The notes under the pieces were generated by a model that did not search any database, was not told the origin of the DNA, and saw only the letters and a list, made by a program, of their open reading frames with translations. 43,905 bases of DNA from Neptuniibacter caesariensis (GTDB taxonomy: Bacteria; Pseudomonadota; Gammaproteobacteria; Pseudomonadales; Balneatricaceae), in NCBI RefSeq assembly GCF_000153345.1, contig NZ_CH724128.1:88516-132420 (forward strand), written 5' to 3'. Below, one piece after another: positions 1 to 43,905 of the stretch. Position numbers and translations under genes: made by a program. Every line of letters begins with the position of its first letter. The first letter of the stretch is position 1.

Positions 1-27
1 GTTTGTATTTTTCTCTACTCAATATAT

Positions 28-1773
28 CTATGAGAGTTTCAATTGATTGAACCGTTGCTCTCCTCTATAGGGAAATACATCAACAATAACTCCAGAACGA
101 ACATTATCCTGAGCCTGCTTCCAGAACGGCACACTTAGCAAATCTCCATGGAGCTCATTAAAGATCGCCCTTATTTTTTGATGACAAGCAGTCAACATCG
201 CAAACTCTTCTGGAAAAACATCATTCTCTGCTACGGAATACCATGGTTCACTCGCCAGCTCTTGCTCTGGGTATATAGGCTTCGGCACCTCTCTGAAATT
301 ACAATCGGTCAGATACAATATTTCATCGTAGTCATAAAATACGACTCGCCCATGCCGTGTAACCCCAAAATTTTTGAATAACATATCACCCGCAAAGATG
401 TTTGCAGCTGCCAACTGCTTTATTGCTTTGCCATACTCATCAATGACATGCCGCAAGCCTTCCAGATCCTCTTCCATCACAAGACTATCTATATACATAT
501 TCAATGGCGTCATATACCGCTCAGTCCACAAGTGCCTGATAACTACCTCGTTACCTGAAATATAGATAGAAGAACCCGCTACCTCCTTCAGTTCTTCCAA
601 AAGATGATCAGAGAACCGCTCCCGAGGAAAAGAGAAGTTTGTAAATTCCTGGGTATCAGCCATACGGCCAACCCGGTCATGCTTTTTAACTAACTGATAT
701 TTTTGCTTCACCACTTCCCTTGTTACATTTTTGGAAGATGAAAAGCGATCTTTAATAATTTTGAATACAACCGGGTACGAGGGGAGCGTAAATACAGACA
801 TCACCATTCCCCTTATGCCCGGAGCAATAACAAATTGGTCATCTGTCGCTTTGAGGTGCCCCTGCAAGGAACGATAGAACTCAGCTTTTCCCTGCTTGTA
901 AAAACCGATTGAACTGTATAGTTCCGCTCTAGATTTTTCAGGGATCAGTGAATGCAAAAAGCTTACAAATTCTGACGGAACATCCACTTCAACGAGAAAA
1001 TATGAACGCGTAAAGCTAAACACAATGGAGACATCATCTTCATGAGTCAGCGCAGTATCTATATACAATCCGCCATCATCATTATTTAGAACGGGTAGAA
1101 CAAAAGGCTGACTTCCCTTTTCCAATTTTAGTCTACCAACCAGATAGGCCGCTTTATTTCTAAAGAACACCCTGTTAACCAGATCGATAGATTCAAGCTG
1201 CCCCAATACATCAAGAGCAGCATTATCCCGCATGAAGACAATCAGGTTGCGAATATCGCGACGCTTGTGTTCCCAAGCTAGATTTAAAGGCACTTCATCC
1301 AGCATTCTCCCTAGCAACTGGACTAGCCCCGAATCATCAGTTGAATAAGTGCTATAGATCGAATCGCCTGAACTGATCTCTTTGCCAGTTCGGGTAGATT
1401 CAATGAACATGTTTTCGCTATCTATAAGATGATGCTGAAAGAGCCTACAGTAGACAGAGTTATAAAAGGTCTCTGCTAATTCCGGATCAGTTCGCTGCTT
1501 TATCAGCTTGCTATAATAAGATTTTGCCTGATGCCACAACAGAGGTTGATAAATGCTATCACCTAGTTGTTGTTCTAGCGCAGCAGCCGCTTCTTCCACC
1601 ATCTCTTCATAGAGATCAATTCTTTCCGAAGACAGCGTTTGAATTTCACGCCAATTTGCCGACTCAAAATAACTCTGTGCGCAATCAGTGATTTCTTGAA
1701 AGCTTAAGCGATATTCTGCGAAAAAAACCATCACTTGGGCTGCAATTCGCTGATAGGTTTGGCGTCTCATCAA
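28..1773 (-). CDS. aceK: Isocitrate dehydrogenase kinase/phosphatase AceK
   Basis: Bifunctional cytoplasmic enzyme that phosphorylates and dephosphorylates isocitrate dehydrogenase, controlling the split between the TCA cycle and the glyoxylate shunt. The 581-residue length is normal for the family. The whole protein reads as AceK, from the helical N-terminal regulatory part (QLSFQEIT-like region, then LWHQAKSYYSKLI near residue 80) to the kinase-like C-terminal half, where DMLFKNFGVTRHGRVVFYDYD near residue 470 matches the catalytic/metal-binding segment of the atypical kinase fold. Here it stands alone on the minus strand, divergent from pfkA, not in an aceBA operon. The start shown is an ATG ATG pair; the second ATG would cost one residue. 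Family assignment is firm; function is by homology. Confidence 0.95.
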   Translation of the reverse strand: MMRRQTYQRIAAQVMVFFAEYRLSFQEITDCAQSYFESANWREIQTLSSERIDLYEEMVEEAAAALEQQLGDSIYQPLLWHQAKSYYSKLIKQRTDPELAETFYNSVYCRLFQHHLIDSENMFIESTRTGKEISSGDSIYSTYSTDDSGLVQLLGRMLDEVPLNLAWEHKRRDIRNLIVFMRDNAALDVLGQLESIDLVNRVFFRNKAAYLVGRLKLEKGSQPFVLPVLNNDDGGLYIDTALTHEDDVSIVFSFTRSYFLVEVDVPSEFVSFLHSLIPEKSRAELYSSIGFYKQGKAEFYRSLQGHLKATDDQFVIAPGIRGMVMSVFTLPSYPVVFKIIKDRFSSSKNVTREVVKQKYQLVKKHDRVGRMADTQEFTNFSFPRERFSDHLLEELKEVAGSSIYISGNEVVIRHLWTERYMTPLNMYIDSLVMEEDLEGLRHVIDEYGKAIKQLAAANIFAGDMLFKNFGVTRHGRVVFYDYDEILYLTDCNFREVPKPIYPEQELASEPWYSVAENDVFPEEFAMLTACHQKIRAIFNELHGDLLSVPFWKQAQDNVRSGVIVDVFPYRGEQRFNQLKLS

Positions 1774-1936
1774 AAGCTCTCGTTACAATCCAGTTATCAT
1801 TGCAAACATTATGATTCCATGAAATCCAACTGTCATGTACAGACATCAGCATATGACCAATATTCTGTTGTAATATTTCAATTCACTTCATGTCTACACT
1901 TAGTAATAACGATGACGTGATTCTTGAGAGGCAAAA

Positions 1937-2944
1937 ATGTACGAAATCCCTGGTTTCACAGATGAACATCATATTCCCAGCGCTATCGCGGTACTCACTA
2001 GCGGAGGGGATTCACCTGGAATGAATCCGGCAATCCGCGGGGTTGTTCGCGCTGCGTTACATCGAGGAATAAAAGTTTTTGGAATCAATAAAGGCTATAG
2101 CGGTTTAATCATTGGTGATCTTGAAGAGATGAATTCAGCTTCAGTAACCAATATTGTTCAACGCGGTGGCACTATTCTCAAAAGCGATCGTTGCGAAGCT
2201 TTTAAAGATCCAGCTGTCAGACATCAAGCAGCGGAAGTTCTTAAAGAAAAGGGGATCGATACTCTGGTTGTGATTGGTGGAGATGGCTCGCTCACAGGTG
2301 CTCATTATTTGACTCTTGAAAATGACATTAGAGTCATTGGCCTTCCAGGCACTATTGATAACGACATTTATGGAACGGATGACACCATCGGTTTTGATAC
2401 AGCCGTAAACACCGCCCTTGAAGCTATCGATAAGATTAGAGACACAGCCCTATCTCATGAGAGCTTGTTTTTAGTCGAGGTGATGGGGCGTAACTCTGGA
2501 TTCATCGCCACCCACGTCGGGATCGCCTGTGGTGCCGAGATGATTGTCATTCCTGAGTATGAAGTTAAAGTCGATGCGATTTCATCCCAACTCGCTAGTA
2601 ATCGCGAACAAGGAAAGGGCTCCAGCGGCATCATCGTTGTTGCTGAAGGACCAAAGCCGGGTCTCACCTACGATCTGGCCAAACAACTGAAAAACCATGG
2701 CCAGCAGCCTAAGGTTTGCATTCTCGGCCATATTCAAAGAGGCGGCATACCATCCGGGCACGATAGAATACTGGCATCCTGCCTTGGCGCCTCTGCAGTG
2801 GATTACCTATGCGCAGGTTACAATGACATTATGATTGGTGTTCGCCGAGGCAAAATAGTTGATACACCTCTGGCTCAGGTTATTGAGAAAAGCAAAGAGT
2901 TAGATGAAGCACTATTCCAGCGCGCGCTCTTACTTCATAAATAG
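1937..2944 (+). CDS. pfkA: ATP-dependent 6-phosphofructokinase
   Basis: Phosphorylates fructose 6-phosphate to fructose 1,6-bisphosphate, the committed step of glycolysis. The 335 residues carry the group's motifs: GGDSPGMN near residue 23, GGDGS near 115 (a Gly where PPi-dependent enzymes usually have Asp, so ATP is the likely donor), and the catalytic PGTIDNDI near 138. The N-terminus is about 14 residues longer than E. coli PfkA. The ATG at 1937 follows a GAGAGG ribosome site in TTGAGAGGCAAAA. It is transcribed away from aceK and is followed closely by its own terminator, so it is probably monocistronic. Confidence 0.93.
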   Translation: MYEIPGFTDEHHIPSAIAVLTSGGDSPGMNPAIRGVVRAALHRGIKVFGINKGYSGLIIGDLEEMNSASVTNIVQRGGTILKSDRCEAFKDPAVRHQAAEVLKEKGIDTLVVIGGDGSLTGAHYLTLENDIRVIGLPGTIDNDIYGTDDTIGFDTAVNTALEAIDKIRDTALSHESLFLVEVMGRNSGFIATHVGIACGAEMIVIPEYEVKVDAISSQLASNREQGKGSSGIIVVAEGPKPGLTYDLAKQLKNHGQQPKVCILGHIQRGGIPSGHDRILASCLGASAVDYLCAGYNDIMIGVRRGKIVDTPLAQVIEKSKELDEALFQRALLLHK

Positions 2945-2967
2945 ATCTGACAAAGGCTGAGACGAAC

Positions 2968-3003
2968 AGCGCAATCTTCAACGAATGAAGCCTGCGCTTT
3001 TTT
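2968..3003 (+). terminator. Intrinsic terminator after pfkA
   Basis: AGCGCA (2968) pairs with TGCGCT (2993-2998), and an inner CTTCA pairs with TGAAG. A run of six T follows directly. It lies 24 bases after the pfkA stop and reads in the pfkA direction. Confidence 0.85.
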
Positions 3004-3029
3004 CAATTTAGTAACGACCGCTAAACACC

Positions 3030-3060
3030 TAATCCATTCGCTCAGCGTACGAATGGATTA
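3030..3060. repeat. Perfect 11-bp inverted repeat over the stop of the YcbL-like gene
   Basis: TAATCCATTCG at 3030-3040 and its exact complement CGAATGGATTA at 3050-3060 flank a 9-base loop that contains the TGA stop of the minus-strand gene. There is no T-run on the minus side, so it is at best a U-tract-less terminator or an mRNA 3'-end stabilising hairpin. Confidence 0.6.
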
Positions 3061-3671
3061 CTCTGCATCTCTTGCCCAAACGTTGAACCCGGGCCATGAC
3101 CTGGAATAAATTCAACATCCTCTCCGAGGGGAAATAGCTTATTTTTTATAGAGCTGATTAGCTCCTGATGATTGCCTTGGGGAAAATCAGTTCTGCCAAT
3201 CGACCCATTGAACAGCACGTCTCCCACCAATGCCACCTGGTCTTCTGGGTTGAAGAACACCACATGGCCTGGGGTATGCCCGGGGCTATGGATTACTTTG
3301 AGAGATATTTCTCCAACCAAAACCTCATCACCATCTTCGAGCCAACGATCTGGTGTAAAGCCTTCACAAGGTGGAAAATTAAACATCGCACACTGCTGCT
3401 CAATCCCGTCGATCCAGAATTGATCCCCCTTATGTGGCCCTTCAATCGGCAGGGAGTGACCCGAAGATAATTCAGCAGTGCCTCCTGCATGATCAATATG
3501 AGCATGGGTCAGGAGTATCTTTTCCAGCTCTACTCCCTCCTCTGCCACAGCGGCAAGCACTTTATCCAAGTCGCCACCAGGATCGACTACAGCAGCCTTG
3601 TTGGTTTTTTCACACCAGATCAAAGAACAGTTTTGCTGGAACGGAGTTACCGGAATGATGCGATATTTCAT
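3042..3671 (-). CDS. YcbL-like MBL-fold hydrolase (glyoxalase II family)
   Basis: Metallo-beta-lactamase-fold hydrolase of the small YcbL/type II glyoxalase group, expected to hydrolyse S-D-lactoylglutathione or a related thioester. From the preferred ATG at 3671 it is 209 residues and begins MKYRIIPVTPFQQNC, very like E. coli YcbL. The open frame extends nine codons further upstream, but that extension is not conserved-looking. The metal motif THAHIDH lies at about residues 55-61. Later ligands fit HSPGHTPGH near 140, GDVLFNGSIGRTD near 162 and FIPGHGPGS near 195. It is a single gene, with its 3' end overlapping an inverted repeat. Confidence 0.88.
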   Translation of the reverse strand: MKYRIIPVTPFQQNCSLIWCEKTNKAAVVDPGGDLDKVLAAVAEEGVELEKILLTHAHIDHAGGTAELSSGHSLPIEGPHKGDQFWIDGIEQQCAMFNFPPCEGFTPDRWLEDGDEVLVGEISLKVIHSPGHTPGHVVFFNPEDQVALVGDVLFNGSIGRTDFPQGNHQELISSIKNKLFPLGEDVEFIPGHGPGSTFGQEMQSNPFVR

Positions 3672-3756
3672 AGGATGGTCAGCTACTCTAATTCTCAAAG
3701 AGAGCCATTATATCAGCGTCATTTCTATCTCATAAGGTGATTTACAGATTTACCCC

Positions 3757-4518
3757 TTAGACATTAAGACCAGACCAACACTGCTGAATCTCGTTATGCA
3801 GCCTCTCCTCGTAGCTACTGACTGTTTTAACAACATCTTTTGACTTACGAGCATTTTGAGGTAGCACCACCAGCAATTCATGAAGGTCATGAAGATCACC
3901 AAGAAGCTCTGCCAAAGCCTTAACCTTAGCAATTTTCTCCCGATCGGATTCCGATAAGTACTTAAGATAAAACAGATGCCTTTTCATCAATTTACGCCAG
4001 TGATGATAGCTTTCAATATTCTGTTTAGAGAGTGATCGCGCGCCCTTCTCCACATCTAACCAGCTTTGATTGAGAAACACATTTTTATCGATTGAAGAGG
4101 GATGTCTTTGCTCAGAGCCTTCAACCTGAGATTTCAAATCACTGAACAGTTTCAGGGTGACTGCTTTTTTTATCGATGGCTCACTGCCACTGACAATCAA
4201 CCTCTCCCTAAACAGTTGGATACCTAAAGGCATATCGTCAGAAAACAGCACATCAATTGTATTTATTAGCACCTGATTTTCTCTGGCACTTGCCAGATAG
4301 TGCGCCAGCTTACGCGCTTTCTTTCTACAGCGCCGAGCTAGCTGCTCATCCTCAATAAACACAGACTCAGCACGGACACGCTTAGTCATCACCCGGAGTT
4401 TATGAATAAGCTTTTCCTCCGGCACACCTCCCGAACTATGCAACTGTTTCTCAAGCTTCAGAAGATCAGCCTGTGCTGAATCATCTCGCTTTTGGACTTG
4501 TTTTCCCTTCATTTTCAA
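3757..4518 (-). CDS. CHAD domain protein
   Basis: A 253-residue protein made almost entirely of a CHAD (conserved histidine alpha-helical) domain. CHAD is a basic helical bundle known to bind polyphosphate. The first signature HKLRVMTKRVR is at about residues 39-49, followed by the basic helix ARRCRKKARKLAHYLASAR near 65. The second half repeats the pattern (YHHWRKLMKRHLFYLKYL near 172; LGDLHDLHELL near 205). No CYTH/triphosphatase domain is attached, so it is a stand-alone CHAD protein. The start begins ATGAAAATG, so either ATG could serve. It is divergent from the DUF5062-like gene, with 53 bases between. Transcription from the GEMM riboswitch further upstream could reach it. Confidence 0.85.
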   Translation of the reverse strand: MKMKGKQVQKRDDSAQADLLKLEKQLHSSGGVPEEKLIHKLRVMTKRVRAESVFIEDEQLARRCRKKARKLAHYLASARENQVLINTIDVLFSDDMPLGIQLFRERLIVSGSEPSIKKAVTLKLFSDLKSQVEGSEQRHPSSIDKNVFLNQSWLDVEKGARSLSKQNIESYHHWRKLMKRHLFYLKYLSESDREKIAKVKALAELLGDLHDLHELLVVLPQNARKSKDVVKTVSSYEERLHNEIQQCWSGLNV

Positions 4519-4571
4519 TTCAGAGTTGTAAAAGTATGTTCTAGATAAGCATAGCCATTCAGGACGAAATT

Positions 4572-4835
4572 ATGAAAAAGCATAAGCATGAAGCAGAGTT
4601 GGTCAAAGAAGCCCTGAAAATTGGAGCAATCTATTTTGAAAAGCGGGGAGCAGGGAAATTTGAAGCGACTGATAGCGCATCAAACAAAATTACTGCGGTA
4701 TACCGTTTATTGGTCAAAGATGGATTAATTCAAGCGTTAGCCAAGGACCAGGAAAACGAACTCAACATGCGGCATAAATTAGCGCTATGGATAGAAAGAC
4801 AACTTCCGGATGGACACCCTTTGAAAGGTAAATAG
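4572..4835 (+). CDS. DUF5062-like small protein
   Basis: An 87-residue hydrophilic, mostly helical protein beginning MKKHKHEAELVKEALKIG, recognised from memory as like the DUF5062 family of gammaproteobacteria; no function is known to me. The start has an AGGAC ribosome site eight bases upstream. No signal peptide, membrane segment or cysteines are present. It lies head-to-head with the CHAD gene. Immediately past its stop is the 3' end of a minus-strand c-di-GMP riboswitch, so a riboswitch transcript that reads through would be antisense to this whole gene. Real-gene confidence is good; the family name is moderately sure. Confidence 0.75.
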   Translation: MKKHKHEAELVKEALKIGAIYFEKRGAGKFEATDSASNKITAVYRLLVKDGLIQALAKDQENELNMRHKLALWIERQLPDGHPLKGK

Positions 4836-4840
4836 AAAAT

Positions 4841-4925
4841 CTCTCTTTCGGTAGCCCAGCCATCCACAAGGGACCTGTGACTTTGCGCCCCAGAATCGCT
4901 TCTGGTTTGCCATTATCGAGAGAGG
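4841..4925 (-). ncRNA. c-di-GMP-I riboswitch (GEMM-I aptamer)
   Basis: Read on the minus strand, the three conserved GEMM-I blocks occur in order: GGCAAACC, then a CCAGAA-GCGA-TTCTGG hairpin capped by a GNRA loop (P2), then GGGGCGCAAAG with the A that stacks between the guanines. After a short P3 hairpin (TCACAG / TTGTG with a bulge) comes GGCTGGGCTACCG. An outer P1 pairs CTCTCT (about 4919-4924) with AGAGAG (4841-4846). An extra 6-bp hairpin (4958-4977) precedes it in the presumed leader. No terminator was found directly downstream. The next minus-strand gene is CHAD, over 320 bases away, with the plus-strand DUF5062-like gene lying between. Confidence 0.85.
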
Positions 4926-4957
4926 ATCTATTCGCTGGAAACGGCCTAACTTTTTGG

Positions 4958-4977
4958 CTGGGGAACACAAACCCCAG
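4958..4977. repeat. 6-bp perfect hairpin upstream of the GEMM aptamer
   Basis: CTGGGG (4958-4963) and CCCCAG (4972-4977) form a perfect stem with an 8-base loop. There is no T-run on either strand, so it is not a standard terminator. It lies in the 5' leader expected for the riboswitch transcript and after the plus-strand DUF5062-like gene. Confidence 0.45.
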
Positions 4978-5151
4978 ATTCATACTCGATTAAGCCTGAG
5001 TGTAATATAGCAGCATTATTCATTATTACTAAATACGCTTTTGGAATTAGAAGCAGCTTTTCATGTCTTAATGAAGAATTTATTTTGCTATTCAAGCTGA
5101 ATCAGGCTTACTATTTAAGTTAACCAAATGATATTAAAGGCTTAAGTACTG

Positions 5152-5634
5152 ATGAGTTCATCTCAAGACAGTCACCCTGAAAACCGCACTGATTTTCTTG
5201 AATGCCTGCGCTTAATTGAGCGACTTCATCGACGCATTCTCGACATTATCAAGTTTCGTCTGGAAGCGTTGGGTTACGCTGACATCAACAGTGTTCAGGC
5301 ACTGCTTCTTCATAATATTGGTGATAGAGAGATGACAGCTGGCGAGCTGAGAACACGAGGCTACTATCTCGGCTCCAATGTATCATACAATTTGAAAAAA
5401 ATGGTTAGCAATGGGTATATAAAGCAAGAACGATCAGAGCATGACTTACGCTCAGTTCGGATTAGCCTTAGCCAAAAAGGAATGGCCATTCATAATTTGG
5501 TATCCGAACTATTCGACCAACATTTAGAAGAGATTGGCGCAAAACAGTTACTCCAGAATGAAGAGTTTTCTCAACTTCGAAGCCAACTTAGAGAGTTAGA
5601 ATCATTCTGGGATCAACAGATTAGTTTCTACTAA
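5152..5634 (+). CDS. MarR/LdtR-like winged-helix regulator
   Basis: A 160-residue transcription factor. A dimerisation helix (FLECLRLIERLHRRILDIIK) leads into a winged-helix core: NSVQALLLHNIGDREMTAGEL, a recognition helix around GYYLGSNVSYNLKKMVSNGYI, and a wing RSEHDLRSVRISLSQKG. The phrase LGSNVSYNLKK is typical of the LdtR-like branch of MarR proteins. The C-terminal helix would complete the dimer interface. Its target is unknown: it is a lone gene, convergent with the GGDEF-EAL gene (12 bases between stops) and preceded by about 300 bases holding the riboswitch. The start is an ATG with only a weak AAAGG upstream. Confidence 0.85.
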   Translation: MSSSQDSHPENRTDFLECLRLIERLHRRILDIIKFRLEALGYADINSVQALLLHNIGDREMTAGELRTRGYYLGSNVSYNLKKMVSNGYIKQERSEHDLRSVRISLSQKGMAIHNLVSELFDQHLEEIGAKQLLQNEEFSQLRSQLRELESFWDQQISFY

Positions 5635-5646
5635 CCTCATCCCTTT

Positions 5647-8325
5647 TTACGCCATCCCCAGCCTGCTCATATTTGCAGGGATATAGGTTGTTTCAAACTT
5701 ATCAATCGAAGATGGCCGGCCTAGTAAGAAGCCTTGAATATCCAGGCAATCCAGTTCTGTTAGGAAAGCTAACTGCTCATCAGTTTCCACGCCTTCGGCC
5801 AGCACATTAAGTCCTAGATTCTGCCCCATAGCGATGATAGCCTGCACTATCTCAGAATCATCCTGATCCTCAGGCACATCCCGAATAAAAGAACGATCTA
5901 TCTTAATCTGATCTAAAGGCAAACGCTTAAGATGAGATAACGACGAATAACCGGTTCCAAAGTCATCCAAAGCGAATCTTATCCCATAACTACGAAGAGC
6001 CTGCATTTTCTGAATGGTGTCTTCAACATCCATCAGCACCAAAGATTCAGTTAATTCCAGCTTTAGCTTCTCAGCGCTAACACCATAAGTATTTAACAGC
6101 TGCCTGACTGACTCCACAAAGTTATCCTGGCAGAACTGCCTCGCACTGACATTGACTGCGATAAATAGTTCAGCGGTTTCAGGACGCTCCTGCCATTGCT
6201 GCAATTGCTTACAAGCCTGACGAATGACCCACTCGCCTATAGGCAGAATTAACCCTGTATCTTCAGCCAGAGGAATAAACTCTGCAGGAGAGACCATTCC
6301 TCTATCAGGGTGTTTCCAACGTAACAAAGCTTCAGCACCAATAAGCGTTTGACAGCGATATTGTGGTTGGTAGTGAAGTTCAAGCTGCTGATTGGATAAT
6401 GCAAATCGAAGATCCGCATCCATCCGCGCCAGACTGCATAGCGCTTCTTCGGCAACCGGATCAAAGAAACGATAAGTGTTCTTTCCTGACGACTTCGCTT
6501 GATACATCGCCATATCAGAGCGTTTCATCACCTCATCCGAGAAGTCTTTCTCACTAAACAAAGCGATACCAATACTACAGGTAGGATGATATGCCTGCGT
6601 GCCTATCGTCAGTGGTGCCTGGATGGTAAGAATCACTTTAGCCACAATATCTTTAACTTGCGCTAAGACATTACTTTCATCCACACCCAGGTTTTCCAGG
6701 ATAACAATAAACTCATCTCCACCGAGGCGTGCAACCATATCCGCATTTCGAACGCAGCTATTTAAACGGTTCGCTACTTCTACCAGCAGCTTATCCCCCT
6801 GATCATGCCCCGCGGTATCATTTAGGTTCTTAAAATTATCCAGATCGATAAAAAAGACAGCGCCCAACTGCCGGGTATGCCGACAAGAGCTTAATGCGCT
6901 ATCTAGGCGCTCTTGTAAAGAACGTCGGTTTGGCAGACCGGTTAATGAATCATAGAAAGCCAACTGATGAATATCTGCCTCATCCTGCTTACGCTGAGTA
7001 ATGTCAGTGAACGCACCTACATAGTTAGTAATCTCGCCCGCACTCGTTTGCACGGCAGTGATGGTTAAATGCTGAGGGTATATCTCGCCCGATTTTCTTT
7101 GGTTCCAAACCTCTCCCTGCCAGTAGTTATTCTTAGACAGGGATTCCATCATCGTTTGATAAAAATCTTCAGAATGCTTTCCTGATTGAAGGAACGCTGG
7201 AGTATTACCAATCGCCTCTTCCGCTTCATAACCTGTGACACGAGTAAAAGCATTATTCACGCGAAGAATTCTATGCTCAGCATCGGTTATTAACATGCCC
7301 TCCTGAGAATCAAAAGCCGTAGCAGCAATATGCAACTCCCTTTCATGCCGTTTCCGTTCGGTGATATCACGCGACAAAACAATGAAATGGTGCTCACTCG
7401 ACTCGTCATCATGTTTTCTGGAGACCGATAGCTCAAACTCACGTAAGCCCCTGCCAACCTGAAGGGTCACCTGTCGGCCTTTTGATATACCCTTTAAGTC
7501 CGCTTCCCTGATAGCTTCGACAATGATCTGTGCTTCATCCAACGGTATAAAGTCAAATACTGATTTACCAATTAATTCTTCTGGCTTTGCCACAAGATCG
7601 TCAGGATCGGAAGCATGGCAAGCGAGGTAGCGTCCCTCTATATCCATTTCAAACAGCAAATCTGGTATTGCCGAGAATGTCGCCTCCAGCCGGTGTCGAG
7701 CATGGTTACTCGTCCGCTCACTTTCCCGAAGTGCCGCTTCCGCTTTTTTTCTGGAGATCTGTTGAGATAGCAACCCACCAAGCAGCACAGTAGCCAAAGG
7801 GAAAATAACGATTATCGGTAGCGTAATCTCACTAAGCAGCAGCCCTAGCGTCGAATAGGGCAACACGAGCAAACACACCATCATAGAGACATGGACGGTT
7901 AACCCCATAAGATAGAGCTGATAGCCTTTGATCACTTCGTGACCCAGACGCTGTTTCCATTGATAGCAATAGATACCAATACCTGCAGAAGTCATAATAA
8001 TCAACAGGCCAGCAATGGTCCCTTGCCCCCCTTCCATTATTCTAAAAACAGCAGCCATGGAAGCCGCAATAACGGTTGGGATCACCCCAAAAAATAATCC
8101 GGAAACTGAAAGCAGTATAGAACGGGTATCAATAATTACGCCGCTGGTAATGGATAGAGGCATAGACATGATTGCTATTGCGATACAACCAAGAATCAAA
8201 CCACTGGTGATGCGCTTAGGAAGTGATGGCTTAGCTTCATTAAAGGCAAATGCATCAAAAAGAACCCCCATTGCTAACAGCAAAGCAACATTATTTACCA
8301 GGGGAAGGAGGATATCACCACTCAT
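5647..8325 (-). CDS. Membrane 5TM-PAS-PAS-GGDEF-EAL c-di-GMP enzyme
   Basis: A bifunctional-looking diguanylate cyclase/phosphodiesterase of 892 residues from the preferred ATG at 8325; a GTG five codons upstream would give 897. Five or six membrane helices in the first 200 residues resemble the LytS-type 5TM receptor domain. PAS domains follow near 215-330 and 340-450. In the GGDEF domain RLGGDEF is intact, with an RNAD inhibitory-site motif five residues before it, so product inhibition is expected. The EAL domain keeps EALLRWKHPD, LTESL, DDFGTGYSS, KIDRSFI, AEGVE and QGFLLGRP, consistent with active phosphodiesterase. It sits near a c-di-GMP riboswitch and has an FNR-type box upstream. Which activity dominates cannot be told from sequence. 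Confidence 0.93.
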   Translation of the reverse strand: MSGDILLPLVNNVALLLAMGVLFDAFAFNEAKPSLPKRITSGLILGCIAIAIMSMPLSITSGVIIDTRSILLSVSGLFFGVIPTVIAASMAAVFRIMEGGQGTIAGLLIIMTSAGIGIYCYQWKQRLGHEVIKGYQLYLMGLTVHVSMMVCLLVLPYSTLGLLLSEITLPIIVIFPLATVLLGGLLSQQISRKKAEAALRESERTSNHARHRLEATFSAIPDLLFEMDIEGRYLACHASDPDDLVAKPEELIGKSVFDFIPLDEAQIIVEAIREADLKGISKGRQVTLQVGRGLREFELSVSRKHDDESSEHHFIVLSRDITERKRHERELHIAATAFDSQEGMLITDAEHRILRVNNAFTRVTGYEAEEAIGNTPAFLQSGKHSEDFYQTMMESLSKNNYWQGEVWNQRKSGEIYPQHLTITAVQTSAGEITNYVGAFTDITQRKQDEADIHQLAFYDSLTGLPNRRSLQERLDSALSSCRHTRQLGAVFFIDLDNFKNLNDTAGHDQGDKLLVEVANRLNSCVRNADMVARLGGDEFIVILENLGVDESNVLAQVKDIVAKVILTIQAPLTIGTQAYHPTCSIGIALFSEKDFSDEVMKRSDMAMYQAKSSGKNTYRFFDPVAEEALCSLARMDADLRFALSNQQLELHYQPQYRCQTLIGAEALLRWKHPDRGMVSPAEFIPLAEDTGLILPIGEWVIRQACKQLQQWQERPETAELFIAVNVSARQFCQDNFVESVRQLLNTYGVSAEKLKLELTESLVLMDVEDTIQKMQALRSYGIRFALDDFGTGYSSLSHLKRLPLDQIKIDRSFIRDVPEDQDDSEIVQAIIAMGQNLGLNVLAEGVETDEQLAFLTELDCLDIQGFLLGRPSSIDKFETTYIPANMSRLGMA

Positions 8326-8394
8326 ATTCAGCACACACACCGACGGTACGGTCTGGAAAATTGTTGAATTGAGCGCAATAGATTCATGACATTC

Positions 8395-8418
8395 GATCTG
8401 TACAAAAAGTTACAGATC
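8395..8418. repeat. 8-bp inverted repeat in the GGDEF-EAL leader
   Basis: GATCTGTA (8395-8402) and TACAGATC (8411-8418) are exact complements around an 8-base AT-rich spacer. The repeat lies 70-93 bases upstream of the ATG at 8325, inside the 5' leader predicted from the FNR-type promoter. It could be an operator or a leader hairpin; no T-run follows on the minus strand. Confidence 0.45.
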
Positions 8419-8480
8419 AAATGCTAAACAGATAAACACCTTTTCTCTATAGACCAATAGGACAAGCACAGCGGTTTTTC

Positions 8481-8494
8481 TTGATCTACATCAA
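8481..8494 (-). promoter_or_regulatory. FNR/Anr-type box upstream of the GGDEF-EAL gene
   Basis: TTGATCTACATCAA is a perfect match to the FNR/Anr consensus TTGAT-N4-ATCAA. Reading leftward, TATTGG (plus positions 8454-8459) lies 21 bases past the box, close to the roughly 22 expected when FNR binds at -41.5. Transcription would then start near 8446 and give a leader of about 120 nt to the GGDEF-EAL ATG. No comparable -10 was seen in the rightward direction. Confidence 0.6.
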
Positions 8495-8536
8495 TAAGAG
8501 GAGAAGAGATGCACAATCACCGTGCACCAGCTTCTT

Positions 8537-8779
8537 TCAATCCGGCTCTCCATCCTGCCCCTTTTGGCTTTGCGCCTCTAAATATTTCTTATCCATCTCA
8601 CCATACTGCCTTTGATAAGCCTCAGGATCAGAACGCCACAAACGGTAAAGCTTTCGATCATTTGCAGCCATCGGAGGCGGGTTCTCTTTGCGACGCTTTA
8701 TCGCATTCAGCGTTACCGGGGTAAACGCAAAAATAATCAACAGCCCAACAACCAGGTACTTAAGAAGTTCTTCACTCAT
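8537..8779 (-). CDS. Small single-pass membrane protein, unknown function
   Basis: An 80-residue protein from the ATG at 8779: MSEELLKYLVVGLLIIFAFTPV opens with a hydrophobic helix at about residues 6-24. It is followed by a basic stretch (NAIKRRKENPPP) and a charged cytoplasmic tail with KLYRLWRSDPEAYQRQYGEMDKKYLEA, probably helical. I do not recognise the family. It starts only 14 bases after the thiC terminator in the same direction, so it may depend on read-through or on a promoter inside the end of thiC. A non-ATG extension upstream would run through the terminator stem and is rejected. Confidence 0.7.
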   Translation of the reverse strand: MSEELLKYLVVGLLIIFAFTPVTLNAIKRRKENPPPMAANDRKLYRLWRSDPEAYQRQYGEMDKKYLEAQSQKGQDGEPD

Positions 8780-8792
8780 AACTTTGCCCAAT

Positions 8793-8819
8793 AAAAAAAG
8801 CCGCACTAGGCGGCTTTTT
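8793..8819 (-). terminator. Intrinsic terminator after thiC
   Basis: GCCGC and GCGGC arms flank a 5-base loop, with A-runs on one side and T-runs on the other, so it could act in both directions. It lies 12 bases after the thiC stop and ends 14 bases before the ATG of the small membrane protein. Confidence 0.85.
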
Positions 8820-8831
8820 GTAACTTAAACA

Positions 8832-10727
<1,896 letters not shown>

Positions 10728-10765
10728 TCAACCTATAGTTATGTATTCGCCCACACACTCAATTT

Positions 10766-11578
10766 TCACCAGAGCGCATGAAAATGGTTAACCGGTCCAT
10801 GACCGGAGCCCACATTCAAATTATCCGCATGCTTAATAGCAGCAGAGATATATTGCTTAGATTTAGCTACCGCGTTTTGCGCGCTTTCACCCTTAGCTAA
10901 AAATGCAGTAATGGCCGAAGCCAACGTACACCCCGTTCCATGGGTATTTTTTGTATCAATTCTATTTGCTTCGAAAATTATAAAGTCGCTGCCATCATAA
11001 AATATATCCGGAGACTCCTCCCCTATCAGGTGGCCACCTTTCAGTAACACTTGCTGTGGGCCTAGTTTCAGCAACTGCTCAGCAATAGCCTTCATCTCAG
11101 TTAGAGTTTGCGGTTCATCACAACCCAAAATAGCCGCTGCTTCAGGAAGGTTTGGTGTAATCAGCGAAGCAAGGGGTAACAATTCATCCACCAGCACAGA
11201 GATAGCATCCGGGCTAAGAAGCGCATTACCACTTTTGGAAATCATGACCGGATCAACGACAAGTGCTAACTGCCTGGGCCTGACGAACTCAGCAACAGTT
11301 CTTACCATTTCCGGGCCGCCTAGCATGCCAGTCTTAACTGCATCAATGTGTATATCATCAAAAACAGTCTCCAACTGCTGGAGAACAAACTCGGGAGTAA
11401 CCGGAAAAACGCCTGTAACCGCATGAGTATTTTGAGCAGTCAAAGCCGTAATAACTGAGGCGCCATATACGCCTAATGCAGAAAATGTTTTTAGGTCAGC
11501 TTGAATACCTGCACCACCACCGGAATCTGATCCCGCGATGGTCAAAGCATTAGCGATCTGCTTGTAGCTATCAGTCAT
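10766..11578 (-). CDS. thiD: HMP/HMP-phosphate kinase ThiD
   Basis: Ribokinase-fold kinase that makes HMP pyrophosphate, the substrate joined to the thiazole by ThiE. The 270 residues open with the substrate-binding ALTIAGSDSGGGAGIQADLKT (near residues 11-31) and end with the anion-hole/catalytic segment THGTGCTLASAI near 212. It is the first gene of a thiD-thiC unit, with an AGGAGGAC ribosome site six bases before the ATG and a TPP riboswitch just upstream. No thiE or thiazole genes are present here. Confidence 0.95.
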   Translation of the reverse strand: MTDSYKQIANALTIAGSDSGGGAGIQADLKTFSALGVYGASVITALTAQNTHAVTGVFPVTPEFVLQQLETVFDDIHIDAVKTGMLGGPEMVRTVAEFVRPRQLALVVDPVMISKSGNALLSPDAISVLVDELLPLASLITPNLPEAAAILGCDEPQTLTEMKAIAEQLLKLGPQQVLLKGGHLIGEESPDIFYDGSDFIIFEANRIDTKNTHGTGCTLASAITAFLAKGESAQNAVAKSKQYISAAIKHADNLNVGSGHGPVNHFHALW

Positions 11579-11636
11579 TCTGTCCTCCTGATCGCGGAGT
11601 GAACAGAACCTCTTTTGTATGATATGTCATTCGATG

Positions 11637-11722
11637 ATCTCGATTTCCTACGCCGGAACAAACCGGATCAGGTTCAACGGGTATACTCTCAGCCTCACTA
11701 ATCGAGGCACCCCGACCAAGAT
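11637..11722 (-). ncRNA. TPP riboswitch (THI element)
   Basis: On the minus strand the canonical blocks appear in order: GGGGTGCC, GGCTGAGAGTATACCC, GAACCTGATCCGG, and CCGGCGTAGGAAATCGAG. The closing stem P1 is visible as ATCTTGGT pairing with ATCGAGAT across the two ends. About 58 bases separate it from the thiD ATG. The leader is short and I see no strong terminator, so control of translation (masking of AGGAGGAC) is more likely than attenuation. A promoter candidate upstream is TGGACG, 17 bases, TAAACT near 11730-11760. Confidence 0.95.
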
Positions 11723-11814
11723 GAGCTAGTAGTTTAATTTCTCAACAGCGGTTCGTCCAGAATTGATCACCGCTATCTAAAAATACCTATAAAAAACTAG
11801 AAGAGAGGCAAAAT

Positions 11815-11832
11815 TAGGAATTTTTCTTATAT
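11815..11832 (+). promoter_or_regulatory. Conserved activator-like box, sRNA copy 1
   Basis: TAGGAATTTTTCTTATAT is identical in front of all three tandem sRNAs. It begins exactly 37 bases before the -10 hexamer (CATAAT at 11852-11857) and 52 bases before the GGATCTCC start block. TAGGAA and TTCTTA are near-complementary half-sites. There is no good -35 hexamer, as expected for an activator-dependent promoter such as those bound by GacA/UvrY/LetA. Confidence 0.6.
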
Positions 11833-11864
11833 TTTTTTAAGAAAAAATAGCCATAATTAATTTC

Positions 11865-12000
11865 ATGGATCTCCTGTTCATGGAAAGAATACGAAGGAAG
11901 GCTCGGTAGCGGAAACGGATGGCAAGATGCCCTAGGACAAAGACCGCAAGGATTATGGATGCCAATGAAGAAGGCCCCTCACGGATGAGGGGCCTTTTTT
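11865..12000 (+). ncRNA. GGA-rich sRNA copy 1 (Csr/Rsm-type, candidate)
   Basis: An independent transcription unit of about 136 nt: -10 box CATAAT, a start near 11864-11866, and a terminator at 11971-12000. It holds nine GGA triplets, many in the AGGA/ACGGA/ATGGA contexts favoured by CsrA/RsmA. The terminator stem GGCCCCTC/GAGGGGCC is capped by the loop ACGGAT, close to the ideal CsrA site. There is no open frame with a ribosome site. This fits a CsrB/RsmY/RsmZ-like RNA that titrates CsrA. The sequence is not one I can match to a named Rfam member, so the family is inferred from motif density and architecture. Confidence 0.75.
11971..12000 (+). terminator. Terminator of sRNA copy 1 with GGA loop
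   Basis: An 8-bp GC-rich stem (GGCCCCTC / GAGGGGCC) with loop ACGGAT, followed by six T. The loop itself is a CsrA-type motif. Confidence 0.9.
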
Positions 12001-12043
12001 GTTTCTGATTGCGCCACTACTAATTCACCCATTCACAGAAAAT

Positions 12044-12061
12044 TAGGAATTTTTCTTATAT
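12044..12061 (+). promoter_or_regulatory. Conserved activator-like box, sRNA copy 2
   Basis: The same TAGGAATTTTTCTTATAT as in front of copy 1, again starting 37 bases before the -10 hexamer CATAAT (12081-12086) and 52 before GGATCTCC. The sequence between copies outside the box and the promoter is not conserved (for example 12001-12035), which points to selection on the box. Confidence 0.6.
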
Positions 12062-12093
12062 TTTTCTACGAAAAAATACCCATAATGGTTCAT

Positions 12094-12229
12094 ATGGATC
12101 TCCTGTTCACGGAATGAATTCAAAGGAAGGCTCGGTAGCGGAAATGGATGGCAAGATGCCCTGGGACAAAGACCGCAAGGAACAAGGATGCCAATGAAAA
12201 AGGCCCCTCACGGATGAGGGGCCTTTTTT
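12094..12229 (+). ncRNA. GGA-rich sRNA copy 2 (Csr/Rsm-type, candidate)
   Basis: Nearly the same RNA as copy 1, about 136 nt, with its own -10 (CATAAT) and terminator. It again has nine GGA triplets. Several differences from copy 1 leave GGA intact, for instance ACGGAATG for ATGGAAAG and GGAACAAGGATGCC for GGATTATGGATGCC, as expected if the protein-binding motifs are what is conserved. It has no coding potential. Tandem duplication with a private promoter suggests dosage or additive output. Confidence 0.75.
12200..12229 (+). terminator. Terminator of sRNA copy 2 with GGA loop
   Basis: Same stem GGCCCCTC / GAGGGGCC and loop ACGGAT as copy 1, followed by six T. Confidence 0.9.
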
Positions 12230-12279
12230 GTACCTACTCACCACTCAACAATGCTAATAATTCTTATTTTCTGTAAAAA

Positions 12280-12297
12280 TAGGAATTTTTCTTATAT
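12280..12297 (+). promoter_or_regulatory. Conserved activator-like box, sRNA copy 3
   Basis: The third identical TAGGAATTTTTCTTATAT, 37 bases before GATAAT (12317-12322) and 52 before GGATCTCC. The 19 bases between the box and the -10 here (CAATCCCTGTAGAAAGACC) differ from copies 1 and 2, so the box stands out as the conserved unit. Confidence 0.6.
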
Positions 12298-12329
12298 CAA
12301 TCCCTGTAGAAAGACCGATAATTTAAGGC

Positions 12330-12465
12330 GTGGATCTCCTGTTCATGGAATGAATATCATGGATGGCCTCGATAAGCGGAAAGGATGGCATTGAAGCCCT
12401 AGGACAAGCCCGCAAGGATTATGGAAGCCAGCGATGGGAGTGCATCAAGGATGACGCACTCCCTC
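12330..12465 (+). ncRNA. GGA-rich sRNA copy 3, diverged (Csr/Rsm-type, candidate)
   Basis: A diverged third copy that keeps the start block GGATCTCCTGTTCATGGAA, the internal CCTAGGACA and CGCAAGGATTATGGA blocks, and about ten GGA triplets. The 3' hairpin has changed completely: GGGAGTGC (12436-12443) pairs with GCACTCCC (12456-12463), yet its loop is again GGA-bearing (AAGGAT closed by TC/GA). No T-run follows, so the 3' end is uncertain and transcription may continue toward the convergent glycosyltransferase gene. Confidence 0.65.
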
Positions 12466-12542
12466 AACCTCTTAAAGCACCTGCTAACCACCCCCAATTC
12501 AAGCAATCAGCGCCTTAAACTTCGGGCTCAACTAATAATCAA

Positions 12543-13586
12543 CTATGCGGTTTGAGTGTTTACGAATTCTTCACTTTGCCAAACGGTATCAGCAAGATCG
12601 CTCACAGACTCCTTACATCCATCAGCAATCCAGGCAGCCAGCATTGCCGCTAAATCCGGATAGCGTTTCGGCAGCGGGGAAGGCAGTTCCAACCAGGTCG
12701 CTACTTTATCCGATGCCAGATCATAGATAACAACGCCAAGCCCCAGACTTTCAAGCACTTCTGCATTTGACTCCTGCTCTACCTGGCCCTTTTGCGGTAA
12801 TGTAAGCACTTTCTTCCCATACTGGACAGCCTCGCTTAACAAGCCAAAACCCGAGTTACAAATCACGCCTGCACAGCTAGCCAAATCCTTATGAAACCCT
12901 TCCCTGGAAAAAGGTTTAATAAAAATATTATTTTGTACATGTGGCTCATCAACCGCTGCATAGATATGGAATTCGAAATCGCTATAAGCACCCAGAGTTT
13001 GCGCTAGCTCTTCAGGAGCATCGTGCGGAAGATAAACAACGATTTTACGCTCGACTGTTGATGGAGAATACAAGGGAGGCTGAATAAGCGGAGGACAAAT
13101 AGGCTGTTCAAAATGATCCCAATGAAGACCCACAGCTAATTTCGCTGGGGCAAATAGCCGGATCTGGTTTTTAAGAAAAAAACCCGTTTTACTATCAGGA
13201 AGGCGATGCAGAAAAGCGTACTGATGAGCAATACCGACACTGGGGACCCCTTTTACTTTTGCAGCCCAGGCGGTCACTGGCTCAAAATCAGTAATCACCA
13301 GATCATACTCACTTAGATCCAGTTTAAAGATATCCCGCAGCAGTCTTACCGGATTATTACCTGTTAAGGTTTTCCATTTGTTTACCTGACTACCTTCCAT
13401 ATGAAGCGTCATCCCCTGATAACAGCGATAATCACCAAAAGGCTCCATATTGAAAAGTTTTTCAGGCTCGCGACCACTGAAGACAAAATCCACATCGATT
13501 CCCGCCGCTCTTAGCGCAGGCGCCATGACACGAGCACGCGTAATATGACCATTACCTGTTGCCTGCACGCCATATAACACTTTCAT
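12543..13586 (-). CDS. MJ1255/VC2487-family glycosyltransferase
   Basis: A 347-residue predicted glycosyltransferase of the GT-B type. The N-terminal MKVLYGVQATGNGHITRARVMAPAL holds the GxGHxxR nucleotide-sugar motif seen in MurG-like enzymes, and the C-terminal ICNSGFGLLSEAVQYGKKVLTLP (near 240-262) is the typical donor-site loop. The overall sequence fits the conserved MJ1255/VC2487 group, whose acceptor is unknown. There is no signal peptide. It is three bases downstream of the PAP2 phosphatase gene, so they form an operon and may act together on a lipid-linked or envelope substrate (inference). Confidence 0.85.
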   Translation of the reverse strand: MKVLYGVQATGNGHITRARVMAPALRAAGIDVDFVFSGREPEKLFNMEPFGDYRCYQGMTLHMEGSQVNKWKTLTGNNPVRLLRDIFKLDLSEYDLVITDFEPVTAWAAKVKGVPSVGIAHQYAFLHRLPDSKTGFFLKNQIRLFAPAKLAVGLHWDHFEQPICPPLIQPPLYSPSTVERKIVVYLPHDAPEELAQTLGAYSDFEFHIYAAVDEPHVQNNIFIKPFSREGFHKDLASCAGVICNSGFGLLSEAVQYGKKVLTLPQKGQVEQESNAEVLESLGLGVVIYDLASDKVATWLELPSPLPKRYPDLAAMLAAWIADGCKESVSDLADTVWQSEEFVNTQTA

Positions 13587-13589
13587 GAC

Positions 13590-14123
13590 TTATACCCCTA
13601 GCGCTGGAGCCAAAGCCAAAGCAATCAGAGCGCTACTGGTACCAAGGGCAGCGCCGGCCAAAATATCACTCGGATAATGAACGCCCAATAAAATACGAGA
13701 GATACCCACCAGCATCGCAACAAAATAAGAAATTTCGGTGAACGCAGGATAAAAATGAGCAATCAATGTAGCAAATACAAACGCAGCAGCGGCATGGCCT
13801 GAAGGGAAGCTAAATTTATCAGAAGGAACGATATAAGCTTCGAAAGGCAGCGCATCACAAGGACGATCACGTTTAATTGTATTCTTAAGGACGAGATACA
13901 AAGGTAACTCTAGAACATAGGCAAACAACCCAGTCAGTAGAAAGGTCATGCCATAAACCGGCTCGTAAAGCGCAAGTATTAACCCAAGCAGGAAATACAG
14001 CCCGCCATCACCTAGGCGCGAAACCTGCCTGCTTATTTTTGCCATCTGCGGAGCACGAGGAAGTCCCAAGCACCAGTTAAATGCAAACAGATCAAAAGTC
14101 GTTAAGATTTTAATGGCACTCAT
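13590..14123 (-). CDS. PAP2-family membrane phosphatase
   Basis: Integral membrane lipid phosphatase of the PAP2 superfamily, 177 residues from the ATG at 14123. That start has a GGAGG ribosome site; the frame opens 11 codons earlier without support. The three signature motifs are present: KNTIKRDRPC (K-x6-RP), FSFPSGHAAAA (PSGH) and SRILLGVHYPSD (SR-x5-H-x3-D). About five membrane helices. Candidate substrates are undecaprenyl pyrophosphate or phosphatidic/phosphatidylglycerol phosphates. It is co-transcribed with the glycosyltransferase. Confidence 0.9.
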   Translation of the reverse strand: MSAIKILTTFDLFAFNWCLGLPRAPQMAKISRQVSRLGDGGLYFLLGLILALYEPVYGMTFLLTGLFAYVLELPLYLVLKNTIKRDRPCDALPFEAYIVPSDKFSFPSGHAAAAFVFATLIAHFYPAFTEISYFVAMLVGISRILLGVHYPSDILAGAALGTSSALIALALAPALGV

Positions 14124-14225
14124 CTTGGTAAGCCTCCAGGTAGTGGTCTTACGCAAGCATCGGATATTCAGGTTACATAACAGTGAATGCTGATTGACAG
14201 TTCTGTTAAAACACCTGGTCAGTCT

Positions 14226-15158
14226 TTAAAGGAGAGCATCCATCATTTCACGGGAAAACTTATTCTCGAACCACTGCGCTGCCATTTCCACAATCAGGTC
14301 TGGCTTAAGAAAAGGCGTCATATGACCTTGTTGCTCCATAACCAACAATTCCATCGGCTGAGCGCAATACTGCATAACCCGCTGAGAATAACTTAGAGGG
14401 AGCACTTCATCGTTCTCTCCGTGAATAATCGCCGCAGCAAAATCATATTCATGATTTACGATCTCACAACGATAATTAAACAAGCTAGAAAGGGTTTTTA
14501 AGGGGTAATCAAAAACAATCAATGGATCTTGGTTAATCTCCGTACCGGCAGGATGCCCTTTTAAAAGCTGCTCAAAATCGACAAATGACTTAAGAGGAAC
14601 TTTAATATCCGGCATAAAAAGAGCAGAAGCCCAGGTCCAGTTCCAGCCTAATCGATAAGAAAGATCCGGCGCCACATCCGGTACAAGCAAAGTGCCACAT
14701 AAGACTGCACAAAGACGGTCATCCTTTTCAGCCGCCGCCATCGCCAACAAAGCACCAATAGAGTATCCATAAACACCAAAGGGTCCTGAGAAACGCTGCT
14801 GCAATACCGTCAACACATCACCAATTGCTTCGCACATCTCCACAACAGTGTAGTGCCCACGCGCCCCTGAAGAATAGCCATGCCCAAGAGGATCTATACC
14901 AACAACGTTGTACCCCTTTCTTGATAGCTTCCAAAGCAATTCCGAATATAACTCACAATAAGTACCAATCCCTGGAATAAAAAGGATAGTTGGCGCATCG
15001 GTCGCGTATTCGTAGAGTTCACAATGCACGGCCTTATTTCCGACAGTGAAAGCAGTCCGGTGCTTGAGAAACTTTTCAAGCGCAAGCTTCTCTCTCAATT
15101 TTAAGCGGAATGAGCAGTTCTCTTGAGACAAAATAGGTGGACGGATCTGTACAGACAT
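14226..15158 (-). CDS. Alpha/beta hydrolase
   Basis: A 310-residue serine hydrolase of the alpha/beta fold. ILFIPGIGTYCELYSEL provides the oxyanion region near residue 60, VVGIDPLGHGYSSGARGHY follows, and the nucleophile elbow GYSIG is near residue 138. The acid is likely in IIHGENDEVLPLS near 257, and the catalytic His in EQQGHMTPF near 283. This resembles the monoacylglycerol-lipase/lysophospholipase-like group, but the substrate is not determinable. It lies 9 bases downstream of mutM, so the two are probably co-transcribed. Confidence 0.85.
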   Translation of the reverse strand: MSVQIRPPILSQENCSFRLKLREKLALEKFLKHRTAFTVGNKAVHCELYEYATDAPTILFIPGIGTYCELYSELLWKLSRKGYNVVGIDPLGHGYSSGARGHYTVVEMCEAIGDVLTVLQQRFSGPFGVYGYSIGALLAMAAAEKDDRLCAVLCGTLLVPDVAPDLSYRLGWNWTWASALFMPDIKVPLKSFVDFEQLLKGHPAGTEINQDPLIVFDYPLKTLSSLFNYRCEIVNHEYDFAAAIIHGENDEVLPLSYSQRVMQYCAQPMELLVMEQQGHMTPFLKPDLIVEMAAQWFENKFSREMMDALL

Positions 15159-15167
15159 AATTTCTCT

Positions 15168-15980
15168 TCAACGCTGGCAGTGTTTACAGAATACGGTCGC
15201 ACGCTGCCCCAAGCGCACTTCTGTTAGCGGCGCCATACACTTAACACAAGGCTCGCCTTTTCTACCGTAAACACTGAGTTCTTGTTTAAAGTACCCTGGC
15301 TTTCCATCGCCACCAACAAAGTCCTTTAAAGTCGTCCCTCCTTGTTCAATCGCGGCAGACAACACCTTTTTAATCTCTACCACCAGATTTTCTAACCTTG
15401 CTCTAGAGATATTTCCCGCGGCTCTGCGCGGGTCTATAGCCGCCGCAAACAAAGCTTCTGTAGCGTAAATATTCCCAACACCGACAACTACCTGACTATC
15501 CATGATCAACTGCTTAATAGCGACCTTACGTCCATCACAGCATGACTTAAGATATTCAGCATTAAACCCTTCACTCAGAGGTTCAGGGCCTAGTTTATAT
15601 AAAAGCTCATGATGCTCGCCTTTAGGCTGCCACAACACGGATCCAAAACGACGGGGATCAGTCAGACGCAGCGCATTTCCGTCACTCAGGCAGAAATCAA
15701 CATGATCATGTTTAAGCGGCGGGGTATCTGACCGAACCATTCGCAAACTACCAGACATCCCCAAATGAATCATGACATCCCCTTCATCCATTTGAAGGAG
15801 AATATATTTACCTCTGCGGCCCACTGAATTAATTTGCTTTCCCTGAACCCTACTCTCCAGAAAGTCTGGGACAGGCCAGCGAAGATTAGGATTTCGAATC
15901 ACTAATTCCGTAACCGTTTTTTTTACAGTATGCGGGCTAATACCACGGCACGTGGTTTCTACTTCTGGTAATTCAGGCAT
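15168..15980 (-). CDS. mutM: Formamidopyrimidine-DNA glycosylase MutM
   Basis: Bifunctional DNA glycosylase/AP lyase that removes 8-oxoguanine and formamidopyrimidines. It begins MPELPEVET, with the catalytic Pro and Glu directly after the initiator Met. The GRRGKYILL lysine region is near 57. The C-terminal zinc finger CVKC...CKHC is near 247-268, with the DNA-contacting arginine between (LGQRATVF). 270 residues is the normal length. First gene of a two-gene unit with the alpha/beta hydrolase. Confidence 0.97.
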
Positions 15981-16125
15981 TACAACGTGGGCCTATCGCT
16001 TCAAAAAAATCGCCTAAGGAGTTTAAGACTAACATAAAATAGAAAAATTAAGTGGTTATGCTCATGCCAGCTTAAAGCTAGCTATGTTACATTCTCAGCA
16101 CATTTTTTTGGAAAACGACTAACTT

Positions 16126-17709
16126 ATGGATTTCATCTGGATTCTATTCGCCTTTGTTTGCGGCTACCTGATGCGCCTGGTTGAGATGCCACCGCTGATC
16201 GGGTACCTATTCGCCGGCTTCTTTCTTCACTTTATAGGGATAGAACCCGTTTCCAGCCTGGATACGCTTGCCGATCTTGGTATTACCCTGATGCTCTTCA
16301 CTATCGGCCTGAAGCTCAATGTAAAAGATCTTTTAAAAACAGAAGTATGGGCCAGCACCCTATCTCATATGGGTATATGGATTCTGATAACAGGCTCTCT
16401 TTTCCTGCTGCTGGCAACCTTAGCTGTGCCTTACTTTACGGATCTGGACCTAAAATCAGCCGCTCTTATCGCTTTCGCCCTTAGCTTCAGCAGCACAGTC
16501 TGCATCGTAAAGCTGCTTGAAGAAAGCGGCGAAATGAAAACCCGGCATGGGCAATTAGCCATCGGCGTTTTGGTCATGCAGGATATTGTCGCTGTACTTT
16601 TCCTGGTTGCTGCCACTGGAAAAATCCCCTCCATATGGGCGATAGGTCTACTGGGTATATTCCTAATAAAACCCCTGCTTAATCATATGCTGATGCGAGC
16701 CGGCCACGGGGAGCTATTACCATTAGCCGGCTTCTTTCTGGCATTAGGCGGCTACGAGCTATTTAACCTTGTAGGCGTAAAAGGCGATCTAGGGGCTTTG
16801 GTATTCGGCATGCTGTTGAGTACACACCCTAAAGCAAGCGAGCTAACCAAATCGCTTCTGAGTTTCAAAGATCTGTTCCTGATCGGCTTTTTCTTATCTA
16901 TAGGTTTCACTGCATTGCCAGATTGGTCAATGCTGGGCATGGCCACCATATTGGCCATTCTCATTCCACTTAAATATCTGATGTTCTTTGGCATATTCAC
17001 CCGTCTACATCTTAGAGGACGTACCTCATATCTAAGTGCGCTTGCCTTAAGTAACTTTAGTGAATTTGGGTTAATTGTTGCCTACCTTTGCGTCGATAGC
17101 GGCTGGCTAAGCGAGCAGTGGCTTGTCATCTTGGCACTGTCTGTTTCGATATCATTTATTCTCACCAGTATTATTTATCGTTCGGCTCACAGCTTCTATC
17201 TCCGCCATAAAGAGAAGATCAAAAGCTATGAAAGCCTGAAACCTCTGGCGAGCGATATTTTCATCCAACCCAAGGATTCAGAAATTCTGGTAATAGGCTT
17301 AGGCCGTGTAGGTAAAGGCGCCTTTAAAGCCCTTCACTCAATGGTAGGAGATAAAGTCTGGGGCATGGATGCAGACCGAAATCGCATCAAAAAATTCCAG
17401 TCCAAAGGGCTACATGTTTTTTATGGTGATGGTGAAGACGCCGATCTATGGAGCAACATGGATACCCATAACATCAAGCTGATTCTTCTTGCCTTACCAG
17501 CGATTGATGACATGCTCAATATTGCTGAACAGCTACACAGCGCCAATTATCAGGGTGAGATTGCAGCCATCGCACGCTTCCCAGATGAACATGATCTTCT
17601 CGTGGAGGGCGGTATCGATAAGGTATTTAACTTTTACACTGAAGCAGGTTTCGGCTTTGCAGAAGAAAGTTTGCAGCTCATCGATTATAAGAAAGAAGCG
17701 AGTTCATAA
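16126..17709 (+). CDS. CPA2-type monovalent cation:proton antiporter with TrkA-N domain
   Basis: Inner-membrane antiporter of the KefB/KefC/YbaL kind, 527 residues. About 12 membrane helices cover residues 1-355; the first, near PPLIGYLFAGFFL, is typical of the Na_H_exchanger domain. A cytoplasmic TrkA-N (RCK) domain follows from EILVIGLGRVGKG near 388, with the Rossmann glycine motif and MDADRNRIKKF as the nucleotide site. No glutathione-ligand domain or TrkA-C domain is obvious, so I do not name it KefB or KefC. It is monocistronic, ending in strong hairpins. Confidence 0.85.
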   Translation: MDFIWILFAFVCGYLMRLVEMPPLIGYLFAGFFLHFIGIEPVSSLDTLADLGITLMLFTIGLKLNVKDLLKTEVWASTLSHMGIWILITGSLFLLLATLAVPYFTDLDLKSAALIAFALSFSSTVCIVKLLEESGEMKTRHGQLAIGVLVMQDIVAVLFLVAATGKIPSIWAIGLLGIFLIKPLLNHMLMRAGHGELLPLAGFFLALGGYELFNLVGVKGDLGALVFGMLLSTHPKASELTKSLLSFKDLFLIGFFLSIGFTALPDWSMLGMATILAILIPLKYLMFFGIFTRLHLRGRTSYLSALALSNFSEFGLIVAYLCVDSGWLSEQWLVILALSVSISFILTSIIYRSAHSFYLRHKEKIKSYESLKPLASDIFIQPKDSEILVIGLGRVGKGAFKALHSMVGDKVWGMDADRNRIKKFQSKGLHVFYGDGEDADLWSNMDTHNIKLILLALPAIDDMLNIAEQLHSANYQGEIAAIARFPDEHDLLVEGGIDKVFNFYTEAGFGFAEESLQLIDYKKEASS

Positions 17710-17718
17710 GGGATTAAA

Positions 17719-17780
17719 GCGGGTCATTGGCCCGCTGTTCAGCAGGCACAAAAAAACCGGCTAAATGCCGGTTTTTTTTT
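17719..17780. terminator. Bidirectional terminator between antiporter gene and rpmG
   Basis: Two hairpins in a row: AGCGGG / CCCGCT (about 17719-17736), then A-run plus CCGGC / GCCGG plus nine T (17750-17780). The second is symmetrical and can end both the plus-strand antiporter transcript and the minus-strand rpmB-rpmG transcript. Confidence 0.88.
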
Positions 17781-17794
17781 GTAGAAGCTAGATC

Positions 17795-17962
17795 TTATTT
17801 GATCTTAGATTCTTTGTATTCAACGTGCTTACGAACAACAGGATCGTATTTCTTGAATACCATTTTTTCTGGTGTATTACGCTTGTTCTTGTCAGTCGTG
17901 TAGAAATGACCAGTACCAGCAGAAGAAACCAGTTTAATCTTTTCGCGTGCGCCTTTAGCCAT
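17795..17962 (-). CDS. rpmG: Ribosomal protein bL33
   Basis: Large-subunit ribosomal protein L33, 55 residues, the same length as in E. coli. The translation begins [20 protein letters not shown] and ends [10 protein letters not shown]. It has no zinc-binding cysteine pairs, so this is the zinc-free form of L33. It follows rpmB by 11 bases in the usual rpmB-rpmG operon and stops just before the bidirectional terminator. Confidence 0.96.
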
Positions 17963-17973
17963 GATTCAGCTCC

Positions 17974-18210
17974 TTAAACTTTGTTGCCGTTAGCACGAAC
18001 TTCAGTCAGAACTGCGTCGATGCCTTTTTTATCGATGATGCGCATGCCTTTAGCAGATACACGCAGGCGAACGAATTTATTTTCGCTCTCTACCCAGAAA
18101 CGGTGCCAGTGCAGGTTTGGCAGAAAACGACGGCGAGTTTTACGCTGTGAGTGGGATACATTGTTCCCTGTAACTGGACGCTTACCAGTTACCATACAAA
18201 CTTTAGACAT
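17974..18210 (-). CDS. rpmB: Ribosomal protein bL28
   Basis: Large-subunit ribosomal protein L28, 78 residues, the E. coli length, starting [21 protein letters not shown] with the conserved basic stretch [17 protein letters not shown]. First gene of rpmB-rpmG. The upstream 220 bases to radC contain a good -10 (TATAAT on minus, plus positions 18378-18383), implying a leader of about 160 nt. Confidence 0.97.
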
Positions 18211-18377
18211 TTTTTAAAGCCTTATAAAATTACAGGTTACGAATCTATCCTTTCTTTATTTATTGAAACGGTATAAAGGAATTGGCTCTGCACTCATCAG
18301 ATTTCCAACCGTTTCTCAGGCGGAGCGTCCCGTAACTAGACAAGAACCCGTACCGGAGTGTGGATAGAAGGTCGCGC

Positions 18378-18406
18378 ATTATACATAACAGTTTTACAAA
18401 TAACCA
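18378..18406 (-). promoter_or_regulatory. Promoter of rpmB-rpmG
   Basis: On the minus strand TGGTTA, then 17 bases, then a perfect TATAAT (18378-18383). The start would be near 18371, leaving a leader of about 160 nt before the rpmB ATG. I see no ribosomal-protein autoregulatory motif I can name in the leader. Confidence 0.6.
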
Positions 18407-18431
18407 GCGCTTTCCCTTATATAAAAACCGA

Positions 18432-19106
18432 TTAAAGTACCCCCTGCTCAGCAAAAGAGAAAACCTCTCCATCGCCCACCACCATGTGGTCAATTACCCT
18501 GACATCCACCAGCGCTAAAGCTTTCTGTAGCTTCAAGGTAATCTGTTCATCCGCGTCACTTGGTTCTGCTACACCCGAGGGGTGATTATGGGCAAGTACC
18601 ACCGCCCCAGCGTTATGATGCAAAGCTCGCGAAACGATTTCACGGGGATAGACCGCTGCGGCATTAATAGTCCCCCAAAAAAGGTTTTCATACTGAATAA
18701 CCCGATGTTTGTTATCGAGAAAAAGGCAAGCAAACACCTCACGATTATAATGACGCAACTGTGAGGCTAGCAGTGCTTTAACCTGCTGGGGGCTCTCTAG
18801 CGCGCTGCCTTTTTCCAAAACAGAAGTTAAATATCTTCGCCCCATTTCCAACACGGCCTGAAGCTGTGCATACTTAGCCACCCCCAACCCATTGGCTGAA
18901 CAAAAGCATTTCTGATCACTTTGTAGTAGTGCACTAAGCGAACCAAACTCAAGCAGCAGATCCCGGGCAAGATCAACAGCACTTTTCCCTTTGACCCCGG
19001 TTCTTAAAAAGATAGCCAAAAGCTCCGCATCCGACAAAGTAGCGGCCCCTTGTAGGAGCAACTTTTCCCTTGGACGCTCGGCCGCTGGCCATTCAGTGAT
19101 AGGCAT
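18432..19106 (-). CDS. radC: RadC family JAB/MPN-domain protein
   Basis: A 224-residue member of the RadC (DUF2466) family: an N-terminal helix-hairpin-helix-like part ([35 protein letters not shown]) and a JAB1/MPN domain. The metal motif [18 protein letters not shown] (HxHPSG-x6-D) is at about 172-189. The historical link to DNA repair is not well supported, and the biochemical role is unsettled. It lies upstream of rpmB in the common radC-rpmB-rpmG order and is divergent from coaBC. Confidence 0.95.
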
Positions 19107-19272
19107 AACTATTCCTTTAGCAAATTGAGATCATCTTCCTTGATGATCTTTAAGAAATTACCACTCCAATCTACGCAACTTTTCCGGAAAATGGTATGGT
19201 AGCGATCCATAATTTACCGGCGTATTTCATCTGTCAGGTAAGCAACCACAAACAAGGCCGTATCCAGCCAGT

Positions 19273-20481
19273 ATGCAAAGACTTACAAACAAACAGATCA
19301 TTCTTGGCATTACCGGTGGCATTGCCGCTTATAAAAGTGCAGAGCTCACCCGCATCCTTAAAGGCGCAGGCGCCGATGTCCGAGTAGTGATGACCCCCTC
19401 AGCGACTGAATTCATCACCCCTTTAACCCTTCAGGCATTATCTGGAAACCCAGTACATCTTCATCTACTGGATGCTGAGGCCGAAGCGGGTATGGGTCAT
19501 ATTGAGCTCGCAAAATGGGCCGACCTGGTTCTCGTCGCACCTGCAAGCGCAAATTTTATCTCCCGCCTCGCGTCAGGACAGGGCGATGATCTGTTAACCA
19601 CACTATGTCTGGCAACTGATGCGCCAATCTGCCTGGCGCCAGCAATGAATCAAGCCATGTGGCGTGATGATGGCACACAGGCAAATGTGAAAACCATAAC
19701 AGAACGTGACGTTAAGCTGTTTGGCCCTGGTATTGGAGAGCAAGCTTGTGGTGATACTGGCCCTGGGCGCATGCTTGAGCCTGAAGAGATCGCTAACCTG
19801 ACTGCCGAGCAGTTCCAAAGCGGCTCACTGACTGGCAAAACGGTGTTTATTACAGCAGGCCCTACCCGTGAAGCGATGGATCCTGTCCGTTATATCTCTA
19901 ACCACAGCTCAGGAAAGATGGGCTACGCCTTGGCTGAAGCCGCAGTTGAAGCTGGGGCAAAGGTTAAACTGATAAGTGGACCTGTTAACATCCCCGTTCC
20001 AGAACGGGTTGAACGTGTATCAGTAGAAAGCGCAGAAGAGATGCTTGAAGCATCTATGCTAGATCTTGGACTTTGCGATATTTTTATCGCGGCAGCAGCC
20101 GTTGCCGATTATCGCCCAACCGCGATAGCCGAGCATAAAATAAAAAAAGGTTCCGAGGAGATAATGGAACTCCACCTGGTTAAAAACCCTGATATTGTCG
20201 CTACTGTAGCAAACAGTTCACCTAAACCCTTTACGGTAGGCTTTGCGGCTGAAACAAAAGATGTTCTTGAATACGCCCGAAGCAAACTTGAGCGTAAAAA
20301 CCTTGATCTTATCATTGCCAATGATGTTTCACGGAGCGACATCGGCTTTAACAGCGATGAAAATGCAGTAACGTTGATCTCTGCCTCCTCTACCGAGAGC
20401 TTACCCCAGGCATCAAAACGTCAGCTTGCAAATCGCTTGATTGAAAGAATTTCCGCTCAGTACAAAAGCACGGCCCGCTAG
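19273..20481 (+). CDS. coaBC: Bifunctional CoaBC (phosphopantothenoylcysteine synthetase/decarboxylase)
   Basis: Makes 4'-phosphopantetheine for coenzyme A. The N-terminal FMN-dependent decarboxylase (CoaC) starts GITGGIAAYKSAELTR and holds LAPAMNQAMW near 118. The C-terminal synthetase (CoaB) begins at FITAGPTREAMDPVRYISNHSSGKMG near 197 and carries AAAVADYRP and KIKKG near 277-292. The 402 residues are the normal fusion length. It heads a run coaBC-algC-argB-slmA; dut, often placed next to coaBC in gammaproteobacteria, is not present. Confidence 0.97.
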   Translation: MQRLTNKQIILGITGGIAAYKSAELTRILKGAGADVRVVMTPSATEFITPLTLQALSGNPVHLHLLDAEAEAGMGHIELAKWADLVLVAPASANFISRLASGQGDDLLTTLCLATDAPICLAPAMNQAMWRDDGTQANVKTITERDVKLFGPGIGEQACGDTGPGRMLEPEEIANLTAEQFQSGSLTGKTVFITAGPTREAMDPVRYISNHSSGKMGYALAEAAVEAGAKVKLISGPVNIPVPERVERVSVESAEEMLEASMLDLGLCDIFIAAAAVADYRPTAIAEHKIKKGSEEIMELHLVKNPDIVATVANSSPKPFTVGFAAETKDVLEYARSKLERKNLDLIIANDVSRSDIGFNSDENAVTLISASSTESLPQASKRQLANRLIERISAQYKSTAR

Positions 20482-20538
20482 CCATACGCCATTGTCTGAG
20501 AAAACGATATCAAATTTTTGCTGTTTTAAAGGATTAAC

Positions 20539-21927
20539 ATGCGTTACCCACTGAACACTCTGGACCACACCATCTTCCGCGCTTACGATGTTCGCGGCAT
20601 TGTAGACACTGCCCTGACAGACGATACGGTTTACCACTTAGGAAGAGCTTTTGCAGCTGAAGCACGCTCACAAGGGGTCAATCAGGTTAACGTTGCCGCC
20701 GACGGTCGTTTATCCAGCCCTAAGCTTAAGCAGATTTTCAGCGAAGGCCTGACAGATGGAGGCTGTGATGTTACTGATGTGGGTTATGTACCCACACCAA
20801 CTTTATATTTCTCTGCCCACCAGAATGAACAGTGCACCGGGGTAATGATTACCGGCAGCCACAATCCTTCTGATTACAATGGCTTCAAAATGATGATCGC
20901 AGGCCACACACTGTCTGGCGATGATATTCAGGCACTGAAAGAACGGATCCTTACCCAGAACTATTCCGATGGCACTGGGCAACAAAATGATCTGGACATT
21001 AAAGCTCAATACCTGAATCGCATCCTTGAAGATGTAAAGCTTGCTAAACCTCTAAAAGTGGTTGTTGACTGTGGCAACGGCATCCCCGGCGAGCTTGCAC
21101 CTAAGTTAATCGAGCAACTGGGCTGTGAAATCATCCCGCTGTACTGTGATGTAGATGGCACATTCCCAAATCACCACCCTGACCCGGGCAAACCGAAAAA
21201 CCTCATCGATGCGATCGCGAAGGTGAAAGAGACCGACGCAGATTTGGGCCTGGCCTTTGATGGCGATGGCGACCGTGTAGGCGTTATCACAAACTCTGGC
21301 CACCTTATCTACCCTGACCGGGTAATGATGCTTTTCTCTGAAGACATTCTGTCCCGCAACCCAGGAGCTGAAATTATCTTTGATGTTAAATGCTCTCGCT
21401 TACTGGCTAATGTCATTCGCGAAGCTGGGGGCAAGGCAACCATGTGGCGTACAGGGCACTCTTTAATCAAACAGAAGATCAAAGAAAGCGGCGCACTGCT
21501 AGGCGGCGAAATGAGCGGACACATTTTCTTCAAAGAACGCTGGTACGGCTTTGATGATGCACTCTACAGCGCAGCTCGCTTATTGGAGATTCTTTCCAAT
21601 ACGGAGCAAACCTCAGACGAGATCTTTGCTAAATACCCTGAAGACGTCAGCACACCAGAGTTAAACATTACTGTTACTGACGAAAACAAATTCGATATCG
21701 TTGAAGCCCTTCAGGCCAAAACATTTGCAGGTGGCGAAGCCAACCATATCGACGGTGTTCGTGTTGATTACCCAGACGGCTGGGGCTTAGTTCGCGCCTC
21801 GAACACTACCCCTGTATTGGTTTTGCGCTTTGAAGCTGAAACTAGCGAAGCACTCGAACGTATTCGTAATGATTTTGAGCAAAAGCTACATGAGGTTGAT
21901 AACACCCTGGTTATCCCTCACGAGTAA
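20539..21927 (+). CDS. algC: Phosphomannomutase/phosphoglucomutase AlgC
   Basis: Interconverts mannose or glucose 1- and 6-phosphates, feeding exopolysaccharide and LPS precursors. The 462 residues match Pseudomonas AlgC. It shows the phosphoserine loop TGSHNPSDYNGFKM near residue 105, the metal site FDGDGDRVGV near 240, the sugar-binding GGEMSGHIFF near 320, and the C-terminal phosphate-binding RASNTTPVLVLRFE near 420. The start has AAAGGATT upstream. It follows coaBC by 57 bases and precedes argB by 53. Confidence 0.94.
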   Translation: MRYPLNTLDHTIFRAYDVRGIVDTALTDDTVYHLGRAFAAEARSQGVNQVNVAADGRLSSPKLKQIFSEGLTDGGCDVTDVGYVPTPTLYFSAHQNEQCTGVMITGSHNPSDYNGFKMMIAGHTLSGDDIQALKERILTQNYSDGTGQQNDLDIKAQYLNRILEDVKLAKPLKVVVDCGNGIPGELAPKLIEQLGCEIIPLYCDVDGTFPNHHPDPGKPKNLIDAIAKVKETDADLGLAFDGDGDRVGVITNSGHLIYPDRVMMLFSEDILSRNPGAEIIFDVKCSRLLANVIREAGGKATMWRTGHSLIKQKIKESGALLGGEMSGHIFFKERWYGFDDALYSAARLLEILSNTEQTSDEIFAKYPEDVSTPELNITVTDENKFDIVEALQAKTFAGGEANHIDGVRVDYPDGWGLVRASNTTPVLVLRFEAETSEALERIRNDFEQKLHEVDNTLVIPHE

Positions 21928-21971
21928 TACCTAAAACGACAGCCTCAGCGCTGCCGTAAGAATAAGATTAA

Positions 21972-22880
<909 letters not shown>

Positions 22881-22890
22881 GGACAGTTGC

Positions 22891-23484
22891 ATGAGCGAAA
22901 ACGAAAAACTTTCTCGCCGGGAGCAGATTTTGCAAGCCCTGGCGCAGATGCTTGAAGTAAATCCGGGCCAACGTATAACAACTGCAGCCCTGGCAAAGCA
23001 GGTCGGTGTTTCTGAAGCTGCGCTTTACCGTCACTTCCCAAGTAAAGCACGCATGTTTGAAGGGCTGATCGGGTTTATTGAGGAAACCATATTCAGCCGG
23101 GTAACCGCAATCACTCAGGTTGAATCTGACGGCATCAAACAATGCGAGCAAGTACTTACTTTACTTCTGGCCTTTGTTGAGCGTAACCCTGGCATGGCAC
23201 GGATACTAACTGGGGATGCACTAGCAGGCGAAACTGATCGCCTACGCCAACGTATCAATCAGTTCTTTGAGCGCCTTGAAACTCAGCTTAAACAGATTCT
23301 CCGTGAAGCCGAAGCGAAAGAGGGATTACGGACAGAAACAACAGCAGGCGCTTCCGCAAATCTAATGCTTGCCGCAGCCGAAGGCAGAATCCGTCAATTC
23401 GTTCGTACTGAGTTTCGCAAGAAACCCACTGAGCAATGGACCGACCAATGGCCTAGAATCGCCAATGGCGTTTTCCGCGACTAG
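22891..23484 (+). CDS. slmA: Nucleoid occlusion factor SlmA
   Basis: TetR-family DNA-binding protein that blocks FtsZ ring assembly over the nucleoid. It is 197 residues; the N-terminal helix-turn-helix [32 protein letters not shown] is at about 31-62, nearly identical in form to E. coli SlmA, with the rest the helical FtsZ-interacting body. It starts 10 bases after argB and is probably co-transcribed with it. As a TetR relative it binds specific chromosomal sites; none was identified in this window. Confidence 0.94.
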
Positions 23485-23543
23485 CAACATCCCGGGGAGC
23501 TAAACCGCTCCCCTAGTTTCCCTATCTAAACCACCAGCAGACT

Positions 23544-24326
23544 ATGGATCTCATCCTCGAACAAGCCGGACTCTTCCTTTTATCACTTTTTGCCAATGGC
23601 CTTTCGGCTATGGCCGGTGGTGGTGCAGGCTTACTACAGTTGCCTGTGCTTCTTTTTTTAGGGTTAAGCTTCAGCACTGCGCTCGCTACCCATAAAATCG
23701 CTAGCGTAGCCTTAGGGGTCGGCGCAACCATTCGCCACCTTCGTGAAGGTAAGTTAGATCTTCGCTTTTGTACTTTCATCCTCTGCTGCGGATTACCTGG
23801 TGTTGTAGTTGGCGCTGACATCATTCTAAAAATTCCGGAGGGCTGGACTATTTTCAGCCTGGGGGTTCTGACTTCAGGGCTGGGCTTATACTCATTTCGC
23901 AAAAAGTCGTTAGGGATGGAGCATCAACCCCGAAACCGGGACAGACAAGGTTTTATCATCGGGGGATTAGCCCTCTTTATTATTGGCGCACTGAATGGCT
24001 CTCTGACATCTGGCACCGGGCTTTTTGTTACGTTGTGGCTGGTCCGCTGGTTTGGGCTGGATTATAAAACTGCCGTCACCTATGTACTTATTCTGGTTGG
24101 GTTGTTTTGGAATTCTACCGGCGCTATAACCGTGGCATTACAGCAAGTTCCACGCTGGGACTGGCTGCCCGCATTACTTGTGGGAGCTACAATTGGCTCT
24201 TATCTGGGGGCACACCTTGCAATTACACAAGGAAACAAACTGGTAAAACGCGCCTTTGAAACGCTCACCGTCATGGTAGGGATCAAACTGATCGGCGATG
24301 GACTATCAATTCTATCTAGTGTTTAG
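23544..24326 (+). CDS. TauE/SafE (TSUP) family permease
   Basis: A 260-residue integral membrane protein with about eight helices in two similar halves, each starting with a glycine-rich segment (NGLSAMAGGGAGLLQLPVLL near 19, and GALNGSLTSGTGLFVTLWLV near 151), as in the TSUP/sulfite exporter superfamily. Substrates in the family include sulfite, sulfoacetate and other organosulfur anions; which applies here cannot be told. The stop overlaps the convergent yibQ-like gene by 11 bases. Confidence 0.87.
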   Translation: MDLILEQAGLFLLSLFANGLSAMAGGGAGLLQLPVLLFLGLSFSTALATHKIASVALGVGATIRHLREGKLDLRFCTFILCCGLPGVVVGADIILKIPEGWTIFSLGVLTSGLGLYSFRKKSLGMEHQPRNRDRQGFIIGGLALFIIGALNGSLTSGTGLFVTLWLVRWFGLDYKTAVTYVLILVGLFWNSTGAITVALQQVPRWDWLPALLVGATIGSYLGAHLAITQGNKLVKRAFETLTVMVGIKLIGDGLSILSSV

Positions 24327-25155
24327 CCGCAACAGGTAAGGCCTGACAGTGCCCTTCGACCTTATCGCAATCACTGACCTGCGGCTGAGCCATCAGCAGT
24401 TGCGAGCGCGAACGAATTGCCAGAAGCTCAGAAGCCGTTACTAAACGGATACCTAGCTGCTCTAGAATAGGCAATGCTTCGGAAAGATACTCAACAGTTT
24501 CCGGATAGGGGTGACCTATCACAACCGCATGACCTTGAGTCACAGCCAGGCTCACCGCCTGTTTAAATTGATTGTGGATGTAACCCCACTCCTGGCGATT
24601 ATCGAGAAAAACATCTCTCACCAAATAGGGAATACCGTATTCATGGGCCACTTTCCAGGCGACTGTTTTTGAAGTCGTCATGCTATCCAGAAAGAACATA
24701 TTGCGCTGCTTCACAACCCGCATGATATCGCGCATTTTTTCCCGGTCTTCGGTCAATAAGCTCCCCATATGGTTATTCATCCCAACCGCATAAGGAATCG
24801 AATCCAGACCATCACCCAGAATATGCTGTAGTTCAGCCGTGTTATGTCGATGTGTTAATGCCCCTGGACCAAGCCTCAAACCGGCTTTATTCTCCATAGG
24901 CGCATGCAAAATCACCTCTTTACCTAGAAAGTGCGCTGTTTTTGCTAATTCGAAGGAGTGTGGCGTGTGTGGCAAAAAAGCATAAGTGATCGCTCCAGGC
25001 AGCTCAATAGCCGCTAAACCTTTCTTGCGGTTATCACCAATATCATCGATCACGATTGCCATAACCGGCTGATGACTGACAACTGGGGCAGCATTTACAG
25101 CAAAGGAGGCAAACAGGAAAACCAACGCTGCAATTCCGAACCCTTTCATAGACAT
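24316..25155 (-). CDS. yibQ: YibQ-like divergent polysaccharide deacetylase
   Basis: A periplasmic protein of the divergent polysaccharide deacetylase (DUF610/YibQ) family, 279 residues. A signal peptide (MSMKGFGIAALVFLFASFAVNAA) is followed by AIVIDDIGDNRKKG near 32 and VILHAPMENK near 80, which keep the first Asp pair and the His-containing motif of the NodB-like fold. The ATG overlaps the ctpA stop (TAATG), so translation is coupled. The cluster gpmI-envC-ctpA-yibQ links it to cell-envelope remodelling; the true substrate is unknown. Confidence 0.9.
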   Translation of the reverse strand: MSMKGFGIAALVFLFASFAVNAAPVVSHQPVMAIVIDDIGDNRKKGLAAIELPGAITYAFLPHTPHSFELAKTAHFLGKEVILHAPMENKAGLRLGPGALTHRHNTAELQHILGDGLDSIPYAVGMNNHMGSLLTEDREKMRDIMRVVKQRNMFFLDSMTTSKTVAWKVAHEYGIPYLVRDVFLDNRQEWGYIHNQFKQAVSLAVTQGHAVVIGHPYPETVEYLSEALPILEQLGIRLVTASELLAIRSRSQLLMAQPQVSDCDKVEGHCQALPVAAKH

Positions 25156-26456
25156 TAGCCTTTTTTCACTATAACCAGCGCCTTAAGGAGGTTGAGCGCC
25201 TCATAAAGCTGATAATCACGTTCTGCCAGATTAGACTTCCTGTCTGAACTCGATTTAGTCTTACCTGCTCCATTATCCAGATGCCCGGAAAGGTCTTTCT
25301 CCTTTAGAAACTCCTGGCCATCATCACGCAAAGTAATTTCGGCATCCCGAACCTCGATATCAGGCTTAATACCCTGCGCCTGGATCGAACGACCATTCGG
25401 CGTATAGTATCGAGCAGTCGTCAGTTTAAGGGCGCGTTCTTTGGTCAGCGGTAAGACTGTCTGCACAGACCCTTTACCAAAGCTTTCCTGACCCATGATG
25501 ATAGCGCGTTTTTGGTCCTGTAATGCGCCGGCAACAATTTCTGAAGCGGAAGCAGAACCGCCATTGATCAGAACAACCATGGGCAAATCAGGCACCAGCG
25601 TTGTATTCGTCGCACTAAAACGCTGCTCAGATTCTTGCAAACGACCTTTCGTGTACACAATCAGTCCTTCATTGATAAAGGCGTCACTGATATCCACCGC
25701 GGCTTGTAAAACCCCTCCCGGGTTATTGCGCAGATCAAGCACAACACCACGGAGATCATTTTCCAGCAAACGTTTCAGGTGCTTATTCACTTCCTTACCT
25801 GAATCAACCTGAAACTGAGAGACCCTTAGGTAGCCATAGTTTTCATCCAGCATACGGCTCTTAACACTCGCCACCTGAATGACATCCCTGACCACTTCAA
25901 TTTCAAGCGGCTTTTCTTCACCTTCACGAACAATAGTCAGGATTATTTTACTGCCTGGTTTGCCACGCATAAGCTCGACAGCTTCATTCAGGCCCATACC
26001 CTGTACAGGATGCTCATCTAACTTCGTGATCAGGTCCCCAGCCTTCACTCCCGCCCGTTGAGCCGGAGTATCATCAATAGGAGTGATGACCCTAACAAAG
26101 CCATCCTCAAGCCCAACTTCGATACCCAGGCCACCAAATTCACCACTGGTATGCGCCTGAAGGTTTTCGAATTCACTCGGTTCCAAATAAGCAGAATGAG
26201 GGTCTAGACCCGCGATCATGCCACGCAGCGCATCCTCAAGCAGGACTGCATCGTCAACAGGTTCTACATAAGCTGACTTGATACGCTGAAAAACTTCGGT
26301 AAAAAGACGTAACTCATCAAGAGGTAGAGATTTAACGGAAGGGGTCGCCTCTTCTGTCTGCGACTCTTCAGCCATAACCGGAACAGAAAGCGCACTACTT
26401 AACGCTACACCCAGTGCTATGTTTTTCCACATGCCAGACTGAAAAACTGACTTCAT
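25155..26456 (-). CDS. ctpA: C-terminal processing peptidase (S41 family)
   Basis: Periplasmic serine protease with a signal peptide (residues 1-29), a PDZ domain (GLGIEVGLEDGFVRVITPIDDTPAQRAGVKAGD, near 113-146) and a tail-specific protease domain. The catalytic Ser is in INGGSASASEIVAGAL near 300 and the Lys in ESFGKGSVQTV near 330, the Ser/Lys dyad of S41. 433 residues. It lies directly after envC and before the YibQ-like gene. In related bacteria such CtpA proteins degrade murein hydrolases, which suits this neighbourhood. Confidence 0.93.
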   Translation of the reverse strand: MKSVFQSGMWKNIALGVALSSALSVPVMAEESQTEEATPSVKSLPLDELRLFTEVFQRIKSAYVEPVDDAVLLEDALRGMIAGLDPHSAYLEPSEFENLQAHTSGEFGGLGIEVGLEDGFVRVITPIDDTPAQRAGVKAGDLITKLDEHPVQGMGLNEAVELMRGKPGSKIILTIVREGEEKPLEIEVVRDVIQVASVKSRMLDENYGYLRVSQFQVDSGKEVNKHLKRLLENDLRGVVLDLRNNPGGVLQAAVDISDAFINEGLIVYTKGRLQESEQRFSATNTTLVPDLPMVVLINGGSASASEIVAGALQDQKRAIIMGQESFGKGSVQTVLPLTKERALKLTTARYYTPNGRSIQAQGIKPDIEVRDAEITLRDDGQEFLKEKDLSGHLDNGAGKTKSSSDRKSNLAERDYQLYEALNLLKALVIVKKG

Positions 26457-26475
26457 ATCCTATTCCCTATTTCTA

Positions 26476-27612
26476 TTAACGTCGTAACCAGCCCTTAGGA
26501 TTGCTTGGCTTCCCTTTGTATCTGACAGCAAAATAAAGGCCGTTCTGCTCTTTACCGCCGCTGCTTCCAGCAGTGGCGATAACATCACCCGCAGCAACCC
26601 AGTCTCCTGTTTCCAGTAGTAGGCTCTGGTTATAGCCATAGAGACTCATATAACCGGAGCCATGATCTACGATTAAGACTAAACCATAACCTCTCAGCCA
26701 GTCGGAAAACACCACTCTTCCATGGTGAATAGCTTTTACCGGCGCAGCTTCCTTAGCTTGAATCCAAATTCCATCATAACGGATATTATTCCGCACCGTA
26801 CCAAAATTCTGCTTTATCCTTCCTTTTAACGGCCAAGGAAGCTTACCTTTTAGCTGCCTGAATGATTTATTGTCCTTAACCAGGGTCGCAAAGTTCAGAC
26901 TTTTTTCTATTTCTTCTAATACGGCCCGCAATCGTTTTTGGTCCAACTGAAGCTGTTTTAACTTCTTTTCATCCGATGAAAGCGTTTTTTTTAGTTGGGC
27001 TAGGGTAAATTTCCGCTCAGTTTGGGTTCTCTGCAAAGAGGCAACTTCTAGTTTAAGCTCGTCACGCTTAACCACCATTTTCTTTTCAGTTTCACTAAGC
27101 TCTCGCTCTGTGCCACTTAATTCATTGAGTTTTGCACGGAACTGCGCCATATCTTTCTTTAACGCATCATTCACAAAATCATAATAACGGATGGTTCGAT
27201 CCAGATTTTCAGGATCCCGCTGAGTTAACAGAAGTTGGAGCCGAGCCTGATTCCCCATCTGATATTGCTGAGCAATCTGCTTCTCTATGATATCTGCGCG
27301 CTTTTTCAATTCAGCTTTCAGTTGATCACGCTTTTCTTCAAGATTATCAGCATGACTACCCAGGCCGCTCAATTGTTTATCCAACGACTGAATCTGCCGG
27401 GCAAGCTTGCCAATTTTAACTTCGCTATTGCGGAGCGTTTGACTCAGACTTCGAGACTCGCCTTCTTGCTGGCGCATTCCCTTCTGAAGTTTCCCAATCC
27501 GGGCAGACAGTTGTTTAAGCTGCTTTTCAGTCATTGCCTGCTTATCTGCAGCAACAGCAGGGACAGTACAACAAAGCAAAGTCAGGATAACAGCGGTGAA
27601 GGTGCGAAGCAT
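26476..27612 (-). CDS. envC: Murein hydrolase activator EnvC
   Basis: Periplasmic division factor that activates amidases AmiA/AmiB. It is 378 residues from the ATG at 27612, which starts a clear signal peptide (MLRTFTAVILTLLCCTVPAVAA); the longer frame would start inside the upstream terminator and is rejected. A long coiled coil covers residues 30-240. A C-terminal LytM/M23 domain follows, with degenerate metal-site positions (GLYFAVRYKGKPSNPKGWL replaces the usual HxH), so it is expected to be an activator, not a peptidase. It lies in the gpmI-envC-ctpA-yibQ order. Confidence 0.94.
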   Translation of the reverse strand: MLRTFTAVILTLLCCTVPAVAADKQAMTEKQLKQLSARIGKLQKGMRQQEGESRSLSQTLRNSEVKIGKLARQIQSLDKQLSGLGSHADNLEEKRDQLKAELKKRADIIEKQIAQQYQMGNQARLQLLLTQRDPENLDRTIRYYDFVNDALKKDMAQFRAKLNELSGTERELSETEKKMVVKRDELKLEVASLQRTQTERKFTLAQLKKTLSSDEKKLKQLQLDQKRLRAVLEEIEKSLNFATLVKDNKSFRQLKGKLPWPLKGRIKQNFGTVRNNIRYDGIWIQAKEAAPVKAIHHGRVVFSDWLRGYGLVLIVDHGSGYMSLYGYNQSLLLETGDWVAAGDVIATAGSSGGKEQNGLYFAVRYKGKPSNPKGWLRR

Positions 27613-27627
27613 AAGTAACCGGAAATG

Positions 27628-27656
27628 AAAAAGGGATAACATGTTATCCCTTTTTT
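27628..27656. terminator. Terminator between gpmI and envC
   Basis: A perfect palindrome AAGGGATAACATGTTATCCCTT flanked by A and T runs, 10 bases after the gpmI stop. It can stop gpmI transcription on minus. As it overlaps the leader of envC, it may partly uncouple envC from gpmI. Confidence 0.8.
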
Positions 27657-27666
27657 ACCTTTAGAT

Positions 27667-29217
27667 TCAGAAAGATGCTAGTGGTTTACCACTCATTTCT
27701 TCCGGTGCCTCAAGCCCCATCAGCGACAGGAGCGTTGGCGCAAGATCGCATAAGGCCCCATCCGCCAGATTTAGTTCGCCATTACGCGGGCCATCATAAA
27801 TCAAAGCCACTGGCCAGTTAGTATGAGATGTATGAGGCTGTCCTGTCTCAGGGTTAACCATCAGTTCAACATTACCGTGATCTGCAGTGATCAATGCCTC
27901 ACCATCAACTTCTCTCAGTGCAGCCAATACTTTTTCCACACAGTCATCAACTACTTCACAAGCCTTCACAGCAGCATCGAACTTACCGGTGTGGCCAACC
28001 ATATCGCCATTAGCGAAGTTACACACGATCAGATCATATTTACCACTACGAATCGCTTCGACCAGCTTTTCCGTTACTTCCGGCGCACTCATTTCAGGCT
28101 GCAAGTCATACGTCGCCACATCGGGTGATGGCACCAGAATGCGATCTTCGCCTGGGTAAACCTCTTCCTGACCACCATTAAAGAAGAATGTTACATGTGC
28201 ATACTTCTCAGTTTCAGCAATACGTAGTTGAGTCTTTCCGATACCAGACAAGAATTCACCCAGGTCGTTACTGATCGCCTGTGGAGGGTATGCACAGTCA
28301 GCCTGAATATCAGCAGCATACTGAGTCATCATCACATAACTTGCCAACTCTGGCGTGGCAGCACGCTCAAAGCCTGAAAAGTCAGCTTTTTCAGTAAAGG
28401 CACGGGTAATCTCACGAGCACGATCCGGGCGGAAATTTGCACAAATCAGCGCATCACCATCACTTACCACGCCTTTAGGATTCCCTTCAGTATCAGTGAT
28501 CACTGTCGCCTGGACAAATTCGTCGTTTTCATCACGACCATAAGCATCTTGCAGCGCGCCAACAGCCGAAGTCGCCGTACAAGGTGCCTGACCCGAAGTC
28601 ATCGCATCATACCCCTGTTGCACACGATCCCAACGGTTATCACGATCCATGCTGAAATAACGCCCGGCTACCGTCGCGATTGCCCCAACGCCTAGTTCAG
28701 CTAACTTTTCCTCAGTTCGCAGCAAAGAGGGTTCAGCGGAACGTGGCGGCATATCACGCCCATCAAGAATGGCATGCACGTACAGTTTTTCTGCACCGCG
28801 CTTAACCGCCATCTCTAAGAGTGCAAAGATATGTTCTTCATGACTGTGAACCCCACCAGGAGAAAGCAGGCCTACGATATGAACCGCTTTACCCACGGAA
28901 ATCGCTTTATCCATCGCATCGACAAGAACAGCGTTGTCAAAAAACTCACCGTCCTCAATCGCCTTAGAGATGCGAGTAAAGTTTTGATAAACGACACGCC
29001 CAGCGCCAATATTCATATGGCCAACTTCAGAGTTCCCCATCTGCCCATCAGGCAAGCCCACTGCCATTCCTGATGTCTGGATGCGGGAATTAGGATTCTC
29101 GGCTAGTAACTTATCCCATACTGGCGTGTTTGCTGCCTGGATAGCTGAGGACTCAGAACTTTCAACACCGTAACCATCCAGGATGATCAGGGCTTTGGTT
29201 GCGCGCTTTTGTGTCAT
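27667..29217 (-). CDS. gpmI: 2,3-bisphosphoglycerate-independent phosphoglycerate mutase GpmI
   Basis: Manganese-dependent glycolytic mutase (3-phosphoglycerate to 2-phosphoglycerate). The 516 residues fit the family. The metal and Ser nucleophile sites are [13 protein letters not shown] near 9 and [17 protein letters not shown] near 59-75. Later metal ligands lie in [22 protein letters not shown] near 401 and [13 protein letters not shown] near 443. It heads the minus-strand envelope cluster and is divergent from the rhodanese gene. Confidence 0.97.
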
Positions 29218-29372
29218 ATCTGCAGGATTTCAGTCGTAATCAATTTAAAATGGCCGACAATTTTACTTTGAATACCTTGATATAGCTACGATTGAACCCC
29301 AACTATGAAAGAAATCAGGGTAAATCAACATTTTCGTTAATTTATCCCCTTATACCTTAAAAAAACGCAAGG

Positions 29373-29378
29373 TATACT
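29373..29378 (+). promoter_or_regulatory. Candidate -10 for yibN-grxC-secB
   Basis: TATACT lies 65 bases before the yibN ATG, within the gpmI-yibN divergent spacer. The matching -35 (TTATAC, 17 bases upstream) is poor, so this is only a candidate. Confidence 0.35.
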
Positions 29379-29442
29379 AAGCCGCTTATTGCAGACGGTT
29401 TGTATTGAATAAGCCTCAACTAAGGCCAGATTTGGATTAACA

Positions 29443-29856
29443 ATGGATCAATATATCGAGTTTATCAGCAACCACCCATTCATGGTTGCTGCATGGGTAC
29501 TCACCCTGATGATGTTTCTTATGTTTGAACGCAGCAAGGCGGGTAAAGCCGTTACGCCTGCACAAGCAACCAGCTTGATCAACAAAGAGAACGCAGTGAT
29601 CATCGACATTCGCCCGAAGAAAGAATGGGCAACAGGTCACATCACTAACGCCAAGCATATTCCTTTGTCTGATCTTGACCGTCGTATGGATGAGCTTTCC
29701 AAGTATAAGCAACGCCCTATCATTGTTGTCTGCAATTTAGGACAAGCAGCCGGTTCCGCTACTCGTAAACTCAAAGCTGCAGGCTTTGAAAATGCGGTAC
29801 GCCTATCAGGTGGCATGACAGAATGGAAAGGCCAAAGCCTACCAATTATTAAGTAA
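29443..29856 (+). CDS. yibN: Membrane-anchored rhodanese-like protein (YibN-like)
   Basis: A 137-residue protein with one N-terminal membrane helix (FMVAAWVLTLMMFLMF, about 13-28) and a rhodanese domain beginning NAVIIDIRPKKEWATGHITNAKHIPL. The active-site loop is VVCNLGQAAG with Cys97, so sulfurtransferase activity is possible. It is the usual first gene of yibN-grxC-secB, opposite gpmI; grxC follows after 8 bases. Confidence 0.92.
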   Translation: MDQYIEFISNHPFMVAAWVLTLMMFLMFERSKAGKAVTPAQATSLINKENAVIIDIRPKKEWATGHITNAKHIPLSDLDRRMDELSKYKQRPIIVVCNLGQAAGSATRKLKAAGFENAVRLSGGMTEWKGQSLPIIK

Positions 29857-29864
29857 GGTCAACG

Positions 29865-30122
29865 ATGCAGGACGTTACAATCTATACCACTGCCTGGTGC
29901 CCATTTTGCATTCGTGCCAAGATGCTACTTGATCACAAACAAATACCTTACTCTGAGATCAAAGTAGATGGCGATCCAGCCAAAAGGCAGGAGATGACCA
30001 AGTTAAGTGGCGGTCATACCGTGCCACAGATTTTTATTGGCGAAACACCGATTGGCGGCTGTGATGATATGTTTGCACTTGAACGACAGGGCAAACTTGA
30101 TGAAATGCTTAACGCCAGTTAA
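29865..30122 (+). CDS. grxC: Glutaredoxin 3
   Basis: An 85-residue dithiol glutaredoxin that reduces disulfides with glutathione. The active site CPFC is at residues 12-15, with TVPQIFIGE (cis-Pro, near 52) and GGCDDMFAL (glutathione-binding, near 64) following. The ribosome site overlaps the end of yibN by position, and secB follows 23 bases after it. Confidence 0.96.
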   Translation: MQDVTIYTTAWCPFCIRAKMLLDHKQIPYSEIKVDGDPAKRQEMTKLSGGHTVPQIFIGETPIGGCDDMFALERQGKLDEMLNAS

Positions 30123-30145
30123 AACAATTTTTATAAGGATAAATC

Positions 30146-30625
30146 ATGTCTGAGAACGAACAGAACGCAGCATCCCAGGAACAACAGGGCCCACAATTTT
30201 CTGTACAGCGCGTTTATATCAAAGATTCTTCTTTTGAATCACCAAACGCACCTGAGATTTTCATGAGCCCTTGGCAGCCAGAAGTTGGCCTGGAGATGAA
30301 TACTCAGACTAATCAGCTGGGCGACAACGCTTTTGAAGTTGTTCTGACGCTAACCGTAACCGTTAAAAACGAAGATAAAACGGCTTTCCTGGTAGAGCTG
30401 CAGCAAGCAGGTATCTTCGCGATCGCGGGCCTTGGTGAAGCTGAAATGCACCACACTCTGGGTGCATTCTGCCCAAGCATCCTGTTCCCATACGCTCGTG
30501 AAGCAATTGACAGCATGGTTACCAAAGCTAGCTTCCCAGCACTGATGCTAGCACCAGTAAACTTTGATGCGCTTTACGCTCAGCAGATGGCCCAGCAGCA
30601 AGCTGGCGAAGAAGCTCAGCACTAA
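30146..30625 (+). CDS. secB: Protein-export chaperone SecB
   Basis: Tetrameric cytosolic chaperone that holds preproteins unfolded for SecA. The 159 residues contain [22 protein letters not shown] near 17 and the hallmark [27 protein letters not shown] near 95, in the conserved SecA-binding and dimer surface. The C-terminal tail is short and polar. Last gene of yibN-grxC-secB, ended by a strong hairpin. Confidence 0.96.
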
Positions 30626-30642
30626 GCAATCGCTTAGAAGGC

Positions 30643-30673
30643 AAAAAAAACGGAGCCAAGGCTCCGTTTTTTT
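30643..30673. terminator. Bidirectional terminator after secB
   Basis: CGGAGCC / GGCTCCG stem with a 2-base centre, flanked by eight A and seven T. It serves secB on plus and the M14-type peptidase gene on minus. Confidence 0.88.
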
Positions 30674-30683
30674 ATAAGCTGAA

Positions 30684-31565
30684 TTACTGATCTTGCTCCG
30701 CAGAAGCAACCTTACTACTGCCTCGCTTAGACTTATATTTAAGCCATCGCACAAGATCCGTCCACATTTTATCGATATCTCTCTTTTTCGGCATAATCCC
30801 TGCGTAGGGCAATTCGATCGTCACAACCGGAATATTCTTAACAAACCAACCATAGTTACCCAACGACCCCGGATAAGTACCTAACTGGCGTAGATGAAGC
30901 GGACCAAGTTTACGTGGAGGTTGAATACCCCCATCAAAATCCAGAATTCCATGGGGCGCATGAACCGATACAATCACACTTGGTTTATATTGCTCAATCA
31001 ATTCATAAATCACCCGACTCTCAGGCTCACTCAAAGGAGCATGACCCGGGTAATATCTTAATCGTTTTTTGGCACGCGTTTCCCAATGCTTCAAGGGCTC
31101 CGGGAATTCTGGAGCAGGAATGAAGTTACGATTCAAATCCACTTTATTTGCATTAACCCGCGTTGAACGCTTCTGAAGCAGGCCATCTGGATTCAGCACA
31201 GGTAGAAAATGCCAGTCAAATGCTCCGCTGTGGTACTTACGTAAGGTATTAAGCCATTTAAATGTAACGCTAACGCTGGAGTATTCATCACCATGAATCC
31301 CTCCGATGAATAGCACTCGAGGGGCATCCTTATTTTCAGGGCTCGCGGGAAAATGCGCTTCCAGAATAGCCTTACCATTGACCGAATAGAAACGAGGGGC
31401 AAAGTAAGTGTTACTCAAGCACTCTTTGACCGATACACTCGCCAGCTTTTTCCCTACCTGCTGGCATATTTTCGTAACATCAGGATGAGGCTCCAGCGCG
31501 TAAACCTGACTTGCACTTAAGAGGAAAATAAAGAGGAAAAACTGCTTAATCAAACGACACCACAT
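30684..31565 (-). CDS. Secreted M14-type zinc peptidase (MpaA-like)
   Basis: A 293-residue exported metallopeptidase of the M14 carboxypeptidase class, from the ATG at 31565. Upstream codons in frame lack an ATG start and the ATG gives a clean signal peptide (MWCRLIKQFFLFIFLLSASQVYA). Zinc ligands fit FIGGIHGDEYSS (HxxE) near 86 and VIVSVHAPHG (His) near 193. The substrate-binding VDLNRNF and the catalytic Glu in VVTIELPYAG near 255 are present. It resembles murein-peptide amidase MpaA and related DUF2817-like proteins; the exact substrate is inferred. Confidence 0.8.
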   Translation of the reverse strand: MWCRLIKQFFLFIFLLSASQVYALEPHPDVTKICQQVGKKLASVSVKECLSNTYFAPRFYSVNGKAILEAHFPASPENKDAPRVLFIGGIHGDEYSSVSVTFKWLNTLRKYHSGAFDWHFLPVLNPDGLLQKRSTRVNANKVDLNRNFIPAPEFPEPLKHWETRAKKRLRYYPGHAPLSEPESRVIYELIEQYKPSVIVSVHAPHGILDFDGGIQPPRKLGPLHLRQLGTYPGSLGNYGWFVKNIPVVTIELPYAGIMPKKRDIDKMWTDLVRWLKYKSKRGSSKVASAEQDQ

Positions 31566-31625
31566 ACCCAAACCGCCATTACATCCCTGCAAGACTGTTC
31601 ATTAATTAATCAAAGGGAGACGATT

Positions 31626-31958
31626 CTAACATGTTTTTAGTGAAAGGCTCTGCAGAATTTCATCTGCCCTTCCCGCCTCAATAATCGACGAGATCGAACC
31701 CGAGGGCAAAGGCACAACGCTGACTAAAGCAGAGTGAGGGATAGAGTAAGATTCTTCATTCAACTGGTCTATATGATCAGCCAACATGACGATGGGAAGC
31801 AATTGATTACGGATAGTCTGGATATTAACCTGCTGATCAGCAGCACCTAATAAAGACACCTTCCGACCCAGATGGTCTTCCAGATTCAACCTGAACAAGG
31901 CTCCATTTTGTTCAGACAAATAGGAATCCACCTGAGTAATAATCAAAGCATACTGCAT
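31626..31958 (-). CDS. Hypothetical 110-aa protein
   Basis: Not recognised. It begins MQYALIITQVDSYLSEQNGALFRLNLEDHLGRKV, with no signal peptide, membrane segment or cysteine apart from the final residue. The pattern alternates short hydrophobic strands (YALIITQV, LLPIVMLAD, HSALVSVVPL) with polar loops, suggesting a small alpha/beta domain. It lies on the minus strand 40 bases after trmL and 60 before the M14 peptidase. It could be co-transcribed with trmL. Codon and base use look like the neighbours. Confidence 0.6.
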   Translation of the reverse strand: MQYALIITQVDSYLSEQNGALFRLNLEDHLGRKVSLLGAADQQVNIQTIRNQLLPIVMLADHIDQLNEESYSIPHSALVSVVPLPSGSISSIIEAGRADEILQSLSLKTC

Positions 31959-31998
31959 TATAAAATTACCGTTTAAGCTTTATCTTAACTATAGCTGC

Positions 31999-32469
31999 TC
32001 AGACCTCAGCTGCACCAGCAAAATCCAGTTGGCGCCACGCCTCATAAACAACAATTGCGCACGCATTGGAGAGATTCAAACTTCGACTATCCGCTTTCAT
32101 CGGCATCCGTAGCCACTCACCCTGGGGTATGGTCATTCTTACCTCTTCAGGCAATCCTCTGGTTTCGGGCCCTAACAGCAAAACGTCCCCCGCTTGAAAA
32201 TCCGCTTCAACATGGGAGGTCCGACCCTTAGTCGTTAGCGCCCAAACTTTGCGCGGCTCAATTTGACTCAAACAGGTTTCGAGATCCGGATGAATCTTTA
32301 CCGCAGCAAACTCATGATAATCCAGCCCCGCACGGCGTAAACGTTTATCATCAAGCTCAAATCCCAGCGGCTCAACCAGGTGCAGATGAAAACCAGTGTT
32401 TGCGCAGAGACGAATAATATTACCGGTATTCGGTGGAATTTCAGGCTCAAAAAGCACTACATGTAACAT
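31999..32469 (-). CDS. trmL: tRNA (cytidine34-2'-O)-methyltransferase TrmL
   Basis: SPOUT-fold methyltransferase that 2'-O-methylates the wobble base of tRNA-Leu isoacceptors. The 156 residues open [26 protein letters not shown], the classic TrmL N-terminus. The trefoil-knot AdoMet site is [14 protein letters not shown] near 92 and [27 protein letters not shown] near 118-144. Normal length. Confidence 0.96.
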
Positions 32470-32537
32470 AAAAAAATTCCCACAACAGATGTTGCAGGAA
32501 TTATATAGGAAACAGGATCAGGTTAGTGAAGTTTCAG

Positions 32538-33971
32538 TCAGGCAACATCGGCCTCATCACTTTTATCATCATCCATACCTAACTCTTTAATCTTCCTAGT
32601 CAGGGTATTTCGCCCCCAGCCTAAGAGTTCGGCTGCATCACGACGTCTGCCCGCGGTATGCTTGAGCGCCGTTTCGATCATAATCTTTTCAAAAGCGGGC
32701 ACCGCAAGGTCCAGGAGTGACCGCTGACCGATCGAAAGCTGCTGATCCGCCCAGTTACGCAAAGCCTGCTCCCAGTTACTACCAGCTTCAATCTCCCCTA
32801 CGGAATCATCCATCAGCTCAGGCGGAAGATCATCAACCAGCACCTCTCTACTGGTCGCCATCACCGTCAACCAACGACAGGTATTCTCTAGCTGTCGCAC
32901 GTTACCCGGCCAGGCTAGATTACACATGTAATGCTCGGTCTCTGTACCCAGAATCTTAGGCTCTACATCCAGTTCTTCTGCAGACTTACTTAGGAAATGT
33001 CGCGCCAATCTTGGAATATCTTCACGCCGCTCTGCCAATTTAGGCAGATGCACACGAATAACATTCAAACGATGGAACAAATCCTCACGAAAACGCCCTT
33101 CAGCAACCAACTTTTCAAGATCCTGATGGGTTGCCGCAATAATTCGTACATCCACTTTAACAGCGGTATGACCGCCGACACGGTAAAACTCACTATCCGC
33201 CAATACTCGCAACAGTCGGGTCTGCGCATCCGCGGGCATGTCTCCGATCTCATCCAGAAAAAGCGTACCACCATCAGCTTGCTCAAAACGCCCTCTGCGC
33301 GCAGCCGCTGCGCCAGTAAAAGCCCCTTTCTCATGACCAAACAACTCAGATTCAATCAAATCATGAGGAATAGCCGCCATATTCAAAGGGATGAAAGGCT
33401 TTTCTCTTCGTGGACTGTGTTTATGCAGTGCATGGGCAACCAATTCTTTACCCGTACCTGACTCCCCATTAATGAGCACCGTAATATTGGATTGCGATAA
33501 ACGCCCTATTGCACGAAAAACTTCCTGCATGGCAGGCGCCTCACCAATAATTTCGGTGCTTTCCTCCATCACCTGCTCTGCGACCTGTTCACGTTGCTCT
33601 ATCGCATGTGCCAAAGCCCGCTTAGCCAAGGCAACGGCCTCATCTACATCAAAAGGTTTTGGCAGGTATTCGAAGGCACCACCCTGGTATGAAGCGACCG
33701 CAGAATCAAGATCTGAGTGGGCTGTCATAATAATAATCGGCAAACCTGGATGGGACTCCTGAATGCTTTCTAGCATTTCAAGGCCATCGGTACCCGGCAT
33801 ACGGATATCACTGATAATTGCATCAGGCGCATCACACTCCAACCTCAGCAACAACGCATCTGCGCTATCGAACACCTCTGTATTCAAACCCTCCGCGGAT
33901 AAGGCTTTTTCCAGGACCCAACGGATAGAGCGATCATCGTCGACGACCCAGATTTTACCTGACAGATTCAT
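32538..33971 (-). CDS. ntrC: Nitrogen regulator NtrC (sigma-54 activator)
   Basis: Response regulator of nitrogen starvation, 477 residues. The receiver domain (1-120) has the acidic pocket DDDRS near 11 and phospho-acceptor Asp55 in IISDIRMPG. The AAA+ domain has GESGTGKE (Walker A) near 170, EKGAFTGA (sigma-54 contact) near 215 and GGTLFLDEIGD (Walker B) near 235. The C-terminal Fis-like helix-turn-helix RRDAAELLGWGRNTLTRKIKEL is near 445-466. The start overlaps the end of ntrB by 17 bases, so they are translationally coupled. Confidence 0.97.
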   Translation of the reverse strand: MNLSGKIWVVDDDRSIRWVLEKALSAEGLNTEVFDSADALLLRLECDAPDAIISDIRMPGTDGLEMLESIQESHPGLPIIIMTAHSDLDSAVASYQGGAFEYLPKPFDVDEAVALAKRALAHAIEQREQVAEQVMEESTEIIGEAPAMQEVFRAIGRLSQSNITVLINGESGTGKELVAHALHKHSPRREKPFIPLNMAAIPHDLIESELFGHEKGAFTGAAAARRGRFEQADGGTLFLDEIGDMPADAQTRLLRVLADSEFYRVGGHTAVKVDVRIIAATHQDLEKLVAEGRFREDLFHRLNVIRVHLPKLAERREDIPRLARHFLSKSAEELDVEPKILGTETEHYMCNLAWPGNVRQLENTCRWLTVMATSREVLVDDLPPELMDDSVGEIEAGSNWEQALRNWADQQLSIGQRSLLDLAVPAFEKIMIETALKHTAGRRRDAAELLGWGRNTLTRKIKELGMDDDKSDEADVA

Positions 33972-35037
33972 GACTTATCTCCAAAGGTATGAATAGTTGA
34001 AATTTGGTTTCCCCTGGTCGGGTATCGCATTCAATTAACCCCTGATGCTGATTAATAATCGACTGCGCAATGGACAAGCCAAGCCCCGTCCCTTCAGCGC
34101 GGCCGCTGACCATCGGATAGAAAATTTTGCTAAGAATTTCATCAGGAATCCCCGGTCCGTTATCGACGATCTCTACACTACAAACCAAGCGATGTTTCTC
34201 AGCACCAAGCGTTATCTGACGAAAGGCGCGGGTTTTAATTTTTATCGTTGGCTCAGCAGTACCTGCACTCTGCATTGCCTGCATACTGTTGCGAAGAATA
34301 TTCAGCACGGCCTGAATCAACTGCTCCGCATCACCGGTAAATTCTGGAATACTCGGATCATAATCCCTTTCTAATACCACTGAACCTTTGGTTTCAGCTT
34401 CAATAAGCTGACAAACCCTTTCCAGAATGGCATGGATATTTACATCCTCCAGCTTCGGTAGTGTTCGAGGGCCCAGCAGACGATCAACTAAATTTCGGAG
34501 ACGGTCCGCTTCCTCAATAATCACACGGGTATAATCATGCAAAGCAAGATCAGGTAGCTCTCGCTCCAGCAATTGCGCTGCGCCACGAATACCACCTAAC
34601 GGATTCTTAATTTCATGCGCCATCCCCCTAACCAAAGACCGCGCTGTATCATGCTGAGTCAGAAGATCTTCCTCACGCTCAATCCGCATCAAACGATCAC
34701 GCGCTTCGATCTCAATAAGCAGCTGCCTTCCTGTTGACCAAAAAACAGGATTAATCGAGTAATCGACCGTTAACGCACTACCCGCCTGAGTCACCAAGCG
34801 TGCTTCTCGACGTGTGTAGGGATGGCCGGTTTCAAAACAGGATTGCAGGTCATCAATTCCATTCTGTTCGGGTGAAAACCACTCTGATACCGACACTTGA
34901 GAAAGGCGACGCAGACTTGCCTGCAGCAACATTTCTGCTGCGGGGTTTGCATACTCGACAGTTAAGCTACTATCCAGTAGCACGACTGCTGTAGATAGAT
35001 TCTCAAGAATCTGTTTATGAAAGTCTTTTATTGGCAT
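33955..35037 (-). CDS. ntrB: Nitrogen sensor kinase NtrB
   Basis: Soluble histidine kinase/phosphatase that controls NtrC under PII protein. The 360 residues have an N-terminal PAS-type domain (1-120), the phospho-accepting His141 in GMAHEIKNPLGGIRGAAQLL, and an ATPase domain with N box and DNGPGIPDEIL near 294 and GTGLGLSIAQSI near 317. It is downstream of glnA but behind its own spacer of about 250 bases, which holds the glnA terminator and two NtrC-like sites. Confidence 0.97.
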   Translation of the reverse strand: MPIKDFHKQILENLSTAVVLLDSSLTVEYANPAAEMLLQASLRRLSQVSVSEWFSPEQNGIDDLQSCFETGHPYTRREARLVTQAGSALTVDYSINPVFWSTGRQLLIEIEARDRLMRIEREEDLLTQHDTARSLVRGMAHEIKNPLGGIRGAAQLLERELPDLALHDYTRVIIEEADRLRNLVDRLLGPRTLPKLEDVNIHAILERVCQLIEAETKGSVVLERDYDPSIPEFTGDAEQLIQAVLNILRNSMQAMQSAGTAEPTIKIKTRAFRQITLGAEKHRLVCSVEIVDNGPGIPDEILSKIFYPMVSGRAEGTGLGLSIAQSIINQHQGLIECDTRPGETKFQLFIPLEISHESVR

Positions 35038-35168
35038 TGGCCTACACTCTGTTACTTGCCTTTACTTCTGCAAGAAGCAAACCAAGTTTTCCCCCTGCCC
35101 TAAAATGCGCATAGACAGCACAATAACTGGGCTACCTAGCATTGAGTGTAGCGGGTAAAGAACAATTG

Positions 35169-35185
35169 CGCACCAAAACAGTGCA
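35169..35185 (-). promoter_or_regulatory. NtrC-like binding site 1 upstream of ntrB
   Basis: On minus TGCACTGTTTTGGTGCG, close to the E. coli NtrC operator TGCACTATATTGGTGCA. It lies about 132 bases before the ntrB ATG, in the glnA-ntrB spacer. Confidence 0.65.
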
Positions 35186-35210
35186 TTAGGAAAAATTTAC
35201 TTAGGAAGAA

Positions 35211-35227
35211 GCACCAAAGTTAGTGCA
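35211..35227 (-). promoter_or_regulatory. NtrC-like binding site 2 upstream of ntrB
   Basis: On minus TGCACTAACTTTGGTGC, an even better match to the NtrC operator. It is spaced 42 bases (four helical turns) from site 1. The pair suggests autoregulation of ntrBC by NtrC. Confidence 0.7.
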
Positions 35228-35248
35228 CGGGTCTTTTCTAACAGAAAC

Positions 35249-35276
35249 AAAAAAGCCTCCACAAGGGAGGCTTTTT
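35249..35276 (-). terminator. Terminator after glnA
   Basis: GCCTCC / GGAGGC stem with a short loop, A-run on one side and T-run on the other, 18 bases after the glnA stop. It separates glnA from ntrBC transcription. Confidence 0.88.
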
Positions 35277-35294
35277 CATCAGAGGAATCAGGAC

Positions 35295-36701
35295 TTATAC
35301 AGAGTAGTACAGGTCAAATTCAACTGGGTGAGTAGTCATGTTAACTTTCTCAACTTCTTCACGCTTCAGCTCGATGAATGCATCCAGCATGTCGTCAGTG
35401 AATACGCCACCCTGAGTCAGGAACTCACGATCTTCTTCCAGCGCGTTCAGAGCTTCTTCCAGAGATGAAGCAACCTGTGGGATCTCAGCAGCTTCTTCAG
35501 CTGGCAGATCATACAAGTCTTTATCAGCAGCATCGCCAGGGTGGATCTTGTTCTTGATACCGTCAAGGCCAGCCATCATCAGTGCAGAGAAGCACAGGTA
35601 TGGGTTAGCAGATGGATCAGGGAAACGAGCTTCTACACGACGTGCTTTAGGGCTAGTCACGTATGGGATACGGATTGAAGCAGAACGGTTACGTGCTGAG
35701 TAAGCAAGCATAACTGGCGCTTCGAAACCTGGTACCAGACGCTTGTAAGCGTTAGTAGAAGAGTTAGTCAGAGCGTTAAGCGCTTTAGCGTGCTTGATGA
35801 TACCGCCGATGTAGTACAGAGCAGTTTCAGACATGCCTGCGTATGCATCACCAGCAAACAGGTTAACACCGTCTTTAGACAGAGACATGTGAACGTGCAT
35901 ACCAGAACCGTTGTCACCAACTAGTGGCTTAGGCATGAATGTAGCTGTTTTGCCGTAAGCGTGTGCAACGTTGTGTACACAGTACTTAAGAACCTGAACT
36001 TCGTCCGCTTTAGCAGTCAGAGTGTTAGCACCAACACCAATTTCACACTGACCAGCAGTTGCTACTTCGTGGTGGTGTACTTCAATCTCAAGATCCATTG
36101 CTTCCATCGCGTCACACATAGCGCCACGCAGGTCATGCAAAGAATCAATTGGTGGTACTGGGAAGTAACCGCCTTTAACGCGTGGACGGTGACCCGTGTT
36201 ACCACCTTCGATCTTGTGGCTAGAAGCCCAAGATGCTTCTTCAGAAGCGATTGTGTAACCGCAACCAGAGATGTCTGCGTGCCATTTAACTTCGTCAAAT
36301 ACGAAGAACTCTGGCTCAGGACCAAACATAGCAGTGTCAGCAATACCTGTAGATTTCAGGTACTCTTCAGCACGCTTAGCTACAGAACGTGGATCACGCT
36401 CGTAACCCTGGCCTGTTGCTGGCTCAACGATGTTACAACGAACGATTACAGTTGTTGCTTCAGAGAATGGATCCAGCAGAGATGCACTGTCGTCCGGCAT
36501 AAGAATCATGTCGGAGTCATTAATACCTTTCCAACCAGAGATGGATGAACCATCAAACATTTTACCTTCTTCAAAGAAGTCATCGCCCATGTCGGAAACA
36601 GGGATAGTTACGTGCTGCTCTTTACCGTGAGAATCGGTGAAACGCAGGTCGATCCACTTAGCGTTGCTTTCTTTGATCAGATTCAGAGTCTTCTCTGACA
36701 T
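35295..36701 (-). CDS. glnA: Glutamine synthetase, type I
   Basis: Makes glutamine from glutamate, ammonia and ATP; dodecameric type I-beta enzyme of 468 residues. Family motifs: [17 protein letters not shown] near 50, [12 protein letters not shown] near 127, [11 protein letters not shown] near 264, and [10 protein letters not shown] near 396 with the Tyr that is adenylylated in enterics, so AMP modification is expected. The start has a GGAGAAA ribosome site. The gene has an excellent sigma-54 promoter with NtrC-type sites upstream, matching nitrogen control. Confidence 0.98.
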
Positions 36702-36728
36702 GTGACTTTCTCCACTTTGTAATTGTTC

Positions 36729-36748
36729 AGGCTGAATTGATTCAGCCT
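36729..36748. repeat. 9-bp inverted repeat in the glnA leader
   Basis: AGGCTGAAT and ATTCAGCCT flank two bases, between the predicted sigma-54 start (near 36773) and the ribosome site. In RNA it would be a stable hairpin about 28 bases before the ATG. Role unknown. Confidence 0.5.
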
Positions 36749-36783
36749 TGAGAAATCAGAATTTATAATCGGTGATACAGATA

Positions 36784-36800
36784 AGCAACTAGCGTGCCAA
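36784..36800 (-). promoter_or_regulatory. Sigma-54 promoter of glnA
   Basis: On minus TTGGCACGCTAGTTGCT contains the invariant GG (-24) and GC (-12) with correct 10-base spacing: TGGCAC-N5-TTGCT against consensus TGGCAC-N5-TTGCA. The start would be near 36773, a leader of about 72 nt. Confidence 0.85.
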
Positions 36801-36862
36801 GACATTTTCATGGGTAACGCCCTGTATTTATAAGGCCTTGCTGCATTTGTACCTGCACCAGA

Positions 36863-36910
36863 TGCACCAAAATAGAGCAAAACAACTCATTAATGCACCA
36901 AAATAGAGCA
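36863..36910 (-). promoter_or_regulatory. Two direct-repeat NtrC-type half-symmetric sites upstream of glnA
   Basis: TGCACCAAAATAGAGCA occurs twice, at 36863-36879 and 36894-36910, exactly 31 bases apart (three helical turns), about 65-110 bases upstream of the -24 element. The first half matches the NtrC operator well, the second half less so. A weaker TGCACTACAGCG lies at about 36936. The rest of the 450-base glnA-typA spacer shows no gene. Confidence 0.65.
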
Positions 36911-37150
36911 AAAGACTGTAAATCACGCGGTCTTGTGCACTACAGCGCTACAATCATACTCCAACGCTGTTGCAAAAACCTCTCAAAAATAGCCCTAATT
37001 CGTCTATATAGCCACTCAGATCAACACCCTTTTTACCAGGCAAAACCGTGCAATAAATAAAAGCATCTATTTGGTTAAAAAATATGCAGTATTTTCTCTA
37101 CAAACACGTATAATTCCGCATTCGCAAAAATATCTCGCAGGTATACACAC

Positions 37151-38962
37151 GTGATCGAAAACCTAAGAAACATCGCCATTATCGCGCACGTTGACCATGG
37201 TAAAACAACCCTGGTTGATAAGCTTCTGCAGCAATCCGGCACATTAGGCCGCCGTGATGAAGGCACAGAGCGCATCATGGACTCCAACGACCAGGAGAAA
37301 GAACGAGGCATTACCATTCTGGCAAAGAACACTGCCATCAAATGGAATGACTACCGTATCAATATCGTTGACACTCCTGGACACGCTGACTTTGGCGGTG
37401 AAGTAGAACGCGTTCTATCCATGGTTGATTGTGTATGCTTGCTGGTTGACGCTGTAGACGGCCCGATGCCGCAAACACGCTTTGTAACTCAGAAAGCTTT
37501 TGATCAGGGCCTTCGCCCGATCGTTGTAATCAACAAAATTGACCGTCCAGGCGCACGCCCGGATTGGGTTATCGATCAGGTATTCGATCTGTTCGACAGC
37601 CTGGGTGCAACAGATGAGCAACTGGATTTCCCTATCGTTTACGCATCTGCACTAAACGGTATTGCGGGTCTTGACCCAGAAGAGATGGCTGAAGACATGA
37701 CACCGCTGTTTGAAGCAGTGGTTGAGCACGTAGAGCCACCAAAAGTTGACGTAGACGGCCCACTTCAGATGCAGGTTTCTGCACTGGATTATAACAGCTA
37801 CCTGGGCGTTATCGGTGTAGGCCGTGTAACACGCGGCACAATCAACACCAATACTCAGGTTAAAGTTATCGACCGTGAAGGCGCTGTTCGTAGTGGCCGA
37901 GTGCTGAAGATCATGGGCTACCACGGTCTTGAGCGAGTTGATGTAGAAAGCGCAACAGCAGGCGATATTATCTGTGTAACAGGTATTGATGCCCTAAACA
38001 TCTCCGATACCCTGTGTGATCCGGATAATGTTGAGGCACTGCCTGCACTGAGTGTTGATGAACCAACTGTATCCATGACATTCCAGGTGAATGACTCTCC
38101 TTTCGCAGGCCAGGATGGAAAATTCGTTACCAGCCGCAACATTAAAGAGCGCCTAGATCGCGAACTTATCCACAACGTTGCACTGCGCGTTGAAGAAGGC
38201 GAAACCCCTGAGAAATTCAAAGTATCAGGCCGTGGTGAACTTCACCTGTCTGTACTGATCGAAACAATGCGTCGTGAAGGCTTCGAGCTGGGTGTATCTC
38301 GTCCTGAAGTAATTCAGAAAGAGATTGATGGCGAAATCCAGGAGCCTTACGAACTGGTAATGATCGACGTTGAAGACGAACACCAGGGCTCAGTTATTGA
38401 AGAGCTGGGTAAACGTAAAGGCGACATGACAAACATGGAAGTAGATGGGAAAGGCCGTGTACGCCTGACGTTCATGATCCCTTCTCGCGGTCTGATCGGC
38501 TTCCGTTCACTCTTCCTGACCATGACCTCTGGCACTGGTATCATGACCTCCATCTTCGACCATTACGGTCCGGTGAAGGAAGGTGATGTTGTAAGCCGTA
38601 TCAATGGTGTATTGGTATCGATGGTAACAGGTAAAGCACTAGGTTATGCACTTTGGAACCTTCAGGATCGCGGCCGTCTGGCTATCGACCCTAACGTAGA
38701 AGTCTATGAAGGTATGATTCTGGGTATTCACAGCCGTAACAATGACCTTGCGGTTAACCCAACCAAAGGTAAGCAACTGACTAACGTCCGTGCGTCTGGC
38801 TCAGATGAAAACATTCAGCTAACGCCACCTGTTCGCTTCACACTGGAACAGGCACTGGACTTCATCGAAGACGATGAACTGGTAGAAGTAACACCTAACT
38901 TCATTCGCTTGCGTAAGAAGCTTCTTAAAGAGAATGAGCGTAAGCGCGCTAAGAACAAGTAA
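37151..38962 (+). CDS. typA: Ribosome-associated GTPase TypA/BipA
   Basis: Translational GTPase of the EF-G class acting in 50S assembly and stress adaptation. The 603 residues begin [25 protein letters not shown] (G1); [12 protein letters not shown] (G3) is near 74 and [11 protein letters not shown] (G4) near 128. EF-G-like domains III and V and the BipA-specific C-terminal domain follow. The start is GTG, fixed by homology to E. coli MIENLRN; the ribosome site is weak. It is divergent from glnA and ended by its own terminator. Confidence 0.97.
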
Positions 38963-38972
38963 AGCTCTTTAC

Positions 38973-39000
38973 AAAAGGCAGCCAAAAGGCTGCCTTTTTT
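38973..39000 (+). terminator. Terminator after typA
   Basis: GGCAGCC / GGCTGCC stem with a 4-base loop, followed by six T, 10 bases after the typA stop. Confidence 0.9.
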
Positions 39001-39053
39001 ATTGATAACAGGCATAGCCCTCGCCAAGGCAGCTCTCTATACTAGGGAGAATA

Positions 39054-40037
39054 ATGGATATACACAGCCTGGCTAGCGGAGAAACTATGCGCGCCCCATA
39101 CCCTGAGATCCACCCATATCTGCAATTCCACCTCCCTGTTTCAGAACAGCATAGCTTATATGTAGAAGAGAGCGGGAATGCTCAAGGAATCCCCGTTTTA
39201 TTCATCCATGGCGGACCGGGTGGCGGCTGTGCCCCCTCCCATCGGAGCTTCTTCGATCCAGAGAAATATCGGATTATTCTCTTTGACCAAAGAGGTTGCG
39301 GCAAATCAACACCGCACTCTTCTCTAACAGAAAATACCAGTCAGGATCTGATAGAGGATATAGAAAAAATCCGAACACACCTCGGAATTGACAAGTGGCT
39401 ACTTTTCGGCGGCTCATGGGGTTCAACACTGAGCCTACTCTACGCACAAGCCTATCCTGATAATGTATCAGGCTTGATACTGAGAGGCATCTTCCTCTGC
39501 CGCGATCAGGATATTCAATGGTTCTATCAGCGTGGTGCCAGTGCAATCTTCCCTGATTACTGGAAGGAATATGAGCAGGTAATTCCTGAAACAGAAAGGG
39601 CTGATATGCTGTCGGCATACTATAAGCGCCTGACATCTGATAATGAGATTGCAAGGATGTCTGCTGCTAAAGCCTGGTCCATATGGGAAGGGCGATGTTC
39701 CACCCTTGATCCAAATAACGACATTGTTGACCATTTCGCGGATCCTCACTTTGCCCTGGCGATGGCACGTATAGAAGCCCACTTCTTTATCAATAAAGCA
39801 TTCTTGGAACCTGACCAGATCCTACAAAACTGCGATAAAATTTCACATATTAAAACCACAATAGTGCATGGGCGCTACGACATGGTTTGCCCTGTAGAAC
39901 AGGCACTGGCCCTTTATGAGGCGCTTCCCGAATCAGAACTGCATATTGTCAGAGATGCAGGTCACTCTGCTTTCGAAAAAGGAATCACTGACAATCTTAT
40001 TCGCGCTACAGACAATTTTGCACTTTCCCTGGCATAA
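39054..40037 (+). CDS. pip: Prolyl iminopeptidase
   Basis: Alpha/beta-hydrolase peptidase (S33) that removes N-terminal proline. HGGPGGG (oxyanion hole) is near residue 52, followed by [14 protein letters not shown], the nucleophile elbow GGSWGS near 120, and the acid and His in HGRYDMVCP near 277 and DAGHSAFE near 302. The ATG at 39054 has GGGAGA six bases upstream, so the 327-residue form is preferred, though [11 protein letters not shown] 11 codons in resembles the usual family start. dtd follows after 29 bases. Confidence 0.93.
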
Positions 40038-40066
40038 TCTGCGCTGACTTTTCAAAGAGGCTGCCA

Positions 40067-40504
40067 ATGAAAGCACTGATACAGCGGGTTTCTTCCGCTA
40101 ACGTTGTAGTTGATTCCGAAACGGTTGGAGAAATTGATCGAGGGATTCTGATCTTACTGGGTGTAGAGAAAGAAGATAACGAACAACGCGCCGATAAATT
40201 ACTGAAGAAAATTCTTGGCTATCGAATTTTCCCCGATCAGGAAGGGAAAATGAATCTGAACGTACAGCAAGTTAATGGCGAGTTACTAATCGTATCTCAA
40301 TTTACCCTTGTAGCGGATACACAAAAAGGCCTGCGCCCAAGCTTTTCATCAGGCGCATCCCCCGAACTGGGTGAACAGTTATACGACTACTTTACAGAGC
40401 AAGCCTTAAAGTCCGGACTAACCATTGCCAATGGCAAGTTCGGAGCAGATATGAAGGTTAGTCTGTGCAACGATGGTCCTGTCACCTTCTGGCTAGAGAG
40501 CTAA
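40067..40504 (+). CDS. dtd: D-aminoacyl-tRNA deacylase
   Basis: Removes D-amino acids (and glycine mischarged on tRNA-Ala) from tRNA. The 145 residues are the standard length. The signature [21 protein letters not shown] is near 77-97, and NDGPVTFWL at the C-terminus carries the Gly-cisPro type motif. It starts [16 protein letters not shown] and is paired with pip, as in other gammaproteobacteria. Confidence 0.96.
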
Positions 40505-40507
40505 AGA

Positions 40508-41179
40508 TTAGAACGCTTGCTGATAGGCACGGATTAGCGCTTTAGCATCCGTGTCCTCAACAATTGCACGCGACATTCTGGATGCCTTATAGTGATCATT
40601 GAACACACTAAAATAGCTTGAAAGAATATCAAAACCTGCCTCATCCCCAGTAAGCTTTAACATCTCAGCAGCAACCTCAGCTGTACATAGCTGACCGTCA
40701 ACGGGAGCCTTGCGAAGCTTATACTGGGATGTCGAAGTGACTTCAGGCTGTATGACAGGCAGATGATCCAGATAGCGACTCAAACGAAACATTCTCCCCG
40801 CTTGCCGCCAGGTTCCATCAAGAACTATAAACACAGGCTCTTTGCCTTCTTTAGGCTCAAACGTAACCATTCGGTCCTTATAGGACCCTCCTTCAGGAAA
40901 AACAATATACGGATCGATGGATGGGGCTGACAAAGCACTAAGCAACTCGGCAGAAGGTTCTGTCCTGGACCATTTAAAACGCTCAGTCCCAGCGATACAG
41001 TCCTCAATCAAACGCCCCGTATTCGTAGGCTTAAATCCTTCATCGTGATGCATTAACAAATAGAAACGCGCCTTAGCCTGATAAGTGAGCTTATAACTAC
41101 AGATACAAACACGTTTTGGCAAAAGGCATCCATCACAACGCTCAACCCGTGATCCACGGGCAACAAATGGTTTACTCAT
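40508..41179 (-). CDS. DTW-domain tRNA-uridine aminocarboxypropyltransferase (TapT-like)
   Basis: A 223-residue member of the DTW family (E. coli TapT/YfiP), which makes acp3U at tRNA position 47. The N-terminal zinc-type cluster CDGCLLPKRVCIC is at about 15-27. The DTW motif appears as LDGTWRQAGRMFRLSRYL near 124, and the C-terminal half has EVAAEML. It is convergent with dtd (3 bases) and downstream of an uncharacterised gene whose stop lies 2 bases before this ATG, so they share an operon. Confidence 0.88.
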   Translation of the reverse strand: MSKPFVARGSRVERCDGCLLPKRVCICSYKLTYQAKARFYLLMHHDEGFKPTNTGRLIEDCIAGTERFKWSRTEPSAELLSALSAPSIDPYIVFPEGGSYKDRMVTFEPKEGKEPVFIVLDGTWRQAGRMFRLSRYLDHLPVIQPEVTSTSQYKLRKAPVDGQLCTAEVAAEMLKLTGDEAGFDILSSYFSVFNDHYKASRMSRAIVEDTDAKALIRAYQQAF

Positions 41180-41181
41180 AA

Positions 41182-41679
41182 TTACTGAAGTGTGGGCGAT
41201 GCAGAATCAGCTTCAAAAAGATTGGCGGTGACTCCCCAATCCAAAGCCAACGCCCCACGATGCAAGAGATGAAGAATCTGATGAAGCTCAGCATAATTAA
41301 CAATGCTTACAGCCGAAGGCTGATCACCACCGGAGAAGAACAGCATGCGATATCGTCCATCCTGATGACTAATATCCAGCCGACTAAGCAATTTATTGCC
41401 TTCTGCCTTAACAATCTCAACCTCTTTTTCTACTTCAAGGTCTTGTTGGGCATTGTCATGATGGAATTGAGCAAGCTGAGCCCTATGCTGTTGCGGTGCT
41501 TCAGCCAATTGTTCTGAGGTCTTCTCAAGGAGCCCCTGGGAAGCAGCTAATAAGCGAAGTACCAATTTTCGTGTTAACCAAAAATCTACTCGCTGCTGGC
41601 CATTACTTAAATTACCAACCAAGAGTATCCGATCCTCAAGATGATCGTAGTTAAAAGTAAAAGCACCAATATTTAACAT
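41182..41679 (-). CDS. Uncharacterised protein, 165 aa
   Basis: Family not recognised. From the ATG at 41679 (MLNIGAFTFNYDHLEDRILLVGNL) it is soluble, with no signal or membrane segment. The N-terminal third reads as beta strands (AFTFNYDHLEDRILLVG, VDFWLTRKLVLRLLAAS). The middle is a Gln/Glu/His-rich helix (QQHRAQLAQFHHDNAQQDLEVEKEVEIV). The C-terminal third is again mixed, around YRMLFFSGGDQPSAVSIVNYAELHQILHLLHRGA. Tight coupling to the DTW gene (2 bases) suggests a shared transcript, but gives no function by itself. Confidence 0.65.
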   Translation of the reverse strand: MLNIGAFTFNYDHLEDRILLVGNLSNGQQRVDFWLTRKLVLRLLAASQGLLEKTSEQLAEAPQQHRAQLAQFHHDNAQQDLEVEKEVEIVKAEGNKLLSRLDISHQDGRYRMLFFSGGDQPSAVSIVNYAELHQILHLLHRGALALDWGVTANLFEADSASPTLQ

Positions 41680-41840
41680 CGACAGCACTCAAGCCTAAAA
41701 CAAAAAATTGTAGCCTAATAATGAAAGGAAAATTGATATCAAGCAATTAGTCTAAGCTAAGCTATTGAATAGAATTACAAATTGCCAGCTATTATTGAAT
41801 AAAGTAACTTGTATATTAACAGCTATTTGGAATTGACTGT

Positions 41841-42683
41841 ATGCCTCCTGTATCAGAACAATCAACAAGTTATGTCATACCAGCACGCCCTGAGGTACTG
41901 ATAAGCATTACCGAAGCACTCCGGCTACAGGATCCGGACATCAAGGGGATCTGCAATCTAATCAAACAAGATGTTGCCCTATATAGCTCGGTCATCGCTA
42001 CCGTTAATTCTGCTTACTTTGGAATCAGGGCAGAAGTAACTTCTGTGGAGCGCGCTGTATCACTGCTGGGTATCAAACGTGTTTTTAACATCGTTCAATT
42101 AGCCGCACTAAAGAATAGCCTATCCGCTGTAGGGCCGATGGAGCGTTTCTGGGATACCGCAACGGAAGTTGCACGCATTACTGCCGCTCTCGCCAACCAG
42201 TTTACTAACCTTGATCCTGACGAGACATACACACTGGGCATGCTCCATGACAGTGGTATTCCACTCCTCATGCAAGCAAAGCCTGAATTCAAGGATAAAT
42301 TGCGGGAGCTGAACGGCGCCAGCTTGATAGAGATACATGAAAAAGAGTTAGCCCTCTATGGTGTCAGCCATTTTCAGCTCAGTGCTGAACTTGCAAGAAA
42401 GTGGCACATTGGCGAATCAACTGCTGAAGCAATCAGTCGCCAACCTTCCTATGAAGCAACCTTTTCTGAACCTGCCGATGAAAAAGAAGAGATGCGATTA
42501 AAACTCTGCATGCTTCTGCTCGCCCGCGATATTAGCGATGCCTACCGTCATTTCTGGCGCATACCTGATCCTAAAGAAGACCTGATTAGAATCATGCCTG
42601 TACTTAACTTTCTAGGCATCAGCGACTTTGATTATGCTGACCTTAAAGAAGATATCGTTAATACACTCAGCTTGCAGCAGTAA
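41841..42683 (+). CDS. HDOD-domain signalling protein
   Basis: A 280-residue protein that is essentially one HDOD domain. HDOD is a relative of HD-type phosphohydrolases that lacks the metal ligands and serves in signalling. The N-terminal core (IKQDVALYSSVIATVNSAYFGIRAEVTSVERAVSLLGIKRV, near 41-81) and the HD-like stretch YTLGMLHDSGIPLLMQAKP near 132 define it. The C-terminal helices complete the domain. No GGDEF, EAL or receiver domain is attached. It stands alone, divergent from the uncharacterised gene, and is followed within 5 bases by a decamer tandem repeat. Confidence 0.88.
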   Translation: MPPVSEQSTSYVIPARPEVLISITEALRLQDPDIKGICNLIKQDVALYSSVIATVNSAYFGIRAEVTSVERAVSLLGIKRVFNIVQLAALKNSLSAVGPMERFWDTATEVARITAALANQFTNLDPDETYTLGMLHDSGIPLLMQAKPEFKDKLRELNGASLIEIHEKELALYGVSHFQLSAELARKWHIGESTAEAISRQPSYEATFSEPADEKEEMRLKLCMLLLARDISDAYRHFWRIPDPKEDLIRIMPVLNFLGISDFDYADLKEDIVNTLSLQQ

Positions 42684-42687
42684 GAGC

Positions 42688-42749
42688 GGATAAAGGCGGA
42701 TAAAGGCGGATAAAGGCGGATAAAGGCGGATAAAGGCGGATAAAGGCGG
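42688..42749 (+). repeat. Tandem decamer repeat GGATAAAGGC
   Basis: Six exact copies of GGATAAAGGC, then a partial GG, directly after the HDOD stop (TAA at 42681-42683). No degenerate units: all are identical, which is typical of a young or slippage-prone tandem array. Confidence 0.9.
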
Positions 42750-43016
42750 GATCAGCGTAACGCCTTATGCTGAACCTGGCAGCTCTTAGCTAATATTCGC
42801 AGCTTTTAGCTGATCCTGTCTGCTTTCCAGATTAAATGCTCTAGGGGCCCATTGGGGTATGAGCGATGACCTACAATAAGTTGAAAGCTACGCTTCCACT
42901 CGCTACGCGACGCCTTCGGCGCTTCAACCTGGCACCTTCGGTGCATCGGTTGTTTGTATGCCCCTTGGGTACACATGGAGCCTTTGTAGTAACAATAAAT
43001 CATCGCTTCAATAACG
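42750..43016. other. Non-coding degenerate spacer with short repeats and hairpins
   Basis: No credible gene. It contains a spaced direct repeat, GCAGCTCTTAGCTAAT (42779) and GCAGCTTTTAGCTGAT (42799), twenty bases apart. It also has two small hairpins of the form CGCC-TTC-GGCG and CACC-TTC-GGTG (about 42911-42945). Short open frames here have no ribosome sites and low-complexity translations. A 12-base stretch GCGATGACCTAC (about 42863) equals part of the 5S gene's 3' end. Confidence 0.55.
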
Positions 43017-43049
43017 AAAAAACCCCTACCGCGTCAGCGATAGGGGTTT
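43017..43049 (-). terminator. rRNA operon terminator
   Basis: AACCCCTA / TAGGGGTT stem with inner CGC pairs; on the minus strand it is followed by a run of six T. It lies 15 bases beyond the 5S gene. Confidence 0.88.
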
Positions 43050-43063
43050 CTCGTAATTAAATG

Positions 43064-43179
43064 CTTGGCGATGACCTACTCTCACATGGGGAAGCCCCAC
43101 ACTACCATCGGCGATGCTGCGTTTCACGTCTGAGTTCGGTATGGGATCAGGTGGTTCCACAACTCTATGGTCGCCAAGC
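43064..43179 (-). rRNA. rrf: 5S ribosomal RNA
   Basis: On minus it reads TTGGCGACCATAGAG at the start, has the conserved CCATACCGAACTCAG loop in the middle, and ends GTAGGTCATCGCCAAG, with the two ends complementary (helix I). About 116 nt. Last gene of an rRNA operon on the minus strand, about 150 bases after the 23S gene with no tRNA in between. Confidence 0.96.
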
Positions 43180-43327
43180 AAAACTGTTACAACTCGGATC
43201 TGATTCTTCTTATCTTTGATTTAGAGCTCTATGACTGTAGCTTTTCGTACTGCGCTAATTCGTTACTCTCTATCGTTCTTACTAACTAAACCACAAATTA
43301 TCTTCCAAACACCTTTGGCGTTATATG

Positions 43328-43905
<578 letters not shown>

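Follow-up and report, generated by a model that had tools for sequence, protein, structure and literature searches.

Three tandem GGA-rich units in Neptuniibacter caesariensis and their relatives: a putative Csr-type RNA family with a conserved promoter palindrome

Why does Neptuniibacter caesariensis carry three consecutive GGA-rich repeats in a single intergenic gap, and what would RNAs made from them do? The window analyzed here is a stretch of 43,905 nucleotides (assembly GCF_000153345.1, contig NZ_CH724128.1, positions 88,516 to 132,420, forward strand). A first-pass annotation, made from the letters and open reading frames of the window, had proposed a triplicated locus of RNAs that titrate CsrA/RsmA, and we examine this proposal through the layout of the locus, its relatives in other genomes, the folding of the units, and their promoters.

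Layout of the locus

The gap between thiD and a glycosyltransferase gene measures 964 bp and holds three direct repeats on the plus strand, beginning at 11810, 12039, and 12275 (spacings of 229 and 236 nt), with units of approximately 135 to 140 nt. Copies 1 and 2 share 90% identity over 193 nt, and copy 3 is 75% identical to copy 1 over 93 nt, units 1 and 2 being nearly alike and unit 3 the more diverged copy. Every unit combines a palindrome, a -10 box, a start region RTGGATCTCCTGTTCA, its GGA triplets, and a 3' hairpin. The features are as follows, in window coordinates; bit scores refer to the model R1 (see below), which was built from unit 1 among others.

10766-11578, minus strand: thiD, left flank of the gap
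11628-11724, minus strand: TPP riboswitch for thiD-thiC, from the Rfam scan, adjoining the triplet
11814-11831, plus strand: GacA-box-like palindrome of unit 1 (TTAGGAATTTTTCTTATA), matching TAGGAANNNTTCYTAT at the fixed place
11852-11857, plus strand: -10 box of unit 1 (CATAAT), from column conservation in 67 units
11865-12003, plus strand: putative sRNA unit 1, 9 GGA, start placed from the -10 box; R1, 121.5 bits
11968-11999, plus strand: 3' hairpin of unit 1, loop CGGA, then a T-tract (repeat comparison, hairpin finder)
12043-12060, plus strand: GacA-box-like palindrome of unit 2 (TTAGGAATTTTTCTTATA type), matching TAGGAANNNTTCYTAT at the fixed place
12081-12086, plus strand: -10 box of unit 2 (CATAAT), from column conservation in 67 units
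12094-12231, plus strand: putative sRNA unit 2, 9 GGA; R1, 117.3 bits
12197-12228, plus strand: 3' hairpin of unit 2, loop CGGA, then a T-tract (repeat comparison, hairpin finder)
12279-12296, plus strand: GacA-box-like palindrome of unit 3 (ATAGGAATTTTTCTTATA), from the genome pattern scan and the 67-unit comparison
12317-12322, plus strand: -10 box of unit 3 (GATAAT), from column conservation in 67 units
12330-12463, plus strand: putative sRNA unit 3, 10 GGA; R1, 118.5 bits
12436-12463, plus strand: 3' hairpin of unit 3, loop AGGA, without a T-tract (hairpin finder)
12543-13586, minus strand: glycosyltransferase gene, right flank of the gap

The first-pass description of three tandem units, each with its own -10 box and 3' hairpin, with 9 to 10 GGA triplets and with GGA in all three 3' hairpin loops, is confirmed. 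The hairpins of units 1 and 2 run into a T-tract, whereas that of unit 3 is no clear intrinsic terminator, because it is followed by TCAACCTCTT and not by a U-tract.

An intergenic position and hairpin ends would also suit cis-acting leaders or attenuators of a neighboring gene. We reject this very improbable reading on gene orientation: both flanking genes lie on the minus strand, the first plus-strand gene of known family further on begins at 16126, and the TPP riboswitch of thiD is a separate element on the minus strand.

Relatives of the units and their distribution

The three window copies were scanned with all 4227 Rfam models, and no match reached a gathering threshold in the triplet. 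At E values of up to 10 there are 39 matches, all below gathering and many of them over the terminator hairpin. The sole family among these labeled with clan CL00106, which we take to be the Csr/Rsm clan, is RsmY (RF00195), whose 19.9 bits on unit 2 compare with a gathering threshold of 57, so that the unit is not a member. The first-pass annotation had named Csr/Rsm models as the place to look for support and an unrelated RNA class as the contrary outcome; the scan returned neither over threshold. Its suggestion that the RNA might be lineage specific, with no named family, holds to the extent covered by Rfam (on the three window copies) and by the genome searches.

We scanned genome_contigs (described as covering 84,980 species) for exact matches to a pattern from the 5' part and retrieved 50 stretches, the titles of which name Marinobacterium, Neptuniibacter, Neptunomonas, Nitrincola, Pontibacterium, Osedax symbiont Rs2, or unnamed Oceanospirillaceae/Oceanospirillales. 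A pattern in which most of a 14-nt block, GGATCTCCTGTTCA, is prescribed yielded 67 distinct units, and these are the basis of R1. Run at E values of up to 0.001 with stricter filters that drop weak matches, R1 has matches in 85 of the host family's 116 genomes, in 11 of 16 genera; among 145 genomes sampled from the order, it has matches in 3, each a member of the host family. Weaker relatives beyond the 67 pattern-collected units also emerge from the R1 search.

The matched genomes carry one to five copies each. A single copy is seen in 59 of the 85 and a second copy elsewhere in 5 (weak in G030 and G197), while in 21 genomes two or more copies follow one another at no more than 1 kb; six of these 21 have three copies, and one of the six has an additional second array of two. 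The place in the genome is conserved as well, since among 50 named loci, some of them incomplete, a glycosyltransferase gene is found in 40 and thiD in 21.

Covarying helices and GGA in hairpin loops

Two helices of the units covary. In the 3' stem, each of the 11 pairs shows changes in both partners. An inner helix is found in 64 of the 67 units, against 37.3 when the right arms are dealt anew (maximum, 45 in 1000 rounds), through pairings such as GCGG/CCGC, GCGA/TCGC, GCAG/CTGC, GTGG/CCAC, and GTGA/TCAC. The search for this helix was free of alignment, the right arm being found by pattern and the left arm anywhere in a 16-nt segment, because the MAFFT alignment misplaces it in many rows (50.7% of cells paired). 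The consensus fold has 14 pairs, 10 of which show both-sided changes. A 5' hairpin around GGA lies beyond a covariation test, because its core TTC/GAA never varies.

The GGA counts of the window units (9, 9, and 10) compare with 6.3, 5.8, and 5.0 in 40 dinucleotide shuffles each, a modest excess per unit. Across the 67 units, which are related and hence do not count as independent events, the mean is 9.67 GGA versus 5.34 in dinucleotide shuffles (mean z, 3.0), and the probability that a GGA is unpaired is 0.56 versus 0.47, exceeding the shuffle mean in 54 units. GGA occupies 164 of 269 predicted hairpin loops, compared to a mean of 49.7 in 30 shuffle rounds (SD, 6.0; maximum, 61). For the window copies alone the picture is fainter: GGA is in 5 of 10 loops of the minimum free energy folds, six of the nine GGAs in copy 2 are less than half unpaired, and the folding z scores (-1.85, -1.86, and -0.52) are only slightly better than those of shuffles. 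Mapping GGA onto predicted loops, as the first-pass annotation had suggested, thus agrees with a Csr-type RNA for the family and falls short for the window copies; the predicted loop placement is convincing only at the family level.

At the 3' end, the best hairpin returned by a finder blind to GGA has GGA in its loop (counting the closing bases) for 63 of the 67 units; in S034 and S051, the hairpin that this finder picked may not be the last one. For the remaining four (S019, S023, S037, and S047), a GGA hairpin was reported by a finder that requires GGA and is hence biased.

A promoter palindrome shared with a second RNA

In the window units, the conserved palindrome (TTAGGAATTTTTCTTATA or ATAGGAATTTTTCTTATA) occupies the usual -35 position, with 38 nt from its first base to the -10 box. 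In each of the 67 units, 14 or more of the 16 positions of TAGGAANNNTTCYTAT are matched at a nearly fixed distance from GGATCTCC (-52 in 57 units, -53 in 9, and -51 in 1), and each column of the -10 box (-15 to -10) is identical in 62 to 66 of the 67. The palindrome is close to TWAGGA-N6-CCTATA or CTTATA and differs from the published GacA box, TGTAAG-N6-CTTACA (PMC8523701), of which variants such as TATAGCGAAACGCTTACA are described (PMC7911923). Searching the host's own genome with the pattern TTAGGANTTTTTCYTAT gave four exact sites and one with a single mismatch, which are the three units and two others. With up to two mismatches there are 9 sites versus 12 for the reversed control, i.e., no enrichment, and we give weight to exact or one-mismatch sites and none to looser ones because the control is equally common.

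One of the exact palindromes stands before an RNA that is unlinked to the triplet:

G000:C5:1082505-1082732, minus strand: putative second GGA-hairpin RNA, behind an rssC-like gene, with the same palindrome

Its palindrome, at C5:1082708, overlaps the stop codon of the rssC-like gene (182 bits to RssC; cutoff, 250) and is an exact copy of the element at the same 38-nt distance from a -10 box. Beyond this promoter element, no sequence match was found between the triplet and the second RNA. An rssC-like match was obtained in 45 of 54 genomes; 30 of the loci were read, and in 13 of these we judged such an element and such an RNA to be present, in one case shifted downstream. Within these 13 relatives, GGA is seen in 48 of 57 hairpin loops, compared to 8.2 in shuffled sequences (maximum, 14 in 100 rounds). 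Nine loci of the second family were scanned with Rfam, and no threshold was reached. The presence of one element before two sequence-unrelated GGA-hairpin RNAs is, in our view, the strongest sign of one shared Csr circuit. The findings as a whole suggest that the Csr system of a whole marine family would use two RNA families that lie below Rfam thresholds in the scanned copies. The common element also offers a handle for finding more of the regulon.

Two further sites of the palindrome were recorded. An exact one, at G000:C5:1320995, precedes a 62-codon cysteine-containing frame with no NCBIfam match, convergent with an MctR-like response regulator gene (279.7 of 300 bits). Another, at G000:C5:43842, has two mismatches, which is at chance level by the control, and precedes a short frame that by eye starts with several cysteines.

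CsrA, the candidate activator, and a model for the units

The genome of N. caesariensis encodes a typical CsrA (119.5 bits; cutoff, 73). Together with the homologues, the covariation, the GGA-in-loop statistics, and the element common with the second RNA, this supports the first-pass assignment to Csr/Rsm-type titrating RNAs. We regard it as highly probable, judging from sequence comparison, that the units are CsrA-sequestering RNAs, each activated by a Gac-like response regulator. Each unit would be transcribed into a small RNA of approximately 135 to 140 nt. Several CsrA dimers would bind to it at GGA motifs located in single-stranded stretches and in hairpin loops, among them that of the 3' hairpin, and this sequestration would free CsrA-repressed mRNAs. 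A NarL/GacA-type response regulator acting on the palindrome upstream of the -10 box would activate each copy separately, and the three copies, along with the fourth, sequence-unrelated RNA behind the rssC-like gene, may serve to raise dosage.

The UvrY/GacA model gave 62 matches in the host's genome, none over the cutoff of 280 (the best have 189 and 181 bits). The gacA gene is usually found upstream of uvrC; in an 8-kb stretch around uvrC, no UvrY/GacA-type regulator was found upstream of uvrC here, and the gene after it is presumably pgsA. Both results, like the departure of the palindrome from the published box, weigh against the model. A diverged GacA-like regulator is the likely activator, and these results make its identity a testable question; candidates are the response regulators at G000:C5:282274 and C5:354820. 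The genome also encodes a diverged second CsrA-like protein (G000:C5:294345-294500, minus strand), which is over the cutoff for Pfam CsrA (46.3 bits) and below that for NCBIfam CsrA (37.8 of 73 bits).

An invariant 5' block and the csrA leader

All 67 units contain the block GGATCTCCTGTTCA unchanged, though the collecting pattern fixes most of it. Its conservation exceeds the needs of CsrA binding, which counts against the CsrA-sequestration model. Part of the region could be read as the start of short peptide genes (RTG GAT CTC CTG TTC), with GTG in 46 and ATG in 19 of the 67 units followed by sense codons. The third codon positions, however, vary no more than the other two, and by eye the frame stops after 14, 7, and 7 codons in the three window copies; we reject this scarcely credible reading on both grounds.

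Another alternative is that the RNAs act mainly by base pairing of the block with Shine-Dalgarno sequences, that of csrA first, GGA binding being secondary or absent. The segment GGATCTCCT is perfectly complementary to AGGAGATCC, which lies at the ribosome site of the host's own csrA. Of 26 distinct csrA leaders, 15 contain the motif AGGAGATYC, which none of 107 leaders of eight other genes has, and predicted duplexes average -16.4 kcal/mol for csrA leaders versus -6.1 to -9.3 kcal/mol for controls. However, the shorter AGGAG occurs in 22 of the 26 csrA leaders and in 4 of the 107 control leaders, so that the complementarity may reflect a strong Shine-Dalgarno sequence alone, and one control leader (mutM) also reaches -16.9 kcal/mol. 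The block itself is predicted to be paired within the RNA (positions 8 to 15, unpaired probability 0.08 to 0.19), and part of it can pair internally with an invariant GGA at positions 32 to 34.

Comparing genomes by eye and uncorrected for kinship, we observe AGGAGATYC in 19 of 24 genomes with a match to the RNA and in 0 of 6 without one; two of these six lie outside the family, and G015 and G026 were rated negative in part because they are not among the 85 R1 positives. Matches to AACAGGAGATCC with at most one mismatch number 34 in the host's genome versus 4 for the reversed control. Three are the RNAs themselves, and 27 of the other 31 were examined, of which just two (L184 and L195) lie 3 or 10 nt before a candidate start of more than 100 codons. 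Action mainly by base pairing would moreover leave the GGA loops on variable stems unexplained, and we consider it improbable. Somewhat less doubtful, yet still unlikely, is a double-acting antagonist in which GGA sequesters CsrA while GGAUCUCCU pairs with the csrA Shine-Dalgarno sequence (AGGAGAUYC) and blocks CsrA synthesis; if true, such an RNA would hit the CsrA protein and its mRNA at once.

Relation to known Csr systems

CsrA sequestration, the preferred reading, can be set beside described systems. The units differ from the Aln1a-c RNAs of Alteromonas, a genus of another order than the host's, in that no Alteromonas record is among the 50 exact-pattern stretches; the two may be distant kin, the comparison here being by description. 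In the extracts of the report on Alteromonas macleodii Te101, Aln1a-c are three CsrA-sequestering RNAs that each begin at a site of their own within a single intergenic region of 404 nt (PMC5864184), which resembles the three units in one gap; the Aln1 host is a marine copiotroph, and A(N)GGA lies in single-stranded regions (PMC5864184). Pseudomonas brassicacearum has tandem Rsm RNAs, rsmX-1 and rsmX-2, with an upstream GacA site, TATAGCGAAACGCTTACA, the left half of which resembles the palindrome found here (PMC7911923). According to the extracts of that paper, these RNAs, compared by description, are approximately 110 nt long with 6 GGA each and have another palindrome, whereas the units described here have approximately 135 to 140 nt and 9 to 10 GGA (PMC7911923). 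In Marinomonas mediterranea, extracts describe CsrB and CsrC with ANGGA/AGGA repeats, a GacA box, a terminator, and the UvrY-like regulator PpoR (PMC8523701). The GGA repeats are alike by description, whereas those RNAs are at separate loci with the box TGTAAG-N6-CTTACA and the units here are in tandem behind a different palindrome (PMC8523701).

As far as these extracts go, published Csr RNAs have the same anatomy as the units (PMC8523701, PMC7911923, PMC5864184). Tandem Csr-type RNAs are already known, namely, Aln1a-c (PMC5864184) and rsmX-1/rsmX-2 (PMC7911923), and an extract from work on Vibrio describes csrB duplication (PMC6262261). What is new, as far as our searches go, is the RNA family, its spread, the common element, and the second RNA family. 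Among open-licence PMC papers, we found nothing relevant on Neptuniibacter small RNA, csrB was absent among the matches listed for five related lineage names, and no paper contained a sequence motif associated with LetA. The natural series of one to five copies provides material for asking why Csr RNAs multiply.

Elsewhere in the window, we observe a c-di-GMP-I-GGC riboswitch at 4846-4920 on the minus strand (62.7 bits; gathering threshold, 59).
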